A stretch of DNA of 64,000 bases from Streptosporangium carneum. Its GTDB lineage: Bacteria > Actinomycetota > Actinomycetes > Streptosporangiales > Streptosporangiaceae. The stretch lies in NCBI RefSeq assembly GCF_027922005.1, contig NZ_BSEV01000022.1, positions 86,741 through 150,740 of the forward strand. Reading direction: 5' to 3'. Numbering within the stretch: position 1 is the stretch's first letter; every line of letters begins with the position of its first letter. Below the pieces are notes generated by a model that saw only the letters and a program-made list of their open reading frames with translations, did no database searches and was not told the origin of the DNA. The position numbers were made by a program, and so were the translations under genes. Positions 1-64,000 of the stretch are shown in pieces.

Positions 1-121
1 GCCTCTCGCCCGTCCTGCGTCCCGTCGTGGTCAGGATCAGGGCCGTGGTGCCCTGCCACTCGTGCCCCTCGGCGCCGTCGGTCGCGCGGTAGCGCTCGAC
101 GTGCTCCTTTCCGAACAACAT
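1..121 (-). CDS. Deazaflavin (F420)-dependent nitroreductase family protein, N-terminal part
   Basis: Only the first 40 codons lie in the window; the gene runs off the left edge. The start is the ATG at 121, preceded by a GAGGGGAT Shine-Dalgarno-like stretch about 8 bases upstream. The visible residues MLFGKEHVERYRATDG, then HEWQG and LILTTTGRRTGE, match the N-terminus of the DUF385/deazaflavin-dependent nitroreductase family, small split-barrel proteins that bind F420 or FMN. The TTTGRRTGE turn is characteristic of that family. Substrate cannot be judged from this fragment. Confidence 0.75.
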   Translation of the reverse strand, partial: MLFGKEHVERYRATDGAEGHEWQGTTALILTTTGRRTGER

Positions 122-126
122 GATCA

Positions 127-176
127 GATCCCCTCTGGCGACAGTCGTACCTGGCGGATACCCGCCGGAGGGGATC
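127..176. terminator. Inverted repeat between the CbiX-like gene and the nitroreductase gene
   Basis: Arms gatcccctctggcg (127-140) and cgccggaggggatc (163-176) pair over 14 bases with one G-T wobble and a 22-base loop. The repeat sits just upstream of the nitroreductase start (121) and downstream of the CbiX-like stop (184). It could be a terminator for the latter or a 5' regulatory hairpin or operator for the former. There is no clear T-run. Confidence 0.4.
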
Positions 177-183
177 CCTCACA

Positions 184-999
184 TCAGCCCGCGGCCAGGA
201 CGCTCCCGTAGGCGCGGGCCGCCAGGTCGGCGATGAGCCCGTGCGCGCCGAGAGGCTCGGCGCAGTCGGCGCCCGCCTTCGCCGCGGCCGCCTCCGCCAG
301 CCCCAGGACGGCCTCGGGGCCGATGAGGCAGGGGGACAGCGCGATGCGCTGCGCGCCGATGCCGCGCAGCCGCTCGACCGCGCCCGCCACCTCGGGGGCG
401 CTGTCCAGTGAGGCGACCAGGACGGGCAGCGTCAGCCGCGAGGCGAGGAGCACGGCCGTCGGCTGCGCCTCCGCCGCCGCGTTCTCGCCGCCGACGGTGG
501 TCATCACGACCCCGTCGACGGGGCTGGAGACGTTGAGCAGCCGCATGCGGTCGGCCCTGGCCAGATCCCTCTCCGCGAGGCGGATGTGCAGCGCCTCGGC
601 GAGCAGCGGGTGCGGACCCAGCGACTCCGTGACCGTCACGGAGACCCCGCTCGAGGCGACGGCCCTGGCGATCAGGCCGTCGGCGACCGGGTGCGGCCCG
701 GTCAGCAGCGGCACCACGATGGCGGCGGTGCCGTCCTCGGGGCGTTCGCGGGCGGCGTCCTCCAGCTCGGAGGTCAGCTCCTTGCCGTCTTCGCCGAGGC
801 CGGCGAGGCGGACCTCGATCTGTGGGTTGTCCCCTCGGATCAGGGCGGCCAGGTCGGCGGCGACACCCGAGGCGTCGCCGAGCGTGGCCAGCACCAGTGC
901 CGGTGCCTCTGGCGGGAGGTGGGAGGGCACGGGCCTGCGGTGCCTGCCTGAGGGCCGCACGGCGCGCCCGCGCACGGGGAGGATGGAACTCTCACTCAC
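184..999 (-). CDS. Sirohydrochlorin chelatase (CbiX/SirB)-like protein
   Basis: 271 codons from a GTG at 999; the frame stays open upstream but residues before VSESS are unlike the family. The product has two CbiX-like halves. LVLATLGD stands near residue 34 where active chelatases have an AHGSR-type motif; LLTGPHPVADGL and GPHPLLAEAL follow, and the C-terminal half ends with LGAHGLIADLAARAYG. CbiX-type enzymes insert Co2+ or Fe2+ into sirohydrochlorin for cobalamin or siroheme synthesis. The first-domain metal-ligand histidine appears to be lost, so catalysis may depend on other His residues or be absent. No other tetrapyrrole gene is adjacent. Family call is good; activity is uncertain. Confidence 0.7.
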   Translation of the reverse strand: MSESSILPVRGRAVRPSGRHRRPVPSHLPPEAPALVLATLGDASGVAADLAALIRGDNPQIEVRLAGLGEDGKELTSELEDAARERPEDGTAAIVVPLLTGPHPVADGLIARAVASSGVSVTVTESLGPHPLLAEALHIRLAERDLARADRMRLLNVSSPVDGVVMTTVGGENAAAEAQPTAVLLASRLTLPVLVASLDSAPEVAGAVERLRGIGAQRIALSPCLIGPEAVLGLAEAAAAKAGADCAEPLGAHGLIADLAARAYGSVLAAG

Positions 1000-1016
1000 A
1001 TGCGCGGACTCTAGGC

Positions 1017-4000
1017 CTATTTCACGCTCTTTGTTGGCGAAAAAGGCAGCAATTCCGTCACGACATCTCCGGGAGGGGGTGATCCCGCCGCGCGACCCGC
1101 CTCGAGGTCGCCCAGCAGAGCCAGGCTCCGCTCCTCCCAGTGGGCGAGGCCCAGCTCGCGATGCCTGCCCGCCGCCGCGCGCGCGTGCTCCCGCGCGGCG
1201 GCCGTACGGCCGAGTCGCGAGGCCAGACCGGCCAGCACGTGGTGGACGCACCCCCAGGCGGCGCAGCCCGTGCCCGCCACGATCAGCTGGTCGGCGTACG
1301 GCAGCAGCCGTTCGTAGAGCGGCCCGGGGTCGGGCACGCCGAGCCCGGCCGAGACGAGTCCCCAGACGGGGACGAGAAAGTCGGCGATCCAGTCCTCCCC
1401 GACCTCGGCGCCCCAGCGCCCAGTCAGCTCCCGCGCGAGGTCCCCCCGTCCCGCCTCCATCGCGGCCAGCACGGCGACGGGGCGCAGCGGGAGCATCGCG
1501 GGCTGCTCGGCGGCCGCGACCAGCTCGTCGGCGAGCCTGGCGAGCCCGGCGCCCCGTCCGCGCCCCCACTCACAGGTGAACGTCGTCACCAGCCTGCGGA
1601 ACTCGGCGCCCTGCCAGAGGCTGGAGCCGTACCGGACGTCGCCGAACAGGGACAGCAGCGCCTCGGCGTCCGCCCAGCGCCCGTCGAGCGTGCACCTGGC
1701 GGTCTCGGCGATGCGCACCATCGCCTCAAGCTCGGGGCGGCGGACCTCGTCCAGGAGCCGTTCGCAGCGGGCCAGGTCACGGTCCCACCCCGCCAGGTCT
1801 CCCGTGCGCAGCAGGCAGGCCATCCTCAGCACCCGCGCCACGAGCTGGGCCGCCCTCGGCAGGCCGGGGACGGCCAGCATCTCCCCGGCCGCGTCCAGCC
1901 GCTCGGCGTTGCGCCCCGGCGTCCAGCTCACCAGCAGGTAGTTGTTGAGGGTGCGCGCGAGCAGCCCGGGGTCGCCGAGACCCCGGGCGACCTCCACCGC
2001 CTCGGCCGCGTGCCGCTCGCCCTCGGCCCGCCGGGAGCCGTAGTACAGCTCCATGCCCAGCGTGCCCAGCAGCGCCGCCCTGTCGGCCTCGTCCAGCGGC
2101 CCGGCCAGCAGGTCCTCCAGAACGGTGACCATCCCCTCGTCGACCACGCCGTAGGGACGCCAGTTCCACACGGTGAGCCCGCCGAACACGGTGATCGCCG
2201 AGACCAGCGCCGCGCGGTCGCCCGTGCGCAGGGCCAGGCCGATCGCCTCCTCCAGGTCGCGGAAGGCCTCCTCCGCGTTCCCCACGGTGCGGCGGGCCTG
2301 CCCCAGCCCGGTCAGCACGGCGCACCGGCCCGCCTCGTCGCCGGGCGGCAGGCAGGAGAGCGCGAGCTCCCACAGCTCGACGGCCTCGGCGTAGGCGAGC
2401 CGCGCCGAGGCGTGCCGCGCGGCGCGGCGGGCGTGCTCGACGGCCTTCGCCGCGCCCCCGGCCTTCGACGCCGCGGCGAAGTGGCGCGCCAGCCGCACCG
2501 GCTCGACCCCCGGCAGCGCCTCCAGGCACAGGGCGATCCTCAGGTGCAGCCGGGCCCGCGCCAGGCGGCCGAGGCCCGAGTACAGCGCGTCGCGCACCAG
2601 CGCGTGGGAGAAGCGGTAGTCGAAGCCGTCCGGAACCTCCGACAGCAACCCGGTCGCCACCGCCGGTTCCAGCAGCGACATCACCTCCTCCACCGGCGTC
2701 GCCGTGACGGCCGCGAGCAGGTCGACCTCGACGTCGCGACCGGCCGCCGAGGCGATCCCGAGCACCTCCCGCGTCTGCTCGGGAAGCCTGGCGACGCGGC
2801 GCGCGATGACGTCGCGCGCTCCCGGCGGCAGCGCCGAGGACAGTCCCTGCTCGCTCTCCCTGAGGCGGAGCAGCTCGCCCAGGTAGAAGGGGTTTCCGCC
2901 GCTGCGCTCGAGCAGCGCGCCGACCAGCTCCGGGGACTCGGCGACCAGTCTCAGGCGCAGGTAGGACGACACGTCGTCGGCGTCGAACGGGGTCAGCTCG
3001 ATCCGCTCGGTCGCCCGCTCCCTGGACAGCGCGCCGAGCGTGTCGCGCAGCTGCTCGGGGTGCTCGCCCGGCTCGGGCCTGAGCGTGGCCACCACGAGCA
3101 CCGGGTGGCGGGCCAGCTCGCCGGCGACGAAGCCCAGCAGCCGCAGCGAGGAGACGTCGGCCCAGTGCAGGTCGTCCAGGATCACCATGAGCGGCCCGCC
3201 CGTGCCGGTCAGCGCGGACACGACCGACTCGTACAGTTCGAACAGCGCGACGTCCGGGTCCCGGCCGTGCCCGGGTGCCTCGCCGGACAGCGGTCCCGCG
3301 CCGTCGCCGCACTCCCGCAGCACCTGGATCCACGGCCAGAACGCCGGAGCCGTGTCGTCGAGGCAGCGTCCCCAGGCCACCCGGAAGCCCCGCGCCGCGG
3401 CCTCCTCCGCGGCGGCCTGGGCGAGCCTGGTCTTGCCGATGCCCGCCTCGCCGGTGACCAGCAGCACGCCCCCGTCGCCGCGCCGTACGCCGGTCAGCCG
3501 CTCCCGCACCAGGCGGAGCTGGGCGTCGCGGGCGACCAGTTTCTCGCTGACCGCGGGCTCGACCGGTCTCGCCGCCACCGGCGCGGCCGGGATCTCCAGC
3601 TCGGGGGCCTGCCCGAACACCGCCTCCTCGAGCCGTCGCAGCTGCGGCCCAGGCTCGATGCCGAGGTCCTCGGCCAGCCGCTCGCGGGCCCTGCGCAGCG
3701 CGCCGAGCGCGTCCGCCTGCCTGCCGACGCGGTACAGCGCCAGCACCAGCAGCCCCCACGACCGCTCCCGGTAGGGGTGCTCCTCCACCAGCGACTCCAG
3801 GTCGGGCACGCACGCCGCGCCCTCGCCCAGCGCGAGCAGGGCCTCGAACCGGTCCTCGACGGCCGCGACGCGCACCTCCGCGAGGCGGGCGGTCACGGGC
3901 TGGGCGAACTCGAGGCCGGTGAACTCCTCCAGGGGGTTGCCTCGCCACAGGGCCAGCGCCCGGTCCAGGACCCTGCGGGCCTCGCCGTGCTCCCCGCGCG

Positions 4001-4370
4001 CCAGCGCGCGCCCGCCGTCCTCGGCCCACGCGGTGAAGCGCGTCAGGTCGACCTGACCCGGGGCGACGGCGAGCAGGTAGCCGGGCTCGCGGGTGAGCAG
4101 GATCCGCGGCGGCGTGCGGGGCCTGCGCTCAGGCTCGAGCACCCTGCGCAGATGGGAGATGTACGCCTGGAGCGTTCCCGTGGCCCCGGAGGGGGCCTCA
4201 CCCGCCCACAGCTCGTCGATCAGCCGGTCCAGCGGGACGACCCGGCCCGGCTCGAGGGCCAGCATCGCCAGCACGGCGCGCTGCTTGCGGGCGCCCAGGT
4301 CGAGCGGGCGGCCCGCGGCGTCGGCGGCCTCGCAGGCGCCGAACAGGCGGAAGGTCAGCCCCGTATCCAT
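1017..4370 (-). CDS. AfsR/SARP-type transcriptional regulator with ATPase and TPR regions
   Basis: 1117 codons; ATG at 4370 preceded by ACGAGGACAC. Order of domains: OmpR-type winged helix (residues about 5-95, with LGARKQRAVLAMLALEPG), a bacterial transcriptional activator (BTAD) domain (about 100-245), an NTPase with Walker A GEAGIGKTR (about 310) and Walker B VILDDLHWAD (about 397), then a long helical TPR-like region to the C-terminus. No LuxR-type HTH is visible at the C-terminus. Proteins of this build are ATP-dependent activators, often of secondary-metabolite genes. The genes beside it are not obviously a biosynthetic cluster, so its targets are unknown. Its stop lies 17 bases upstream of the CbiX-like start. 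Confidence 0.9.
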   Translation of the reverse strand: MDTGLTFRLFGACEAADAAGRPLDLGARKQRAVLAMLALEPGRVVPLDRLIDELWAGEAPSGATGTLQAYISHLRRVLEPERRPRTPPRILLTREPGYLLAVAPGQVDLTRFTAWAEDGGRALARGEHGEARRVLDRALALWRGNPLEEFTGLEFAQPVTARLAEVRVAAVEDRFEALLALGEGAACVPDLESLVEEHPYRERSWGLLVLALYRVGRQADALGALRRARERLAEDLGIEPGPQLRRLEEAVFGQAPELEIPAAPVAARPVEPAVSEKLVARDAQLRLVRERLTGVRRGDGGVLLVTGEAGIGKTRLAQAAAEEAAARGFRVAWGRCLDDTAPAFWPWIQVLRECGDGAGPLSGEAPGHGRDPDVALFELYESVVSALTGTGGPLMVILDDLHWADVSSLRLLGFVAGELARHPVLVVATLRPEPGEHPEQLRDTLGALSRERATERIELTPFDADDVSSYLRLRLVAESPELVGALLERSGGNPFYLGELLRLRESEQGLSSALPPGARDVIARRVARLPEQTREVLGIASAAGRDVEVDLLAAVTATPVEEVMSLLEPAVATGLLSEVPDGFDYRFSHALVRDALYSGLGRLARARLHLRIALCLEALPGVEPVRLARHFAAASKAGGAAKAVEHARRAARHASARLAYAEAVELWELALSCLPPGDEAGRCAVLTGLGQARRTVGNAEEAFRDLEEAIGLALRTGDRAALVSAITVFGGLTVWNWRPYGVVDEGMVTVLEDLLAGPLDEADRAALLGTLGMELYYGSRRAEGERHAAEAVEVARGLGDPGLLARTLNNYLLVSWTPGRNAERLDAAGEMLAVPGLPRAAQLVARVLRMACLLRTGDLAGWDRDLARCERLLDEVRRPELEAMVRIAETARCTLDGRWADAEALLSLFGDVRYGSSLWQGAEFRRLVTTFTCEWGRGRGAGLARLADELVAAAEQPAMLPLRPVAVLAAMEAGRGDLARELTGRWGAEVGEDWIADFLVPVWGLVSAGLGVPDPGPLYERLLPYADQLIVAGTGCAAWGCVHHVLAGLASRLGRTAAAREHARAAAGRHRELGLAHWEERSLALLGDLEAGRAAGSPPPGDVVTELLPFSPTKSVK

Positions 4371-4539
4371 GTGTCCTCGTCTGTCTGCTGCGGTGCTCGC
4401 ATCAGCCTATGCCGAGGCCGGACGGGCCCGTGGCGAGCCCGCGCGAGGACCTCCGGCCGGCGACGGGGACGCGGGACGGGGCGCGGGCACGCCGGGTGGT
4501 GCGGGCAGGGGGCGAGGAACGGGAAAGCCGGACGCCGGC

Positions 4540-5097
4540 TCAGACGTCCCGGTAGCCCTCCCACTCGTCCTCGAGGGCCGAGTGGACGACGGAGTCACGC
4601 CAGGCGCCGCGTGCGCGCACGTGGTGCCTGATCCTGCCCTCCTCGACCATCCCCGCGACGAGCATCGTGAGCTGGGCGGCGGTGTTCGCCGGAGACCTCG
4701 CGCCCCAGATGCGGTGCAGGCGCAGGTGCCGGAAACCGAACACCAGGATCAGCCGGACCAGGTCGGTGCCGATGCCCCTGCCCCAGTGGTCGGGGCGCAG
4801 GCCCATGCCGATCTCCGCGCTGTGGGGGTGGTCGGCCTCGATGTGCAGTCTGGCGACGCCGATGGTCCTGCTGTCCTCGACATCGGTCACCGCCAGGACG
4901 TACAGCCGCCTGGGCTCGACCTCCGCCGCCCTCAGCGCCTCGGCGACGATCCCCTCGACCTCCTCGCGGGTGCGAGGGTCGAACGGCAGATGCTCTGTCG
5001 CCGTCGGATCGCCGTACACGGCGTGTAACGCGTCCACGTCATCGACGGTGACTTCCCTCAGACGGAGCCTTTTGCCGGTGATCTCAACGTGGCGCAT
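4540..5097 (-). CDS. GNAT-family N-acetyltransferase (RimJ/RimL type)
   Basis: 185 codons. The N-terminus MRHVEITGKRLRLREVTVDD and the later GMGLRPDHWGRGIGTDLVRL (acetyl-CoA pyrophosphate loop) are typical of RimJ/RimL-like acetyltransferases that modify N-termini or small amines. The upstream region (5098-5290) carries an imperfect inverted repeat: actatcccaca at 5152-5162 and tgtggatagt at 5172-5181. Substrate cannot be predicted. About 170 bases without a gene separate it from the AfsR-type gene downstream. Confidence 0.8.
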   Translation of the reverse strand: MRHVEITGKRLRLREVTVDDVDALHAVYGDPTATEHLPFDPRTREEVEGIVAEALRAAEVEPRRLYVLAVTDVEDSRTIGVARLHIEADHPHSAEIGMGLRPDHWGRGIGTDLVRLILVFGFRHLRLHRIWGARSPANTAAQLTMLVAGMVEEGRIRHHVRARGAWRDSVVHSALEDEWEGYRDV

Positions 5098-5290
5098 GCG
5101 CAGACGCTAACGCCTCAGAGGTCTCCCCGCTAGAGATCGTTCCGCATGACAACTATCCCACAGGTAACAAATGTGGATAGTCGCCCGGCGTGGTTCCGTC
5201 AGGTGGAAAATCCGGCTGGAGGCGATGACGGGAAACACCCTCTCCGCTAAGATCCACAGCCTTCCCGTACGGGGTGCGAAGGGGCGGGGC

Positions 5291-5734
5291 TCAGCCTCCG
5301 TCGGCGGGGGAGAGCGGACGCCAGGGAACCGGGCTGGACAGGACCATCATGCTCGACGGGTGACCGTACGGCGCGAGCCTGTCGATCAGCTCCTCGAAGG
5401 CGGTCATCGAGGAGGCGGCGACCCTGAGCAGACAGCAGGTGTCGCCGGTCACCCGGTGCACCTCCAGGATCTCCGGCCAGGCCAGCGCCTGGTCGTCGCG
5501 GAGCACGCAGCGCGGCCCGTAACACGACATCCTGATCAGCGCGGCCACCCCGCGTCCCGCCAGCGCCGGATCGACCCGCGCGTGGTAGCCGGTGATCACT
5601 CCTGTCTCCTCCAGACGCCGCACCCGTTCCGCGACCGCGGGAGCCGACATGTGAACCCTCCGGGCGAGCTCGCTGTAGGACAGCCGCGCGTCGCTCTGCA
5701 GCTCGGCCAGGAGTGTCCAGTCCATCGTGTCCAC
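5291..5734 (-). CDS. Lrp/AsnC-family transcriptional regulator
   Basis: 147 codons from GTG 5734, chosen because GGAG lies 7 bases upstream; GTG 5740 and ATG 5725 are in-frame alternatives. DWTLLAELQSDARLSYSELARRV is the Lrp winged helix, followed by the recognition helix in SAPAVAERVRRLEETGVI. A RAM/ActD effector-binding domain follows (EVHRVTGDTCCLLRVAASSM, with the GD/C turn typical of Lrp). Length is usual for the family. Lrp proteins sense amino acids. The candidate operators just upstream suggest autoregulation. Confidence 0.88.
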   Translation of the reverse strand: MDTMDWTLLAELQSDARLSYSELARRVHMSAPAVAERVRRLEETGVITGYHARVDPALAGRGVAALIRMSCYGPRCVLRDDQALAWPEILEVHRVTGDTCCLLRVAASSMTAFEELIDRLAPYGHPSSMMVLSSPVPWRPLSPADGG

Positions 5735-5740
5735 TATCAC

Positions 5741-5978
5741 GCTCCGTCATCTGCTAACCCGAATGCTTCCAGTGCCTTGTGTTCCAAAGGCGTAAATCTG
5801 GAATCGCCTTCATTCCATGGATTTCCGCGCGTGTCAAGCGGCTGGCCGGTCGTGGTGATCCACGCCGTGGGGGGGCGAGGTGTGGCCCGCCCGGCCTTCC
5901 TGCCACATCAGGTGATCTCGTGGTCGCGCTGAGCGTCCGCGGGCGCGGTCCGGGCGGAGGGGCGGACGGAGGGGCCGG
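5741..5978. promoter_or_regulatory. Lrp-gene upstream region with overlapping inverted repeats
   Basis: This 238-base gap has no gene. At 5782-5816 several short dyads overlap: ttcca/tggaa (5782-5786, 5799-5803), aaggcg/cgcctt (5787-5792, 5805-5810) and ggaat/attcc (5800-5804, 5812-5816). They lie about 50-80 bases upstream of the Lrp start, where an autoregulatory Lrp site would be expected. Function is inferred. Confidence 0.4.
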
Positions 5979-6848
5979 TCAACGGGAGATCGACGAGCGC
6001 AGCGCCCCGGTGAAGGCGGCGAGCGCCGGGTGGGCCGCGGCTCCCCGCCGGAAGGCGATCTGCGTACGGCGCCGCATGGGCAGCTCGGTGAGCCGGACGT
6101 TCTCCGGCGGGTCGGCGGCCCCGAGCTCGGGCACGAGCGCGACCCCCTGCCCGGCCGAGACCATCGCGAGCACGGCGGCGAAGTCGTCGATGTGGTGGCG
6201 GATCCTGGGGGCGAACCCGGCCGCCTGGCAGGCCCGCACGGTCATCTCGTAACACAGCGTGCCGGGCTTCGACACGATCCAGGAGGCGTCGCGCCGCCGC
6301 ACGAGTGAGTCGCCGTCGTCGCCGGAGGCGAGATACATCGGCTCCTCCAGCAGCGGCTCGGTGTCCAGTGCGAGGTCCGGGGCCGCGGGCACGAAGTCGT
6401 ACTCGTGGACGAGGGCGACGTCCAGGTCGCCTGCCCGCAGCCGGGGGGCGACCTCCGCGGGGTCGATCTCGTCCACCATCGGCTCGAGAGCGGGGTGGTC
6501 ACGGCCGAGAGCGGCCAGGGCGGCGGGCAGGATGGTGCGGGTCGCGGTGGGGAACGCGCCGATCCTGATGGTCCCGGCCAGGCCGGTGCGGGCGGTGGCC
6601 AGCTCGGCCGAGGCCTGCTCGAGGCGTTCGAGCACGGCTTCCGCGTGTCCCACCAGCGCGATCCCGGCCGGGGTGAGGACCACCCGCCTGCCCGTCCTCT
6701 CGAGCAGCGCCACCCCCGCCTCCCGCTCCAGCGCGGCGAGCTGCTGGGAGACCGCGGAGGGGGTGAACATCAGGGCCTCGGCGACCGCCGCGATCGTGCC
6801 CCGGTAGGACAGTTCGCGGAGCAGGCGGAGTCGTCGCACATCGAGCAT
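5979..6848 (-). CDS. LysR-family transcriptional regulator
   Basis: 289 codons, normal LysR length. MLDVRRLRLLRELSYRGTIA begins a winged helix-turn-helix, with FTPSAVSQQLAALEREAG as the recognition part. A periplasmic-binding-like effector domain follows from about residue 90. It is divergent from the DapA-family gene with 71 bases between starts, the usual arrangement for a LysR regulator and its target. The ligand may be related to the DapA-family substrate, but that is inference. Confidence 0.9.
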   Translation of the reverse strand: MLDVRRLRLLRELSYRGTIAAVAEALMFTPSAVSQQLAALEREAGVALLERTGRRVVLTPAGIALVGHAEAVLERLEQASAELATARTGLAGTIRIGAFPTATRTILPAALAALGRDHPALEPMVDEIDPAEVAPRLRAGDLDVALVHEYDFVPAAPDLALDTEPLLEEPMYLASGDDGDSLVRRRDASWIVSKPGTLCYEMTVRACQAAGFAPRIRHHIDDFAAVLAMVSAGQGVALVPELGAADPPENVRLTELPMRRRTQIAFRRGAAAHPALAAFTGALRSSISR

Positions 6849-6919
6849 CAGCTCAGCTTAATACTCTCGGAAGAAAACAGAACTGGACCTGCATGGTTGT
6901 CGGCCGCGAGGCTGGAGCC
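6849..6919. promoter_or_regulatory. Divergent promoter region, LysR gene and DapA-family gene
   Basis: These 71 bases separate two divergent starts. The stretch is relatively A/T-rich (cttaatactctcgg, gaagaaaacag) and must hold both promoters and probably a LysR T-N11-A type site. I could not fix exact -10/-35 elements. Confidence 0.45.
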
Positions 6920-7792
6920 ATGACTCTCAGCGGTGTTTACCTTCCTCTGATCACCCCGTTCGCCGAGGACGGCGAGATCGCCTTCGAGGCGCTCGAGGGC
7001 CTCGCGCACGCCGCGCTCGAAGAGGGCGCCGCAGGGCTGGTCGCGCTCGGCACCACCGCCGAGGTCGCCACGCTCACGCAGGAGGAGCGGCGGGCGGTCG
7101 TCGAGCTGTGCGCCAGGGTGTGCCGGGAACGCGGGGCCGAACTGGTCGTCGGCGCGGGGTCGAGCGACACCCGGAGCTCCGCCGAGGCGCTGCGCGCCCT
7201 GAAGGAGTGGCCCGAGGTGACGGCCGCGCTGGTCACCGTGCCGTCGTTCGTCCGCCCCTCCGAGGTCGGGGTCCTCGCCCACTTCACCGCGCTGTCCGAG
7301 CAGACCCCCGTGCCGATCGTGGTCTACAACATCCCCTACCGGACCGGCCAGTCCGTGGGCGCCGCCACCCTGCGGCGACTGGGAGAGCTGCCCATGGTCG
7401 CCGGGGTCAAGCACGCGGTCGGCGGCGTCGACCAGGACACCGTCACCCTGCTGGCCGACCCGCCGGAGGACTTCGCGGTGCTGGCCGGAGACGACCCGTT
7501 CTTCTCCGCGTTGCTGGCCCTCGGCGCCTCGGGAGGCATCCTCGCCTCGGCCCACCTGCACACCCGCCTGTTCGTCGACCTGGTCGAGGCCTGGCGCTCC
7601 GGCGAGGTCGCCCACGCGCGCGCCCTCGGTCACCGTCTCTCCGTCATGTCCGCGAGCATGTTCGCCGAGCCCAACCCCACCGTGATCAAGGGAGTGCTGC
7701 ACGCCCAGGGCCGCATCCCCACCGCCTCGGTCAGGCTTCCCCTGGTCCCGGCGAGCCGGGACTCCGTCGAGGCCGCGCTGCGCCTGCTCTGA
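6920..7792 (+). CDS. Dihydrodipicolinate synthase (DapA)/N-acetylneuraminate lyase family aldolase
   Basis: 290 codons from ATG 6920, preceded by GGAG; an ATG 27 bases upstream is in frame but lacks a good ribosome site. A TIM-barrel class I aldolase is evident. GTTAE (near residue 44) stands for the family's GTTGE. YNIPYRTG carries the catalytic tyrosine (Y136). GVKHAVG carries the Schiff-base lysine (K164). True DapA makes tetrahydrodipicolinate for lysine, but the isolated setting beside a LysR regulator suggests a catabolic or accessory aldolase. Substrate is unknown. Confidence 0.85.
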   Translation: MTLSGVYLPLITPFAEDGEIAFEALEGLAHAALEEGAAGLVALGTTAEVATLTQEERRAVVELCARVCRERGAELVVGAGSSDTRSSAEALRALKEWPEVTAALVTVPSFVRPSEVGVLAHFTALSEQTPVPIVVYNIPYRTGQSVGAATLRRLGELPMVAGVKHAVGGVDQDTVTLLADPPEDFAVLAGDDPFFSALLALGASGGILASAHLHTRLFVDLVEAWRSGEVAHARALGHRLSVMSASMFAEPNPTVIKGVLHAQGRIPTASVRLPLVPASRDSVEAALRLL

Positions 7793-7960
7793 CCGCGAGG
7801 CCACCCTTTTCCCCGCTTCGCCTCCCCGCTTCGCCTCCCGGCCGGCCGTCGCCGGGAGACCGGGGGCAGGCGGGGGCGGCCGCCGCGAGTGTCGTGACGG
7901 CCTCCCGCGCCCGCCCTCACGCGACGCGGCCCCCGGCGACTCCGCGGGTACGCGCCCGGG

Positions 7961-8770
7961 TCAGGCACCCTGGCAGCTCGGGCACCAGAACAGGTTGCGG
8001 CCGGCGAGCACCCCGGTCCTGACCTCCGAGCCGCACAGGAAGCAGGGCATGCCGGAACGCCGGTAGACGTAGACCTCGCCGCCGTGCTCGTCGACGCGGG
8101 GCGGGCGGCCCATCGCCTCCGGGGTGTGCTCAGGCCTGACCGTGTCGATGTGGCCGACGCGCACCCCGTCGGCCATGAGCAGCACCAAATCGTCCCAGAT
8201 CGCCGTCCACTGCTCGCGGGTGAGGTCGCGCCCCGGGCGGGCGGGGTCGATCCCCTGCCGGAACAGCGCCTCGGCGCGGTAGATGTTGCCGACGCCCGCC
8301 ACGACCGACTGGTCCATCAGCAGGATCCCGACGGACGTGCGGCTGCGACTGATCCGCCGCCAGGCGAGCTCGGGGTCGGCGTCCGCGCGCAGCGGATCCG
8401 GGCCCAGCCTGCCGTGCAGCGCCTTCTTCTCCGCCGGGTCCAGGAGCTCGCAGGTGTTGGGGCCGCGCAGGTCGGCGTACTCCTCGGCGTCGCTCAGGCG
8501 CAGCCGTACCGCTCCGGTGGGGGCGGGGGCGGGTGTCGGGCCGAAGGCGTACTTGCCGTAGATCCCCAGGTGCACGTGGAGCCAGCGGTCGTCGTCGAAG
8601 CCGAGCAGCAGGTGTTTGCCGTGCGCGTCGGTCTCCCTGAGCACCCGCCCGTCGATCTGGAGCGCCCCCGCGGCGAACTTTCCCTGGGGGCTCTCGGCGT
8701 GGACGACCTCGCCACAGAACATCTGCCGGTGCAGCCCGGCCAACCGGTGAATGGTGTGTCCTTCAGGCAT
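7961..8770 (-). CDS. Fpg/Nei-family DNA glycosylase (endonuclease VIII-like)
   Basis: 269 codons. The N-terminus MPEGHTIHRLA has the catalytic Pro2-Glu3 in the PEG form typical of Nei-type rather than Fpg-type (PELP) enzymes. LMDQSVVAGVGNIYRAEALF is the helix-two-turns-helix motif. The C-terminus is a four-cysteine zinc finger (CFLC, then CPSC). These bifunctional glycosylase/AP-lyases remove oxidised pyrimidines. The start overlaps the stop of the upstream DUF2809 gene by 8 bases, so the two are likely co-transcribed. The 168 bases on its 3' side, convergent with the DapA-family gene, hold short GC repeats but no gene. Confidence 0.9.
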   Translation of the reverse strand: MPEGHTIHRLAGLHRQMFCGEVVHAESPQGKFAAGALQIDGRVLRETDAHGKHLLLGFDDDRWLHVHLGIYGKYAFGPTPAPAPTGAVRLRLSDAEEYADLRGPNTCELLDPAEKKALHGRLGPDPLRADADPELAWRRISRSRTSVGILLMDQSVVAGVGNIYRAEALFRQGIDPARPGRDLTREQWTAIWDDLVLLMADGVRVGHIDTVRPEHTPEAMGRPPRVDEHGGEVYVYRRSGMPCFLCGSEVRTGVLAGRNLFWCPSCQGA

Positions 8771-9182
8771 GGTCCGCCCATGATATGGCCTGAAGGGCGG
8801 CGTGCCCCGCCGCGGCGAGGACGGCTCCGACGGCGTAGGCGACCAGGTCGGCGACGCCGAACGTGCTGCCGAACACCAGCCTCGCCAGCACGCTGGCCTC
8901 GGAGAGCGCGGCGGGGACGGGCGTCAGCTGGGCGAACTCGACCGCCCAGCTGACGGCCAGGGCCCACAGCGCCGCCCTCACCGGGGAGAGCCGCGGCGCG
9001 ACGAACAGGACCAGCGTGTGGATGAGCACGGTGTAGAGGGCGTCCCCGGCGTACTTGCCGAACCAGCCGTCGGTCACCGCGCGGACCGTCAGCCCGGCGG
9101 CGACGGTCACGACGGCCGCCAGGGCGGCGGGCAGGCGGTCACGGACGGAGGGGGACAGGCGGGTGACGAGGGGGGAGCGCAC
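8763..9182 (-). CDS. DUF2809 small membrane protein
   Basis: 139 codons from a GTG. Four to five hydrophobic segments are visible (LPAALAAVVTVAAGLTVRA, TVLIHTLVLFVAP, AALWALAVSWAVEFAQL, VADLVAYAVGAVLAAAG). The GKYAGDALYTVL and VEFAQL motifs match the DUF2809 family. Function is unknown in the family. It overlaps the Nei-like gene by 8 bases. Confidence 0.7.
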   Translation of the reverse strand: MRSPLVTRLSPSVRDRLPAALAAVVTVAAGLTVRAVTDGWFGKYAGDALYTVLIHTLVLFVAPRLSPVRAALWALAVSWAVEFAQLTPVPAALSEASVLARLVFGSTFGVADLVAYAVGAVLAAAGHAALQAISWADHA

Positions 9183-9224
9183 GGGACCACGATAACGAGG
9201 CCGCGAGCCCGGCCATGACGACGA

Positions 9225-10499
9225 TCAGGTCAGCCGGGCGGCGCGGTCCTCCAGGTAGCGCTGCTCGGGCAGGCTGGTCGTACGGCGCGCGGCCTCGAGG
9301 TAGCCGGAACGGGCGGCCTCGCGGTCGCCGGCCATCTCCAGCAGGTGGGCGCGGACGGCGTCGAGGCGGTGGTGACCGGTCAGCTGCCCGTCGGCGTCCA
9401 GGGTCTCCAGCAGGTCGAGCCCGGCCCGCGGGCCCCGCACCATTCCGACGGCGACCGCGTGGTTGAGGGTGACCACGGGGTTGGGCGAGACCCGCGAGAG
9501 CAGCCCGTACAGGGCGAGGATCTGCGGCCAGTCGGTGTCCTGCGCGCTCGGGGCCTCCGCGTGGACCGCGGAGATCGCCGCCTGGAGCTGGTAGGGGCCG
9601 ACCGGCGACGTGGCCAGCGCGCGCGTGATGAGCGCGACGCCCTCCTCGATGTGCTTGCGGTTCCACAGGTCGCGGTCCTGCTCGGCGAGCGGGACCAGAG
9701 CGCCGTCCGCGCCGGTGCGCGCGGGCCGTCGCGCGTCGGTGAGCAGCATGAGGGCCAGCAGCCCCGCGACCTCGCCGTCCGCGGGCAGCAGCCGGTGGAC
9801 GGCGCGGACGAGCCTGATCGCCTCCCCGGTCAGCTCGGAGCTCTGCAGTTCGGGGCCCGAGGTCGAGGTGTGCCCCTCGTTGAAGATCAGGTAGAGCACG
9901 TGCAGGACGACCCGCAGCCGGTCGGCCCGCTCGTCCTGCGGCGGCATGCGGAACGGGATGCCGGTGGTCTTGACGCGCTGCTTGGCCCGGCTGATGCGCT
10001 GGGCCATGGTCGCCTCGGGGACGAGGAAGGCACGGGCGATCTGCGCCGTGGTCAGGCCGCCGACGGCGCGCAGGGTGAGCGCGACCTGGGAGGCGGCGGA
10101 GAGCGCGGGGTGGCAGCACAGGAACAGCAGGGTCAGCGTGTCGTCCCGGTCGGGCGGCTGCTCCTCGCCGGGGCTCGGCGTCACTGACTCGTCCGCGGGC
10201 GTCCGCGTCGCGGCGGTGACCTCCCTGCGCCTGCGCGCGTGCTCGCTGCGCCACTCGTCGGTCAGCCTGCGGGAGGCGACCGTGACCAGCCAGCCCTTGG
10301 GGTTGTCGGGCACGCCCTCCTTCGGCCACTGCACGGCGGCGGCCAGCAGGGCCTCCTGAACGGCGTCCTCGCACGCGTCGAACTGCCCGTGACGCCGGAC
10401 GAGCGTGCCGAGGACCTGCGGCGTCAGCTCGCGCAGCAGGTCCTCGACGCCGGGAGGCGTTCCAACGCCCTCGCCCCGGCCGGGTTCGTCAGCGGCCAC
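9225..10499 (-). CDS. ECF42-type RNA polymerase sigma factor with C-terminal TPR-like extension
   Basis: 424 codons from GTG 10499 with GAGGTGG upstream. The sigma-2 region holds DACEDAVQEALLAA and NPKGWLVTVASRRLTDEWR. Sigma-4 holds GLTTAQIARAFLVPEATMAQRI. The long C-terminal helical extension (from about residue 190, with LIFNEGHT and NPVVTLNHAVAV) defines the ECF42 group, whose extension replaces an anti-sigma factor. Most ECF42 genes sit next to DGPF/YCII-like genes; none is visible here. It lies 139 bases downstream of the M1 peptidase on the same strand. Confidence 0.88.
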   Translation of the reverse strand: MAADEPGRGEGVGTPPGVEDLLRELTPQVLGTLVRRHGQFDACEDAVQEALLAAAVQWPKEGVPDNPKGWLVTVASRRLTDEWRSEHARRRREVTAATRTPADESVTPSPGEEQPPDRDDTLTLLFLCCHPALSAASQVALTLRAVGGLTTAQIARAFLVPEATMAQRISRAKQRVKTTGIPFRMPPQDERADRLRVVLHVLYLIFNEGHTSTSGPELQSSELTGEAIRLVRAVHRLLPADGEVAGLLALMLLTDARRPARTGADGALVPLAEQDRDLWNRKHIEEGVALITRALATSPVGPYQLQAAISAVHAEAPSAQDTDWPQILALYGLLSRVSPNPVVTLNHAVAVGMVRGPRAGLDLLETLDADGQLTGHHRLDAVRAHLLEMAGDREAARSGYLEAARRTTSLPEQRYLEDRAARLT

Positions 10500-10638
10500 G
10501 GTTCCACCTCGTTGTCGCGGGCGGCGGGATGCCAGGACGGCAGGCTACCCGATCCGCGGCGGGAGCCCCGCCGCCTCCGCGGGGCGCGCACAGGATCGGC
10601 TCCGCCCGCGTCGTCGTGAGGCGGAGGCGACGGCCGGG

Positions 10639-11934
10639 TCAGGGAAGCGGCGGGAGGCGGGAGCCGTACAGCCACGCGGTGAAGACCCCGTCGAACGAGT
10701 GCGTCGTGTACTGCAGCGCCAGGTCGAGGAACATGTCCGTGGTGACGTTCCCGTGCCGGTTCGTCGTCGTCCACTCGCGCAGCAGCGCGAAGAACGCCAG
10801 GTCGCCGAGGATCCGCCGGAACGCGTGCAGGGCGAGCGCGCCGCGCTTGTAGACGCGGTCGTCGAACAGCCGCCGCGCTCCCGGGTCGGCGAGCACGAAG
10901 TCCTGGGGGAGCGCGGACAGACGCCGGTGCCAGCGCACCGCGTGGTGGTCGGCGGACTCGTCCCCCGAGGCCTCCGACCAGATCCACTCCGCGTAGCAGG
11001 CGAAGCCCTCGTGCAGCCAGATGTCACGCCAGTCGGCGACCGTCAGGCTGTTGCCGAACCACTGGTGCGCCAGCTCGTGGGCGACCAGCCGCTCCTCGCC
11101 GCGCCTGCCGTCCACGTGGTTCGCGCCGAAGATCGACATGCCCTGGGCCTCGATCGGGATCTCCAGCTCGTCGTCCACGACCACCGCGGTGTACGAGCCG
11201 AAGGGGTAGGCCCCGAACCGCTCGCCGAAGACCGTCAGCATCTGGCTCTGCCTGCCGAAGTCGTTGCGCGCCTTCCCCGCGAGCCCCGCGGGGAAGGCCA
11301 GCCGGACCCTGGCGCCCAGCTCGGCCTGCTGGTAGCGGCCGATCTGGACGCTCGCGAGATAGGTGGCCATCGGCTCGGGCTGCTCGTACACCCACGTGGT
11401 CGACGACGACGCCCGCCGCCGGGAGACCAGCTCCCCGTTGGCGATCACGGTGTACGGCGAGGCCGTCGTCACCGAGATCCGGTAGGCGGCCTTGTCGTCG
11501 GGGCGGTCGTTGCACGGAAACCACGACGGGGCTCCGATCGGCTGGCTGGCCACGATCACGCCGTCGCTGAGCTGCTCCCAGCCCAGCTCGCCCCAGTGGC
11601 TGGCGACGGGGCGGGGGTTGCCCGCGTAGCGCACCTCGACGACGAACGGCCCGGGGGCGAGCCGCTCCGGCGTCTTCGGGGAGACGTGGAGCTTGCCGCC
11701 GCGGTGGAGGAACCGCGCCGGTCTGCCGTTGACCGTCACCCCGTCGACCCGGAACGGGCCCAGGTCCAGGGAGAGACGGGTCAGCGGACGCAGCGCCCTC
11801 GCGGAGAGCCGGGCGACCCCGCCGAGCCGGTTGGGGCCGACCCGGTAGTCCAGAGACAGGTCGTAGTGCTCGACCCGGTACCCGTCGTCGCCGTGCGTGG
11901 GGAAGTAGGAAGGACGGGGGGTGCTCGGAACCAC
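10639..11934 (-). CDS. M1-family zinc metallopeptidase
   Basis: 431 codons from GTG 11934, preceded by GAGGAAACAC. HELAHQWFG gives the zinc ligands H286 and H290 and catalytic E287; E309 in WLHEGFACY is the third ligand. An N-terminal beta-saddle domain (about 1-200) precedes the thermolysin-like domain. The protein stops after that domain, shorter than aminopeptidase N (about 850). It starts 34 bases after the Pls-type synthetase ends, on the same strand. The known epsilon-polylysine-degrading enzyme is an M1-type aminopeptidase, so a role in self-protection or trimming of the Pls product is a reasonable inference. Confidence 0.88.
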   Translation of the reverse strand: MVPSTPRPSYFPTHGDDGYRVEHYDLSLDYRVGPNRLGGVARLSARALRPLTRLSLDLGPFRVDGVTVNGRPARFLHRGGKLHVSPKTPERLAPGPFVVEVRYAGNPRPVASHWGELGWEQLSDGVIVASQPIGAPSWFPCNDRPDDKAAYRISVTTASPYTVIANGELVSRRRASSSTTWVYEQPEPMATYLASVQIGRYQQAELGARVRLAFPAGLAGKARNDFGRQSQMLTVFGERFGAYPFGSYTAVVVDDELEIPIEAQGMSIFGANHVDGRRGEERLVAHELAHQWFGNSLTVADWRDIWLHEGFACYAEWIWSEASGDESADHHAVRWHRRLSALPQDFVLADPGARRLFDDRVYKRGALALHAFRRILGDLAFFALLREWTTTNRHGNVTTDMFLDLALQYTTHSFDGVFTAWLYGSRLPPLP

Positions 11935-11968
11935 GTGTTTCCTCAGTGCTTTCCTGTGCCGCGTAGCG

Positions 11969-14900
11969 CTATGTGCGTTTATGCCATGCCGCGATCGGGT
12001 TGCCGAACCAGCGGGTCCCCGGCGGCACCGACTCGCCGCGCATCACCAGGGACGCCGGTCCGACCGTGGTGTTCTCCCCGATCGTCGCCGCGGGCAGCAC
12101 CACCCCGTGCGGGCCGAGCGTCGATCCGTCCCGCAGGACGACAGTATCGATGCTCATGACCCGGTCATGGAACAGGTGCGTCTGCAACACGCAGCCCCGG
12201 TTGACCGAGACCCCGTCGCCGAGGCTCACCAGGTCGATCTCCGGCAGCCAGTACGTCTCACACCACACGCCCCTGCCGACGCGCGCGCCCATCGAACGCA
12301 GCCACAGGTTCAGCGGGGCCGTGCCCAGCCACATCCTGGCGAACCAGGGGGCGCCCAGCACCTCGACGAAGTTGTCCGCCAGCTCGTTGCGCCACACGAA
12401 CGAGCTCCACAGCGGCCGGTCGCCGACCGTGATCCGGCCGAGCAGCGCCCACTTGGCCACGGTGGTGACCGCGGCGGCCAGCACCCCGGCGCCGAGCAGC
12501 ACCACGCCGCTCAGCAGCGCCGCGACCGCGAAGCCGTACGATCCGGCGAGGCTCAGCAGGCAGGCGGCCACGAGCACGCCGACCGCGACCGCGCACATCG
12601 CCGGGACGAGACGGCACAGCTCGACGGCGGCGCGGGCGGCCCTCAGCCGGAACGGCGGGTCGTAGGTGCGGCTGCGGTCGGTGTCCTCGGCCGTGCGGCG
12701 CAGCTCGACCGGCGGCATGCCGAGGTAGGAGGAACCGGCCTTCGCCTTCTTCGGGGCGGCGGAGAGCACCGCGACCAGGCCGTCCTTCGGCACCTTGCGG
12801 CCGGGTGCGGTCATCCCCGAGTTGCCGAGGAAGGCGCGCTTGCCGATCCGCACGTGGTCGACCCTGAACCGCCCGCCGTCCAGCTCGTACGGCGCGACCA
12901 TCGTGTCGTCCGCGAGGAACGCGCCGTCGCCGACGGAGGTCATCGACGGCAGCGCCAGCACCGTGGACAGCTCGACGTCCCGGCCGACCTTCATGCCCAG
13001 GGCGCGCAGCCAGACGGGGGTGGCCATGCTGGCGTACAGCGGGAACAGCCAGACCCGCGCCATCGACATCAGCCGGCCCGTCGACCACGCCTGCCAGGCC
13101 TGGCGGCTGTGCACCGGGTGGTGGCCGGGGCGCAGGCCGACCGCGAGCAGCCTGACCAGCACCAGGATCGTCAGGGCCAGGACGGCCATCGAGGTGACGG
13201 TGGCGAGCGGCACGCCGTACAGCAGGCCGGCCAGGGACGTCATGTCGCCGCGCAGGAGCACGGCCAGCCCCGGCAGCGCCGCGGCGACCGGCACGAGGCT
13301 GAGGGCCAGTGCGGACAGGCCGTAGACCGCGACCCAGCGGGGCGAACGCGGCGGCCGGTCCGCGGGCTGGCGTGCCTTGCCCATCCTGACGGCGGGGGCC
13401 CCGGCCCAGCGCTGCCCCGACGGGACCGAGCCCGCGACCGCCGAACCGGGCGCGACCTGGGCGTTCTTCCCCACCCGCGCGCCGGGGAACAGGGTCGTGC
13501 GGGCGCCGACCGTGGCGGAGGCGCCGATCTTGATCTCGCCGATCCGCACCTTGTCGCCGTCGATCCAGTAGCCGCTCAGATCGACCTCGGGCTCGACGGC
13601 GGCGTTCCTGCCCAGCTTGAGCATTCCGGTGATCGGCGGGGCCGAGTGGAGGTCGGCGTCCGCGCCGACCTGGGCGCCGAGCGCCCGCGCGTAGTGGGTG
13701 AGCCAGGGGGCGGTCGACAGCTCGACCACGCCGAGCCGTTCCGCGAACTGCTCGGCGAACCACACCTTCAGGTGCACCGCCCCGCCCCGGGGATAGGAGC
13801 CCGGTTTGAGGTTGCGCAGCAGCAGCCGGGCCATCCCTGCGGCCAGCGCGATGCGCCCGGCGGGGGAGACGAACACGACCGCGCCGAGCAGCACCAGCCA
13901 CCACGAGACGGTCGGGACCCCGGGCAGCGCGACCAGGTTGGCGAGCACGGCCAGGCCGACCACCCAGCGCAGCGCGCCCGCGGTGAGCAGCGGCACGGTG
14001 AGCGCCGCCTGCGCGATCGCGGCGCGGCGCGGCATCGGCTCGACGACCCGCCCCGTCGTCACGACCTCCGTCGCGTCCAGCGCGGACAGGTGGGCGGCGA
14101 GCCGCCTCAGCGTCGGATGGTCGTAGACGTCGCCGACCGTGACGGACGGATGGCGGGTGCGCAGCGCCGAGACCAGCCGGGCCGCCGCGAGGCTGGTGCC
14201 GCCCTCGGCGAAGAAGTCGCCCTCGGTGTCGCCCAGGACGTTCTGCCAGCATTCGGCCACCCAGGGGTCGACGTCGGGCCGCTCGGCCTTCCGCTGCCGG
14301 GGCAGTGGCCACGGCAGGGCGTCGCGGTCGATCTTGCCGGAGGTACGGGTGGGCAGCTCGCCGATCACCGCGATGCGCGGCACCAGCGCGGCGGGCAGCG
14401 CCTCGAGCAGCCGGTTCCTGGCGTCCGCCTGGTCGAACCCCTCGCCCGGCACGACGTAGCCGACGAGCAACTGGTGCCCGCCGCCGGTGGTGCGGACCGC
14501 GGCCGCGGCTCCCGCGACCCCGGGCAGGGCCTGCAGGGCGGCGTCGACCTCGCCCAGCTCGATGCGGCGTCCGCCCAGCTTGATCTGCTCGTCCGCCCGC
14601 CCGACGAAGAGCAGCCCGTCAGGCTCGGCGCGCACCAGGTCGCCGCTGCGGTAGGCGCGTTCCCAGCCGAGGGAGGGGAGCGGGGCGTACTTCTCCGCGT
14701 CCTTGGCCGGGTCGAGGTAACGGGCGAGGCCGACTCCGCCGATGACCAGCTCGCCGGTCTCGCCCATGGGCACGGGGTCGCCCTCGCCGTCGACGACGAC
14801 CAGGTCCCATCCGGCCAGGGGCAGGCCGATCCGCACCGGCCCCTCCCCGGTCAGCGGGGCCGCGCACGCGACCACGGTCGCCTCCGTCGGCCCGTAGGTG

Positions 14901-15817
14901 TTCCAGACCTCCCGCCCGGGCACGGCCAGCCGCTCGGCGAGCTCGGGCGGGCACGCCTCACCGCCGAAGATCAGCAGGCGGACGTCGTCGAGCGTCTCGA
15001 CCGGCCAGAGCGCCGCGAGCGTCGGCACCGTGGACACGACCGTGATGCCCATCTCGGTCAGCCAGGGCCCCAGGTCCATGCCGGTGCGAACCAGCGCGCG
15101 GGGCGCGGCGACCAGGCAGGCGCCGTGCCGCCAGGCCAGCCACATCTCCTCGCAGGAGGCGTCGAAGGCCACGGAGAGCCCGGCCAGCACCCGGTCGCCG
15201 GGACCGAGCGGGTCGCCGGTCAGGAAGAGCCTCGCCTCGGCGTCCACGAACGCCGCCGCGCTGCGGTGGGAGACCGCGACGCCCTTCGGCTTTCCCGTTG
15301 ACCCGGAGGTGAAGATGATCCACGCGTCGTCGTCGAGCCCGGGGCGCCGGTCCGCGTCGGGGTCCCAGGTCCCGCCCAGGGTGCCGAAGACCGTGATCTT
15401 CCCGCCCTCGCCGATGACGGCGCTCACCGCCGCCTCGCCGAAGACCAGCTCGGCCCGCTCCTCGGGGTCGTCGGCGTCCACCGGAACGTAGGCCGCGCCC
15501 ACGGTCAGCGTGGCCAGGATCGCGACGTAGAGCTCCACGGTGCCGGAGGGCACCCGCACTCCGACCCGGTCGCCGCGCCCGACGCCCGCCTCCCGGAGTT
15601 CGTCCGCCACCCGGTTCACCCGGGCGCGCAGACCGGTGTAGTCGAGCTTGGTGCGCCCGTCGTCGAGAGCGGCGGCGTGGGGGTGACGCCGGGTGGTCTC
15701 GTCCAGGATGTCGATCAGAGTGCGGGCGGGCGCGGCGGGCTCTCCCGCGAAGATCGCCTGTGTCGGGGCGTTCGCCGGTATGAGGGCGTGCTCGATTTCC
15801 ACCGTAATCGGATGCAA
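11969..15817 (-). CDS. Pls/PosA-type single-module nonribosomal peptide synthetase (poly-amino-acid synthetase)
   Basis: 1282 codons. Residues about 30-510 form an adenylation domain: FTSGSTGKPKG near 170, FDASCEEMWLAW, WNTYGPTEATVV, YRSGDL, and KIDRDALP near 494. A carrier domain follows, with GGTSLAAARL placing the phosphopantetheine serine at 542. The rest has about six membrane spans alternating with three soluble segments rich in left-handed-helix repeats. There is no condensation or thioesterase domain. This is the layout of epsilon-poly-L-lysine synthetase, which joins one amino acid into a 25-35-mer at the membrane. The amino acid used here is not proven. It is followed at 34 bases by an M1 peptidase. 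Confidence 0.88.
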   Translation of the reverse strand: MHPITVEIEHALIPANAPTQAIFAGEPAAPARTLIDILDETTRRHPHAAALDDGRTKLDYTGLRARVNRVADELREAGVGRGDRVGVRVPSGTVELYVAILATLTVGAAYVPVDADDPEERAELVFGEAAVSAVIGEGGKITVFGTLGGTWDPDADRRPGLDDDAWIIFTSGSTGKPKGVAVSHRSAAAFVDAEARLFLTGDPLGPGDRVLAGLSVAFDASCEEMWLAWRHGACLVAAPRALVRTGMDLGPWLTEMGITVVSTVPTLAALWPVETLDDVRLLIFGGEACPPELAERLAVPGREVWNTYGPTEATVVACAAPLTGEGPVRIGLPLAGWDLVVVDGEGDPVPMGETGELVIGGVGLARYLDPAKDAEKYAPLPSLGWERAYRSGDLVRAEPDGLLFVGRADEQIKLGGRRIELGEVDAALQALPGVAGAAAAVRTTGGGHQLLVGYVVPGEGFDQADARNRLLEALPAALVPRIAVIGELPTRTSGKIDRDALPWPLPRQRKAERPDVDPWVAECWQNVLGDTEGDFFAEGGTSLAAARLVSALRTRHPSVTVGDVYDHPTLRRLAAHLSALDATEVVTTGRVVEPMPRRAAIAQAALTVPLLTAGALRWVVGLAVLANLVALPGVPTVSWWLVLLGAVVFVSPAGRIALAAGMARLLLRNLKPGSYPRGGAVHLKVWFAEQFAERLGVVELSTAPWLTHYARALGAQVGADADLHSAPPITGMLKLGRNAAVEPEVDLSGYWIDGDKVRIGEIKIGASATVGARTTLFPGARVGKNAQVAPGSAVAGSVPSGQRWAGAPAVRMGKARQPADRPPRSPRWVAVYGLSALALSLVPVAAALPGLAVLLRGDMTSLAGLLYGVPLATVTSMAVLALTILVLVRLLAVGLRPGHHPVHSRQAWQAWSTGRLMSMARVWLFPLYASMATPVWLRALGMKVGRDVELSTVLALPSMTSVGDGAFLADDTMVAPYELDGGRFRVDHVRIGKRAFLGNSGMTAPGRKVPKDGLVAVLSAAPKKAKAGSSYLGMPPVELRRTAEDTDRSRTYDPPFRLRAARAAVELCRLVPAMCAVAVGVLVAACLLSLAGSYGFAVAALLSGVVLLGAGVLAAAVTTVAKWALLGRITVGDRPLWSSFVWRNELADNFVEVLGAPWFARMWLGTAPLNLWLRSMGARVGRGVWCETYWLPEIDLVSLGDGVSVNRGCVLQTHLFHDRVMSIDTVVLRDGSTLGPHGVVLPAATIGENTTVGPASLVMRGESVPPGTRWFGNPIAAWHKRT

Positions 15818-16393
15818 GGTCTCTCCAGTCAGACGACCGTGGCTTGCGTCGGATTACGCTCGCCGCATGTGGCTCCCTGTGACGCCACTCATTGCCGTCG
15901 TCATCCAACGATCCTAGAACACCTGCTATTCCGATATTTCTGAACTTTTAGCGTTATGGCTGGTCACGGCTTTCGTCACCCAGGGTGAGCTGGGCGCGCG
16001 TCGCCGTACGGTGGCTGTGATCCCCGCCACTTCAGGCCTGTGGGCCCGGGCCTTCGCGAGCCGCCTTCCGCCCAGCTCGGAGGCGTTGTCCGGCACTCCT
16101 CACCGATCGTTAGGGCCCGCCCTTCCCATGACGCGCCGAAGAAATTTGCCGCATGCTCGGTGATCGACGTCCGCCTTCGCCCTGCCCGGCCGTCGCGGCA
16201 ATTGTTTGTTCATTGTTTGTAAATCGAAAATTCACAAAACTGGGAAGTGGAGTGATATTTCCCTACATGGGCGATTCGATGAACGAGAACGGCGCCGATG
16301 GACAACGGCTCGCGCTCCGCGCCTCGCTCTGGTCCGCTGCCGGCCTGCGGCGTGCCGTGCCGCCGCAGGGGGTCGCCTCCGAGGCGACCCCGC
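15818..16393. promoter_or_regulatory. Pls upstream region; AT-rich segment with direct repeats
   Basis: No convincing gene lies in these 576 bases. An AT-rich segment (16195-16262) holds attgtttgt twice (16201-16209 and 16212-16220) and gaaaattcacaaaac (16226-16240). A close variant of the latter, ggaaaatcacaaaaac, occurs at 17837-17852 upstream of the neighbouring membrane-protein gene. The Pls promoter probably lies in the 15818-15990 part (ttctgaacttttagcgttatgg). An open frame from ATG 16268 runs over the end of the opposite gene and is not supported. Confidence 0.4.
16369..16391 (-). terminator. GC-rich hairpin after the membrane-protein gene
   Basis: ggggtcgcctc (16369-16379) and gaggcgacccc (16381-16391) form an almost perfect inverted repeat, starting 3 bases after the stop codon of the minus-strand membrane-protein gene. 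Position and symmetry fit a terminator without a T-run, as is common in actinomycetes. Confidence 0.6.
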
Positions 16394-17818
16394 TCAGCGT
16401 GGAGCGGACCGGGCGCGCAACATGTCCGCGACGCCGATCCCGGCGACCACGAGTGCGGTGAGAAGGAACAGGCCCACCGAGACCACCATATGGTGGACGC
16501 CTCCCAGGGAGCTCGACTCCAGTTCGCCGCCGCGCGGTTCGGCGAGCGGCAGGACCTGCCTGCCGCCGGTCACCAGGGCTGCGGTGATCGGGCCGAGGAC
16601 GGCGGCCATGCCGCCTCGACGGGCCGTCAGGGGAGCCGCCGAGGCCGTGGCCGCGGTCGCGACGGCCACAAGCGAGGCCAGCAGCAGCGCGCCCGGTATC
16701 CACGTCCCCTGGGCGGCGAGTTTCTCCGGCTCGCCGCCGGTCGCGGCCACGGCCAGCAGGAGCACCAGCACGACCGCGACGCAGCCGGCCGCCGCCAACG
16801 GGATCCGCAGGCGCGTCACCGCGACGGCGCAGCCGACGGCGAAACCGAGGAGCGCGGCCACAGGGCCCGCCGCGGACTGGAAGGCGGCCGCGTGCACCGC
16901 AAGTGTCATCGAGGTGATCGCGCCGACCTGCGCGAGCGCGGCGACGGCGGCCCCGGTGAAGGCGCGGACGCCGTTCAGGGCGGCGAGCGCCGCGGCGCAG
17001 GCCAGCGTCACCAGGCCGATCGCGCCCACGAGCACGTACGACCGCCGCCCCAGCGCCTCCAGCGACACGCCCAGCACCGCGCTGAGCGTCTCCCCGGTCA
17101 CCACGACCGGGACGAACGCCAGCAGGGCGGCCAGAACCCCGGTCACCAAGGCCGGTGTGAGCGCCGGACGCGCCGCGTGCGCCCCGAACGGCGTGGCCTG
17201 CGCTGCCGCCGGTTCCCCGGAGACCCGGGGCAGCGGGCGCGAGCGCCGGACGACGGCCGTCAGGACGGCGGAGGCCAGGCCGACCACCGCCAACACGACG
17301 TACGCCATGGGAAGCCACGGCTCCTGACGCAGCCATCCGGCACCCGTCACGCCTCCTATGAGACTGGCGCCGACGGTCGAACCCGCCATCCCGGCCGCCG
17401 CGCCGACGGCGCCGGAGTCCAGCAGCTCCTGGGCCGCGCCCAGCATCGCCGTCACGGCCAGCGGCACGACGGCGGGCAGGAGGTAGACGAACCTCGCGGG
17501 CAACGCCAGCCAGGGGAGAAGGTACGGCAGGACCGCCATCGCCGTCAGCGCGGCCGAGCCCAGCAGCGGCCATGTCCACCGGCGCCGCATGAGGAGGCCC
17601 GCGACGAAGGCCGTCGCCTGGACCAGCGCGAGGACGAGAAAGGAACCGTCCCACGAGATCCACGCCGTCATGGTGACCGTGCTGGTCGCCAGGCCGCCTC
17701 CCATGGAGGCGAAGGCGACCAGGACGCAGACTCCCGTGACCGCCGAGGACAGCACCCAGGTCAGGGGCCGGGAGGCGGCCTGCGCCGCCCCCGGTCTACT
17801 GTCCGCCGTGGGCTGCAT
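16394..17818 (-). CDS. Polytopic membrane protein of unknown function
   Basis: 474 codons with about 12-14 hydrophobic segments spread over the whole length. Examples are LTWVLSSAVTGVCVLVAFA, ARFVYLLPAVVPLAVTAML and ALVTGVLAALLAFVPVVV. There is no signal peptide or recognisable soluble domain. The even spacing and length resemble an MFS-type transporter, but I see no MFS loop motif, so a transport role is only inferred. It lies 80 bases downstream of the LLM oxidoreductase pair on the same strand and could serve the same substrate. Upstream (17837-17852) is ggaaaatcacaaaaac, echoed on the other side of the gene. Confidence 0.6.
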   Translation of the reverse strand: MQPTADSRPGAAQAASRPLTWVLSSAVTGVCVLVAFASMGGGLATSTVTMTAWISWDGSFLVLALVQATAFVAGLLMRRRWTWPLLGSAALTAMAVLPYLLPWLALPARFVYLLPAVVPLAVTAMLGAAQELLDSGAVGAAAGMAGSTVGASLIGGVTGAGWLRQEPWLPMAYVVLAVVGLASAVLTAVVRRSRPLPRVSGEPAAAQATPFGAHAARPALTPALVTGVLAALLAFVPVVVTGETLSAVLGVSLEALGRRSYVLVGAIGLVTLACAAALAALNGVRAFTGAAVAALAQVGAITSMTLAVHAAAFQSAAGPVAALLGFAVGCAVAVTRLRIPLAAAGCVAVVLVLLLAVAATGGEPEKLAAQGTWIPGALLLASLVAVATAATASAAPLTARRGGMAAVLGPITAALVTGGRQVLPLAEPRGGELESSSLGGVHHMVVSVGLFLLTALVVAGIGVADMLRARSAPR

Positions 17819-17898
17819 GGCCGGTAACCGTGAAGCGGAAAATCACAAAAACCCCCGTAAATCCCGATATGGCATGACAAATGTGAGGCAGCCTGGGC

Positions 17899-19059
17899 TC
17901 AGGAACCGCCGCCCCGCCCCGCGGCCCCGCCGCGAAGCAACGGGAGCACGCGCTCGCCGACGTGGTAGGCCTCCTCCAGGTGGGGCACCCCACCCAGCAC
18001 GAACGCCTCCACGCCGAGCCCGATCAGCTCGTCGAGCCGCGCGGCCACCTGCCGGTAGTCGCCGACCAGGCCGAAGGCCGGTCCGGCGCGCAGCACGTGG
18101 AACCCGCCCCACACGTTGGGCGAGACCTCCAGCGCGCGATGGCCGTCGTCCTCGTTCCCCTCACCGGCGAGGTCCTGGCCGCGCCGCCAGCCGACCGAGT
18201 CGCCCAGGCCGACGAAGGCCGGGGTCGCGGCGGGACCGGGCCGCGCCCAGCCCCGCCTGATCTCCTCCCACGCCTCCTGTTCGGTCTCCCTGGCCAGCAC
18301 GTCGAGGCGGACGGCGAACCTCGGGACGCGGCCGATGCCCGCGCAGTGCTCGCGCACCTGGTCGAACTTGGCGGCCAGCGAGGGAAGAGGCTCAAGCCAG
18401 GACAGATAGTGGTCGGCGTGCCTGCCCGCCGCGACGATCGCCGCCTTCGACGACCCGGAGAAGAAGATCTCCGGAAACGGCTGGCCGCTCAGGGAAGGGG
18501 GCAGGCCGCCGCCTTCCACCCGGTAGAAGCGGCCCTCGTGGTCGTAGGGGCGGTCGGCGTACCAGACGCCCTTGAGCACGTCGAGGAACTCCGAGGTCCG
18601 GGTGTAGCGGTCGTCGTGGTCGACCTTGTCGCCCCACCACAGCTGCTGCGGGCCCCCGCCGCCGGAGATGATGTTGTAGACCACCCGTCCGCCGGTGGCC
18701 ACCTGCAGGCTCGCGGTCATCCGCGCCGCCTGCACCGGGTGCAGGAACCCCGGCTGGAAGGCGACCATGAAGCGGTAGACGCTCGTCTCCCCGGCCAGCG
18801 CGGCGGCGGCCGCCCAGGGGTCGTCGGTGTGCGGGAACGACGGCAGCAGCGCCCCGACGAAGCCGGACGTCTCCGTGGCCCGGGCCACCTCGGCCAGGTA
18901 GTCGAGATGGCTGTAGCCGTCGGGCCCGCCCTCCCTGGTCCCCGGAGCCAGCCCGCCGGTCGCGTCCTTCGCGAAACCGCCCCGGCTCGCCGCGCCCTTC
19001 CTGCGCAGCGACGGCTGGTCGCCCTCCATGGCCATGCGCCAGTAGAAGTCAACCGGCAT
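17899..19059 (-). CDS. LLM-class flavin-dependent monooxygenase (SsuD-like)
   Basis: 386 codons from ATG 19059, chosen because GGAGAAG lies just upstream; longer frames have no homologous residues. The protein begins MPVDFYWRMAMEGD. VYRFMVAFQPGFLHPVQAARM, GGRVVYNIISGG and FPEIFFSGSSKAAI are typical of the FMNH2-dependent alkanesulfonate monooxygenase group of the luciferase-like barrel. The start overlaps the stop of the other LLM gene by 11 bases, indicating translational coupling. The reduced flavin must come from a reductase not seen here. Substrate (sulfonate, sulfone or other) is undetermined. Confidence 0.88.
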   Translation of the reverse strand: MPVDFYWRMAMEGDQPSLRRKGAASRGGFAKDATGGLAPGTREGGPDGYSHLDYLAEVARATETSGFVGALLPSFPHTDDPWAAAAALAGETSVYRFMVAFQPGFLHPVQAARMTASLQVATGGRVVYNIISGGGGPQQLWWGDKVDHDDRYTRTSEFLDVLKGVWYADRPYDHEGRFYRVEGGGLPPSLSGQPFPEIFFSGSSKAAIVAAGRHADHYLSWLEPLPSLAAKFDQVREHCAGIGRVPRFAVRLDVLARETEQEAWEEIRRGWARPGPAATPAFVGLGDSVGWRRGQDLAGEGNEDDGHRALEVSPNVWGGFHVLRAGPAFGLVGDYRQVAARLDELIGLGVEAFVLGGVPHLEEAYHVGERVLPLLRGGAAGRGGGS

Positions 19060-20104
19060 GGTGCTTCTCCTTCGCCAACAGCGGGAGCAGGTGCTCGCCC
19101 AGCCGGTAGGTCTCCTCCAGATGCGGTTCCACCTCGAGGAAGAACACGGACACGCCCCTGTCGAGATGGCCGCGGACCGCGTCGGCGACACGCCCGTAGG
19201 AACCGACCAGGCCGGGCTCGTGGAAACCGGCGGCCGGTCCGTCCTCGTGGGAGCCGGTCAGACCGACAGTCCCGAAGCCGGGCCACAGGGCCGTGCACGG
19301 ATCAGGCTCGGGGAACGCCTCCCGCGCCCCTCCACGCCGGATCCACAGGCGCAGGGCGTCCCTGCGCGCCTCGATGTCGTCCTCCCTGGCCAGCACCGGC
19401 AGCCGCAGGCCGTACACCGGTTCGCGTCCCGTCTCCAGGCTCAGTTCGCGCAGCGCGGCGATCCCCGAGTCCAGGTCGTCGTCGAGGCCGAACACGTGCA
19501 CGTCGCCGTGCCTGGCCGACAGCGCCAGCGCCTCGGCCGAGAGGCCCGACAACTGCACCCGAGGGAAGGCCCTGCCGGACAGCGGGAACAGCAGTCCCCC
19601 GCCGAGCACCTCGTAGAAGCTCCCCTGGAAGTCGTAGTCCTCCTGGCTCCACACGCCCTTGGCCACGGTGAGGAACTCCTCGGCGCGGGCGTACCGCTCC
19701 GCGCCCTCCAGGAAGTCGCCCTGGGCGCGCGCCGTCTGGGGGTCCAGGTCGACGGTCAGCCGCCAGTCGAACCGGTCACCGGAGAAACGCTGCAGCGACG
19801 CCGACAGCTTGGCCGCGTACACCGGGGTCGCGATCCCCGGATGGAACTCCGCCGTCACCCGCGTGTGGCGGGAGCCGCGCAGCAGCCCGCCCGCGACGAC
19901 CAGCGGATCCTGCCCCGCCGGGTCGAACGGCGCGAGCACCCCGTCCAACCCCGCCAGTTCGGCCGCCCGGCCGACCCGCGCCAGCCGTTCGTACGGCCCC
20001 GCCGCGTCCGAAGGCCGCAGGTCGGTGACGAAGTCGGGCAGCGGAGGAAGGGCGGCCGCACGCCGCCTCTCGACGGGCAGCGTCAGATGGAACTCCGGCG
20101 TCAC
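19049..20104 (-). CDS. LLM-class flavin-dependent monooxygenase
   Basis: 351 codons from GTG 20104, which overlaps the stop of the upstream 31-codon ORF in a GTGA arrangement and has GGGGGGA just upstream; GTG 20116 is possible. FHPGIATPVYAAKLSASLQRF, RFDWRLTVDLDP and FPRVQLSGLSAEAL show the luciferase-like fold. C-terminal GSYGRVADAVRGHLDRGVSVFFLEVEPHLEE-type residues parallel those of its neighbour, so the two are paralogues. Paired LLM genes in actinomycetes are often linked to sulfur-compound use, but no sulfonate transporter is adjacent. Confidence 0.85.
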   Translation of the reverse strand: MTPEFHLTLPVERRRAAALPPLPDFVTDLRPSDAAGPYERLARVGRAAELAGLDGVLAPFDPAGQDPLVVAGGLLRGSRHTRVTAEFHPGIATPVYAAKLSASLQRFSGDRFDWRLTVDLDPQTARAQGDFLEGAERYARAEEFLTVAKGVWSQEDYDFQGSFYEVLGGGLLFPLSGRAFPRVQLSGLSAEALALSARHGDVHVFGLDDDLDSGIAALRELSLETGREPVYGLRLPVLAREDDIEARRDALRLWIRRGGAREAFPEPDPCTALWPGFGTVGLTGSHEDGPAAGFHEPGLVGSYGRVADAVRGHLDRGVSVFFLEVEPHLEETYRLGEHLLPLLAKEKHHAG

Positions 20105-20196
20105 GCGTCCCCCCACTGAACCCCGGCCGGGAAACCCGGGGGAACGACAGGGGCCGGAGGGGGGACGTCCTGGCGAACTCCGGAACGAACAGTCAT
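20101..20196 (-). CDS. Small ORF (31 codons) coupled to the LLM operon
   Basis: ATG 20196 is preceded by GAAAGG at proper spacing. The product starts MTVRSGVRQDV, is rich in proline (PPPAPVVPPGFP) and ends QWGDA. Its TGA overlaps the GTG of the first LLM gene (GTGA). The family is not recognised. It could be a leader peptide whose translation controls the operon, or a small functional protein. The good ribosome site and exact coupling are the main evidence. Confidence 0.45.
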   Translation of the reverse strand: MTVRSGVRQDVPPPAPVVPPGFPAGVQWGDA

Positions 20197-20446
20197 CGAA
20201 ACCCTTTCTGCGTAGGAACTCAAGGCCTCGGTCCTGCGGAAACGCGATTCGGCGCTGTGCCCGGCGACGGTGTTTCGCTCCCCGGCCCGCCGCTCGGCAC
20301 GGGCTCCACGGACTGCGATCGTAAGGTAAAAAGCCGCAGAATCCAGGAGGCAGCCAATATTTCGTGACGAGAATGTGCGGCAGTCGGCGAACCAGGCATC
20401 ACGCCATTCGTCGCAACAGGACGGGACGCCGTTCTCGTCGTTCCCC
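20197..20446. promoter_or_regulatory. Region upstream of the LLM operon
   Basis: There is no gene in these 250 bases. They must carry the promoter of the 31-codon ORF/LLM operon. A T-rich tract, ggctttttaccttacgatcg on the minus strand near 20310-20330, is the most promoter-like stretch, but no good -35 pairs with it. Confidence 0.3.
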
Positions 20447-20935
20447 TCACGGCCAGGCAAGTATTTGGAGCCAAACGGAATTGCCGTACGGGTTCAGGGT
20501 CCATCCCCAGTCATGGGAAAGGGCTTGCACGACGCCGAGGCCTCTGCCCGACGTTCCCAGCCGGGCCGCCCGCCGCATGCGGGGAATCCTCGTGGAGGAG
20601 TCGTGGACGTCGACGGTCATCAGGTTCTTCTCCCTGCCGACGGTGACGCGGATGGCGCTCGCCCGGGAAACGCCCGCCGTGTTGTGCGCGATCGCGTTGG
20701 CGACGAGCTCGGAAACCAGCAGCTCGGCGATTTCGGGGACGTGCGCCACGACATTCCAGTCGGTCGCCGTGTCGCGGACGAACCGGCGCGCCGACGCCAC
20801 GCTTTTCTCCTCGCGGAGTATCCACTTCTCTCCCAGCGGGAAAACCCTGGGATCCAGCCCGTGACGATATTCGGCCAGCACGGCACACGCCTTGAGCTCC
20901 GCGTCTGAGCTTTCTCTTCCTGTTCTGGAATTCAT
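20447..20935 (-). CDS. HATPase_c ATP-binding protein (RsbW-like anti-sigma or serine kinase)
   Basis: 162 codons. The Bergerat fold is seen in IAELLVSELVANAIAHNT (N box), VDVHDSSTRIPRM (G1 box region) and TSGRGLGVVQAL (G2 box). It is a stand-alone kinase-like ATPase of the large actinomycete RsbW family. It is divergent (105 bases) from an HTH-DUF5753 regulator followed by DUF397, the trio typical of WhiJ/AbaA-type loci in streptomycetes, which affect development and antibiotic production. Partner sigma or anti-sigma proteins are unknown. Confidence 0.85.
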   Translation of the reverse strand: MNSRTGRESSDAELKACAVLAEYRHGLDPRVFPLGEKWILREEKSVASARRFVRDTATDWNVVAHVPEIAELLVSELVANAIAHNTAGVSRASAIRVTVGREKNLMTVDVHDSSTRIPRMRRAARLGTSGRGLGVVQALSHDWGWTLNPYGNSVWLQILAWP

Positions 20936-21040
20936 ATGCCCAGGGTGTCGGGTCGCAGATACTCTTGGTAGTCGAACGGTCGCCAGATGTGAGTGCTGGG
21001 GTTCACGTCGCCGTCACTGAAATCCGGTAAGGAGGGCACC

Positions 21041-21817
21041 ATGGTCAACCTTTACGCGCCTCAAGCGATCTGGGGCAGAGAGCTGCGCCACTACCGGAAG
21101 GCGGCGGGCCTCACCCAGGGCCAGCTCGCCCAGCGGATCCACTTCAGCGAGTCCCTCATCAGCGGAGTGGAGACCGGCCAACTCCCGGCCAGCCCCGAGT
21201 TTGCGCAGGTCTGCGACATAACCCTCGACACGGGCGGGGCGCTCCAGCGCCTGCTCGACTGGAGGCATGGGCAGCAGATCCCCTCATGGTTTGGGAGGTG
21301 GCGGGACAAGGAGCGAGAGGCAATCGCGTTGCGTTCCTATGAACCACTCGTATTCCCCGGGCTGCTTCAAACGGAGGGGTATGCTCACGTGCTGCTACGG
21401 GGTGACGAAGCAGCCGTAGCGGCTCGTCTGGACCGGCAGGCCATTCTTACCCGTGAAAGCCCCCGACCGCCGACGCTTCGCTGTGTGATTGACGAGGCGG
21501 TTCTCTACCGTCCGATCGGTGGCCCCACGGTGATGAAAGAGCAGTTGGAGCATCTTCTGGCTGTGATCACTCCTCGGTTGAGTCTTCAGGTGCTTCCGCA
21601 CGGAATGCACCCTGGCTTGATGGGCGGGTTCGCAATCGCGACGCTGGACGGAGGAAGCGACGTACTGTATGCGGAGACGGCCGTGCGCGGCCTGACCACA
21701 AGCGATCAGGAAGACGTCATTGTGGCCGTGGAGCGTTTCGATGCGATTCGGAGCGAAGCGCTGCCCATGGGCATGTCCATCGATCTCATCCAGAAGGCGG
21801 TAGAAAAATGGACCTGA
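21041..21817 (+). CDS. XRE-type HTH regulator with DUF5753 domain (WhiJ-like)
   Basis: 258 codons from ATG 21041, which has a near-consensus AAGGAGG ribosome site. The HTH (about residues 10-65) holds LRHYRKAAGLTQGQLAQRI and FSESLISGVETGQ. The C-terminal DUF5753 holds SYEPLVFPGLLQTEGYA and LSLQVLPHGMHPGLMGGFAI. Such proteins pair with small DUF397 partners and a HATPase gene in streptomycete-like bacteria. The DUF397 gene follows with a 10-base overlap. GC content drops compared with the flanking housekeeping genes. Confidence 0.9.
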   Translation: MVNLYAPQAIWGRELRHYRKAAGLTQGQLAQRIHFSESLISGVETGQLPASPEFAQVCDITLDTGGALQRLLDWRHGQQIPSWFGRWRDKEREAIALRSYEPLVFPGLLQTEGYAHVLLRGDEAAVAARLDRQAILTRESPRPPTLRCVIDEAVLYRPIGGPTVMKEQLEHLLAVITPRLSLQVLPHGMHPGLMGGFAIATLDGGSDVLYAETAVRGLTTSDQEDVIVAVERFDAIRSEALPMGMSIDLIQKAVEKWT

Positions 21818-22047
21818 GTGAAGCCAGATGGATTAAGTCAAGTCTCTCTGGGGACAACGGCGGAAACTGCGTTGAGGTCGCAAAGCCCGTGAATATTGTC
21901 GACGGATCCGCGCACAAGGCCGAGCACACCGCACTGATCGCCGTACGCGACTCCAAGGACCCCGAAGGCCCCAAGCTCTTCTTCACCCCCGCAGAGTGGG
22001 ATGCCTTCCTCAACGGCGTGAAGGCCGAAACGTTCGACCGCCGGTAG
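21808..22047 (+). CDS. DUF397 protein
   Basis: 79 codons; the start overlaps the HTH-DUF5753 gene by 10 bases. The residues ARWIKSSLSGDNGGNCVEVA, IAVRDSKDPEGP and LFFTPAEWDAFLNGVK are diagnostic of DUF397. The protein is thought to act with the HTH partner, possibly as an antagonist. A very strong terminator follows directly. Confidence 0.92.
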   Translation: MDLSEARWIKSSLSGDNGGNCVEVAKPVNIVDGSAHKAEHTALIAVRDSKDPEGPKLFFTPAEWDAFLNGVKAETFDRR

Positions 22048-22052
22048 ACCGC

Positions 22053-22102
22053 GAAGCCCTCCGGTCGTCCAAAACAATCGTTTTGGACGACCGGAGGGCT
22101 TC
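22053..22102. terminator. Strong bidirectional hairpin terminator
   Basis: A perfect 23-base inverted repeat (22053-22075 and 22080-22102) with loop aatc starts 6 bases after the DUF397 stop. It faces the end of the mazF-like remnant on the other strand. The arms include aaaac and gttttgg near the loop. Confidence 0.85.
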
Positions 22103-22120
22103 ATTTCTGTTCGAGAGAGG

Positions 22121-22442
22121 TCAGCTCAGCAGGTCGAGGACGGTGTGCAGGGCGTCATCGATCTCTTCGATCTCGGCCGGGTCGAGGCGTCCGGCGAAGT
22201 CGCCCAGACGATGTGCGGCGACGGCCATGGTCTGCTCAACCATGATGCGTGTCTGTTTTCCGAGGAGTTCGACTTCGGGGCGGAAAGGGGCAGGAGGGGC
22301 GCTGGCCGAAGTGGGGGCGATGAGCACCGTGGAGAGACGGGTCAGGAAGTCCGACTGGAGGGATCACTGCGAAACGTTCGCCGCGCTGCTCATGGCCCAT
22401 CGCGTCACGAGGAGCACGGAGTCGGTAGACGTCACCACGCAC
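22121..22442 (-). pseudogene. MazF/PemK-type toxin gene interrupted by a frameshift
   Basis: From GTG 22442 the frame reads VRGDVYRLRAPRDAMGHEQR then GERFAVI, the N-terminus of a MazF-like endoribonuclease. It then loses family similarity. In the +1 frame the match resumes as LQSDFLTRLSTVLIAPTSAS and continues through EVELLGKQTRIMVEQ to LDPAEIEEIDDALHTVLDLLS at 22121. One extra base in the g-run near 22357-22362 explains the break. Both halves together have normal MazF length (about 106 residues). The gene overlaps the antitoxin gene by 11 bases. Either the toxin is dead or there is a sequencing error. Confidence 0.75.
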
Positions 22443-22662
22443 GCAGATGCTCCGTGTCCTTCATGATTGATTCTGCTTCGGCTCTGTCGGTTGGATCGTT
22501 GGCCAGCCTTTCGACGGCGATCCGTGCCAGTTCCATGCGGTGGAGGCGCTGGGTGATGACGAGTGCCTCGCGGACGGCTTCGGTTGCGGAGCGTCCGTCA
22601 GAGGTCAACTCGGTGAGAGCTCTCTCGGCCTTGGCGTCGAGATCAACGGTCAACGTGGCCAT
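22432..22662 (-). CDS. Antitoxin of a MazEF/PemIK-like module (ribbon-helix-helix type)
   Basis: 76 codons. MATLTVDLDAKAERALTELTSDGRSATEAVREAL looks like an N-terminal ribbon-helix-helix DNA-binding segment, followed by a charged helical tail (ARIAVERLANDPTDRAEAE) of the kind that wraps the toxin. The stop overlaps the start of the toxin remnant, the normal antitoxin-toxin order. It may persist as an orphan antitoxin if the toxin is inactive. Confidence 0.75.
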   Translation of the reverse strand: MATLTVDLDAKAERALTELTSDGRSATEAVREALVITQRLHRMELARIAVERLANDPTDRAEAESIMKDTEHLRAW

Positions 22663-23441
22663 GTCCTCACTGTACGACGGTGGGTCCTGTGGGCTTTCAG
22701 TGAAATCCGTGATCGATCGACTCCTTGCAGCGATCGTGGCAGGTCGAGAGTCGACCTTGACCTTCCGGTCCCGCTGGGCAGGGCATGGGGAAGCCGGTTC
22801 CTGTTGTCGGCCGCCGCCGGATCATTGAGCCGACACTCTCACGTCGGCCTCTGGGGCGGGCGTCGCTCTCCGCCGGTGAGAGGAAAGAAGGCGCGGGTTT
22901 TCTGATCGTGGGCGGCCATCGGCGTCCATTCCGCCAATGGCCGGACAGGGTGGCGTCTCCACGTCGAGACTTCGCCGTTGCCGAATCGGCGACAAGTTCT
23001 CGCATCGTTCGGCGATGCCAACTTATCCCGTGTCGGGAAAACGATGGATTCGTCGCGTAGCGATGCCCGATTTGCGGCAGATCCGCTTTAGGGGTCTCTT
23101 TCACGGTTTCCCCTTCTGGTTAGGGTTCGCGTTTAAGAATGTCGATACACGGCGGCGCTCAAGGGCTGAACGGCTGCCAGGGGCCAGCCTTGGAGTTCGC
23201 TTCGTCGTCGTTGAATTCCGGCAAAGAGGATGTTCTCTATCAAGAGCTGCGCATTTCGGTCATCTGAGGGGATGGGATAAGGGCTGGCGGCTCTGGTCGG
23301 GGGCCGTCCTCCGGTCCGCCCCTCTTCATGCGGAACCGCCTCCACTACCCTTGTGACACGCGGCCGGCGAGGCGAATCTCCACAACCGACAGGTGCGGAT
23401 TCACCCTGTCTCTTCCGGCCACTCTGCGAACCGGAGGTTTG
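22663..23441. other. 779-base stretch without a supported gene, lower GC
   Basis: Open frames exist on both strands (for example 22697-23104 minus and 22785-23060 plus), but none has a good start site, codon bias or family resemblance. GC content is visibly lower than in the flanking genes. It looks like decayed or acquired DNA between the toxin-antitoxin remnant and the membrane-protein gene. The antitoxin promoter should be within 22663-22740. Confidence 0.5.
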
Positions 23442-23864
23442 GTGTCCGACCCGAATGTCCCCCTGGACGCACTCCCGTCAGCCGCTCCGCCGGAGAGACA
23501 ACCCATGCCTCCGGAGGTGAAAGCGGCCCGGTGGATCATGTGGGTGCAGTCGCTCCTCGGGATTCAGGGCGTTTTCCTTGCCCTTTTTCTCTACGGTCTC
23601 ACCACCGGGGAAATGCCGTGGTTCATCTGGCCTCTGGCTGTCCTGCCGATGCTCACGGGCCCGCTGTCGCTTCTGCTGGGGACACGGTGGAGGTGGGTGC
23701 TTGCCATGGTCTACGTGGTCGAGGGGATATCGATCCTGGAGTTCGGCTACTGCCTGGTTCTTCTGCAGGTCCTGGGAATCTTCACGGTGGCCTACATCGT
23801 CCTGGGAGTCGTTGTGATCGTCAGGCTGTCGGGCGCGTCGGCGGGTCGCTGGTTCGATCGATAG
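23442..23864 (+). CDS. Small membrane protein of unknown function, four spans
   Basis: 140 codons from GTG 23442, with CGGAGG six bases upstream. After a polar, Pro-rich N-terminus come four hydrophobic segments: WIMWVQSLLGIQGVFLALFL, WFIWPLAVLPMLTGPLSLLL, WVLAMVYVVEGISILEFGY and LGIFTVAYIVLGVVVIVRL. The family is not recognised with confidence. It is a single-gene unit closed by a rho-independent-type terminator. Confidence 0.7.
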   Translation: MSDPNVPLDALPSAAPPERQPMPPEVKAARWIMWVQSLLGIQGVFLALFLYGLTTGEMPWFIWPLAVLPMLTGPLSLLLGTRWRWVLAMVYVVEGISILEFGYCLVLLQVLGIFTVAYIVLGVVVIVRLSGASAGRWFDR

Positions 23865-23876
23865 AAGCACTTCGAA

Positions 23877-23912
23877 AGGGCGGCCTGTTACGGACGGGTC
23901 GCCCTGTTTTTT
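23877..23912 (+). terminator. Rho-independent-type terminator
   Basis: agggcg (23877-23882) pairs with cgccct (23900-23905), extended by cc/gg pairs inside, and is followed by gtttttt. It lies 13 bases after the stop of the membrane-protein gene. Confidence 0.85.
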
Positions 23913-24037
23913 AGGCCGTCGCCCATGTGCCACCCGACGGTCCCCGTGTCGCCGATATGCTCATTTATGTAGGTTTGTAGGCCATATTTCTGATGTGAGA
24001 AAGTTCAATCTCAGATCTTGATCCTTCCCAGTCTTGT

Positions 24038-26011
24038 ATGGGATTCTGGCGCGTTGTGGCGGGGAAAGCGACGGGGGAGTTGGAAGCCGCGTTGTCGCGG
24101 GTCGCACGGCTGGGGGCGGAGCACGCCTCAATGCTCGATTCGTGCGCGCGGTGCATGGCCGCGCACGCCTGGGTCGGTGGAGGAGCTCCGAAGTTCGACC
24201 AGATGCTCGCCGTCCGGCGCGCGAGCCTGCAGGCGGCCTTCACGGCGGCGGCCCAGGAAATAGCCCAGCGAATCAGACAACTCGGCGGTCAGGCGCACGT
24301 CCCGTCGTTCTCGACCTCGATCAGTGTGATGGCCCCTTCGCCGGGGGCGTTCTCCGGGATGGACATCGCCGCCATGACCCGCATGGTGGCCGACCTCCAG
24401 CGAGCCGGGCAGGACCTGCCCCGCGCTGGACAACGGCTCAGCGCCGAACTGTCCGCGCTCTGCCTTTCCTCCCCCTCGGGACAGCAGATCCTCGACACCG
24501 GGGTCTGGGCAGACGAACAGGCACGCGACCTGCGGCAGCGGCTGACCACGATCCAGCAGACGCACGACATCGGCACGGCCAGCAAGGCGACGGCCGCCTT
24601 CGGCCTGTTCGGTGGACACGCCCCCGGCTCGGGCGAGATCGGCAAGCTGATGACCGCCGCCGGAAAGGGGGACGGCACAGCCCTGAAGACCCTGAAGGAC
24701 CTGCAGGACACCGGAAAGGACACGACCCTGGCCGCCCGGCTCAACGTGTGGTGGCGCGAGCTGGACAAGACCGCCCAGGCCCAGCTGATCGCCGCCTCCC
24801 CGGGCCTGATCGGCGCTCTGAACGGCCTCCCCGCCACGGCCCGCGACCAGGCGAACCGCAAATACCTGGCCGAACAGAAGGCCACGATCCCCCAGGAACT
24901 GGCACGGCTGCGCGCTGCCTGGACGGAGCTGAAGGAGACCCAGAAGAAACTGGCAGGCGGGTCGAACGCAATCCGGGATCCGCGTGGACTCTCCAACCTC
25001 CCCACACTGAAGGAGCGAGAACTGCTTCAGTCCATCGAGGAGCTGGAGCTGAGGTCGCGGCAGATCACATCTGTGGAGAAGAGCCTGGCACTTGGCGGCC
25101 AGAACGGCCGCCCTCCGGCTATGCTGCTGCAACTGGAGCTGGGCGGTCTGGGAAAGACCGCCGTCTCGTTTGGAAATCCAGACGAGGCTGACAACCTGGC
25201 AGTCTATGTCCCCGGCACTGGAACCGTGCTGGACGGTTTCGGTAATCAACGCTCCGATGCCGAACGCGCCGCCCTCACGTGGGACCGTGCAAGCTTCCAT
25301 GCGCCGGGAAAGAAAGTCGCTTCCATCGCCTGGCTCGGTTACGAGGCTCCGCAGTGGGGGACAACCGTGAGCCTGAACGGTACGGTCGCCAACGCGAACG
25401 CTGCCACGAAGGGGGCTCCCTTGCTGGCATCCTTCACTGATGGTTTGCAGGCGGCCCACAAGGGGGCATCGGACGTCCGGCTCAGCGTTTTGGGACACAG
25501 TTATGGCTCAACGGTCGTCGGTCTGGCCGCACAGCAGCGCTTCGGTAAGTTCGCCGATCAGGTGATTTTCGTAGGAAGTCCTGGCGTGGGGGCGGGAAGT
25601 GCGAAAGACCTGGGAGTTGACTCGGTATGGGTAGGGGAGTCGCCGAACGACCCGGTGGGGGATCTCGGATCCCTCTTTCTGGCGCCCGTTCGTTCATCCG
25701 ATGGTCTGAAGTGGGGAAGCCCGCTCGGAGTCGATCCCAGCGACAGTCAGTTTGGAGCTCGCCAGTTCCCTGTCCAAGGCAGCGGGAATTCCTACGATTT
25801 TGCGGCTCACTCAAGTTACTGGGACCCTAACTCCGCTTCGCTTGAGAACATCGGTCACTTGATCGACGGTCAGTACAACAGGCTTTATAAGCCTCCTGCA
25901 TCACCTGTGAGGCCGCCCTCTCCTACTGCGCCGCCTCCTGCGCCCCAGGCGATGCCAACAGAGAATCCGCTGCCCCACCCACTGCCCTCACCCAATCCGG
26001 CCGGAGGATAG
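24038..26011 (+). CDS. Alpha/beta hydrolase of the DUF1023 family
   Basis: 657 codons. The first 330 residues are helical, with WXG100-like features near the N-terminus (HAWVGGGAPKFDQ). From about 370 there is an alpha/beta hydrolase core: NLAVYVPGTGTVLDGF, VASIAWLGYEAP, and LSVLGHSYGSTVVGLAA with the nucleophile serine. SPGVGAGSAKDLG follows, as in DUF1023 proteins. The tail is Pro-rich. The ATG at 24038 has no clear ribosome site. The last third has visibly lower GC3 than the first. The lipoprotein gene follows with no gap, so the two are co-translated. Enzymatic role is unknown. Confidence 0.8.
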   Translation: MGFWRVVAGKATGELEAALSRVARLGAEHASMLDSCARCMAAHAWVGGGAPKFDQMLAVRRASLQAAFTAAAQEIAQRIRQLGGQAHVPSFSTSISVMAPSPGAFSGMDIAAMTRMVADLQRAGQDLPRAGQRLSAELSALCLSSPSGQQILDTGVWADEQARDLRQRLTTIQQTHDIGTASKATAAFGLFGGHAPGSGEIGKLMTAAGKGDGTALKTLKDLQDTGKDTTLAARLNVWWRELDKTAQAQLIAASPGLIGALNGLPATARDQANRKYLAEQKATIPQELARLRAAWTELKETQKKLAGGSNAIRDPRGLSNLPTLKERELLQSIEELELRSRQITSVEKSLALGGQNGRPPAMLLQLELGGLGKTAVSFGNPDEADNLAVYVPGTGTVLDGFGNQRSDAERAALTWDRASFHAPGKKVASIAWLGYEAPQWGTTVSLNGTVANANAATKGAPLLASFTDGLQAAHKGASDVRLSVLGHSYGSTVVGLAAQQRFGKFADQVIFVGSPGVGAGSAKDLGVDSVWVGESPNDPVGDLGSLFLAPVRSSDGLKWGSPLGVDPSDSQFGARQFPVQGSGNSYDFAAHSSYWDPNSASLENIGHLIDGQYNRLYKPPASPVRPPSPTAPPPAPQAMPTENPLPHPLPSPNPAGG

Positions 26012-26536
26012 ATGTCGCGTTTTGTTGCGATAGTTGTAGTTGTCATGCTCCTTGCCGCCGGGTGCTCTTGGCAAGGAGCGGTACGCGATTCTCCAGGAGG
26101 AGCTGTGGACAGGCCTACGATGACCCAACCCCAGGCACTTGAACGGGTCGAACAGCTCATCAAGGAGACGGTCGACATGATGACTCCGAAACCCCGTCTG
26201 GAGCTCTATCGGCCCAGTGTGAACGTCGGTAGCTGCCTCGACCCCACTGACGGCGGCTCTGAGAATCGTGTGGTGATCAACCGCTCATACTATCTACACG
26301 ACATTCCTAAGGAAAAACTAGGAGAGGTGGCCGGACAGGTTAGACGATATTGGGAGCAGAAGGGGTATCACATCGAGGGAGTCTCGCAAGATGGTCTAGG
26401 CGTTGCGGGGCGCTCCCGGCCTGACGACTTCTTATTGTCCCTTTCGGCCATCGGTGAGGGTGATTTCCTGGGGTTGGGAGCCACATCGCCCTGCGTCTGG
26501 CCGAATGGAACGCCCGAGCCCTCCTCCAGCTCTTGA
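26012..26536 (+). CDS. Putative lipoprotein of unknown function
   Basis: 174 codons; the ATG directly follows the stop of the hydrolase gene and has GGAGG upstream. A short signal peptide (VAIVVVVMLLAAGC) ends in a lipobox with the cysteine at residue 18, so the mature protein should be membrane-anchored outside the cell. The mature part has no recognised domain. Two further cysteines (in VGSCLDP and SPCVWP) may form a disulfide. Its partner is probably the DUF1023 hydrolase. Confidence 0.78.
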   Translation: MSRFVAIVVVVMLLAAGCSWQGAVRDSPGGAVDRPTMTQPQALERVEQLIKETVDMMTPKPRLELYRPSVNVGSCLDPTDGGSENRVVINRSYYLHDIPKEKLGEVAGQVRRYWEQKGYHIEGVSQDGLGVAGRSRPDDFLLSLSAIGEGDFLGLGATSPCVWPNGTPEPSSSS

Positions 26537-26655
26537 CCTGGTGGCACGAACGCTCACCCCTCATATGGCAGGTGCGGTCCCTGGTTCCTCTGGACGTTTT
26601 CATGCCGGTCTGAGATGATCACCGGCCGGTGAGGTGCCAGTGAGGGACATGATCA

Positions 26656-28509
26656 GTGACTGACGGAGAACCGGTCCCGCGGCGTATCGAGACGTTGTCT
26701 CCTGGCGACCCTGTGGAGATCGGGCCCTATCGCATCGTCGGGCGGCTGGGTTCGGGCGGCATGGGGGTCGTCTACGCGGGGGTCGACGGGGCGGGGCAGC
26801 GTGCGGCGGTCAAGCTCGTGCACGCCGCCTACGCGGGTGACATGGAGTTCCGCAGGCGCTTCGCCCGGGAGATCACGGCTCTGAGCCGCGTGCGCGGAGT
26901 CTGCACGGCCAGGGTGCTGGCGGCCGACGCGACCGCGGCCCTTCCCTGGATGGCCACGGAGCACGTGCCCGGCCCGACGCTGGAGGAGCGTGTCCGCGCG
27001 CACGGCCCGATGACCGGGGACGAGCTGTACGGCCTCGCCGCAGGTCTGGCCGAGGCGGTGGTCGCCATCCACGCGGCCGGTGTCGTCCACCGCGACCTCA
27101 AGCCCACCAATGTGCTGCTCTCCCCGCGCGGCCCCCGCGTCGTGGACTTCGGCATCGCCCACACGCTGAACGCCACGACGATCACCCGATCTGGTGTGGT
27201 GGTCGGCTCTCCCGGATGGATCAGCCCGGAGGAGTACCACGACGAGGTCATCGGGCCGGGCGTCGACGTCTACGGGTGGGGACTTCTGATCGTCTACGCG
27301 GCCTCAGGCAGGCCGCCCTTCGGAACCGGCCGCTCCCAGGTTCTGGCCCTGCGCACGCTCAACGAGCCCGTCGACGTCTCGGACGTCCCGCCTCCGCTCC
27401 GTGACCTCGTGGAACGTGCCACGGCGAAGGATCCCGCCGACAGGCCGGGGGCCGGAACGGTGCTGAGCGGCGTGCTCGAAAGCTGGGAAGGGCTGCGCGA
27501 GACCGTCGTGTCCCCTCGTGACGACGCGACCGTCGTGATCACTCGGCTGCTGGAGCAGACCTGGACGGGACCGCCGGTCTCCGCGGTCGAATGGCCGTCT
27601 CCGCCCAGGCCGCCGTCGAAAGGGCCGTCGATGGCGTGGTCCTGGGTCGTCGGCGCGGTCGCGGGCACGGTCGTCGCTCTCCTGGGCTTCGCCGGAGTCG
27701 TGATGTGGACCGGCGCCGGCGTCCCCTTCTTGGAGGCGGGCGCGCCGGAGTCTCCGATCCCGGTCTCCTCGGCGCTCACGGCCGTTTCGACGACGGCGTC
27801 GCCTTCCGGGCCGCCTCAGGAGACGGTCACCCCGACGCCGCCCGCCACCCCCTCGGAGGAGCCGTCCCCCAGCCCCGACGTCGAGGACACCGCCCTCGAC
27901 GAGGAGACGCCCACCCCCGAGGCGTCCGCGACCCCGTCTCCGACCGCGCCCGCGCGCCGGCGGGTCGAGTTCCGGGGGGTCGGTCTGACGCTTCCCCGAG
28001 GATGGGAGCTGACCGGGGACGACGACTTCTACTGCGTCACGGCTCCCTTCCTGGTCGGCGACCATGACACTCCCAACTGCCGCCTGGGAACGCTGGTCGT
28101 GACCTTGGGCGGGGATATGCACGCGGGGCCGGGGAACGGCACGCCGTACGACTCGGTCGACGACTGGGGATTCGGCCGATACACGCAGGACAACGACTGC
28201 CTGGCGCACGAGGGGGAGTTCGCCTCTCCGCAGGACGCCTGGAAGTACGACCGCATCCAGCGTCCGGCTCCCAAACTGCTGCTCCACGACACGGTCCGGA
28301 TCGGCGGCTTCCGGGCCGATCACGCCAGGTGGAAGATCTCCTGCAAGTACAAGTCTCTCGTCTCCGAGGTCTGGTACGTCCCCGACGCCAAGATCACTTT
28401 CTATGTGTCCGGCATGACGGCCGGACATCGGCCGGAATACGAGAAGATCATCAGATCCGCGGACTTCACCGAGCATCTACGCGACCCCGAGCTCGAAGAC
28501 GTCGGGTAA
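26656..28509 (+). CDS. Membrane-anchored serine/threonine protein kinase (PknB-like)
   Basis: 617 codons from GTG 26656, with GAGGGA nine bases upstream. The kinase domain spans about 20-280: glycine loop GRLGSGGMGVVYAG, AAVKLV lysine, VVHRDLKPTNVLL (catalytic D147), VVDFGIAHT, and GSPGWISPEEY. A linker is followed by one membrane span (about 326-350). Then comes a long Thr/Pro/Glu-rich stalk and an extracellular domain of about 180 residues with several cysteines (FYCVTAP, NDCLAHEGEF, KISCKYKS). The sensor domain is not PASTA and I do not recognise it; it may sense a ligand outside the cell. Confidence 0.9.
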   Translation: MTDGEPVPRRIETLSPGDPVEIGPYRIVGRLGSGGMGVVYAGVDGAGQRAAVKLVHAAYAGDMEFRRRFAREITALSRVRGVCTARVLAADATAALPWMATEHVPGPTLEERVRAHGPMTGDELYGLAAGLAEAVVAIHAAGVVHRDLKPTNVLLSPRGPRVVDFGIAHTLNATTITRSGVVVGSPGWISPEEYHDEVIGPGVDVYGWGLLIVYAASGRPPFGTGRSQVLALRTLNEPVDVSDVPPPLRDLVERATAKDPADRPGAGTVLSGVLESWEGLRETVVSPRDDATVVITRLLEQTWTGPPVSAVEWPSPPRPPSKGPSMAWSWVVGAVAGTVVALLGFAGVVMWTGAGVPFLEAGAPESPIPVSSALTAVSTTASPSGPPQETVTPTPPATPSEEPSPSPDVEDTALDEETPTPEASATPSPTAPARRRVEFRGVGLTLPRGWELTGDDDFYCVTAPFLVGDHDTPNCRLGTLVVTLGGDMHAGPGNGTPYDSVDDWGFGRYTQDNDCLAHEGEFASPQDAWKYDRIQRPAPKLLLHDTVRIGGFRADHARWKISCKYKSLVSEVWYVPDAKITFYVSGMTAGHRPEYEKIIRSADFTEHLRDPELEDVG

Positions 28510-28581
28510 CGAGGGCCCTTTCCGGTCTGCGGTACGCGACGACGGTCTCCGCGGGCCGAGACCGGATCGCGCGCCGTTGTG

Positions 28582-28923
28582 TCAGACGGCGTAGCGGCAG
28601 ATCAGGGCCTCGGTGGGGTGGCGGAAGGCGCCGACGACCACGCGGGTCGGCTCGTGATAGGCGCACGCGGAGAGCGGGTTCGCCGGTATGGCCGTTCCGT
28701 TGGTCAGCAGGCAGACGTATCCCGTGGTCCGGTACGGAGAGACGACGGAACGCGAGTCGACGCGGTTGATGCAGTATCCGGCTCCGGAGACCGGGCCGTA
28801 GACGACGTCGACCGTGCCGCCCAGCGCGGCGGCGCCGGTCGCGGCGGTGGCCTGTGCCGGGGCCGCGGCGAGCGCGCAGGCCAGCAGTGTGCCCGCTGCC
28901 AGGGTGAGAACGCGACGGAGCAT
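28582..28923 (-). CDS. Small secreted protein of unknown function
   Basis: 113 codons from ATG 28923, with GAGGAGGACC upstream. A clear Sec signal peptide (MLRRVLTLAAGTLLACALAA, cleaved after AQA) precedes about 85 mature residues with four cysteines (GYCINR, YVCLLT, SACAYH, LICRYAV), probably two disulfides. No family is recognised. It has its own promoter region with a striking dyad and ends convergently with the kinase gene. Confidence 0.75.
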   Translation of the reverse strand: MLRRVLTLAAGTLLACALAAAPAQATAATGAAALGGTVDVVYGPVSGAGYCINRVDSRSVVSPYRTTGYVCLLTNGTAIPANPLSACAYHEPTRVVVGAFRHPTEALICRYAV

Positions 28924-29265
28924 GGGGTCCTCCTCGTGATGGGGGGTGACGGCCTGTTCGGTGGGCGCGGTTCTCAGGGCGGCGTGAACCGCCGCCTTGG
29001 AAGGAAGAGGGTGACTCTGGCAGGTGCCTGCCACACCGAATTGGCCGTGAAGAAAGGGGGTTTGTGCTGCTCCTCGAAGTATTGGATAGGAAACTTTCCT
29101 GTGCAATACGCGTTTTCCACACCTTCGGACCGCCACGTTCGCCTTACCCGTCTCCTGTCGTTCGGAGCCGGAGCGTCTCCTGGGGCGTCGTTCGGGCGGA
29201 ACGGGAGACCGCGGGGCGGCGTCCGGTCGGCCGGTGAAGCGACCGGGCGCCGCCCCGCGGTCCGC
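28924..29265. promoter_or_regulatory. Upstream region of the secreted-protein gene
   Basis: There is no gene in these 342 bases. The part next to the secreted-protein start carries a long 5' leader, then the promoter and dyad described separately. The far part (29110-29265) has no feature I can name. Confidence 0.45.
29078..29108 (-). promoter_or_regulatory. Promoter with a symmetric operator in its spacer
   Basis: On the minus strand TTGCAC (29101-29106) and AATACT (29078-29083) are separated by 17 bases, a good -35/-10 pair. The spacer holds the perfect palindrome AGGAAAGTTTCCT (29088-29100). Outer arms tattg (29080-29084) and caata (29104-29108) are symmetric about the same centre (29094). 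A repressor bound here would block the promoter of the secreted protein. Confidence 0.6.
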
Positions 29266-30036
29266 TCAGGAGGCGGCGGCGCTGGTGATGACGGCGAAGC
29301 GCGCGCCGTTCGGGTCGGAGATCACGGCGAAACGGCCGACGTCGGCGACGTCGACGGCGGGCACGAGGACGGTGCCGCCGAGCGTTCCGGCCAGGGCGAC
29401 GGTCGTGTCACAGTCGGGAACCTCGAAGTAGGGCAGCCAGTGCGGCCTGTCGCCCTCCTGGAGCGGCATGAGGCCGCCTTGGTCGGCGCTCTCCCCTTCG
29501 GCGGCCGACACCACGATGTAGGTGATGCCGTCGAACGGCAGCTCCTGGACCCTCCAGTCGAAGACCGACTGGTAGAAGGGGCGGACGGCGTCGGGGTCCG
29601 GGACGTAGAGCTCGGTCCAGGCCAGGGAGCCGGGGACGGTGACGAGGTCGAGGCCCTTGGTCTCACCGGGCTGCCAGACGGCGAACTCGGCGCCGCCGGG
29701 GTCGGTGAACCCGGCCATCCGGCCGGCGGTGAAGACGTCGTCCGGCGCGAAGCGCACCGTGCCGCCCGCCTGCTCGACCGCCTTCGTCGTGGCGTCGGCG
29801 TCGGCGGTGTGGAAGTAGACCGTCCAGGCCGGGATCGCGCCCTCGGCGACGAGCGGCCCGGCGGCGGCGACCGTCCTGCCGTCGAGCTGGAAGAAGCCGT
29901 ACCCCCCGGCCTCGGGTCCGGCCGACTGGAAGCTCCAGCCGAACAGGGAGCCGTAGAAGGCGGCGGACGCCTCGACGTCGGGGCTGCCCAGGTCGATCCA
30001 GTTGGGAGCGCCGGGGACGTAGTCGGTGGTGAGCAT
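29266..30036 (-). CDS. VOC (glyoxalase/dioxygenase) family protein with two domains
   Basis: 256 codons from ATG 30036. Two tandem VOC halves are present: WIDLGSPDVEASAAFYGSLF (about 13-32), then WTELYVPDPDAVRPFYQSVF (about 140-160). The ends AGFTDPGGAEFAVWQ and AVISDPNGARFAVIT are typical strand-turn-strand units. Such proteins bind metals and act in detoxification or antibiotic resistance. No specific substrate can be named. Confidence 0.85.
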   Translation of the reverse strand: MLTTDYVPGAPNWIDLGSPDVEASAAFYGSLFGWSFQSAGPEAGGYGFFQLDGRTVAAAGPLVAEGAIPAWTVYFHTADADATTKAVEQAGGTVRFAPDDVFTAGRMAGFTDPGGAEFAVWQPGETKGLDLVTVPGSLAWTELYVPDPDAVRPFYQSVFDWRVQELPFDGITYIVVSAAEGESADQGGLMPLQEGDRPHWLPYFEVPDCDTTVALAGTLGGTVLVPAVDVADVGRFAVISDPNGARFAVITSAAAS

Positions 30037-30158
30037 GATGTGTTCCCTGCGGGTGATCGTGCGGTCGGTGGACAGCCCGTTCGGGCTCGCGTGTCCGGAG
30101 ACGACGCCCCTCGTCGGGCTGCCCGCACAGCCTGGCAGGCCCCACCGACAGTTTTCGG

Positions 30159-30503
30159 TCACTCGGATCCGGAGGCGGCGGCCAAGGGGCGGATCATGGA
30201 AGCGCCCGTGTTCCGGAAGGCCTCGGCGCTGCCGACGACGAACAGCGTCCTGGCGGCGAGGTCGAAGCGGAGACGGTCGCGGTACTTCCGTGTGCCGGCC
30301 CTCTCGTGGTCGATTTCCTCCCTGCCGGGGAAGACGTCCTCGGGGAGCGTCGCGGTGTGGAGGCGGCCGAGGCCCAGCCTGGTTCGTACGGCGGGCCACC
30401 GGGAGGTGGGGAACTGCAGAGAGTGCCGCACCAGAACCAGGTCCAGGGGCTCGACCGGAGCGTCCGGACGCACCATGCCGGTGGGAGGCGTGTTGGCCCG
30501 CAT
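30159..30503 (-). CDS. Hypothetical protein
   Basis: 114 codons with strong G/C preference at third positions, which argues for real coding. The ATG at 30503 has no evident ribosome site, and the frame stays open further upstream, so the true start is uncertain. The residues LDLVLVRHSLQFPTSRWPAV and DLAARTLFVVGSAEAFRN are not assignable to a family by eye. It could be the 3' part of a decayed larger gene. Confidence 0.4.
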   Translation of the reverse strand: MRANTPPTGMVRPDAPVEPLDLVLVRHSLQFPTSRWPAVRTRLGLGRLHTATLPEDVFPGREEIDHERAGTRKYRDRLRFDLAARTLFVVGSAEAFRNTGASMIRPLAAASGSE

Positions 30504-30667
30504 GGGCAGATAGATCAGCGAGCGGCGGGAGCGGGCGGCCGGCCCCCAGGCCGTCGGCGGTGAGTCTCGGCCTTTCCACGGCGCTGTTCCTCTGTCGACT
30601 TGGTCGAATCCGTCGAGGTGTCCGTCGGCTTCTGGTCCTGGCGGCGGCCGCGTGACGGGATGGCCCG

Positions 30668-31504
30668 ATGGGCGGAGGGTGGCGGCGGTTCGTTCGGCAT
30701 GTTCGGCAGCGGCGTTACCTGGAGGCGTACGCCGCGATCTCGATCATCTTCGTGGTCAGCGTGCTGGGCCTGTTCGGTATCGGGGAGACGGACAAGCTCG
30801 CCGCCGCCGCCCTGCTGGCGGTGGTGCCGATCACCATGCTGATCCTGGAGATCCTGGACAAGCTCGAGAGCCAGGGGGACCGGAGCGGCACCTGGCTGCG
30901 CACCTCGTGGCCGCCGGAGCTGGAGCGGCGCATGACGGCCGCGACGGACGACGTCGTGATGGTGGGGGTCGCGCTGCCGCGCATGTTGACCAACTACGTC
31001 TCCCACCTCGAACGCAGGCTCAGGGCGGGCAGGTCGGTGGGGATCGTCCTGGTGGATCCCGAGGGCGAATACGGGCCGAACCTCACCACGCAACGCGAGC
31101 ACGGCAGGCCGAACGCGGAGCGGAACCGGCAGGTCATCAGGACCAGCATCATGACGATCGACGACGAGCTGCGTTCCGATCCCGGACTGGCCGAACGGGT
31201 GCGCCTGGTGCTGGTCGACTTCCCCATCGGGACCGGGGGCGTCCTGTTCGACGCCCGGATGGTCCCGGACGCCGAGGGCAGGGTCGAACTGGTGCTCGGC
31301 CGTAACCCGGAGATGTATCTCGAGCGCTACCCCTTCGGGGTCGGCGGCTACGAACACGAGCACCTGGTGGTGACCCGTCAGCATCCCCACTGGCTGGACC
31401 ATTTCCGCAGGGAGTTCGAGAACACCGCCAACTTCGGCCGGGTCCCGGCCACTCCCGGGTCAGGCCTGGGTCAGGCCGCCGGACGGTCCGGCACGGCTTC
31501 CTGA
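30668..31504 (+). CDS. Membrane protein with a phospholipase D-like (DUF5919-like) cytoplasmic domain
   Basis: 278 codons. Two membrane spans near the N-terminus (AAISIIFVVSVLGLFGI, LAAAALLAVVPITMLILEI) are followed by a soluble domain. There, DDVVMVGVALPRMLTNYVSH and RRLRAGRSVGIVLVDPEGE resemble the core of DUF5919/PLD-superfamily proteins, with EHEHLVVTRQHPHWLDHF near the end. The paired HKD catalytic motifs of active PLDs are not evident, so it may bind rather than cut. A hairpin follows the stop. Confidence 0.6.
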   Translation: MGGGWRRFVRHVRQRRYLEAYAAISIIFVVSVLGLFGIGETDKLAAAALLAVVPITMLILEILDKLESQGDRSGTWLRTSWPPELERRMTAATDDVVMVGVALPRMLTNYVSHLERRLRAGRSVGIVLVDPEGEYGPNLTTQREHGRPNAERNRQVIRTSIMTIDDELRSDPGLAERVRLVLVDFPIGTGGVLFDARMVPDAEGRVELVLGRNPEMYLERYPFGVGGYEHEHLVVTRQHPHWLDHFRREFENTANFGRVPATPGSGLGQAAGRSGTAS

Positions 31505-31530
31505 CGGCCCGGCTCACCGCGGGCCGTCAG
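31501..31530 (+). terminator. Hairpin terminator after the PLD-like gene
   Basis: ctgacggcccg (31501-31511) and cgggccgtcag (31520-31530) form a perfect 11-base stem with an 8-base loop and overlap the stop codon. There is no T-run. Confidence 0.65.
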
Positions 31531-31584
31531 GGCGCTTTCCGGTAGCTCGTGGAACGCCGGGGAGGGCGCATCCTGGGAACACGG

Positions 31585-32127
31585 TCATCCGGGAAAGCGG
31601 AGGAACGACGGCGGGACATGGTCGGCCAGCCAGACGCCGTTGGCGCTGAGACGGAACTCGTGACCGGCGGCGCGCATCGCGGCGGCGTCGACGACGAGGA
31701 CGACGGGGACGCCCCTGCGGGCCCCGACGCGGGTGGCCGTCTCCCGGTCGGGGGACAGGTGGACGTGGTGGCGGTTCATCGGCTGCAACCCCTCGGCGCG
31801 GATCGCGGTCATGTTCCGCGCCACGGTGCCGTGGTAGAGGAACGCGGGCGGCTCGGCTGCCGGGAGGTCGAGGTCGACGGCGACCGAATGTCCCTGGCTG
31901 GCCCGGATGCGATCTCCGTCGATCACGTATCTCCGCTTGTCGTTGTCCGCGACGACTCGTTCAAGCTCGGCCCGGGAGACGGGGAAGCCGTGCGCTGCGG
32001 CGGCCGTGAGAAGGGTGTCCACCTCGACCCAGCCGTTGGCGTCCAGCGTGATCCCGATCCGCTCGGGCTGGTGCCGAAGATGCTTGGCGAGGTACTTGGA
32101 GATCCGTACCATCCGCCGCTCGTCCAT
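31585..32127 (-). CDS. kptA: RNA 2'-phosphotransferase, Tpt1/KptA family
   Basis: 180 codons from ATG 32127, with GGGGAGGACC upstream. RISKYLAKHLRHQPERIGI, then DANGWVEVDTLL, make up the N-terminal winged-helix part. IRASQGHSVAVDLDL, FLYHGTV and HHVHLSPDRETATRVGARRG carry the NAD-binding His/Arg residues of KptA. The family removes a splice-junction 2'-phosphate using NAD+, releasing ADP-ribose cyclic phosphate. The bacterial role is unclear. It lies next to a tRNA cluster but with a terminator between. Confidence 0.9.
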   Translation of the reverse strand: MDERRMVRISKYLAKHLRHQPERIGITLDANGWVEVDTLLTAAAAHGFPVSRAELERVVADNDKRRYVIDGDRIRASQGHSVAVDLDLPAAEPPAFLYHGTVARNMTAIRAEGLQPMNRHHVHLSPDRETATRVGARRGVPVVLVVDAAAMRAAGHEFRLSANGVWLADHVPPSFLRFPG

Positions 32128-32480
32128 CGGGTCCTCCCCGCCGCGACTGGGCGGCTTCGGTATTCGGGTCACGGTGTCCGGTTCCCGGAACTGCGCGAAT
32201 TGTCGCGCGTCCGCGCGATGGAGGCCAACGTGTTTTCGCGCCTGTATGCGGACCACAGGCCGGGCACGGAGTGATCACCGCGCGGTTCCGCGCCGAATCC
32301 GGTCGGCTCGCCAAGCCGAATCCAGTCGGTTCGCTCAACGGAGTGCCCGCCGTGCGCGAGGCGATCAGCGACTGCTTCCATCTCCCGGGCACGTGCCGCA
32401 CGGGTGTCGTCGACGACGCCGTCATCGACCCGCTGAGGAACCGTCTCCGTCGCGCCGAACCGCTCCATCAGCGACCCGCA
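32128..32480. repeat. Gene-free spacer with an imperfect 19-base direct repeat
   Basis: gccgaatccggtcggctcg (32292-32310) recurs as gccgaatccagtcggttcg (32315-32333), with two mismatches and a 23-base period. The kptA promoter must be at the 32128-32280 end. No gene is supported in the rest. Confidence 0.4.
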
Positions 32481-32527
32481 CAGATCGAAAAGGGCCTCAG
32501 AGAAACTCTGAGGCCCTTTTCGATCTG
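32481..32527 (-). terminator. Terminator of the first tRNA cluster
   Basis: A perfect 22-base inverted repeat (32481-32502, 32506-32527) with a 3-base loop lies 10 bases beyond the 3' end of tRNA-Val. The arms contain aaaagggcctcagag and its complement. Confidence 0.85.
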
Positions 32528-32537
32528 TTGAAACGAG

Positions 32538-32609
32538 TGGACGATACAGGGATTGAACCTGTGACCTCTTCCGTGTCAGGGAAGCGCTCTCCCGCTGAGC
32601 TAATCGTCC
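32538..32609 (-). tRNA. tRNA-Val (anticodon GAC)
   Basis: The minus strand gives GGACGAT at the 5' end pairing with ATCGTCC at the 3' end. The anticodon stem CTTCC/GGAAG encloses CTGACAC (anticodon GAC), and the T-arm is ACAGGTTCAATCCCTGT. It is 72 bases; CCA is not encoded. Confidence 0.95.
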
Positions 32610-32623
32610 TCATGAAACACGAG

Positions 32624-32694
32624 AGGTGGAGACGGGATTTGAACCCGTGTACACGGCTTTGCAGGCCGTTGCCTCGCCTCTCGGCCACTCCACC
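32624..32694 (-). tRNA. tRNA-Cys (anticodon GCA)
   Basis: The acceptor GGTGGAG pairs with CTCCACC. The anticodon loop is CTGCAAA (GCA) within ACGGC/GCCGT, and the T-arm is ACGGGTTCAAATCCCGT. It is 71 bases; no encoded CCA. Confidence 0.95.
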
Positions 32695-32719
32695 GGAGTG
32701 AGAGCCCGAAGACCCTTCG

Positions 32720-32791
32720 AGCGGAAGACGGGATTCGAACCCGCGACCCTCACCTTGGCAAGGTGATGCTCTACCACTGAGCCACTTCCGC
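32720..32791 (-). tRNA. tRNA-Gly (anticodon GCC)
   Basis: The acceptor GCGGAAG pairs with CTTCCGC. The anticodon loop is TTGCCAA (GCC), and the T-arm is GCGGGTTCGAATCCCGT. It is the first gene of the Gly-Cys-Val cluster. 72 bases, no encoded CCA. Confidence 0.95.
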
Positions 32792-32829
32792 GTGTTTTCG
32801 CCGGGTGTTTCCCCTGCGGCAACGAGAGA

Positions 32830-32860
32830 ACTCTAGCGGGTTTTCCGGGTGCTTGCGTAA
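32830..32860 (-). promoter_or_regulatory. Candidate promoter of the first tRNA cluster
   Basis: The minus strand reads CGCTAGAGTTCT, with TAGAGT (32830-32835) as a likely -10 about 40 bases before tRNA-Gly. The identical CGCTAGAGTTCT stands at the same place before the second cluster (59611-59616). The -35 is weak (TTACGC, spacing 19). Confidence 0.5.
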
Positions 32861-32890
32861 CCGTGGTCGCCGGTGCGCGCGTGAGCGCGG

Positions 32891-33541
32891 TCAGTCGGGC
32901 CTGCGCAGCCTGCGGACGACGCCGCGTTCCACGGCGGGCAGAGTGAGGAAGATCTCCAGGATCCGGGTGAGGCGGTGCACCTCGATGCGGTGGAAGGCGG
33001 GGCCGTCCGCGCGGGCCAGCAACAGGGTCAGAGCCAGCGGCGGCAGGGGCGCGGCGACCACGTGGAGGCCGGAGTCGAAGGTGGCGGCCGTCGGGCGGGC
33101 TGGGGTCTCCTGGGGGAAGGGGATCTCAGAGGGGGCGCGCCAGCTGGAGTGGACGACCACGCGCGGGTCCTCCTCGGTGCCCGCCGCCGCCCAGTCGGCG
33201 CTGAACAGCACCGGCATGGAGTCGATCAGCGTGGCCAGCGCGCGGTCTCCCGCCGTGGTGATGTATTTGAGGATCTCCAGCTCCGGGTAGGTGCCGGGCG
33301 CCTCGCGCGTGCCCCACACGCCCTCGACGGACACCCCCGGCACACTCTCCAGGCTCTCGACCAGGGGCTCCCTGGGGGAGGAGTCGGGCCAGAAAACGGT
33401 GACGTCGTCGACCGCCCGCCCTCCGCCGCGCTCGAGCACGACGATCTGGGTGATGTCGGCCCCGGCGGCGCCGAGGGCGCGGGTGACGTTTCCCAGCGAC
33501 CCGGGCTGGTCGGGCAGTGCGATCCGCAGTCGCAGGAGCAT
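32891..33541 (-). CDS. ACT-domain protein
   Basis: 216 codons from ATG 33541, with GCGGAGG upstream. The first 75 residues form an ACT domain: MLLRLRIALPDQPGSLGNVT, ALGAAGADITQIVVLERG. ACT domains bind amino acids and control enzymes. The remaining 140 residues are of unknown function and include DSMPVLFSADWAAAG. No catalytic domain is attached, so it is probably a stand-alone sensor. Confidence 0.8.
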   Translation of the reverse strand: MLLRLRIALPDQPGSLGNVTRALGAAGADITQIVVLERGGGRAVDDVTVFWPDSSPREPLVESLESVPGVSVEGVWGTREAPGTYPELEILKYITTAGDRALATLIDSMPVLFSADWAAAGTEEDPRVVVHSSWRAPSEIPFPQETPARPTAATFDSGLHVVAAPLPPLALTLLLARADGPAFHRIEVHRLTRILEIFLTLPAVERGVVRRLRRPD

Positions 33542-33633
33542 CCACGGCCTCCGCTGTCACGTGTGACGTACGCCAGGGCCACCCTATCCAGGGGTGATTC
33601 GTCCCACCGAGCCCGGTGCGGTAAAAACACCAG

Positions 33634-34794
33634 GTGGAGTCGTTGAAACTGGGATCGCTCGAGGTCTGGCCGCCGGTGGTTCTCGCACCCATGGCCGGGA
33701 TCACCAACGCGCCCTTCCGGACCCTCTGCCGCGAGCAGGGGGGAGGGCTGTTCGTCTGCGAGATGATCACGACGCGGGCGCTGGTCGAGCGCAACGCCAA
33801 GACGCTCAAGATGATCCGGTTCGATCCGAGCGAGAAGCCCCGCAGCATCCAGCTCTACGGCGTCGACCCGGTGACCGTCGGCAGGGCCGTCCGCATGATC
33901 GCCGAGGAGGACCTGGCCGACCACGTCGACCTCAACTTCGGCTGCCCGGTGCCCAAGGTGACCCGGCGGGGCGGCGGCTCCGCCCTGCCGTACAAGCGGA
34001 ACCTGCTGCGGGCCATCCTGCGGGAGGCCGTGCGCAACGCGGGGACGCTCCCGGTGACGATGAAGATGCGCAAGGGCATCGACGACGACCACCTCACCTA
34101 TCTGGACGCGGGGCGGATCGCCGTGGAGGAGGGCGTCTCGGCGATCGCCCTGCACGGCCGTACGGCGGTGCAGCACTACGGCGGGACCGCCGACTGGCAG
34201 TCCATCGCGCGGCTCAAGGAGGCGGTGAGCGAGATCCCCGTGCTCGGCAACGGCGACATCTGGAGCGCCGCCGACGCGATGCGGATGATGGCCGAGACCG
34301 GGTGCGACGGCGTCGTGGTCGGCAGGGGCTGCCTGGGAAGGCCCTGGCTGTTCGCGGACCTGGCGGCGGCCTGCGAGAACCGCCGGGACGGTGCGGGCGG
34401 CACGGATGACAGGGAGAGCGGCGGCGAGCTCGCCCGGCCGACGCTGGGCCAGGTCGCCGCGACGATGGAGCGGCACGCCACGCTGCTGGCCGAGTGCTTC
34501 GGCAACGAGCAGCACGCCGTGGCCGACTTCCGCAAGCACGTCGGCTGGTATCTCAAGGGCTTCACCGTCGGCGCCGACCTCCGCCGCCGCCTGGCCACCT
34601 CGGAGAGCCTCGCAGGCCTGAGGCAGGGGCTGGCCGAGCTGGACCCGGCCCAGCCCTGGCCGGAGGGCGTGGACGCGCCGCGCGGCAAGACCCACCCGCG
34701 CGACCGCGTCCACCTGCCCGCGGGGTGGCTGGACGACCCCTACGAGGTCGTCGTCCCCGGAGCGGACGCCGAACTGGAGACCTCCGGCGGCTGA
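33634..34794 (+). CDS. dusB: tRNA-dihydrouridine synthase DusB
   Basis: 386 codons from GTG 33634; no ribosome site is evident, so translation may be leaderless. VVLAPMAGITNAPFRTLCRE, LNFGCPVPKVTRRGGGSAL (with the catalytic cysteine) and VVGRGCLGRPWLF are the FMN TIM-barrel motifs of the DUS family. The C-terminal helical domain contains FRKHVGWYLKGF. The enzyme reduces uridines in the tRNA D-loop using NADPH. It faces the ACT gene across 92 bases. Confidence 0.93.
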   Translation: MESLKLGSLEVWPPVVLAPMAGITNAPFRTLCREQGGGLFVCEMITTRALVERNAKTLKMIRFDPSEKPRSIQLYGVDPVTVGRAVRMIAEEDLADHVDLNFGCPVPKVTRRGGGSALPYKRNLLRAILREAVRNAGTLPVTMKMRKGIDDDHLTYLDAGRIAVEEGVSAIALHGRTAVQHYGGTADWQSIARLKEAVSEIPVLGNGDIWSAADAMRMMAETGCDGVVVGRGCLGRPWLFADLAAACENRRDGAGGTDDRESGGELARPTLGQVAATMERHATLLAECFGNEQHAVADFRKHVGWYLKGFTVGADLRRRLATSESLAGLRQGLAELDPAQPWPEGVDAPRGKTHPRDRVHLPAGWLDDPYEVVVPGADAELETSGG

Positions 34795-35101
34795 GGGCTG
34801 CCACGGCCTCGGCCTATCAGAGGCCATTGTTCGCCCTTTTCGGGAAAGAAGCGGATCCGGGAAGGAAAGGGCTTCGCCTCTGCCGGTTTTTTCTTGCCGG
34901 GTGTTTCGCGACGGTCATCAGACGTCAATGTCGGAGCGTCGGTGACGCGGGCCGAGACGGCGTGTGTGGATCCTGGATCTCTGCAAGGCCTCGTTCTGCG
35001 GCGAGACCTTTCGGAGGCCGGGATCATCCCGGTTGATGCGGCCGGAAGGGGGATTCCCGGCCGTTCGTCGGAGACGCGTCTCGTAAAGGGGAAAAATCCA
35101 T
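34795..35101. other. Spacer without a supported gene
   Basis: In these 307 bases I see only a small ggcct/aggcc hairpin near 34815 and, close to 35085, the AAAGGGGAA ribosome site of the ChW-repeat gene. The promoter of that gene should lie here, but no clear -10/-35 pair stands out. Confidence 0.4.
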
Positions 35102-35665
35102 ATGAAGCTTTTTGCGCGCGTGGGGCGATGGCTGGCCGTGGCCGCCGTCCTGCCGGTCGCGGGGGCGGCGCTCACCGCGCCCGCCGACGCGGGCACGGCG
35201 GTCTCGGGAAAACCGGGGGAGGCCGCCGCCCATGCCCGGAGCGCGACGCCGACCTTCTGCCTCAACGCGCACCTGGCCAACATCGGCTGGCAGGGGTGGC
35301 GTTGCGGGAGCGCCACGTGGATCACCGTGGGCACGACCGGGCAGAGCCGTCGCATGGAGGCGCTCCGGATCCGGTTCGGCAACAGTGACGGTTACGTCTG
35401 CGCCGAGGCCCACCTGGCCAACATCGGCTGGCAGGGCGCGCGCTGCGGGCTGGCGGGACAGCTCATCGAGGTGGGGACCACGGGCCAGTCGCGGGCGATG
35501 GAGGCCATCCGGCTCTACACCTCCGACTTCAACATCTGCCTCGACGCGCACCTGGCCGGCATCGGCTGGCAGGGCACGGCCTGCGCGATCGCGCCCGGGA
35601 CGCTGACCCGCGGCACGACGGGACAGTCAAGGCCGATCGAGGCCCTCAACGTCCTGGCCTGGTAG
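35102..35665 (+). CDS. Secreted protein with three ChW (clostridial hydrophobic Trp) repeats
   Basis: 187 codons. The signal peptide (MKLFARVGRWLAVAAVLPVA, cleaved near ADA) is followed by a short linker and three repeats of about 42 residues. Each has the form C-x2-AHLA-[NG]-IGWQG-x2-C ... GTTGQSR-x2-EAL/I. AHLANIGWQG recurs at about 58, 103 and, as AHLAGIGWQG, 147. ChW repeats (PF07538) are carbohydrate- or surface-binding modules of extracellular proteins. The conserved cysteine pair in each repeat is notable and probably forms a disulfide. There is no catalytic domain, so it likely binds a surface polymer. Confidence 0.88.
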   Translation: MKLFARVGRWLAVAAVLPVAGAALTAPADAGTAVSGKPGEAAAHARSATPTFCLNAHLANIGWQGWRCGSATWITVGTTGQSRRMEALRIRFGNSDGYVCAEAHLANIGWQGARCGLAGQLIEVGTTGQSRAMEAIRLYTSDFNICLDAHLAGIGWQGTACAIAPGTLTRGTTGQSRPIEALNVLAW

Positions 35666-35676
35666 CCCGCGGCGCC

Positions 35677-37944
35677 TCAAGGGGGACTCAGGGGCGGCAG
35701 GCCCAGGTCGCGGCGCAGGTGCTCGGCCGTGAAGGAGCCGGTCGCCTCGAGGAGCCGCCCGGGCGTGCCCTCGAACACCACGGTGCCGCCCCGGCCTCCG
35801 CCGTCGGGGCCGAGGTCGACGACCCAGTCGGCGTTCTTGACGACGTCGAGGTTGTGCTCGATCACGATCACCGTGTTCCCGCCGTCCACCAGGCTGTCCA
35901 TGATGGTGAGCAGGTGCTTGACGTCCGACATGTGCAGCCCGGTGGTCGGCTCGTCCATCACGTACACGCTGCCGGTCTTGCGCAGCTCGCCCGCGAGTTT
36001 GATCCGCTGGCACTCTCCGCCCGACAGGCTGCTCAGCGGCTGGCCGAGTTTGAGGTAGCCCAGTCCCACCTCGTTGACCGCGCGCAGGACGCGCCGGGGT
36101 TTCGTCTCGGTGAAGAACTCGGCGGCCTCCGCGGCCGTCATCTCCAGGACGTCGTGGACGGACCTGCCGCGCAGCGTGTGCCGGAGCACCTCCTGTCTGA
36201 ACCGCCGTCCCCGGCAGACCTCGCACCTCGACGTGACGCCCTCCATGAACGCCAGGTCGGTGTAGACGACCCCCAGTCCCTGGCAGTTCGGGCAGGCGCC
36301 CTTGGAGTTGAAGCTGAACAACGCGGGGCTGACCCCGCCCGCCACGGCGAACAGCCTGCGCACCTCGTCCATCAGCCCGGTGTAGGTCGCGGGGTTCGAC
36401 CTGATCGAGGTTCCGACCGCGGACTGGTCGATGACCACCGCCCCGGGATGCCGGGCCAGGAACACCTCGTTGACGAGCGTGCTCTTGCCCGACCCGGCGA
36501 CTCCGGTGACGACGGTGAGCACACCGGTGGGGAAGCCGACCGTGACGTTCCTGAGGTTGTGCGTGGTCGCGCCGGTGACGGTCAGCGTCCCGGTCGGCTC
36601 GCGGAAGAAGGTCTTGAGCGGCGGGTTCTCGCGCATGTGCCGCCCGGTGAGGGTGTCCGCCCCGTGCAGGCCCGTGACGTCGCCCTCGTAGACGATCTCG
36701 CCTCCGTGCGCTCCCGCGCGCGGCCCGACGTCCACCACGTGGTCGGCGATCCCGATGACGTCGCGGTCGTGCTCGACCACGATGACCGTGTTGCCCTTGT
36801 CGCGCAGCTCCCGCAGCAGGCCGTTCATCCGGGTCACGTCACGGGGGTGCAGGCCGACGGTCGGCTCGTCGAAGATGTAGGTCATGTCGGTGAGGCTGCT
36901 GCCCAGATGCCGGACGATCTTGATTCGCTGCGACTCCCCGCCGGAGAGCGTGACCGTCTCACGGTCGAGGCTGAGGTATCCCAGGCCGATGGAGACCAGG
37001 TGGCGCAGCCGGTCGAGGATCGCCGCCACCATCGTCTCCGCGACCGGTTCGGTGATCTCGGCGATCACGTCCACCAGGTTCCAGGCCTCCATCGCCGACA
37101 GCTCGGCGATGTTGCGGCCGTTGATCCGGCTGGCCAGCGCGGCCTGGCTGAGCCTGGCCCCGCGGCACAGCGGGCAGGTCAGGGTGGAGACGAACGTCAG
37201 CAGGGTCTCCCGCCTCGCGGTCGTCTCGACGTCCTTCTTGATGTAGAGCCTGTCGAACTTGTCGATCAGGCCCTCGTACTTCTGGGGCGCCGTGCCGCCC
37301 TGTGTCTCGAACGAGACGTCGGGCCCCTGGCCGCGCAGCAGCGTGTTCCACTCCTTCTCGGAGTAGTCGGCCAGCTTCCTGTCGTTGTCGAACAGCCCCG
37401 AACGGGCGAACGTCTTCCAGAACCACGTGCCGACCCCGAAGCCGGGCAGCAGGATCGCCCCCTCGTTCAGCGACCTCGTCCTGTCGATGGCCAGGCCGAG
37501 GTCCAGCGCCGTCTTCCTGCCGATCCCCTCGCACTCGGGGCACATCCCCGTGGGGTCGTTGAAGGAGAAGGCGTTGGAGTATCCCGCAGGCGGCGTGCCG
37601 ACGCGTGAGTAGAGCAGCCGCAGCAGCGGGTGGATGTCGGTGATGGTGCCGACGGTCGAGCGGGAGTTGCCGCCCAGGCGCCGCTGCCCGACGACGACCG
37701 CCGCCGAGAGGTTCTCGATCGCGTCGGCGTCCGGCCTGCCGTGCCTGGGCAGGCGGTTGCGGGCGAACGTCGAGAAGGTCTCGTTGAGCTGCCGCTGCGA
37801 TTCCGTGGCGATCGTGTCGAACACGATGGACGACTTACCCGACCCCGAGACGCCGGTGAAGACCGTGATCCGCCCTTTCGGAATCTTCAGTGAGACGTTC
37901 TTGAGGTTGTTCTCCCGGGCGCCCGTTATCTCGATATGGCTCAT
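35677..37944 (-). CDS. UvrA-like ABC ATPase, short drug-resistance (UvrA2) type
   Basis: 755 codons from ATG 37944. There are two ABC halves: Walker A GVSGSGKSS (about 37) and GVAGSGKST (about 485); signatures LSGGESQRIK and LSGGECQRIK; Walker B FDEPTVGLH and MDEPTTGLH. CxxC zinc pairs are present (CPEC, CPLC; CPNC, CEVC). It is about 200 residues shorter than UvrA, lacking the UvrB-binding region, as in UvrA2/DrrC-type proteins tied to resistance to DNA-binding drugs. The start abuts an AT-rich promoter and the mRNA is probably leaderless. It ends 11 bases from the ChW gene, convergently. Confidence 0.9.
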   Translation of the reverse strand: MSHIEITGARENNLKNVSLKIPKGRITVFTGVSGSGKSSIVFDTIATESQRQLNETFSTFARNRLPRHGRPDADAIENLSAAVVVGQRRLGGNSRSTVGTITDIHPLLRLLYSRVGTPPAGYSNAFSFNDPTGMCPECEGIGRKTALDLGLAIDRTRSLNEGAILLPGFGVGTWFWKTFARSGLFDNDRKLADYSEKEWNTLLRGQGPDVSFETQGGTAPQKYEGLIDKFDRLYIKKDVETTARRETLLTFVSTLTCPLCRGARLSQAALASRINGRNIAELSAMEAWNLVDVIAEITEPVAETMVAAILDRLRHLVSIGLGYLSLDRETVTLSGGESQRIKIVRHLGSSLTDMTYIFDEPTVGLHPRDVTRMNGLLRELRDKGNTVIVVEHDRDVIGIADHVVDVGPRAGAHGGEIVYEGDVTGLHGADTLTGRHMRENPPLKTFFREPTGTLTVTGATTHNLRNVTVGFPTGVLTVVTGVAGSGKSTLVNEVFLARHPGAVVIDQSAVGTSIRSNPATYTGLMDEVRRLFAVAGGVSPALFSFNSKGACPNCQGLGVVYTDLAFMEGVTSRCEVCRGRRFRQEVLRHTLRGRSVHDVLEMTAAEAAEFFTETKPRRVLRAVNEVGLGYLKLGQPLSSLSGGECQRIKLAGELRKTGSVYVMDEPTTGLHMSDVKHLLTIMDSLVDGGNTVIVIEHNLDVVKNADWVVDLGPDGGGRGGTVVFEGTPGRLLEATGSFTAEHLRRDLGLPPLSPP

Positions 37945-38220
37945 GGCCGAGATGTTAGATGTAATTAAAATTATTTTTTTATCGTGATTTACGGCAATAT
38001 GGAATTCACGGCGGACGCCGCGGAAGGGTGTTCGGACCGCCGCCGCTCCGGTCGCACCGGCAGTGGCCGGGGACCCGAGGCCGCCGAGCGGCTCGGCGTC
38101 AGTCCCAGGAGGAGACTCGCCAAAGTGGCCGGCCCTCACCCTGGGACTGCCCGACGCCGGCTTGACCGTCCACGAACCGCCGGAGCCCGACGGCCACATC
38201 CGGCGCCTGACCGGGCGCCC
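37945..38220. promoter_or_regulatory. AT-rich promoter of the UvrA2 gene and spacer
   Basis: 37951-37985 is strongly AT-rich for this genome, with taattaaaatta and a run of seven T, so a promoter almost touching the start codon is likely. Further on, cagtcccagg (38100-38109) and cctgggactg (38140-38149) form a long-range inverted repeat. No gene is supported. Confidence 0.5.
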
Positions 38221-38739
38221 TCAGGCGTCGACCGAGCCGCCGCTGCGCCAGTAGACGTTGTTCTCCCTGCTCAGCAGCCCGTCGTCGACCAGGTAGCGGC
38301 GCAGTGCCGCGTAGTCGTCGTGGAAGGCGCGCAGTGCGACGTCGACCTCCTTCTCCGGATAGCGGACCCCCGGTTCGAAGACCTGGGCGATGTAGTTGAG
38401 CACGACCAGCTGCTTGTCGCGCTTGGTGGGGATCGCCCTGAGTCGTCCCTCGACCAGGAACGCCTGAAGCACCCTCTCCTGAGGGGAGGCGGCGGGGGTT
38501 GCGGGCCTGGCCGTGGCGTGCAGCAGCTCACGGAACCGTTCCCGTCGCACCTGCCAGCGTCCCCCCTCGTCCTGTACGGCCAGCCCACCGCGTTCCAGCC
38601 GGTCCAGCGCCCGCCGCACGGCCTCCCTGTCCAGCCCAGACTCCTCGGGGCCGCCGCCCAGAGCCAGCGCCGACAGCACCCGCAGCGTGTCCTCCTGGTA
38701 CAGCAGGCCCAGCACCTGCCTGATCGCCTCGTCGCTCAT
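38221..38739 (-). CDS. DUF2087 protein (winged-helix regulator-like)
   Basis: 172 codons from ATG 38739, preceded by GAGGG. The N-terminal 75 residues (IRQVLGLLYQEDTLRVLSAL, LDRLERGGLAVQ) look like a winged helix. The C-terminal part (LRAIPTKRDKQLVVLNYIAQ, then YPEKEVDVALRAFHDDYAAL) is DUF2087, ending VYWRSG. It is divergent from the YjbR gene across only 39 bases, so it may regulate that gene. Confidence 0.85.
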   Translation of the reverse strand: MSDEAIRQVLGLLYQEDTLRVLSALALGGGPEESGLDREAVRRALDRLERGGLAVQDEGGRWQVRRERFRELLHATARPATPAASPQERVLQAFLVEGRLRAIPTKRDKQLVVLNYIAQVFEPGVRYPEKEVDVALRAFHDDYAALRRYLVDDGLLSRENNVYWRSGGSVDA

Positions 38740-38778
38740 GCCCTCATTCTTGTCGGTCCCGTCTGCTACTTCTGCCTC

Positions 38779-39171
38779 ATGGACAGTCATGGAGTGAGCC
38801 CCGATGAGTTCCTGCGGATCGCCTCGGCGCTGCCCGAGGTCGAGCTGGCCCAGCACAGCGAGGAGTGGGTCGGGCTCAGGGTCAGGGGGAAGGGCTTCGG
38901 CTACCTGTCCGAGGCCAAGCGGACCGCGCAGCTCAAGGCGACCCTGGCCGAGCAGGCGGCGATGGTGGGGGACAACCCCGAGGTCTACGGGCTCTCTTGG
39001 ACCAGCGGTCAGTTCGGCTGGGTCGAGGTCCGGCTGGCGAAGGCCGACCCTGAGGAACTGGTCGAGGTGATCACCGACGCCTGGTGCCTGACCGCCCCGC
39101 GCCGCCTGGTCGCCGACTACGAGACCCGCGCCGGGCTCGCCCCGATGGCCGAGATCCCCACGGAGGGCTGA
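38779..39171 (+). CDS. MmcQ/YjbR family protein
   Basis: 130 codons. LRIASALPEVELAQHSEEWV, then LRVRGKGFGYLSE, and the C-terminal RRLVADYE match the YjbR/CyaY-like double-wing fold, a small presumed DNA- or ligand-binding family. No ribosome site is clear before ATG 38779. The start is divergent from the DUF2087 gene. Confidence 0.85.
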   Translation: MDSHGVSPDEFLRIASALPEVELAQHSEEWVGLRVRGKGFGYLSEAKRTAQLKATLAEQAAMVGDNPEVYGLSWTSGQFGWVEVRLAKADPEELVEVITDAWCLTAPRRLVADYETRAGLAPMAEIPTEG

Positions 39172-39225
39172 GGCGTGTTCCATAGGCTGTAGGCGTTCGA
39201 CGCCTGCCGGTTCCGGGAGAAGGGG

Positions 39226-40008
39226 ATGTGCGTGCCGGTGTGGTCTGCCGGGAGCGGCTCGGAAACGGTGCGGGGCCTGCAGGAGAGAGCGGCCCGGGCT
39301 CTGCCCGCCGAGCACGTCGAGGATGTCGGAGGGTGGTGGCTGCGCCACGCCCCCAACTGCTCCTGGTGGGTGGGAACGGTGCTGCCCCACGGTGACGCCG
39401 GGCCGGGCGAACTGGTGCGCAGGGTCGTCGGGGCGGAGGACTTCTACACCGGTCACGGCCTGGCCGCGCGGTTTCAGATCAGCCCAGGAGCGTGCCCGGA
39501 AGGGCTCGACACGGTTCTGGCGGAGCGCGGCTACCGCCGTCAGAGCCCGATGTCGTTGCAGGGGGCGTCGACCGCGCGTGTCCTGGCACAGGCGCCGACA
39601 GGCTCGCTGCGGGTTCGGCTGGACGACCGCCCGACCCGCGAATGGTTCGAGACCTGGCGTGCCGTGCACGGTCACGACGGCGACCCCCGCGCCGAGTGGG
39701 ACATGCTCGGCCGGGTGGAGCGGCCGTGCGCCTACGCCGGCGCGATGATCGGGGACGACGTTCTCGCGGTGGGCCGCGCGGTCGCCGACACCGGCTGGGC
39801 GGGAGTGTTCGGCATGGCCACGCTTCCCGAGGCGCGCGGGAGGGGCGCGGCCCGCGCCGTGCTCGCCGCGCTGGCCGAATGGGCCGGCGCGCACGAGGCG
39901 GGCCGCATGTATCTCCAGGTGGAGCGCGACAACGTCCCGGCCCTACGGCTGTACGAACGGGCGGGTTTCAGCGAGATATGCGGTTACCACTACCGCGGCG
40001 CGGAGTGA
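39226..40008 (+). CDS. GNAT-family acetyltransferase with an extra N-terminal domain
   Basis: 260 codons; GGAGAAGGG stands just before the ATG, and a GTG two codons later is also possible. The C-terminal half is a GNAT domain: FGMATLPEARGRGAARAVLAA is the acetyl-CoA loop, and MYLQVERDNVPALRLYERAGF is the closing segment. The N-terminal 130 residues look like a degenerate second GNAT. Substrate is unknown. It ends 28 bases before the convergent helicase gene. Confidence 0.85.
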   Translation: MCVPVWSAGSGSETVRGLQERAARALPAEHVEDVGGWWLRHAPNCSWWVGTVLPHGDAGPGELVRRVVGAEDFYTGHGLAARFQISPGACPEGLDTVLAERGYRRQSPMSLQGASTARVLAQAPTGSLRVRLDDRPTREWFETWRAVHGHDGDPRAEWDMLGRVERPCAYAGAMIGDDVLAVGRAVADTGWAGVFGMATLPEARGRGAARAVLAALAEWAGAHEAGRMYLQVERDNVPALRLYERAGFSEICGYHYRGAE

Positions 40009-40036
40009 GCCTCAGGATCCGTCGCTTCCGATCCGG

Positions 40037-42529
40037 TCACAGGCGGTTGAGGCCGATGACGTGGAGCACGGCGCGGCCCTCCTCGTCGGAGGCGGCCAGG
40101 TCGACCTGGGCGTCGATGCCCCAGTCGCCGTCGCCCGCGGGGTCGGCGATGACCTGGCGGACCTTCCAGAGCTCCTTCTCCTCCTCGATGCGGAGCAGGC
40201 CGGGACCGCGGGCGTCCGGGCCCGTGCCGACCTCGTCGTGGTCGTCGTAGTAGGCGTCCAGGGCGGCGCCCCAGTCGACGTCGGGGGCGAGCTCGGCAAG
40301 CTCCTCCTCCCGCTCCAGGGCGGCCAGCTCGACCAGCCGGAACATCGCGTTGCGGACCAGCACCCTGAAGGCGCGGCTGTTGGCGGTGACCGGCTTGGTC
40401 TTCTCCTCGAGGGAGGGGGCCTCCAGCTCGCCGGTGGGGTTCTGCAACTGCTCCCACTCGTCCAGGAGACTCGAGTCGACCTGCCTGACCAGCTCGCCGA
40501 GCCACTCGATGAGGTCGATGAGGTCCTCGGTCTTGAGGTGCTCGGGGATGGTCCGCGACAGGGTGCGGTAGGCGTCGGCGAGATAGCGCAGGACGGTCCC
40601 CTCCGACCTGGCCAGCTCGTAGAACTGGACGTAGTCGGCGAAGGTCATCGCCCGTTCGTACATGTCCCTGACGACGGCCTTGGGGCTGACGGTGTAGTCG
40701 CCGACCCAGGGGTGGCCGCGGCGGTAGGTCTCGTACGCGCCCAGCAGCAGGTCGGCCAGCGGCATCGGGTAGGTGACCTCGTTGAGGAGCTCCATCCGCT
40801 CCTCGTACTCGACGCCGTCGGCCTTCATCTGCGCCACGGCCTCCCCGCGCGCCTTGTTGAGCTGGGCGGACAGGATCTGCCGGGGGTCGTCGAGGATGGA
40901 CTCGATGATCGAGACCATGTCCAGGGCGTAGGTCGGCGACTCCATGTCCAGCAGCTCGAGGGTCGCCAGCGCGAAGGTGGACAGGGCCTGGTTGAGCGCG
41001 AAGTCCTCCTGCAGGTCAACGGTCAGCCTTGCCATCCGGCCCTGGTCGTCCGGCTCGGAGAGCTTCTCGACCACGCCGCCCGCCAGCAGCGAGCGGTAGA
41101 TCGCGATGGCCTGGCTGATGTGCCGCCGCTGCCACTTGCGGTCCTCGTGGTTGTCGGTGAGCAGGTGCCTCATCGCGGCGTAGCAGTCGCCGGGACGGTT
41201 GATCACCGCGAGCAGCATCGCGTTGCTGACCTTGAACCGGGAGTTCAGCGGCTCCGGCTCGGCGGTCTGCAGCTTCTCGAAGGTCTCCTCGCTCCAGCCG
41301 ACGAAGCCCTCCGGCGGCTTCTTGCGGGCGTAGCCGCGCCGCCTCTTGGGGTCGTCGCCGATCTTCGCCAGCGCCCGCTCGTTCTCGATGACGTGCTCGG
41401 GGGCCTGGCAGGCGACGTAGCCGATGGTGTCGAAGCCCGCCCGGCCCGCCCGCCCGGCGATCTGGTGGAACTCGCGGGCGCGCAGCCGCCGCACCTTGTT
41501 GCCGTCGTACTTGCTCAGCGCCGTGAACAGCACGGTCCTGATCGGCACGTTGACGCCGACGCCGAGGGTGTCGGTGCCGCAGATGACCTTCAGCAGGCCC
41601 GCCTGGGCGAGCCGCTCGACCAGCCTGCGGTACTTGGGGAGCATCCCGGCGTGGTGGACGCCGATGCCGTGCCGTACGAGGCGTGACAGGGCCCGGCCGA
41701 AGCGCGTGGTGAAGCGGAAGTTGCCGATCATCGCGGAGATGGCTTCTTTCTCCGCCTTGGTGGACATGTTGATGCTCATCAGCGCCTGTGCCCGCTCCAT
41801 GGCCGCGGCCTGGGTGAAGTGGACGACGTAGACGGGGTACTGGGTGGTGGTGAGCATCTCCTCCAGGGTTTCGTGGAGGGGGGTGAGCCGGTAGGAGTAG
41901 ACCAGGGGGACAGGGCGCTCGGCGTTCTTGACCACCGCGGTCGGCCTGCCGGTGCGGCGGGTGAGGTCCTCCTCGAACCTGGTGACGTCGCCCAGCGTCG
42001 CCGACATCAGGATGAACTGCACGTTGGGCAGCTCGATCAGCGGCACCTGCCAGGCCCAGCCGCGGTCGGGCTCGGCGTAGAAGTGGAACTCGTCCATCAC
42101 GACCTGGCCGATGTCGGCCTGGGCGCCGTCGCGGAGCGCGACGTTGGCGAGGATCTCGGCGGTGCAGCAGATGATCGGGGCGCCGGGGTTCACGCTGGCG
42201 TCGCCGGTCATCATGCCGACGTTCTCGGTGCCGAACACCGCGCACAGGTCGAAGAACTTCTCCGAGACCAGAGCCTTGATCGGCGCGGTGTAGAAGGTGC
42301 GCACGTCCCGGGTCAGCGCGGTGAAGTGCGCTCCGGCGGCGACCAGGCTCTTCCCCGAACCGGTCGGGGTCGACAGGATCAGGTTGTTCCCGGAGACGAC
42401 CTCGATCAGCGCCTCCTCCTGGGCGGGATAGAGGGTGAGCCCCCGCTCGGCGTTCCATCCGACGAACGCGTCGAAGATGGTGTCGGGGTCGGCGTCGATC
42501 TCTTCTGGCAGGCGATCTACAAGGCTCAC
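40037..42529 (-). CDS. DEAD/DEAH-box RNA helicase with C-terminal DUF3516
   Basis: 830 codons from GTG 42529. Helicase motifs: I, LSTPTGSGKSLVAAGAH; II, VVMDEFHFY; III, ILMSATLGD; V, CGTDTLGVGVNVP; VI, HQIAGRAGRAGF. DUF3516 follows from about residue 440, with the Arch-like region of Ski2/Mtr4-type enzymes in shortened form. This family is near-universal in actinomycetes and is thought to act on structured RNA. It is probably a one-gene unit. Confidence 0.92.
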   Translation of the reverse strand: MSLVDRLPEEIDADPDTIFDAFVGWNAERGLTLYPAQEEALIEVVSGNNLILSTPTGSGKSLVAAGAHFTALTRDVRTFYTAPIKALVSEKFFDLCAVFGTENVGMMTGDASVNPGAPIICCTAEILANVALRDGAQADIGQVVMDEFHFYAEPDRGWAWQVPLIELPNVQFILMSATLGDVTRFEEDLTRRTGRPTAVVKNAERPVPLVYSYRLTPLHETLEEMLTTTQYPVYVVHFTQAAAMERAQALMSINMSTKAEKEAISAMIGNFRFTTRFGRALSRLVRHGIGVHHAGMLPKYRRLVERLAQAGLLKVICGTDTLGVGVNVPIRTVLFTALSKYDGNKVRRLRAREFHQIAGRAGRAGFDTIGYVACQAPEHVIENERALAKIGDDPKRRRGYARKKPPEGFVGWSEETFEKLQTAEPEPLNSRFKVSNAMLLAVINRPGDCYAAMRHLLTDNHEDRKWQRRHISQAIAIYRSLLAGGVVEKLSEPDDQGRMARLTVDLQEDFALNQALSTFALATLELLDMESPTYALDMVSIIESILDDPRQILSAQLNKARGEAVAQMKADGVEYEERMELLNEVTYPMPLADLLLGAYETYRRGHPWVGDYTVSPKAVVRDMYERAMTFADYVQFYELARSEGTVLRYLADAYRTLSRTIPEHLKTEDLIDLIEWLGELVRQVDSSLLDEWEQLQNPTGELEAPSLEEKTKPVTANSRAFRVLVRNAMFRLVELAALEREEELAELAPDVDWGAALDAYYDDHDEVGTGPDARGPGLLRIEEEKELWKVRQVIADPAGDGDWGIDAQVDLAASDEEGRAVLHVIGLNRL

Positions 42530-42578
42530 GGTTCAATACTGCCGAAGAACTGGAGGTGCTCGGACCGGCTTGGGCGAC

Positions 42579-42599
42579 GCCCGCGATTACATCGCGGGC
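42579..42599. terminator. Perfect 9-base hairpin between helicase and acyltransferase genes
   Basis: gcccgcgat (42579-42587) and atcgcgggc (42591-42599) with loop tac lie between the acyltransferase stop and the helicase start on the minus strand. It could be a terminator or an operator of the helicase gene. Confidence 0.5.
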
Positions 42600-42651
42600 A
42601 AAATAGCGAACTCGAGGGCGCTAGATCCTCTTAAATACCGCCAAATGGTGA

Positions 42652-43974
42652 TTAAGCGGACGGGGTGGGGGCGGGAGAAAACGACCTGGCGAGCGTCAGC
42701 CCCGCCAGAAGCATGCCCGTGCCGACCACGGCCGCAGGCCCGGGAACGAAGCCCATCACCGTGAAGGTCAGCAGGCCCGCGGCGGTGAGCGCCGTGGCCA
42801 CCACGATCCTCGCCGTCCCTCCCCGGTACGGCGGGACCGCCGCGGGCGTCTCGAACCGGGCGAAGCAGCGCAGCAGCGGCCACAGCGCCAGAGTGAGCAT
42901 GAGCAGCCAGTGCGGCCACCCCGACAGCCAGGCGGACGTCCCCGGCGCCGGAGTCGAGACGCCGAGACCCACCACGACCACCGACGCCACCACGAACAGC
43001 GCGCTCATGTGCCACAGGTAGACCGTCATCATCCGGGGCGCGGCCCAGCCGAGCACCCTGGTCACCCCGGGCCACTGGGCGAACCGCACGATCCACGGGC
43101 GCAGCGCGGTGGCCAGCCCGATCTGGCCGACGCCGACCGCCAGCAGCGCTATCGTCGGCGGCGCCATGTTCGACACGGCCGCGCCCGGCATCCCGATCAT
43201 GCTGCCCGGGTAGGGGCCGAAGGCCACCAGCGCCGCCGCCAGGCCGTACCCGGTGAGCGCCATCGCCCAGGGGCGGTGAAGACGGCCGTCGGCGTAGAGG
43301 AAGCCGAGCTGGTGCACCGCCAGCCAGACCAGCCCGATGTTGAGGAACCCGACGACCTCCAGCCCCGTGGCGAAACGCGCGACGTCGACCACGACGGCGC
43401 CGGCGGACAGCGCCGCGGGGACGCGCCAGCCGTACACCATGTTGAGCCGGAGCATCCGCGGGGTCACCGCGACCACGACCAGGTAGATCGCCAGGAACCA
43501 CAGCAGCTGCCCGGCCAGGCGCGCGGCCGTGACCACCGGCTGCTGCGGCACGCCGAGCGCCAGCAGCAGGTGGGGCAGCGGGATCCAGACCACCGCCAGC
43601 GGCACCACCGGCAGGGCCAGGCGGCGCAGCCGTACCGCGAGCCAGGCGGGGATCGTCTCGCCGCGCCGCACCGCGCCCCGCCAGCTGATCGCGTTGGCCG
43701 CGCCCCCGGCGAAGAACACCAGCGGCATCACCTGGCTGACCCAGGTGATCGTCCAGGCCCAGCCGGTCGCCAGCGCGTTGCCCGTGGAGATCCGCCCCTC
43801 CGCGAAGGACAGCACCGGCATGCTCCAGTGCTGCAGCACCACCAGCGCCATGCCGAACAGGCGCGACACGTCGATGAAGAGGTCGCGTCCCGGTGGCGGC
43901 GGCGCTGTGCGGGCGGCGGATCGGGTGACGAGGGCGGTCACGGGGGTCTCGATTCCTTGGAGGGGTGATGTCAC
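42652..43974 (-). CDS. Acyltransferase-3 family integral membrane protein
   Basis: 440 codons from GTG 43974. FIDVSRLFGMALVVLQHW carries the N-terminal histidine of acyltransferase-3 proteins. About ten membrane segments follow (e.g. LLWFLAIYLVVVAVTP, MMTVYLWHMSALFVVASVVV). The family O-acylates cell-surface or secreted sugars and antibiotics. It is divergent from the two-component system across 151 bases and may be one of its targets. Confidence 0.85.
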   Translation of the reverse strand: MTSPLQGIETPVTALVTRSAARTAPPPPGRDLFIDVSRLFGMALVVLQHWSMPVLSFAEGRISTGNALATGWAWTITWVSQVMPLVFFAGGAANAISWRGAVRRGETIPAWLAVRLRRLALPVVPLAVVWIPLPHLLLALGVPQQPVVTAARLAGQLLWFLAIYLVVVAVTPRMLRLNMVYGWRVPAALSAGAVVVDVARFATGLEVVGFLNIGLVWLAVHQLGFLYADGRLHRPWAMALTGYGLAAALVAFGPYPGSMIGMPGAAVSNMAPPTIALLAVGVGQIGLATALRPWIVRFAQWPGVTRVLGWAAPRMMTVYLWHMSALFVVASVVVVGLGVSTPAPGTSAWLSGWPHWLLMLTLALWPLLRCFARFETPAAVPPYRGGTARIVVATALTAAGLLTFTVMGFVPGPAAVVGTGMLLAGLTLARSFSPAPTPSA

Positions 43975-44047
43975 GACCCTCCCGCGCGGGGCCCGGTTCC
44001 CGCAGTGACGCCCGCATCCGTCTTGACGTCGGCGTCACCCCCCTTCC

Positions 44048-44071
44048 GGGGGTAGGGCCAGCCCTACCCCC
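44048..44071. promoter_or_regulatory. Perfect dyad in the divergent region, candidate response-regulator site
   Basis: gggggtaggg (44048-44057) and ccctaccccc (44062-44071) are perfect inverted arms around ccag, 55 bases before the histidine kinase start. The location between divergent genes and the symmetry suit autoregulation by the LuxR-type response regulator encoded downstream. Confidence 0.55.
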
Positions 44072-44125
44072 CGACGCCTGCGCGCAGGGTCGAGCTACCG
44101 GTCCGGCCCTCGTACCGTTGGGCTC

Positions 44126-45373
44126 ATGAGAACCCTCCTGCGCCGCATCGGCATCGACAGCCGCTATCTGATCGTCGGCTTTCCCGTCTCACTGGTCTTC
44201 TTCGTCCTGATGGTCACGGGTTTCGCCGCGGGGCTCGGGACTGTGGTCGTCTGGGTGGGCGTGCCGATCCTGGCGTCGACGTTGATGCTGGCGCGAGGCA
44301 TGGCCGACGTGGAACGGCGGCTGCTGCCGGAGGTGCTCGGCCGTCCCGTGCCCCGGCCCCGCTACAACCGCGCGCCGGAGAACGCGGGATGGTTCCGCCG
44401 CATGGTCAACCCCCTGGCCAGCGTGCAGTCGTGGCTCGACCTGCTCTACGGCATCGTGTCCTTCCCCATCTCGGTCGTCACGTTCGTCGTCGCGGTGGTC
44501 TGGTGGGCGGGGACCATCTTGGGCCTCACCTACCCGATCTACGGATGGGTCGTCGCCGGCATCCCCGACAACCAGGGGCTTCCCGAACTGCTCGGACTGG
44601 GTGACAGCGCCGTGATGGAGGTGCTGTTCAACACCGGCATCGGCCTGCTGTTCGCCCTCACCCTGCCGGTCATGACCCGTGGCGCCGCGCTCGTCCAGGC
44701 CGGGCTCGGGCGTGCCATGCTGACCAGCGTCGCCGAACTGCACGAGCGCATCGACGACCTCGCCGAGGGCAGGGCCGCCGCGGTCTCGGCGGAGGCGAAC
44801 GCCCTGCGGCGTCTGGAGCGGGACATCCACGACGGGCCGCAGCAGCGCCTGGTCTCCCTGGCCATGGACCTGTCGCGGGCCCAGCGCCAGCTCAAGCGCG
44901 ACCCGCAGGCGGTCGAGGAGATGCTCAGCCAGGCCATCACCTCGACCAGGGACACCCTGGACGAGCTGCGCGCCCTCTCCCGCGGCATCGCGCCGCCCAT
45001 CCTGACCGACCGAGGCCTCGCCCCCGCGCTCGCCGCGCTGGCCAGCCGCTGCACGATCCCGGTCGAGCTCGACATCCAGACGACCGGCCGCTTCGCCGCC
45101 GCGATCGAGAACACCGTCTACTTCGTGGTCGCCGAGTCCCTGACCAACGTGGCCAAGCACAGCCGCGCGACCGTCTGCACCGTGACCCTCGCCAAGTCCG
45201 GTGGCGTCCTGATGCTGACGATCGGGGATGATGGGGTCGGCGGTGCGCACACCGCCAAGGGGCATGGCCTGTCCGGCCTCGCCGACCGTCTCAAGGCGGT
45301 CGACGGGGAACTGGCGGTGGACTCACCGACGGGCGGGCCGACAGTGATCGTGGCGGAGGTTCCGTGCGGGTAG
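44126..45373 (+). CDS. Sensor histidine kinase (LuxR-type two-component system)
   Basis: 415 codons. A four-span membrane sensor of the PF13796 kind occupies residues 15-200. DHp follows: ALRRLERDIHDGPQQRLVSL with phosphorylated His235. Then comes the HATPase_c domain (VVAESLTNVAKHSRA, GDDGVGG, GLSGLADRL). The build is that of NarL-type kinases that respond to membrane or envelope signals. The stop overlaps the response-regulator start by 10 bases. Confidence 0.92.
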   Translation: MRTLLRRIGIDSRYLIVGFPVSLVFFVLMVTGFAAGLGTVVVWVGVPILASTLMLARGMADVERRLLPEVLGRPVPRPRYNRAPENAGWFRRMVNPLASVQSWLDLLYGIVSFPISVVTFVVAVVWWAGTILGLTYPIYGWVVAGIPDNQGLPELLGLGDSAVMEVLFNTGIGLLFALTLPVMTRGAALVQAGLGRAMLTSVAELHERIDDLAEGRAAAVSAEANALRRLERDIHDGPQQRLVSLAMDLSRAQRQLKRDPQAVEEMLSQAITSTRDTLDELRALSRGIAPPILTDRGLAPALAALASRCTIPVELDIQTTGRFAAAIENTVYFVVAESLTNVAKHSRATVCTVTLAKSGGVLMLTIGDDGVGGAHTAKGHGLSGLADRLKAVDGELAVDSPTGGPTVIVAEVPCG

Positions 45374-46011
45374 TCGTGGCCGACGACGCGGTTCTGATCA
45401 GGGAGGGTCTGATCAGGCTGCTGGAGGAGTTCGGATGTGAGGTGGTCGCCGCCGTCGGTGACGGCGACCGCCTGGTCGAGGCCGTCGTCGAGCACAGGCC
45501 GGACGTGTCGGTGGTCGACGTCCGGATGCCGCCGAGCTTCACCGACGAGGGCCTGAGGGCCGCCGTCGAGGCACGCAGAAGGGTGCCGGGCACGCCGGTG
45601 CTGATCCTGTCCCAGTACGTGGAGGTGTCCTATGCGGACGACCTGCTCGCCGACGCCAGAGGCGCGGTCGGCTACCTGCTCAAGGACCGGGTGGTCGACG
45701 TCGACGACTTCATGGGGGGCCTGCGCACGGTCGCCGCGGGTGGCACCGTCTTCGATCCGCAGGTGGTGGCGCAGCTGATGGTACGGCGCCGCCGTGACGA
45801 CCCGCTCGCCCAGCTCACCCCGAGGGAGCGGGAGGTCCTCGGCCTGATGGCGGAGGGCAGGTCGAACCCGGCCATCGGCCGCCAGCTCGTGATCAGCGAC
45901 GGCGCCGTCGAGAAGCACATCCGCAGCATCTTCGCCAAGCTCGGCCTGTACGCCGAGGACAGCGACCAGCACCGCCGCGTCCTGGCCGTCCTCGCCTACC
46001 TGCGCTCCTGA
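45364..46011 (+). CDS. NarL/LuxR-family response regulator
   Basis: 215 codons from GTG 45364. The receiver domain begins MRVVVADDAVLIREGLIRLL and has phospho-acceptor D52 in VVDVRMPP. The LuxR-type HTH spans about 148-205: LTPREREVLGLMAEGRSNPA and GAVEKHIRSIFAKLGL. It is co-translated with the kinase. Confidence 0.94.
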   Translation: MRVVVADDAVLIREGLIRLLEEFGCEVVAAVGDGDRLVEAVVEHRPDVSVVDVRMPPSFTDEGLRAAVEARRRVPGTPVLILSQYVEVSYADDLLADARGAVGYLLKDRVVDVDDFMGGLRTVAAGGTVFDPQVVAQLMVRRRRDDPLAQLTPREREVLGLMAEGRSNPAIGRQLVISDGAVEKHIRSIFAKLGLYAEDSDQHRRVLAVLAYLRS

Positions 46012-46040
46012 CGTCCGGCCCGCGTTCGACGGGAGGGATC

Positions 46041-46196
46041 ATGATCTCGGTGTTCGGCAGCGCCACCATGGACCTGGTGGCCTACGTCGACTCCCCTCCG
46101 GGACCCGGCGAGACCGTGACGGGCCGGGCCTTCCGCGCCGTTCCCGGCGGCAAGGGAGCCAACCAGGCCGTCATCGCGGCCGCCCGCGGTCGGGAC
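46041..46196 (+). pseudogene. Truncated ribokinase/PfkB gene (N-terminus only)
   Basis: ATG 46041 with GGGAGGG upstream starts MISVFGSATMDLVAYVDSPP and goes on to AVPGGKGANQAVIAAAR, the N-terminus of ribokinase with the GGKGANQA substrate motif. After about 50 residues similarity ends; the next 450 bases do not encode the rest. A tandem repeat (46207-46246) sits right at the break. It looks like a remnant left by a deletion. Confidence 0.75.
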
Positions 46197-46206
46197 GTGG
46201 GAGGCG

Positions 46207-46246
46207 CTGCCGGCCCTCCCTCAGGACTGCCGGCCCTCCCTCAGGA
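46207..46246. repeat. Tandem 20-base repeat at the ribokinase truncation
   Basis: ctgccggccctccctcagga occurs twice head to tail (46207-46226, 46227-46246). The second copy runs into ggggagg, so cctccc and gggagg can also form a hairpin. Confidence 0.7.
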
Positions 46247-46324
46247 GGGGAGGCGCCGAGACGACGGCGACCCGTCCCGTCCGCGGGAGATCCATGAGGG
46301 ATCCGCCGGGGAGAAGAAGACGCG

Positions 46325-46468
46325 TCAGCCGTCGATCAGCGACGTGCCGGACAGCGTGATCAGGAACGCGCCCGCCGAGAGCAGGGCCACCGCCCAGGAA
46401 CGGCCGATTGCGGCCCAGATGGCGGCGGCCAGGAAGCAGACCAGGGCGAGCAGCTCGATGACGTTCAC
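46325..46468 (-). CDS. Small membrane protein (47 residues)
   Basis: GTG 46468 is preceded by CCGGAGGACCCC, a good ribosome site. The product has two hydrophobic helices (IELLALVCFLAAAIWAAI and WAVALLSAGAFLITLS) joined by GRS, and ends SLIDG. Codon use is strongly G/C at third positions. No function is known; a small hairpin-type membrane protein is likely. It would be missed by a 60-codon cutoff. Confidence 0.65.
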   Translation of the reverse strand: MNVIELLALVCFLAAAIWAAIGRSWAVALLSAGAFLITLSGTSLIDG

Positions 46469-46510
46469 GGGGTCCTCCGGTGAGGTCGGGGGGAACCGGT
46501 CAGGCGATCA

Positions 46511-46527
46511 CCGCCTGCGGCAGGCGG
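46511..46527 (-). terminator. Short hairpin after the HbpS/GlcG-like gene
   Basis: ccgcctg (46511-46517) and caggcgg (46521-46527) form a 7-base stem with loop cgg, 58 bases past the HbpS/GlcG-like stop and upstream of the small membrane-protein gene. Confidence 0.4.
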
Positions 46528-46584
46528 CCTCTGCCCCACCGGCACCGGAGGTAACACGAAGATCGGTTTTTCTCGCCGCCCCGC

Positions 46585-46986
46585 CTAGACCCCGTCCCAG
46601 AGCTCGGCGGCGGCCTCGGCGCAGGCCACGTCCTGGGCGACGGTGCCGCCGCTGACGCCGACGGCGCCGGCCACCCGACGATCCTCGTCCGAGTCCCTGA
46701 GCGGGATCCCGCCGCCGAAGCACACGTAGCGGTCTCCGGCCAGGCCGTACAGCTCGCCGCCCGGCGCGACCAGCGGCGCGAGGTCGGCGGTCGGCATGCG
46801 GTGCGCCACCGAGGTGTAGGCCTTGCCCGAGGCGAGGGCCGGGCCTGAGATCTCCGCGTCGTCCATACGCTGGAAGGCGACCAGATGGCCGCCCGAGTCG
46901 ACCACGGCCACCGACACGAGGGCCCCCTCGCGTACCGCCTGCTTCACCGCGGCCTCACACATGCGCAGCGCGAGTTCGAGGTTCAC
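46585..46986 (-). CDS. HbpS/GlcG-family heme-binding-like protein
   Basis: 133 codons from GTG 46986, chosen for the GAGGAG five bases upstream; GTG 46998 is also in frame. LALRMCEAAVKQAVREGALV, VSVAVVDSGGHLVAFQRMDD and FGGGIPLRD, then VAGAVGVSGGTVAQDVACA, are the standard blocks of the GlcG/HbpS (DUF336) family. Members bind heme or small ligands. The nearest genes do not indicate which. It is divergent from the APH-like kinase. Confidence 0.9.
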   Translation of the reverse strand: MNLELALRMCEAAVKQAVREGALVSVAVVDSGGHLVAFQRMDDAEISGPALASGKAYTSVAHRMPTADLAPLVAPGGELYGLAGDRYVCFGGGIPLRDSDEDRRVAGAVGVSGGTVAQDVACAEAAAELWDGV

Positions 46987-47108
46987 CTGGCTCCTCACTC
47001 ACTCTTCGAGGCGATCGAAGTGGACAATCTGCTTTGTATCCATGCCCGGCGGCGGGATGCAAGATCTCATAGGAGATCGGAAGTTCTGACTGCGCACACG
47101 GAGGATTC

Positions 47109-48119
47109 ATGCAGGCCCACGACCTGTCCGCAGGCGGCGACGTGCTGGCCCGCGTGCACGGCACCGCCCGTGAGGCGGCCCGCTTGCACGGCCTGCCGGA
47201 CGCCGAGGTCACACTGATCAACGTGTCGGAGAACGCCACCTACCGGGTCGACGACCCGGCGACGGGGAGGCGGTCCATCCTGCGGGTGCACCGGCTCGGC
47301 TACCACTCGACCACGGCGATCCTGTCCGAGCTCGCCTGGCTGGAGGCGCTGCGGCGCGAGGCGGGGATCGCCACCCCCTCGGTCCTTCCCGCGCCCGGCG
47401 GGCGGCGGGTGCTGACCGTTCCCGGCGCGCAGCCCCGGGACTGCGTGATGTTCGAGTTCCTGCCCGGCACGGAGCCGCCGAGGGAACGGCTGGTCCCCGA
47501 CTTCGAGCGGCTCGGCGCGCTCACCGCGCGGATGCACCGGCACGCGCGGAGCTGGCGTCCTCCGTCCTGGTTCACCCGGTTCCACTGGGACCACGACGCC
47601 GCTCTCGGAGCGGAGTCACGCTGGGGCCGCTGGCAGGACGGGACGGGCGTCGATCCGGAGGTCTCGGCCGTGCTCGGACGGCTCGACGGGGAGCTGCGGG
47701 AACGGCTGCGCCGTTTCGGCCGGAGTCCTGAGCGTTACGGCCTGATCCATGCGGATCTGCGCCTGGCCAACCTGCTGGTGACGGACGACGGGCCGCCCAG
47801 TGTGATCGACTTCGACGACTGCGGCTTCGGGTGGCGCCTCTACGACCTGGCCGCCGCGCTCAGTTTCATCGAGCACGATCCCCAGGCGCCGGAGATGGTC
47901 GCCTCGTGGGTGCGGGGCTACCGCACCGTGCTCGACCTTCCGGCCGAGGACGAGGCCGAGATCTGGACGTTCGTCATGTTCCGTCGTCTGCTGCTGGTCG
48001 CCTGGATCGGCACGCACACCGGCGCGGACATCGCCGCCGAGCTCGGCGCGGGATACACAGAGGGCACCTGTGAGCTGGCGGAACGCTACCTGTCCGGAAG
48101 GATGGAGGGTCCGGGCTGA
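47109..48119 (+). CDS. Aminoglycoside phosphotransferase/choline kinase-like protein
   Basis: 336 codons from ATG 47109, with CGGAGGA upstream. NVSENATYRVDDPATGR is the nucleotide loop, and YGLIHADLRLANLLVTDDG carries the catalytic Asp of the Brenner motif. VIDFDDCGFGWRLYDLAAAL supplies the metal-binding Asp. Such kinases phosphorylate antibiotics, homoserine-like amino alcohols or (as SrkA) proteins. The substrate is not predictable. It ends 4 bases from the convergent ThiF-like gene. Confidence 0.85.
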   Translation: MQAHDLSAGGDVLARVHGTAREAARLHGLPDAEVTLINVSENATYRVDDPATGRRSILRVHRLGYHSTTAILSELAWLEALRREAGIATPSVLPAPGGRRVLTVPGAQPRDCVMFEFLPGTEPPRERLVPDFERLGALTARMHRHARSWRPPSWFTRFHWDHDAALGAESRWGRWQDGTGVDPEVSAVLGRLDGELRERLRRFGRSPERYGLIHADLRLANLLVTDDGPPSVIDFDDCGFGWRLYDLAAALSFIEHDPQAPEMVASWVRGYRTVLDLPAEDEAEIWTFVMFRRLLLVAWIGTHTGADIAAELGAGYTEGTCELAERYLSGRMEGPG

Positions 48120-48123
48120 CCGG

Positions 48124-49248
48124 TCATCCCCGGCATCGCCCGCATCCCCGGCCCTCGCCGTACTCGACGAAGACGAGCTGGTCGGGGGCGATCAGGTTGA
48201 CGCCGTGGATGAAGTTCGCGCCGATCTCGGGGACACCCGTGAGGATCCTGACGACCGCGTTCGCGACCAGGTGGCCGGAGATCCCGGCCGAGGCGGCCGT
48301 CACGCCGGGACCGCCGAGGTCGACGGAGAAGCCTCGGGAGTCGGCGTGCCGGGGGGACTCCAGATCCCTGCGCCGCTCCTGCGCGCTGACGACGCACTCG
48401 TAGCAGAGCCCGCGCCCTGGAAGGAAGACGCCGACGGTGACGAACGGGCCGTTGTAGCCTCCGCCCACCCAGGGCAGGCCCGCCGCCGCGCACGCCCTGC
48501 TCGTCCACACCCTGATCCCGCCCGGCCCTCGGGGCTCGTCGGCGCACAGCGCCACGACGTCGTAGCCCGCGATGAGCCCGGCCAGGTCCTCCTGGGAGGT
48601 GGTGCGCGCCCTCGCCCCGGTGATCCGCACGTCGGAGTTGAGGGCGCGCAGCCGTTCCAGGGCGGCCTCGGCCTTCGGCCTGCCCACGTCCCGCTCGGAG
48701 TAGAGGACCTGACGGTTGAGGTTGGACAGCTCCACCAGGTCGGCGTCCACGCAGTGCAGGGTTCCGACACCCGAGGCCACCAGGGCCTGCGCCGCGGTCG
48801 CGCCGGTCCCGCCCAGGCCGAGCAGGAGCACCCGGGCCTGCCGCAGGCGGAGCTGGACCTCCCAGCCGTGTTCCCTGGGTGTGAGATCCGCCCAGCGGAA
48901 GAAGGCGTAACTGCGGCTGTAGCGCTCCCGTTCGCGCGGGCTCAGCTCCGCGGGGAGGGCCGCGCCCGCGTCCTCGACGTGGCCGGAGCGCATCAGCTCG
49001 CCGACCAGCTCCGCCGCCTCCGCGAGGGGAAGCCCGGTCAGGCTCCCGGCGATCTCGGCGGGGGTACGGGTGCCGTCCATCGCCCGCAGGGCCTCCCACA
49101 CCAGGCCGTCCGGGTCCTCGATCTCGTGGGCCACACCGTAGATCTGGCCGCCGATCCGGATCCTGCCGTCCGCGAGCCGATAAGTGGCGTGTTCCTTCTT
49201 CACTCTTGGCAGCCGCACGGCGTCTCCAGAGGGCCGGTCCGATGTCAC
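48124..49248 (-). CDS. E1/ThiF-like adenylating enzyme with RRE-like N-terminal domain (candidate RiPP maturase, MccB/PaaA type)
   Basis: 374 codons from GTG 49248. Residues about 15-95 form a small winged-helix-like domain (KEHATYRLADGRIRIGGQIY, VWEALRAMDGTRTPAEIAGS), like the peptide-binding RRE or 'peptide clamp' of RiPP enzymes. The E1 core follows: LLLGLGGTGATAAQALVASG near 140, VDADLVELSNLNRQVLYSE, and GRPKAEAALERL. Two CxxC pairs (C282/C285, C369/C372) should hold zinc. MccB of microcin C and PaaA of pantocin are built this way. No YcaO or ubiquitin-like gene is near. The gene lies 32 bases after a 42-codon peptide ORF in the same operon as an MFS exporter. Confidence 0.85.
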   Translation of the reverse strand: MTSDRPSGDAVRLPRVKKEHATYRLADGRIRIGGQIYGVAHEIEDPDGLVWEALRAMDGTRTPAEIAGSLTGLPLAEAAELVGELMRSGHVEDAGAALPAELSPRERERYSRSYAFFRWADLTPREHGWEVQLRLRQARVLLLGLGGTGATAAQALVASGVGTLHCVDADLVELSNLNRQVLYSERDVGRPKAEAALERLRALNSDVRITGARARTTSQEDLAGLIAGYDVVALCADEPRGPGGIRVWTSRACAAAGLPWVGGGYNGPFVTVGVFLPGRGLCYECVVSAQERRRDLESPRHADSRGFSVDLGGPGVTAASAGISGHLVANAVVRILTGVPEIGANFIHGVNLIAPDQLVFVEYGEGRGCGRCRG

Positions 49249-49280
49249 ACAGGCACCGAACCGGCCGAAACCGCTCGGCG

Positions 49281-49409
49281 TCAGTTGCCGCTGGAGTTGC
49301 TGGCGACGTTACCGGTCGTCTCGACCTTGTCGAGTCTGCGGATGCGGATCCTGGTCCTGGCCTCGGCCACGACCTCGGCGGGTTGCTGGCTCCTGGGGTT
49401 CTCGGCCAT
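49281..49409 (-). CDS. Small ORF (42 codons), candidate precursor peptide ending in Asn
   Basis: ATG 49409 has GGAG 7 bases upstream (ATGGAGTGCGTG); in-frame ATG/GTG codons exist further up. The peptide starts MAENPRSQQPAEVV, continues with a charged RTRIRIRRLDKVETTG segment and ends NVASNSSGN. Codons are strongly G/C-ending, which supports real coding. It sits between the MFS gene and the E1-like gene. A basic leader followed by a Ser/Asn-rich tail with C-terminal Asn resembles MccA-type substrates, where MccB acts on the terminal Asn. This is inference; it might instead be an unrelated small protein. Confidence 0.6.
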   Translation of the reverse strand: MAENPRSQQPAEVVAEARTRIRIRRLDKVETTGNVASNSSGN

Positions 49410-49461
49410 CACGCACTCCATCCGAATCGGTGTTGCTGGTGTTTCCTCCGAGCTGTCCGAC

Positions 49462-50754
49462 TTACTGATGATCATAATGGGAGGCGAGGGAAACGACTTC
49501 AACCCTTCTTTCGGCATTAGTGTGATTTTGACGGTATTTACTTCTGAAGTAGGTCGTGCCCGAAGTAAGCAGTGCTGTCAAAGGCAGGACCACCCCCGCG
49601 AGACCGGCCAGTGTGAGAACCGGCGCGATCCCCAGAACGGCGCCCGCGGGGCCGGTCAGCACCAGACCGAGGGGGGTCAGCGCCGAGGCGGCGATCCAGT
49701 CCAGCGACGTGACACGGGCCAGCCGCTCGGCGGGCACCTCGCGCTGGAGCGACACCACCCACTGCACCGCGAAGACCTCCAGCCCGAACCCGGCCAGGGC
49801 GAAGCAGACGCAGGCGATCCAGGGGGTCTGCGGCAGCCACAGGGCCAGTGGCACCAGTCCGTACACCGTGAGCCCCGCTATCCCCGCGAGCCCTGACCTG
49901 CGGGGTTTCCAGACGATGCTGACGATCCCCCCGAGCAGGCCGCCGACGGACAGCAGCGCGAGGCTGGTCCCGTAGAAGGCGTCACCGCCGAAGTCCTCCC
50001 TGGCCAGAACCGGAAGCAGGACATGGACCGGGGCGATCGTGAGCATGGACTGCAGCGCGGTCACCACGATGACCGTGCCGATCCAGCGCCGCTGCCAGAC
50101 TTCGCGCACGCCCTCCGCGATCTCCCGCCGGGCGGTGGTGCGGGGCGTGCGGACCACCGCGGGCTCCCGCAGGCGCAGCAGGGCGCACAGGCTGAGCGTG
50201 AAGACCCCCAGAGCGGCCAGGAAGGCGGCCCTGACCGAGGCGGTCGACACGAGGAAGGCGCCCAGGCCGGGGCCGGCGATCGCGCCGACACGCCAGGAAA
50301 CGGCGTTCAGGGCCGCGCCCGCCGGTCGTTGCCGCGGTGTGAGCACCGAGCCCAGACACGCCTGGAAGGCGGGGCGGAAGAACGACTCGGCCGCTCCGGC
50401 GAGGAAGACCATCCCGCCGAGCACCCATGCCGACGTCACACCCGACAGGCCGACCGTGACCACGCAGCACAGGAACGCCTGCGAGGCGAGCATCACGTGC
50501 CGCCTGGGCAACCGGTCGGCCCACACCCCGCCGAGAAGCCCGAAGAGGACCAGGGCGGCCCAGCGCGAGGCGAGAACCGCGCCGACCGTGGTGGCGTCGC
50601 CGCCCGCGTTCAGCAGCGAGACGACCACCGCGACGGGAAAGATCTGGTCTCCGGCGACGGAGGCGATCAAACTAACCCAAAGGGTTCGGAACTCGCGGCT
50701 GCCCATCACCGAGCGGGCGAGCCATTGCCGCATCACACTTCGGAGGGCGCTCAT
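49462..50754 (-). CDS. MFS transporter (exporter of the candidate peptide system)
   Basis: 430 codons; ATG 50754, with ATG 50733 (MRQWLARS) as an alternative start. Twelve membrane segments are visible. FGLLGGVWADRLPRRHVMLA is the loop 2-3 MFS motif, and PAGAALNAVSWRVGAIAGPG is the motif-C-like antiporter helix. It resembles EntS-type exporters. It lies 42 bases after the TPR gene and 52 bases before the 42-codon ORF. MccC, the exporter of microcin C, is also an MFS protein, so export of and immunity to the peptide product are plausible. Confidence 0.88.
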   Translation of the reverse strand: MSALRSVMRQWLARSVMGSREFRTLWVSLIASVAGDQIFPVAVVVSLLNAGGDATTVGAVLASRWAALVLFGLLGGVWADRLPRRHVMLASQAFLCCVVTVGLSGVTSAWVLGGMVFLAGAAESFFRPAFQACLGSVLTPRQRPAGAALNAVSWRVGAIAGPGLGAFLVSTASVRAAFLAALGVFTLSLCALLRLREPAVVRTPRTTARREIAEGVREVWQRRWIGTVIVVTALQSMLTIAPVHVLLPVLAREDFGGDAFYGTSLALLSVGGLLGGIVSIVWKPRRSGLAGIAGLTVYGLVPLALWLPQTPWIACVCFALAGFGLEVFAVQWVVSLQREVPAERLARVTSLDWIAASALTPLGLVLTGPAGAVLGIAPVLTLAGLAGVVLPLTALLTSGTTYFRSKYRQNHTNAERRVEVVSLASHYDHQ

Positions 50755-50796
50755 GCTGGTGAATGATGCGCTATTTCCCTGTGGGTAACAAGGTTG

Positions 50797-52641
50797 TCAA
50801 GGATGCTGTAGTGCTTTGCGTATTTCGTCGTCATCGGGGGCCAAGTCAAACGCCCGTGTCAGATCGGCGACCGCCTCCTCCTCGCGTCCCAAGGCGCGCA
50901 GTGCCATCGCCCGGTTGAACAGCAGCACCGGATCCGCGCCCGGCTCGAGAGCGCGGGTGAAGTCGGCGACCGCGCCCTCGGCGTCGCCGGTCTCGAAAGC
51001 CAGCGCCCCCCGGTTGGCCCAGGCCGTCGCCAGTTCCGGGGCGATCTCCAGCGCCCGGTCGAAGGCCGCCCTCGCCCGTTCGGGACGGTCCTGCGCCATC
51101 TCGACCTGCCCCAGCGCGCACAGCAGATACGGGTTGAGCGGATCGAGCCCGAGTCCGGCCTCGGCGTCCGCTCTGGCCCTGCCGTACTCGCCGAGCGCGG
51201 CCAGCAGGCCCGCCCGGTTGGCCAGCCCGTCCACGAACTCCGGGTCCAGCTCGAGCGCGTGGTCCAGGTCGGTGAGAGCTCCCGCGTGGTCGCCGGTGGA
51301 GAAACGGATCTCGGCCCGGTTGTAGTACGGCTCGGGGAAGGGCGGGCCGACCCGCATCGCCGTCTCGTAGTCGGCGACCGCCGCCTCCAGCCTGCCCAGC
51401 CGGTGCAGCAGGTTTCCCCGGTCGATGTAGTAGTCGGGGTAGCCGGGGTCGATCCCGATCACCGTGTCCAGGTCCTCCAGCGCCTCCTCGGGGCGGCCCA
51501 GCATGACGGAGAGCTGCGCCCGGTTGGCCAGCAGCACCATCCGGTGGATCGGGTGCTCGTCCGGAGCCAGGTCCCGCTCCGCCAGGTCCAGCGCCTCCTG
51601 GACGAGCTCCAGCGCCTTGGCGGGGCGGCCGAGCCGCACCTCGACCAGTGCTCTGCCGTTGAGGTCGAAACCCAGCTTGAACGCCCGCTCACGCGGGTCG
51701 GGAAGCAGGGTGGAGATGGCGATCGCCTGGTTCACCCAGGCCAGCGCGGAGTCGAGGTCGCGCAGGGCGGGGTCGTGGTTGCGGACCTTGAGCATCGCCG
51801 TCGAGTAGGCGGCGGCCGCGTGCGTGGCAGGGGAGACGCTCTCGCGCCTGGCCGTGTCGAACAGGGCCTCCGCCTCGCCCTCGCGGCCCAGCGCGCCCAG
51901 TGCGGTCGCGGTGCTGTGCAGCAGCCGCCACCAGGTCCCCGGTTCGGTGTCCCGCGGGTCCGTCAGCGCCAGCGCGCGCAGCCCCAGCTCCGCGACCGCG
52001 TCGTGACAGCCCGCCTCCAGGCACCACTCGACGGCGAAGCGGAACGCCTCGACCGCCCTGTGCGGATCGGTGCCGTGCTCGCGGTGGTAGGGGATCGCGC
52101 CGAGCCGCGCCCCCAGCGTTCCCTCCCGCTCCAGCTCGTCGGCGAGCTCGTCGTGCGCCTCCGGGCTGAGGGGTTCCTCCGGCACGGCGCGCCCGCCGGT
52201 CACCACGGTCAGCAGTTCTGGGCGGATCCGGCGGCGCAGCACCGCCAGCAGTTCCCTGTCGGTCGGGTCGGCGTGGTGAACGTTCTCGACGACGAGCGTC
52301 CTGGGACCGATTTCGGTCAGGTACTCGCGGACGAACTCGGCGATCCCGTTCGACAGGCGCAGGGTCCGGCGGGGCGCGTGGACCAGGATCCGTTCCGCCT
52401 TCGGCAGCAGACCGGCGAGCGACCGGCGTCTGATCGGGATCAGGTCGTGCATGTCAGGCGCCACCGCCCGCAGCTCCGTGTCGTAACGGGCCACGAGTTC
52501 GGGGGGCGCGACGGGAACAAGGGCGGAGACGATCGCGCTCGCGGCCGTGTACGGCCCGCGCAGGCGCCGGTCGGCGTCCACGGGGGACAGGAGCAGGGGG
52601 GCGAGGGGCGGGTTCTCCTGAGGGAACGGTCCCAGACTCAC
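50797..52641 (-). CDS. Tetratricopeptide-repeat protein with a degenerate NTPase-like N-terminus
   Basis: 614 codons from GTG 52641, with an excellent AAAGGAG ribosome site. Residues about 80-170 look like the remains of an AfsR/LuxR-type ATPase (RTLVVENVHHADPTDRELLA resembles Walker B), but no Walker A is present. From about 200 to the end there are some 10 TPR units. The C-terminal ones are canonical (e.g. YYNRAEIRFSTGDHAGALTD, WANRGALAFETGDAEGAVAD). TPR proteins scaffold or bind peptides. Its place directly after the 24-codon ORF suggests it handles the precursor or regulates the operon. No catalytic motif is seen. Confidence 0.8.
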   Translation of the reverse strand: MSLGPFPQENPPLAPLLLSPVDADRRLRGPYTAASAIVSALVPVAPPELVARYDTELRAVAPDMHDLIPIRRRSLAGLLPKAERILVHAPRRTLRLSNGIAEFVREYLTEIGPRTLVVENVHHADPTDRELLAVLRRRIRPELLTVVTGGRAVPEEPLSPEAHDELADELEREGTLGARLGAIPYHREHGTDPHRAVEAFRFAVEWCLEAGCHDAVAELGLRALALTDPRDTEPGTWWRLLHSTATALGALGREGEAEALFDTARRESVSPATHAAAAYSTAMLKVRNHDPALRDLDSALAWVNQAIAISTLLPDPRERAFKLGFDLNGRALVEVRLGRPAKALELVQEALDLAERDLAPDEHPIHRMVLLANRAQLSVMLGRPEEALEDLDTVIGIDPGYPDYYIDRGNLLHRLGRLEAAVADYETAMRVGPPFPEPYYNRAEIRFSTGDHAGALTDLDHALELDPEFVDGLANRAGLLAALGEYGRARADAEAGLGLDPLNPYLLCALGQVEMAQDRPERARAAFDRALEIAPELATAWANRGALAFETGDAEGAVADFTRALEPGADPVLLFNRAMALRALGREEEAVADLTRAFDLAPDDDEIRKALQHP

Positions 52642-52677
52642 CAGTCTCCTTTATGAGGTTTTATGCGTATATGGGGG

Positions 52678-52701
52678 CCGGCGCCCATCGCTGGGCGCCG
52701 G
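52678..52701 (-). terminator. Hairpin between the 24-codon peptide ORF and the TPR gene
   Basis: ccggcgccca (52678-52687) and tgggcgccgg (52692-52701) form a perfect 10-base stem with a 4-base loop, 15 bases past the peptide stop and 36 before the next start. Such partial terminators or processing sites after precursor genes raise the precursor-to-enzyme ratio in many peptide operons. Confidence 0.65.
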
Positions 52702-52716
52702 TTCTGTGACTCGACG

Positions 52717-52791
52717 TCAGCCGACGTGCTTGGGGCTGGCGGCTCCGCTGAGGGTAATCGTGCCGGGCTTGTGAACAATTACTCGCTTCAT
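52717..52791 (-). CDS. Small ORF (24 codons), first gene of the candidate peptide operon
   Basis: ATG 52791 is preceded by GGGAGAGG at good spacing. The peptide starts MKRVIVHKPG, goes on TITLSGAA and ends SPKHVG. It lies between a good promoter and a hairpin, and is followed by TPR, MFS, 42-codon ORF and E1-like genes. Short, basic and first in the operon, it is either the precursor of the modified peptide or a leader peptide that controls the operon. No family is recognised. It is far below usual ORF cutoffs. Confidence 0.6.
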   Translation of the reverse strand: MKRVIVHKPGTITLSGAASPKHVG

Positions 52792-52825
52792 CGCGTGCCT
52801 CTCCCAGAAATAAGAACAAATCGCA

Positions 52826-52855
52826 AGTATTCGCACTAGTCACTCGGGTTGACAA
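52826..52855 (-). promoter_or_regulatory. Candidate promoter of the peptide operon
   Basis: TTGTCA (52850-52855) and AATACT (52826-52831) on the minus strand are 18 bases apart, about 35 bases before the 24-codon ORF. The -10 to ATG segment is AT-rich (gatttgttcttatttctggg), unusual here. Confidence 0.6.
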
Positions 52856-53158
52856 GCTCTCTTTCTGAGAGTGGCCGGATCAGGACAACCCTATGGACAA
52901 ATCGCCCGAATGCCCATATTTCTGACTGGGCTGTGCCGCCTGGGAGCGCTCCCCTTGGACCTTCGCCCTTGACGCCCGATCTCACCCACCCCTCTCACCC
53001 ACCCCTCTCAGCCCCCCGTGAGGCCACCCCATGGGAGGCTGCCCCGTCCGCCCCGACGACGGAAACAGGGGCCGGGCGGTCGAGAGGGGGGGACGGGGCC
53101 GGACGTCGGAGCGACGGCAGGTCGCGTCCGGCGTCCGGCCCGGCAGGGGTTCCCGGAC
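52856..53158. other. Spacer with a palindrome and tandem repeats
   Basis: There is no supported gene. It holds the perfect palindrome gggagcgctccc (52942-52953) and a 13-base tandem repeat ctcacccacccct (52981-52993, 52994-53006). It separates the peptide operon from the end of the RND pump gene. Confidence 0.45.
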
Positions 53159-56100
53159 TCACCCCGTGTGAACGGGCTCCCGCTCGGCGACGGGAGCGGA
53201 TGCGGATGAGGAACGACGGGGACGTCGGAAACGCTCCTTGATGTCTTCGACGATCGTGTAGAGGGTCGGCAGCAGGAGCAGGGTGAGAAGCGTCGAGCTG
53301 GTCAGGCCGCCGATGACGATCACGGCCAGAGGCCTGGAGAGGAAGCCTCCGTCGCCTGTCACGCCCATGGCCATGGGCGTGAGCGCGAAGATGGTCGCGA
53401 CCGCCGTCATGATGACCGGCCGGACCCGGTGCCTGCCGCCCTCCACGACCGCCTCGCGGGCGCTCATACCGCTCTCACGGTATTGACGGACCAGGTCGAG
53501 CAGCACGATCGCGTTGGTCACCACGATGCCGACCAGCATCAGCATGCCGATCAGGCTGGGCAGCCCCAGCGGCGTCCCGGTCGCGACCAGCAGACCGAGG
53601 CCGCCGGTCGCCGCGAACGGGATCGAGATCAGCAGCATGAACGGATGCGCCAGGCTCCGGAACGTCGCCACCATGATCAGATAGACGATCAGGATCGCCG
53701 CGCCGAGAGCCGCGAACAGGCTGTTGAACGAGCTGGACTGCTGCTCGCTGACCCCTCCGATCTCAGCCGTGGCGCCCGCGGGCAGCTTCAGGGCGTCCAG
53801 GCGCTTCTTGAGGGCGGCGCTCGCCGCGCCGAGGTCCTGACCGGAGAACTTGGCGCTCACCGTGGTCGCGCGCTCCCCGTCGATCCGCGTCAACCGGGTG
53901 GGCGCCGTCACCGTCTCGATCGTGGCCACGTCGTCGAGCTTGACGGTCCGGCCGGCAGGAGTGGGGATCCGCAGGTTCCGCAGTGCGGTCACGTCGTCCG
54001 CCCGGGCGTCGACGTGCAGGGACATCTCGCGCTCCGCGCCGTCGAGCGTCACCTTGGCGACCTGCTCGCCCTGGGTGACGAGGGCCACGGCTCGGGTGAT
54101 CTGACCCTCGGTGAGCCCGTGCGCCACGGCGGCTTCGCCGTCGACGCGCACGGAGATCTGCCTGGAGGTGCCGGCGATGCCGGCCTTGACCTCGGAGACG
54201 CCCTGCGTCTGCCGCATCGCCTCGCTGACGAGGTTCGCCGAGCGCGTCAGTGACGTCTCGTCGGCCGCCGACACGGTGACCGCGAGGTCGGTGCCTGCCA
54301 GCCCTCCCTCTTCGCCGAGGACGGTCACCTTGCCGGCCTCCGGGGCGGAGGCGGTCAGCTCGGCGAGCCGGGCACGAGCGGTCTCCCTGAGGGCCTTCAT
54401 GTCCGAGCCCTCCTTGGCGGTGACGGAGAACGTCGCCACGTTCCGGGCCCCGCCCTCCTCGCTCCGGTCAGGGCCGACGGTGACCTGATAGGAGGCGAGC
54501 CCGGGCAGCCCCCTGACCGTCTCCTCCACGGTGCGCGCCGCCTCGTCGGCCGCCTGAAGGCTCGTCCCCGCGGCCAGTTCCTGACGTACCTGGAAGGTGT
54601 TCTGCCCGGAGCTGCCCAGGAAGTCGGTCTTGATCTGGGTGCCCATGCCCACGGTCACCACGAGGATCGCGAAGGCGCCCAGGAGCGTCACCCAACGACG
54701 TCGTACGGCGAAGCGGACGACGGGGACGTAGACGCGCTGGAGCAGGCCGTTGCGCTCCTTGGCCTCCGCGGCCTCACGGGTCACCCCGCCCTTGGCCGGC
54801 TTGAGGAACCAGTAGGCGAGCACCGGGATCACCGTCAGCGACACCAGCAGCGACGCCAGCAGCGCGATGGTGATGGTCAGCGCGAAGGTCGAGAACAGCG
54901 CGCCGGTGATCCCCCCGGTGAACGCGATGGGCAGGAACACCGCGACCGTGGTGAGCGTGGAGGCCGTGACCGCCCCCGCCACCTCGCCGGTGCCCGTCCT
55001 CACCGCCTGAAGCTTGGCCTCGCCGTAGCCCAGGTGCCGCTTGATGTTCTCGATGACCACGATGGAGTCGTCGACGACCCGGCCGACGGCGATGGTCAGG
55101 GCGCCGAGCGTCAGCATGTTGATCGTGAAGCCGTTGACCCACAGGCCGATGAGCGCGACCACCAGGGACAGGGGGATCGACAGCAGGGTCACGACGGTGG
55201 AGCGGACGGAGAAGAGGAAGACCAGGATGACCAGGGCGGCGAAGCCCAGTCCGAGCAGGCCCTCGGTGGTCAGGTCGCCGATGGACTCCTGGATGAACTC
55301 CGACTGGTCGAAGGAGACCTTCAGCGTGGTCGTGCCGCCGAGGGACCGGGTGAGGGCCGGCAGTCTTCTCTTCACCTCGTCGGCGATCGCCACGGTGTTT
55401 CCCGTGGGCTTGGCCATGACGGACACGTTCAGGCTCGGCCTGCCGTCGGTGCGGGTCAGCGTCTCCGGGCGCTCCTCGACGGCGCGCACGTCGGCGACGT
55501 CGCCGACGGTGACCTTCGGGGCCAGGTAGAGGTCGCGCACGTCGGCCAGGGAGCCGAAGCCCTCACCGATCTGCAGGGCGAGCGACTCGCCGTTCGCGGT
55601 GAGGGTGCCCGCGGGCACGACGGACCCGCTGGAGCCGAGAGCGGCGGCGACGGCCTCGGCGGTGAGCCGGTGTTCGCGAAGTCTGCCCTGGTCGAGGCGG
55701 ACCTCCACGGACTGCTTCCGCTCGCCGCTGACCAGCACCTGGCTCACCCCGTCGATGTCGCCCAGCTCGCGGGGCGCGATCTCGGAGAGCCTCCGGCTCA
55801 GCGTGCGCTCGTCGTCGCCCGTCGCGGCGAGGAAGAGGACGGGGAAGTCGTTCGACATCCCCGGCGCGACCTGCGGGACCACGCGAGGCGGCAACTGCGC
55901 CTGTATCCGGCCGATCCGCTGCTGCAGATCCTGGACCGCCCTGTCCAGGTCGGTGCCGTACTCGTATTCGATCGAGATTCCCGCCAGGCTGTCACTGGAG
56001 AAGGAGGTGACCTTTTTCTGGCCGACCCCTCCCGTGACGGCCTCCTCGAGTCTCTCTGTGACGTTGCGTTCGACGATCTGCGGCGCCGCCCCGGGATAGA

Positions 56101-56251
56101 CGGCCGTCACACTCGCCGTGGGCACGGAGAACGACGGAAGCAACTCCTGTTTCAAGGACATCGTGGCGATCGCGCCGAATATGAGCACCGCGATCGCCAG
56201 AAGTGCCACCAACGCCCTGTTGGCGAGGCTTATCCGGGTGAGAATGTTCAA
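53159..56251 (-). CDS. RND-family multidrug efflux permease (HAE1/AcrB-like)
   Basis: 1030 codons from TTG 56251, chosen for GAGGGAGA upstream and because MNILTRISLANRALVALLA is the family N-terminus; longer frames are unlike it. There are 12 membrane segments in two halves, each with a large external loop. GRVVDDSIVVIENIKRHL carries the proton-relay Asp residues of TM4. LPSLIGMLMLVGIVVTNAIV and RPVIMTAVATIFALTPMA are diagnostic. Actinobacterial members work without an outer-membrane channel. No membrane-fusion gene is adjacent. Substrate is unknown. Confidence 0.92.
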   Translation of the reverse strand: MNILTRISLANRALVALLAIAVLIFGAIATMSLKQELLPSFSVPTASVTAVYPGAAPQIVERNVTERLEEAVTGGVGQKKVTSFSSDSLAGISIEYEYGTDLDRAVQDLQQRIGRIQAQLPPRVVPQVAPGMSNDFPVLFLAATGDDERTLSRRLSEIAPRELGDIDGVSQVLVSGERKQSVEVRLDQGRLREHRLTAEAVAAALGSSGSVVPAGTLTANGESLALQIGEGFGSLADVRDLYLAPKVTVGDVADVRAVEERPETLTRTDGRPSLNVSVMAKPTGNTVAIADEVKRRLPALTRSLGGTTTLKVSFDQSEFIQESIGDLTTEGLLGLGFAALVILVFLFSVRSTVVTLLSIPLSLVVALIGLWVNGFTINMLTLGALTIAVGRVVDDSIVVIENIKRHLGYGEAKLQAVRTGTGEVAGAVTASTLTTVAVFLPIAFTGGITGALFSTFALTITIALLASLLVSLTVIPVLAYWFLKPAKGGVTREAAEAKERNGLLQRVYVPVVRFAVRRRWVTLLGAFAILVVTVGMGTQIKTDFLGSSGQNTFQVRQELAAGTSLQAADEAARTVEETVRGLPGLASYQVTVGPDRSEEGGARNVATFSVTAKEGSDMKALRETARARLAELTASAPEAGKVTVLGEEGGLAGTDLAVTVSAADETSLTRSANLVSEAMRQTQGVSEVKAGIAGTSRQISVRVDGEAAVAHGLTEGQITRAVALVTQGEQVAKVTLDGAEREMSLHVDARADDVTALRNLRIPTPAGRTVKLDDVATIETVTAPTRLTRIDGERATTVSAKFSGQDLGAASAALKKRLDALKLPAGATAEIGGVSEQQSSSFNSLFAALGAAILIVYLIMVATFRSLAHPFMLLISIPFAATGGLGLLVATGTPLGLPSLIGMLMLVGIVVTNAIVLLDLVRQYRESGMSAREAVVEGGRHRVRPVIMTAVATIFALTPMAMGVTGDGGFLSRPLAVIVIGGLTSSTLLTLLLLPTLYTIVEDIKERFRRPRRSSSASAPVAEREPVHTG

Positions 56252-56468
56252 CGGAGGTCTCCCTCGGGAATGGTCATCCCACCCAGGGTTCGCGTTCCGG
56301 CCCGGCTCGCGATACCGGCCAAGGTCGCGGATCACATCAACGAAAGTCGCACCGCCGTGGTCTTTGGTCGATGCTCCTCGCCTGCCGCCGGTCCGGGGGC
56401 GAAACGCCGGACAGCGTGAACGGACCGCGTGGATCGCGGGCGCGCCGGACGCGTGCGGAGGGGGCCGG

Positions 56469-57140
56469 TCACGCGCGGTGGATGCGCCGTCCGCTGACCT
56501 CGACAGGAGTGATCCGGATGTGGAGCTCACGTTCGCCGCCGGCCCACGGCTCGACGTCCGTGGCCGTCACCGCCGCCTGTTCCCGCTCCGAGGAGATGTG
56601 GTGGGCGGCGCCCCGGATGAGCACGCTCCAGCCCTGCCGTCTGGCCTCGTCGATGTGGTCGACCTCGAAGGCGACCTTGAAGTCGACCCCCTCGACGCCG
56701 GTGCGCAGGTTCGTGTCCAGCGGGCCGCCGAAGGCGGTGCGGAGCAGTACGGAGCCCTCGTGCATCGTGTAGTTGACCGGCAGGATGAGCGGGCCTGTGG
56801 GAGTGTCGAAGGCCACCCGGCCCACGCCTCCGGCTGAGACCAGGCGCATGCACTCGTCGGCGTCCAGTTTCTCCAGCCGCGGTGGCCGGGTCGCGCGGGT
56901 GCTCTCCGGGGGCAGGTCCACGGTGGCTCCGAGCAGTTCCTCGCTGCTGGTTTCGAGCGCCGCGGCCAGCCGGTCCACGGTTCCCGCGCTGGGGGAGGCG
57001 GCGTTCTCCTCCAGATAGCCGAGATAGCCGGGGTCGATTCTGGCCCGCCCCGCCAGTTGTTCCCGGCTCAGGCCGAGAGACCTGCGCCGTTGCGCGACCC
57101 GGCGGCCGAGGTCGCCCGGTGCCGTGATGTGGTCGGTCAT
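56469..57140 (-). CDS. XRE-type HTH fused to a pyridoxamine 5'-phosphate oxidase-like (flavin-binding) domain
   Basis: 223 codons. Residues 8-72 form an XRE helix-turn-helix (LGRRVAQRRRSLGLSREQLA, IDPGYLGYLEENAASPSAGT). From about 88 a split-barrel PNPOx-like domain follows (CMRLVSAGGVGRVAFDTPTG, ILPVNYTMHEGSVLLRTAFG, FEVDHIDEARRQGWSVLIRG). This fusion is common in actinomycetes and may sense flavin/F420 or redox state. It lies 217 bases before the start of the RND gene on the same strand, so it might regulate the pump. Confidence 0.88.
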   Translation of the reverse strand: MTDHITAPGDLGRRVAQRRRSLGLSREQLAGRARIDPGYLGYLEENAASPSAGTVDRLAAALETSSEELLGATVDLPPESTRATRPPRLEKLDADECMRLVSAGGVGRVAFDTPTGPLILPVNYTMHEGSVLLRTAFGGPLDTNLRTGVEGVDFKVAFEVDHIDEARRQGWSVLIRGAAHHISSEREQAAVTATDVEPWAGGERELHIRITPVEVSGRRIHRA

Positions 57141-57324
57141 GAGGATCCCCCGTTCGCGGATGAGTGGAAGGCGCGGCCCGCGGTGGCTTCACCGCCTTCG
57201 CGGCGGCTCCCGCTCCGATCCCCGCCGGTCACCTCTCGTCGTCTCCGGTGACCGCGGGTGCCGGCGCGTCTCATACCCCGCGAACCGGCTGATCACTCGG
57301 TTCCCCGGACCCGGCGGGAACGCC

Positions 57325-59103
57325 TCAGCGCGGCAGCGGGGTCCGTTCCCCCGTGGCGTCGGAACCGGAATGGGCGCGGGGTTTACGGAGAAACGGCATC
57401 CCGGGAAGGCCCACGTTGATGAAGGCTTCCGCCTGAAGCGCGGATATGCCGATGCGCGGCAGGTCACGGGCCGCCGGGTAGATCACGAACCTGGGGGTCC
57501 ACTGGGGGTGGAACTTGGCGTTGAACCTGTACAGCGACTCGATCTGAAACCATCGGGAGAAGAAGACGAGGACGGCGTACCAGGCTCGCAGCACCGGGCC
57601 CGCGCCCAGTCGCTCGCCTCTGGCCAGCACCGCGCGGAACATGGCGAAGTTGAGCGAGACCCTGTTCACGCCGAGATCGGGGGCCGCCTGCAGCGCCTTG
57701 ACGATCAGCAGTTCGTTGAGCCCGGGGTCGGCGTCGCGGTCACGGCGCATCAGGTCCAGGGAGATGCCGTCGTCACCCCAGGGGACGAAGTGCAGGACGG
57801 CCCTGATGTCCTCGCCGGGCAGGGCCGTACCCGTCTCGGCGGCCTTGTGTGCCGTGACGACGACGCAGTCGCCGTCGGCGGGGTCGCCGAAACGGCCGAG
57901 CGCCATCGAGAAGCCCCGTTCGGTCTCCGTGCCGCGCCATGAGTCGGCGGCGTTCCTGATCCGTTCCCTCTCCGGCTCGGCGAGGGTTCCGACCCGCCGT
58001 ACCTGGCAGGTGTAGCCCGCGCGTTCGGTGCGCTTCACCATCTGCCGGACGTTGCGCATCGCTCTGCCCTGGAGGGTGAAGCCCGCGACCTCGACGACGG
58101 CCTCGTCGCCGATCTCGAGGGCGGACAGGCCTCCCTCCCTCGTCCAGACCTCCCCTCCGGTCTCGCTGCATCCGATCACGGCGGGCACCCAGGCGTGTCG
58201 CCTGGCCTCCTCCAGGAAGCGCCTGATCGCGCCCGGCCACGCCTCGGTGTCGCCGACCGGGTCACCGCTGGCCAGCATGACCCCGGCGACCACCCGGTAG
58301 GCGATCGCCGCCTTGCCGGAGGGGGAGAAGATCACGCTCTTGTCGCGGCGCAGGGCGAAGTAGCCCAGCGAGTCACGGGCTCCGTGCCGGGCGAGCATGG
58401 CCCGTACGGCCTCCTCCTGCCCGGCAGTCAGCTCGGCCACCGGTTTCTCCGGGCGCAACGCCAGGTAGAGGGTCGTCACCGCGGTGAGCAGCCCGAGACC
58501 CGCGAGGGAGAAGTAGACCAGGTCGGCTGTTCTCTCCGAGGAGTAGACGACCGGGCCCTCCAGACCGACGAGCCCCAGCAGCACGTGCTGGAACCGGTCG
58601 CCGAGGCTCGGGTCTCCGACGATGGTGTGCGGGTGGGCGTTGACCACCACCCAGCCGATGGCGACGTCCAGGACGCACAGGAGCAGGAAGTTCCACAGCG
58701 CCCTCCACCGGGTCCGGGGGTCGGAGAGCGCGTAGAACTCGCGCCGGTTGACCAGGAGCAGCGTGAGGAGCAGCAAGCTGATCAGGGCGCTGACGGGGCG
58801 GCGCAGGTGCAGGAGTTCGATGAGGGCGCTCAGCGGCAGCAGCAGGACCACGGCGCGCCAGGCTCGCACCTTCCTCCGCTTGAGCGCGTGCGCGATCATG
58901 ACGAGCAGGATGCCCATGACGAGCGACGCCGCCTGGGCGAGGGAGGTGATCGTTCCAGGGAGGAAACCCGCGATCTCGCTCATCCGGGTCCCCCTGAACG
59001 GAGGGAACACGGCCTTGACGATGTCCAGGACTCCGATCGTCAACGCCGCGTAGCCCGCGGCGGCGGGCACCCAGGGGCGGGAGACAGGCGGACGATCCCT
59101 CAT
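57325..59103 (-). CDS. DUF2156/MprF-like membrane protein (aminoacyl-phosphatidylglycerol synthase type)
   Basis: 592 codons. Six to seven membrane segments occupy about residues 10-240. A soluble DUF2156 GNAT-like domain follows (about 250-570): DSLGYFALRRDKSVIFSPSG, VAYRVVAGVMLASGDPVGD, and GISLDLMRRDRDADPGLNEL, then NRVSLNFAMFRAVLARGERL. MprF/LysX-type proteins transfer lysine or another amino acid from tRNA to phosphatidylglycerol and flip the lipid, reducing sensitivity to cationic peptides. The amino acid is not known. There is no LysRS domain, unlike LysX. Confidence 0.88.
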   Translation of the reverse strand: MRDRPPVSRPWVPAAAGYAALTIGVLDIVKAVFPPFRGTRMSEIAGFLPGTITSLAQAASLVMGILLVMIAHALKRRKVRAWRAVVLLLPLSALIELLHLRRPVSALISLLLLTLLLVNRREFYALSDPRTRWRALWNFLLLCVLDVAIGWVVVNAHPHTIVGDPSLGDRFQHVLLGLVGLEGPVVYSSERTADLVYFSLAGLGLLTAVTTLYLALRPEKPVAELTAGQEEAVRAMLARHGARDSLGYFALRRDKSVIFSPSGKAAIAYRVVAGVMLASGDPVGDTEAWPGAIRRFLEEARRHAWVPAVIGCSETGGEVWTREGGLSALEIGDEAVVEVAGFTLQGRAMRNVRQMVKRTERAGYTCQVRRVGTLAEPERERIRNAADSWRGTETERGFSMALGRFGDPADGDCVVVTAHKAAETGTALPGEDIRAVLHFVPWGDDGISLDLMRRDRDADPGLNELLIVKALQAAPDLGVNRVSLNFAMFRAVLARGERLGAGPVLRAWYAVLVFFSRWFQIESLYRFNAKFHPQWTPRFVIYPAARDLPRIGISALQAEAFINVGLPGMPFLRKPRAHSGSDATGERTPLPR

Positions 59104-59284
59104 GAGAGGACATTACTGCTGGTCCGGCTATATGCGGATCATAGTCCTGCCTGGGCGGCGTCAACCTGTGAGGACACTGAACGGTGATGTCCGCCGCACC
59201 GTGCGAGGCCGGCCGACACGACGTTGACCGTGTCCTTGCCGCTTCCGAGTGACTTCGACCGTGAAGACGGGGTGTGGGAAAACA

Positions 59285-59317
59285 ATGATCCCCCAGGTCT
59301 GCGACCTGGGGGATCAT
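59285..59317 (-). terminator. Terminator of the second tRNA cluster
   Basis: A perfect 15-base inverted repeat (59285-59299, 59303-59317) with loop tgc, followed on the minus strand by TGTTTTCC, lies 8 bases past tRNA-Val. Confidence 0.85.
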
Positions 59318-59324
59318 GAGATGG

Positions 59325-59396
59325 TGGACGATACAGGGATTGAACCTGTGACCTCTTCCGTGTCAGGGAAGCGCTCTCCCGCTGAGCTAATCGTCC
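59325..59396 (-). tRNA. tRNA-Val (anticodon GAC), second copy
   Basis: Same sequence over the gene as the copy at 32538-32609: acceptor GGACGAT/ATCGTCC, loop CTGACAC. 72 bases, no CCA encoded. Confidence 0.95.
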
Positions 59397-59410
59397 TCGC
59401 CGAAGACAAG

Positions 59411-59481
59411 AGGTGGAGACGGGATTTGAACCCGTGTACACGGCTTTGCAGGCCGTTGCCTCGCCTCTCGGCCACTCCACC
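59411..59481 (-). tRNA. tRNA-Cys (anticodon GCA), second copy
   Basis: Same gene sequence as the copy at 32624-32694: loop CTGCAAA. The spacer to tRNA-Val keeps only short similarity. Confidence 0.95.
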
Positions 59482-59504
59482 GAGTGGGGGCCGTAGCCCC
59501 TTCG

Positions 59505-59576
59505 AGCGGAAGACGGGATTCGAACCCGCGACCCTCACCTTGGCAAGGTGATGCTCTACCACTGAGCCACTTCCGC
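59505..59576 (-). tRNA. tRNA-Gly (anticodon GCC), second copy
   Basis: Same gene sequence as the copy at 32720-32791: loop TTGCCAA. It is the first gene of the second cluster. Confidence 0.95.
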
Positions 59577-59909
59577 GTGTGTTTCCGGCCGAGCCGGTCT
59601 CACGGACAGAACTCTAGCGAATACTCGCCGACTCCCCAAACCGGAGCATGCGTCCCCGTCGGCGCGGCAGGCGATCCGGGCTCGGGCGACCGGCTCGCCG
59701 CGCCTCACGGTCCGGGGCCCGCGGAACGTCTCAGGGCCCGCCGGGGTGTTCGTCGCTCATGAGGCCGGCCGGATGGCGTGAACAGCCCGTAAGCCGCGAA
59801 ACGCTTCAGGTGGGGCGTCTCGCGAGGCCGGTCCCGGTCGTCCTGGCCGTACGAAATCCTGCACGACACTTTGATCCTGGGCGAAGGATGTCTGGGTTAG
59901 CGTCGAAAC
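59577..59909. promoter_or_regulatory. Divergent spacer: second tRNA-cluster promoter and ArsR-gene upstream region
   Basis: 333 bases without a gene. CGCTAGAGTTCT on the minus strand (TAGAGT at 59611-59616) is the same -10 element as before the first cluster. At the other end atcct/aggat (around 59875-59890) makes a small dyad before the ArsR-type gene. Confidence 0.5.
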
Positions 59910-60632
59910 ATGGTTGCCGAACACGTCGCGGTCGACGCCGCCATCGCGCCGACCGCCGCGCTCATCGCCGATCCCACGCGGGCCGCCATGCTGACCGCGC
60001 TGCTGGACGGCCGCGCGCTGGCCGCGGGAGAGCTGGCCGCGCTCGCGGGGGTGAGTGCCGCGACCGCCAGCTCCCACCTGGCCAGGCTCCTGGGGGGCGG
60101 CATGGTCACCGTGGTGTCCCAGGGCAGGCACCGCTACTACCGTCTCGCGGGGCCCGAGGTGGCCGAGGTGCTCGAGGTCCTGGCGAGGGTCGGCGCGCGT
60201 CCCGAGACGCGTTCCCTGCGCCAGTCCCGCCAGGCGCGCCTGCTGGAGGAGGCGCGGACCTGTTACGACCATCTGGCGGGGCGCGCCGGTGTGGAACTGC
60301 TCCGCGCGCTTCTCGCGGCCGGATGCCTCGTCGGCGAGGAGGCCTTCGAGGTGACCTCGGAGGGGAGGGCGGGGCTCGGCGGGCTCGGTGTGGACGTCGA
60401 CGCGGTCAGGGGCGCGCGGCGCAGGTTCGCCCCCGCCTGTCTCGACTGGACGGAGCGCCGCCCGCATCTGGGGGGAGCCCTCGGTGCGGCCCTGACCTGC
60501 GCTCTCATGGACCGGGGGTGGTACCGCAAGGGGGCGGTGCGCCGGGTGGTCGAGGTCACGGAGGCGGGCAGGGAAGGGGTGGCGGCAATCTTCGAATGTA
60601 AGGACCCAACCTTGCATGCACTAGTTACATAA
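59910..60632 (+). CDS. ArsR-family winged-helix transcriptional regulator
   Basis: 240 codons. The winged HTH (about 15-90) holds IADPTRAAMLTALLDGRALA, AGELAALAGVSAATASSHLA and GRHRYYRLAGPEVAEVLEVL. The C-terminal 120 residues include a segment RRFAPACLDWTERRPHLGGA, typical of a subgroup of longer ArsR-like regulators; metal-binding cysteines are scarce. It lies 69 bases before hutH on the same strand and probably controls it, given the symmetric site between them. Confidence 0.88.
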   Translation: MVAEHVAVDAAIAPTAALIADPTRAAMLTALLDGRALAAGELAALAGVSAATASSHLARLLGGGMVTVVSQGRHRYYRLAGPEVAEVLEVLARVGARPETRSLRQSRQARLLEEARTCYDHLAGRAGVELLRALLAAGCLVGEEAFEVTSEGRAGLGGLGVDVDAVRGARRRFAPACLDWTERRPHLGGALGAALTCALMDRGWYRKGAVRRVVEVTEAGREGVAAIFECKDPTLHALVT

Positions 60633-60669
60633 CGCGATGTAAGGGGCTAACATCGCATGCACCAGTTAC
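60597..60669 (+). promoter_or_regulatory. hutH promoter with ATGTAA/TTACAT dyad and direct repeats
   Basis: TTACAT (60625-60630) and ATGTAA (60637-60642) form a perfect dyad with a 6-base centre; another ATGTAA is at 60597-60602. TTACAT with TAACAT (60648-60653) at 17 bases can serve as -35/-10. gcatgcactagttac (60614-60628) recurs as gcatgcaccagttac (60655-60669). The first copies lie inside the 3' end of the ArsR gene. Confidence 0.55.
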
Positions 60670-60701
60670 CTGTGTGCACGTGAACGCGAAAGAGTGACAG
60701 C

Positions 60702-62249
60702 ATGCGCGACAAAGCGGTCGTGAATGTCGGGCCGGAGCCGCTGAGCTTCGACGAGGTCGTCAGGGTGGCCCGGCACGGCGCCGAGGTGCGTCTCACCGAC
60801 GACGCCGTGGCCGCCATGGCCGCGGCCAGGACACGCGTGGACGAGCTCGCCGAGAGCCCCACCCCCGCCTACGGCGTCTCGACCGGGTTCGGCGCCCTGG
60901 CCACCCGGCACATCGACCCCTCGCTCCGCGCTCAACTACAGCGCTCGCTGGTCCGCTCCCACGCCGCGGGGTCGGGCCCCGAGGTCGAGACCGAGGTCGT
61001 CAGGGCGCTGATGCTGCTGCGCCTGCACACCCTGGCGACCGGTCACACCGGCGTGCGCCCGAAGACCGCCAAGGTGCTCCAGAGCCTGCTCAACGCGTCG
61101 ATCACTCCCGTGGTGCACGAGTACGGCAGCCTGGGCTGCTCGGGCGACCTGGCCCCGCTCTCCCACGTGGCCCTCACGATCATGGGCGAGGGCGTCGTCC
61201 GTGACGCCGCGGGCGACCTGGTCGAGGCCGCCGAGGCGCTCAAGCAGGCGGGCGTCGAGCCCGTCGAGCTGGCGGCCAAGGAGGGACTGGCGCTCATCAA
61301 CGGCACGGACGGCATGCTGGGCATGCTCATCCTGGCCATGGACGACCTCGGCCGCCTGTTCAGGACCGCCGACGTCGCCGCCGCCATGAGCGTCGAGGCC
61401 CTGCTCGGCACCGACCGCGTCTTCGCCGCCGACCTGCAGGCGCTGCGCCCGCATCCGGGCCAGGCCGCCAGCGCGGCCAACCTCAGGGCACTGCTCAGGG
61501 ACTCCGGGATCATGGAGTCGCACCGGGACGGCACCTGCACCCGCGTCCAGGACGCCTACTCGTTGCGCTGCGCCCCACAGGTCGCGGGAGCCGCCCGTGA
61601 CACCCTCGCGCACGCCGCCGCCGTCGCCGCCCGCGAGCTCGCCTCCGCCGTCGACAACCCGGTGGTCCTGGCCGACGGCAGAGTCGAGTCCAACGGCAAC
61701 TTCCACGGCGCCCCCGTCGGTTACGTGCTCGACTTCCTGGCCATCGCGGTCGCCGACGTGGCGAGCATCTCCGAGCGCCGTACGGACCGCATGCTCGACG
61801 TGGCTCGCAGCCACGGCCTGCCCGCCTTCCTCGCGGACGACCCCGGCGTGGACTCCGGGCACATGATCGCCCAGTACACCCAGGCCGCGATCGTCTCCGA
61901 GCTCAAGCGCCTGGCGGTGCCCGCCAGTGTGGACTCCATCCCCAGCTCCGCCATGCAGGAGGACCACGTCTCCATGGGCTGGTCCGCGGCGCGCAAGCTG
62001 CGCCGTTCGGTGGACGGCCTGACCCGGGTGCTCGCGGTGGAGATCCTCACCGCCGCCAGGGCTCTGGACCTGCGCGCGCCGCACCGGCCCGCCCCCGCCA
62101 CCGGGGCCGTCGTCGCCGCGCTGCGTCAGGCGGTGGCCGGTCCGGGACCCGACCGCTTCCTCGCCCCGGAGATCGAGGCGGTGACGCGGCTCGTCGCGGA
62201 CAACGCGGTCGTCGCCGCCGCCGAGTCCGTCACCGGGGCGCTGGAATAG
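60702..62249 (+). CDS. hutH: Histidine ammonia-lyase
   Basis: 515 codons, normal length. The catalytic MIO prosthetic group would form from C146-S147-G148 in EYGSLGCSGDLAPLSHVAL; the usual triad is Ala-Ser-Gly. YGVSTGFGALATRHI, LINGTDGMLG, RVQDAYSLRCAPQVAGAARD and SSAMQEDHVSMGW are the other family blocks. The enzyme deaminates histidine to urocanate, the first step of histidine use. No other hut gene is near. It ends in a 20-base convergent overlap with the dehydrogenase-RidA gene. Confidence 0.93.
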   Translation: MRDKAVVNVGPEPLSFDEVVRVARHGAEVRLTDDAVAAMAAARTRVDELAESPTPAYGVSTGFGALATRHIDPSLRAQLQRSLVRSHAAGSGPEVETEVVRALMLLRLHTLATGHTGVRPKTAKVLQSLLNASITPVVHEYGSLGCSGDLAPLSHVALTIMGEGVVRDAAGDLVEAAEALKQAGVEPVELAAKEGLALINGTDGMLGMLILAMDDLGRLFRTADVAAAMSVEALLGTDRVFAADLQALRPHPGQAASAANLRALLRDSGIMESHRDGTCTRVQDAYSLRCAPQVAGAARDTLAHAAAVAARELASAVDNPVVLADGRVESNGNFHGAPVGYVLDFLAIAVADVASISERRTDRMLDVARSHGLPAFLADDPGVDSGHMIAQYTQAAIVSELKRLAVPASVDSIPSSAMQEDHVSMGWSAARKLRRSVDGLTRVLAVEILTAARALDLRAPHRPAPATGAVVAALRQAVAGPGPDRFLAPEIEAVTRLVADNAVVAAAESVTGALE

Positions 62250-63438
62250 CCGCCACCACCTCGACCTCGATCAGCAGCCCCGGCACGAACAGCCGTGACA
62301 CCTCCACGGTCGTGCTGGCCGGGGGCTCGCCGGTGAAGTAGCGTCCCCGGACCTCCCCGTACTCCCGCACCAGCGACATGTCGGTGAGGAACGTCCGGAC
62401 GTGCGTCACGTCGTCGAACGTGCAGCCCTGGTCGGCGAGGACGCGTGCCAGCAGTTCCATCACGTACTCCGACTGGCGCGTCATGTCCCCCTCGCCGACC
62501 ACCCGGCCCTGCTCGTCCAGCGCCACCTGCCCGGAGACGAACAGCAGGTCGCCGGTCCTGGCGGCGTGGGAGTAGTAGCCGTTGGTCGCCGGGACCGAGG
62601 CCGGGTTCAGCTTCCGGACGCCGGTGCGGCGTGCCGTGCCGACGTTCCCGAAGACGGCTGTCAGATCCTTGTCGCCGAGCCCGGCGGAGACCGCCTCCAG
62701 CAGCCTGTCCCTGGCCGAGGCCGCGAGCGTCTGCCGCGGGTGCGAGGCCAGCGCCAGGTCCTTGGCCGCGAGCCCGAGAGCGTACCGCGTCTCCGGTGGG
62801 CCGTCCTCGACGGCGGGGCGGACCCGCTCGACCAGGGAGCCCAGCGGAGTGTCGCCGAGCACGTCCAGCAGCGCCCCGGTGTCCACGCCGGTCGCCTCCG
62901 CGTACGCGAGGTTCTCCGCGAGCAGCACCTGGGCCGGGACCAGCGCGCTCATCACCGCCAGCTTCATCGCCGCCCCCGCGCCGGGGCCGCCGACCTCCCG
63001 CACCCGCCCGAAGACCTCCAGCACCTCGCGGCAGCGCGCCAGATCCTCGGGCAGCCCGCCGGCCAGCACCGTCAGCGTGCCGTCCGCCGCGGGCAGCACG
63101 CTGCCGAGCACCGGCGCGTCCACCAGCCCGACCTGGGAGGGCAGCCGGTCGCGGAGCTCGGCGACGGCCTCGGGCCCGATCGTGGACATCTCCACGACCA
63201 GCGTCCCCGAACGCAGTCCGGGCGAGGCGTCCGACAGCACCCGCTTCACCGTCGCCGGGTCGCTGAGCATCGTGATCACCAGATCCGCCTCGGCCACCGC
63301 CTCAGCGGGGGAGGGAGCGGCGACGGCTCCCTCGATCACGCGGAAGGTGCGGTTCCAGATCGTGACCTTGTGTCCCGCCGCCACGAGCCGCCGAGCCATC
63401 GGGGCGCCCATGCGTCCCAGACCGAGAAAAGAAATCAT
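62230..63438 (-). CDS. Fusion of a beta-hydroxyacid dehydrogenase/imine reductase-like enzyme and a RidA domain
   Basis: 402 codons from ATG 63438. Residues 1-160 form the NAD(P)-binding Rossmann domain: MISFLGLGRMGAPMARRLVA, LVITMLSDPATVKRVL and LVDAPVLGSVLPAADGTLTV. The helical domain follows to about 270 (GPGAGAAMKLAVMSALVPAQ with the catalytic-type lysine). Residues about 275-402 are a complete RidA/YjgF domain (LLFVSGQVALDEQGRVVGEG, THVRTFLTDMSLV, STTVEVSRLFVPGLLIEVEV). RidA proteins hydrolyse reactive enamines/imines, so the fusion may handle an imine made or used by the dehydrogenase half. It is divergent from a LysR gene. Confidence 0.85.
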   Translation of the reverse strand: MISFLGLGRMGAPMARRLVAAGHKVTIWNRTFRVIEGAVAAPSPAEAVAEADLVITMLSDPATVKRVLSDASPGLRSGTLVVEMSTIGPEAVAELRDRLPSQVGLVDAPVLGSVLPAADGTLTVLAGGLPEDLARCREVLEVFGRVREVGGPGAGAAMKLAVMSALVPAQVLLAENLAYAEATGVDTGALLDVLGDTPLGSLVERVRPAVEDGPPETRYALGLAAKDLALASHPRQTLAASARDRLLEAVSAGLGDKDLTAVFGNVGTARRTGVRKLNPASVPATNGYYSHAARTGDLLFVSGQVALDEQGRVVGEGDMTRQSEYVMELLARVLADQGCTFDDVTHVRTFLTDMSLVREYGEVRGRYFTGEPPASTTVEVSRLFVPGLLIEVEVVAAIPAPR

Positions 63439-63511
63439 GCCCGCCACGCTAGGAGGCCCGGAGGCATTCCACCAGCGACTAGATTTCATGGAACCCATGC
63501 GTAGGAGGAAT

Positions 63512-64000
63512 GTGGACGTCGACTCGCTGCGCCTGATGGACGCCGTCGCCCGGACGGGGTCGTTCACCGCCGCCGCCGCCCTGCTCAACTACACCCAGTC
63601 CGCCGTCTCCCGGCGCATCGCCTCCCTCGAACAGCGGGCGGGCGGCCCGCTGTTCGAGCGGCTTCCCCGCGGCGTACGGCTCACACCGGCGGGCGAGGCC
63701 CTTCACGTCCACGCCAGGGCCGTGCTGAACCGGCTGGCCATGGCCGAGGAGGAACTGGCCGGAATCCACGGCGGCTACCGGGGACGGCTGCGCGTCGGCG
63801 CCTTCGCGACCGCCAACGTCGCCCTGGTCCCCAGAGCCCTCCGGGCTTTCGGGCAGCGCTTCCCCGAGGTCGCCCTCACCCCGGTCGAGGGGCCGAGCGG
63901 CGGCCTGTTGCGCCGGATGCGCGAGGGCGCCCTCGACATCGCCGTGATCAGCGACTACCCGTCGGGCCTGCCGTACGACGAGGAGGTGGAGACGGTCGAG
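63512..64000 (+). CDS. LysR-family transcriptional regulator, N-terminal part
   Basis: 163 codons to the window edge. GTG 63512 has AGGAGG three bases upstream; ATG 63497 is in frame but without a site. The HTH is clear: SLRLMDAVARTGSFTAAAAL, then YTQSAVSRRIASLEQRAGGP, FERLPRGVRLTPAGEAL. The effector domain starts near 90 (GRLRVGAFATANVALVPRAL). It is divergent from the dehydrogenase-RidA fusion with about 73 bases between starts, hence its likely regulator. Confidence 0.9.
   Translation, partial: MDVDSLRLMDAVARTGSFTAAAALLNYTQSAVSRRIASLEQRAGGPLFERLPRGVRLTPAGEALHVHARAVLNRLAMAEEELAGIHGGYRGRLRVGAFATANVALVPRALRAFGQRFPEVALTPVEGPSGGLLRRMREGALDIAVISDYPSGLPYDEEVETVE

Follow-up and report, generated by a model that had tools for sequence, protein, structure and literature searches.

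What would a minus-strand cluster that sets two very small open reading frames beside a TPR protein, an MFS transporter and an E1-like enzyme produce, and do its genes belong together? The cluster lies within a 64,000-nucleotide stretch of Streptosporangium carneum DNA (the window). All the elements named in a preliminary description of this DNA are found on one strand and in the order given there, from the promoter-like box through PEP1, a hairpin, TPR, MFS and PEP2 to the gene for an RRE-E1 (ThiF-like) enzyme, hereafter ThiF:

52826..52855, minus strand: promoter-like box TTGTCA-N18-AATACT, 5' of PEP1 (read from the sequence)
52717..52791, minus strand: PEP1, a 24-codon ORF, MKRVIVHKPGTITLSGAASPKHVG (conserved before TPR in the genus)
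52678..52701, minus strand: hairpin CCGGCGCCCA-GCGA-TGGGCGCCGG, a 10-bp GC stem with its loop in the gap between PEP1 and TPR (genus scan)
50797..52641, minus strand: TPR protein, 614 aa (Pfam, AF2 model, 16 of 16 genus genomes)
49462..50754, minus strand: MFS transporter, 430 aa, candidate exporter (Pfam MFS_1, E 4e-31)
49281..49409, minus strand: PEP2, predicted 42-codon precursor with Asn at its end (family beside ThiF; DNA comparison)
48124..49218, minus strand: RRE-E1 (ThiF-like) enzyme, 364 aa (Pfam ThiF E 9e-47; PaaA E 2e-27)

Slightly altered forms of the promoter-like box can be made out by eye in the genus loci inspected. The ThiF gene ends at 48124 and has an alternative GTG start at 49248 (374 aa); the start at 49218 is likelier because most homologues start at the GTG of residue 11. 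A domain scan of the operon's own proteins found no YcaO, LanM or radical SAM domain, in keeping with what had been proposed. The host of the predicted operon is a soil actinomycete.

The proposal that the five genes form one unit did not survive comparison with relatives. In each of the 16 genus genomes compared, the TPR gene follows PEP1, a 24-residue peptide that hardly varies, and 23 of 24 further loci with TPR have it there as well. MFS-PEP2-ThiF stands behind PEP1-TPR in only three of the 16 genomes, and the TPR proteins of these three species form one clade; the other 13 have no ThiF there. Furthermore, neither MFS nor ThiF occurs in the 636-804 bases 3' of TPR at any of the 24 further loci (0/24). 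Gene order, conservation, domains, catalytic residues and modularity are established here at the level of sequence, and by these measures PEP1 and PEP2 are both more than chance ORFs, and the operon joins two modules, PEP1-TPR and PEP2-ThiF.

We considered whether PEP1 and PEP2 are nevertheless both substrates of one ThiF, with the TPR protein as scaffold of that pathway. The genes share a strand and are separated by short gaps, and PEP1, PEP2 and the PEP1-like peptides that accompany TPR paralogues beside M50-type genes (M50-TPR peptides) can be aligned by eye on one ungapped ten-residue block; a PEP1 profile ranks the M50-TPR peptides next after PEP1 itself. However, the same profile does not lift PEP2 above background, PEP1 lacks the Glu of the PEP2 block, and the absence of ThiF behind PEP1-TPR in 13 genus genomes, and of both MFS and ThiF from the 636-804 bases after TPR at 24 further loci, makes a joint pathway unlikely. 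A PEP2 profile in turn returned no PEP1 match and placed no M50-TPR peptide better than E 1.9, and reverse profiles from the PEP1/M50-TPR side reached PEP2 at E 0.18 at best. Kinship between PEP2 and PEP1 therefore rests on the by-eye block and is weak by profile.

Between the window and Streptosporangium violaceochromogenes (L032), PEP1 differs at 6 bases; 5 of these are third positions of codons, and one I/V exchange results. Summed over pairs within the genus, 1,104 codons differ, 657 of them synonymously. Across 37 PEP1 sequences G10, L14, G16, A18, S19 and H22 are invariant, six positions that the search pattern had left free; place 16 is Ala in two loci found after the 37. The ORF scan saw no PEP1-like ORF for L307, L312, L313, L314 and L141; a longer stretch of the same place as L314 (L131) shows a Trp-rich PEP1 variant, and at L313 an upstream M50-type gene has its own peptide (L280).

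The succession of a short ORF, a GC hairpin and TPR raises the prospect of attenuation, in which PEP1 would be a leader peptide and a ribosome on it would govern the hairpin and hence TPR expression. The hairpin is kept within the genus: a scan that accepted G-U pairs found a stem of 10 bp or more in 15 of 16 loci, and in the 16th (L099), where it gave a longer upstream stem, the same 24 hairpin bases are present by eye. Outside the genus there is one covarying case (L138), in which TCCA pairs with TGGA and both sides have changed. Against this, PEP1 has no run of one codon by eye, and in the VIHKG subtype, where PEP1 overlaps the TPR start or ends within about 60 bases of it, the hairpin is missing. 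Related peptides also precede M50-type genes at other distances, and the C-terminal class of PEP1 tracks the TPR tree. We consider attenuation improbable.

The TPR protein has a weak N-terminal AAA_16 match (E 0.04) followed by a TPR superhelix (AF2 mean pLDDT 92.8). A search of the class at E <= 1e-60 recovered it in 11 of 246 genomes. Two of the 11 lie outside the family, and the scan used showed no PEP1-like ORF in either. The idea that PEP1 supplies the missing P-loop of the ATPase-like domain was dropped on inspection by eye, as the residues are not conserved in the VIHKG and M50-TPR peptides. RRNPP receptors (Rap family) likewise consist of a TPR superhelix encoded beside a short peptide gene, and the TPR protein here adjoins a peptide gene, so that PEP1-TPR might be a peptide pheromone with its receptor. 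RapI does appear in the fold list, but it ranks under the eukaryotic LGN and OGT TPRs; moreover, no HTH was found among the 25 of 27 Pfam families listed at E <= 1, and PEP1 has no export signal or signal peptide by eye. We give an RRNPP-type pair little credence. The TPR protein had been put forward as a new component; the comparisons of sequence argue that it is a recurrent partner of PEP1-type peptides and not of E1 enzymes. Of all that is described here, the system of peptide, TPR protein and protease has the most novelty.

The second module can be followed through its precursor. A PEP2-type peptide adjoins ThiF (same strand, within 900 nt) in 51 of 61 loci, so the proposed test of a small ORF conserved beside the E1 gene came out positive for PEP2. 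Among the other 10 loci, L048 and L058 hold PEP2 inside a longer ORF call, L068 has it on the opposite strand, and in 7 the ORF scan beside ThiF found no PEP2 type. A pattern scan of 73 named loci, taken from the best 80 of 566 relatives, gave 26 with a PEP2-type ORF (L246 doubtful) and 47 without; distant E1 genes are among the 47, and variants that came to light afterwards escape the pattern. Reading 22 named loci by eye revealed two Streptomyces records with ETI instead of ETT and nothing recognisable in most Streptomyces records listed.

PEP2-type peptides carry an I-R-R-L-D-K-x-E-T-T block followed by 5-10 residues; in the window IRRLDKVETT occupies residues 23-32 and is followed by GNVASNSSGN. 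The C-terminal VASNSSGN is identical in the window, L032 and L112, with a varying N-terminus. Glu stands at place 8 of the block in 34 of 36 ThiF-linked blocks and in none of the 15 PEP1, 6 M50-TPR and 3 M50-only blocks, counted over distinct ten-residue blocks picked by eye with L293 left out; the L293 peptide, beside a distant ThiF (34% identity), reads RLT and lacks the Glu.

The C-terminal Asn had suggested microcin-C logic, in which ThiF would adenylate that Asn to give a nucleotide-peptide for MFS export. MccC is an MFS exporter, and the window supplies the adjoining MFS gene and the Asn; among solved structures, moreover, MccB comes nearest both by profile and by fold. Asn ends 23 of the 35 peptides whose ThiF is at least 50% identical. 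The last residue of the remaining 12 is S, T, A, Q, M or G, however, and none of the 16 below 50% has it, so that Asn closes 23 of 51 PEP2-type peptides overall and is not a family rule. A microcin-C type reaction at this residue is therefore doubtful.

The enzyme carries the features of the RRE-E1 class: an E1 domain with its catalytic residues, a fused N-terminal RRE-like domain and an adjacent short conserved precursor. In an alignment of 38 relatives D, R-Q, K, D and two CxxC are invariant, and these E1 ATP/Mg residues and Zn-type CxxC pairs are common to the family and MccB. As had been anticipated, the E1 protein is like MccB and PaaA: a PDB fold search with its AF2 model (pLDDT 90.5) gave MccB (TM 0.70-0.77) and PaaA as top matches over nearly the whole length, and PaaA is the best single-sequence PDB match (residues 14-209). 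The claimed RRE-like N-terminus is borne out by the family, with PaaA-like_N in 10 and PqqD in 8 of 38 members (E <= 0.01), and not by the window protein alone, in which the RRE-type match is sub-threshold (E 0.18). A phylum-wide profile search (E <= 1e-40, 296 genomes) found, besides the own genome, one full-length match (G375), the other matches listed covering the adenylation part only. A plasmid search with ThiF returned 10 records, four of them actinomycete (43-51% identity) and the remainder partial matches, with none named MccB or PaaA. ThiF probably cyclises or tags PEP2, using ATP.

A housekeeping role for ThiF, as activating enzyme for thiamine or molybdopterin, is hardly credible, for although ThiF/MoeB models match by sequence (those listed all under curated cut-offs) and MoeB is close behind in the profile search (1e-45 vs MccB 1e-49 and PaaA 3e-48), the RRE-like N-terminus, PaaA and MccB as best full-length structures and the conserved PEP2 all oppose it. 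A sulfur-carrier E1, against which the preliminary description had advised a check, was ruled out by the same N-terminus, folds and PEP2 conservation and by the operon's ORFs, none of which matched a ThiS/MoaD-like carrier.

The pairing of MFS and E1 genes noted at the outset recurs, with a gene of the window's MFS cluster adjoining ThiF at 11 of 61 loci. A gene for an M50-type protease lies near ThiF in 33 of the 61, and in the single representative put through a domain scan the N-terminus gave a PqqD match below threshold. None lies near the window operon, and this protease was invisible to the preliminary description because the window lacks it. The window genome has one M50 match, beside a TPR paralogue, and no M50 match was found in genome G101.

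Taken together, we think it fairly likely that PEP2-ThiF-MFS is a cassette belonging to an RRE-E1 RiPP family of actinobacteria, with the conserved Glu as its possible site of action, and that it was placed downstream of an older PEP1-TPR module. The RRE-like domain would bind the PEP2 leader block as a beta strand, and the E1 domain would adenylate a peptide carboxylate with ATP, after which a nucleophile in the peptide would displace AMP to form a ring or other modification. The modified C-terminal piece (about GNVASNSSGN) would then be released by cleavage and leave the cell through the MFS protein; the RRE-like M50-type protease probably cuts the leader in many relatives, and in the window some other protease would have to. 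The likeliest target carboxylate would be that of the E-T-T Glu, a residue nearly constant where peptides are linked to ThiF and missing from that place in the listed TPR/M50 kin without ThiF, although the block may, by analogy with the RRE motifs of PaaP and EnfA, be a leader recognition site only. PEP1 would perhaps be transcribed in excess through the hairpin, and the TPR superhelix would act as receptor or adaptor by binding either PEP1 or a product made from it.

The operon thus singles out a peptide chemistry that deserves testing. The family has a clear precursor, a clear leader block and a Glu that hardly varies, so that a substrate and a residue can be tested at once. PEP1, for its part, is a gene so short that annotation easily overlooks it. 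More tentatively, and at somewhat less than an even chance, PEP1, the M50-TPR peptides and PEP2 may form one superfamily of very short precursors from actinobacteria with a shared ungapped leader block and interchangeable readers, namely RRE-E1, the RRE-like M50-type protease and the TPR adaptor. If so, PEP1-TPR would be a peptide system passed on vertically that serves as signal or cofactor and not as weapon, and the TPR protein would be a new kind of peptide-handling component. The addition of an E1, together with a Glu in the block, would then be one chemistry among several.

Literature searches found no occurrence of the peptide strings and nothing pertinent for the combinations TPR with RiPP and MccB with actinomycete; in passages of PMC12710340 and PMC7470986 there is no mention of M50 or of PaaA. 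In daptide RRE-site-2 proteases an RRE forms the N-terminal part of a fusion with an intramembrane protease, and short ORFs lie alongside (PMC10036551), and M50 proteases act in the maturation of epipeptides and pearlins (PMC10885120). The daptide precursor motif differs (ELExMEAP), and the relevant passages of these two papers mention no E1 or TPR partner. For ThiF-like RiPP enzymes PMC12250964 and PMC12150305 describe five worked-out chemistries, those of microcin C, pantocin, GrcB, EnfB and IndF, and assign none of them to the actinomycete family seen here. ThiF resembles MccB in its nearly full-length fold match, aligned ATP/Mg residues, two CxxC and MFS gene, but PEP2 has 42 residues with a conserved internal block and its C-terminal Asn is not general. 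PaaA shares the RRE-E1 fusion and the short precursor and is the best single-sequence structural match. In pantocin the Glu residues of the precursor are the modified groups (PMC12250964), whereas PEP2 has no Glu-Glu core and a single Glu in the E-T-T block, and the operon proteins scanned include an MFS transporter instead of PaaB (2OG oxygenase) or an EamA exporter. GrcB, EnfB and IndF, the ThiF-like RiPP cyclases of Firmicutes, likewise combine an RRE-E1 with a short precursor, and the EnfA leader motif (V/I)RKA resembles the I-R-R-L of PEP2 (PMC12250964; PMC12150305). As described there, they act with other precursor families and have an M16 (ind) or radical SAM (grc) partner, whereas the frequent partner of the ThiF family described here is the RRE-like M50-type protease.

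All of the elements listed in the preliminary description were found on the minus strand at 48124-52855 of the window, in the following order:

Promoter-like box, minus strand
PEP1, minus strand, 24-codon ORF
Hairpin, minus strand
TPR, minus strand, TPR protein of 614 residues
MFS, minus strand, candidate exporter of 430 residues
PEP2, minus strand, 42-codon ORF
ThiF, minus strand, ThiF-family (E1-like) protein

Intergenic gaps of 75 (PEP1-TPR), 42 (TPR-MFS), 52 (MFS-PEP2) and 32 bases (PEP2-ThiF; 62 to the likelier ThiF start) make a single operon plausible. Because most homologues use the GTG at residue 11 of the listed ThiF ORF, a gene product of 364 aa is more likely on sequence grounds.

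ThiF was assigned to the Pfam ThiF family (E 9e-47); by sequence, the pantocin A enzyme PaaA is its nearest protein of solved structure (E 2e-27 over residues 14-209). When a profile was built from 38 relatives, MccB (1e-49) and PaaA (3e-48) ranked first, then MoeB (1e-45). Structural comparison bore out the proposed kinship with these two enzymes, as the AlphaFold2 model (mean pLDDT 90.5) matched MccB and PaaA best, over nearly its whole length including the N-terminal domain (rmsd 5.4-7.1). This domain, previously described as RRE-like, was indeed recognized in the family as PaaA-like_N in 10 and PqqD in 8 of the 38 members (E <= 0.01). Invariant in the alignment are two CxxC pairs together with Arg-Gln, Lys and Asp, which align with MccB residues.

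The two small ORFs had been expected to be conserved beside the E1 gene; this was true of PEP2, whereas PEP1 accompanies TPR. In 51 of 61 ThiF loci (60 relatives and the window), a PEP2-type ORF occurs no more than 900 bases from ThiF and on its strand (upstream in 29, downstream in 22). This count is in-sample, since most training peptides of the 15-member profile came from these same loci and the ORFs were drawn from the surroundings of ThiF. The initial search used the window peptide alone as query and was free of that training. Among 6,781 ORFs of the 61 loci, the profile matched 58 at E < 0.01, with 52 meeting the strand and distance rule; the other six are second copies about 3-4 kb downstream (L042, L044, L046), fall within longer ORF calls (L048, L058) or lie on the opposite strand (L068). 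The profile scan found no PEP2-type peptide in 7 of the 61 loci.

PEP2 peptides carry the block I-R-[RK]-L-[DE]-K-[IV]-E-T-T, with variants, followed by 5-10 residues; the peptides of the window, L032 and L112 end in the same eight residues and have variable N-termini. A pattern scan of named loci gave 26 carriers among 73 (from the best 80 of 566 relatives), including Streptosporangium violaceochromogenes, Planotetraspora, Microtetraspora, Microbispora, Sphaerisporangium, Herbidospora, Nonomuraea, Micromonospora, Labedaea and Glycomyces. The suggested parallel with microcin C, a C-terminal Asn, did not hold for the family, as this residue ends 23 of the 51 peptides (23/35 where ThiF identity is at least 50%, 0/16 below). 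Nonomuraea sp. SBT364 has three consecutive PEP2-type precursors upstream of ThiF, with differing C-terminal pieces. Four Pseudonocardiales ThiF relatives (L220, L221, L230, L209; 46-49% identity) have other short upstream reading frames with IEFxE (IEFIEADREATFS in L209), perhaps a second precursor family for the same enzyme family. In three Streptomyces relatives (L205, L222, L231) a short reading frame, VVSFLSSGRIxIL, recurs upstream of ThiF.

Judged from gene neighborhoods, PEP1 and TPR form a module separate from PEP2-ThiF. The TPR protein occurs in all 16 genus genomes examined (the other 15 at 74-86% identity), each with a PEP1 start 146-212 bases upstream. MFS-PEP2-ThiF follows TPR in 3 of the 16 (window, G101, G203) and was not found behind it in the other 13 within the stretch examined. 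Since these three share one supported clade (100/99) in a TPR tree covering 10 of the 16, the simplest account is that the two parts would have been joined in one event. In another 24 TPR loci of the family, chosen among the best matches, PEP1 is present in 23, and none has MFS or ThiF in the 636-804 bases covered after TPR. A later scan added PEP1 in seven more loci; it was not seen in six others of that scan, nor in L141 on re-check. By pattern (places 1, 2 and 6 fixed), PEP1 is present in 37 of 39 loci, with six further places invariant among the 37. Within the genus, PEP1 codons differ synonymously in 657 cases and non-synonymously in 447, and third positions account for 882 of the 1,349 base differences (pairwise sums, not independent). 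The TPR model is a superhelix (pLDDT 92.8). It most resembles the TPR domains with which LGN and OGT bind peptides, and RapI ranks lower; these matches show a common arrangement and give no indication of function. On contig C1 of the same genome (L131, position 6218), a PEP1-like ORF with a Trp-rich C-terminus, MPVRKMTVRRKSALRLLSGARRLWIEWCW, precedes a TPR paralogue.

Genes of one M50-type protease cluster lie near ThiF in 33 of the 61 loci, and none is present in the window. In the one representative scanned, the N-terminus resembles PqqD (E 0.0013) and a further match is to M50 (E 0.073), neither reaching the curated cut-off; the protein also carries a HELAH motif. One M50-type relative (27% identity) is encoded elsewhere in the genome (C12:212024-213136); for this protein and 13 relatives (at least 41% identity), a TPR gene adjoins in 14/14 by coordinates, and a short ORF, mostly of type MKKIKIRKAGPVRLTAAACSIYKNVS, lies upstream in 13/14 (M50-TPR peptides). 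At L284 (G090:C15), three 19-residue ORFs of type MDIEVREVEDIKAT plus five residues lie upstream of an M50-type gene; the best match to the window ThiF in that genome reaches only E 1.2e-20. Several M50-type matches in G031, G005, G123, G122 and G108 show one apparent in-frame stop. Genes of another cluster, C2, with a weak DUF6879 likeness (51-residue piece, E 0.017), lie near ThiF in 18 of the 61 loci.

In a search with the PEP1 profile, the three M50-TPR peptides that the test set contains came next below the PEP1s (E 2e-4 to 0.015), with the best remaining ORF among 12,727 distinct ORFs at E 0.085. With the M50-TPR peptide profile, PEP1 was recovered from E 0.01 and a single PEP2 at 0.18; no PEP1 was recovered with the PEP2 profile. 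Aligned by eye, PEP1, the M50-TPR peptides and PEP2 can be set on an ungapped ten-residue block. Glu occupies its place 8 in 34 of the 36 distinct blocks linked to ThiF (omitting the exception L293, beside a distant ThiF) vs 0 of 24 in the other three groups (PEP1, M50-TPR and M50-only). Peptide C-terminal class tracks the TPR tree with four changes for five groups, the minimum, a result helped by near-copies and with the long branches L130 and L131 loosely placed.

The best-supported reading is that the ThiF RRE would bind PEP2, that ThiF would use ATP to activate a carboxylate and then close a ring in the peptide or tag it, and that export of the product would fall to the MFS protein. The Glu of E-T-T would be the preferred target, because it distinguishes the ThiF-linked peptides and because, according to a review, precursor Glu residues are what PaaA acts on and GrcB forms a bond between an internal Glu and a C-terminal Cys, GrcB's C-terminal carboxylate also being mentioned there (PMC12250964). 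This Glu may instead be recognized by the RRE and not modified. PEP1-TPR is probably a peptide with its receptor or adaptor, and the hairpin could keep PEP1 message in excess of TPR message.

The peptide strings looked for had no match in the literature searched. Since a published survey mentions further clusters in a supplementary figure that were not worked out, the window ThiF family may be among them; fusions of an RRE with a site-2 protease are already known from daptides (PMC10036551). From this comparison with the literature, the E1 part is a new variation on an already known kind, and the peptide-TPR-protease system is less familiar.
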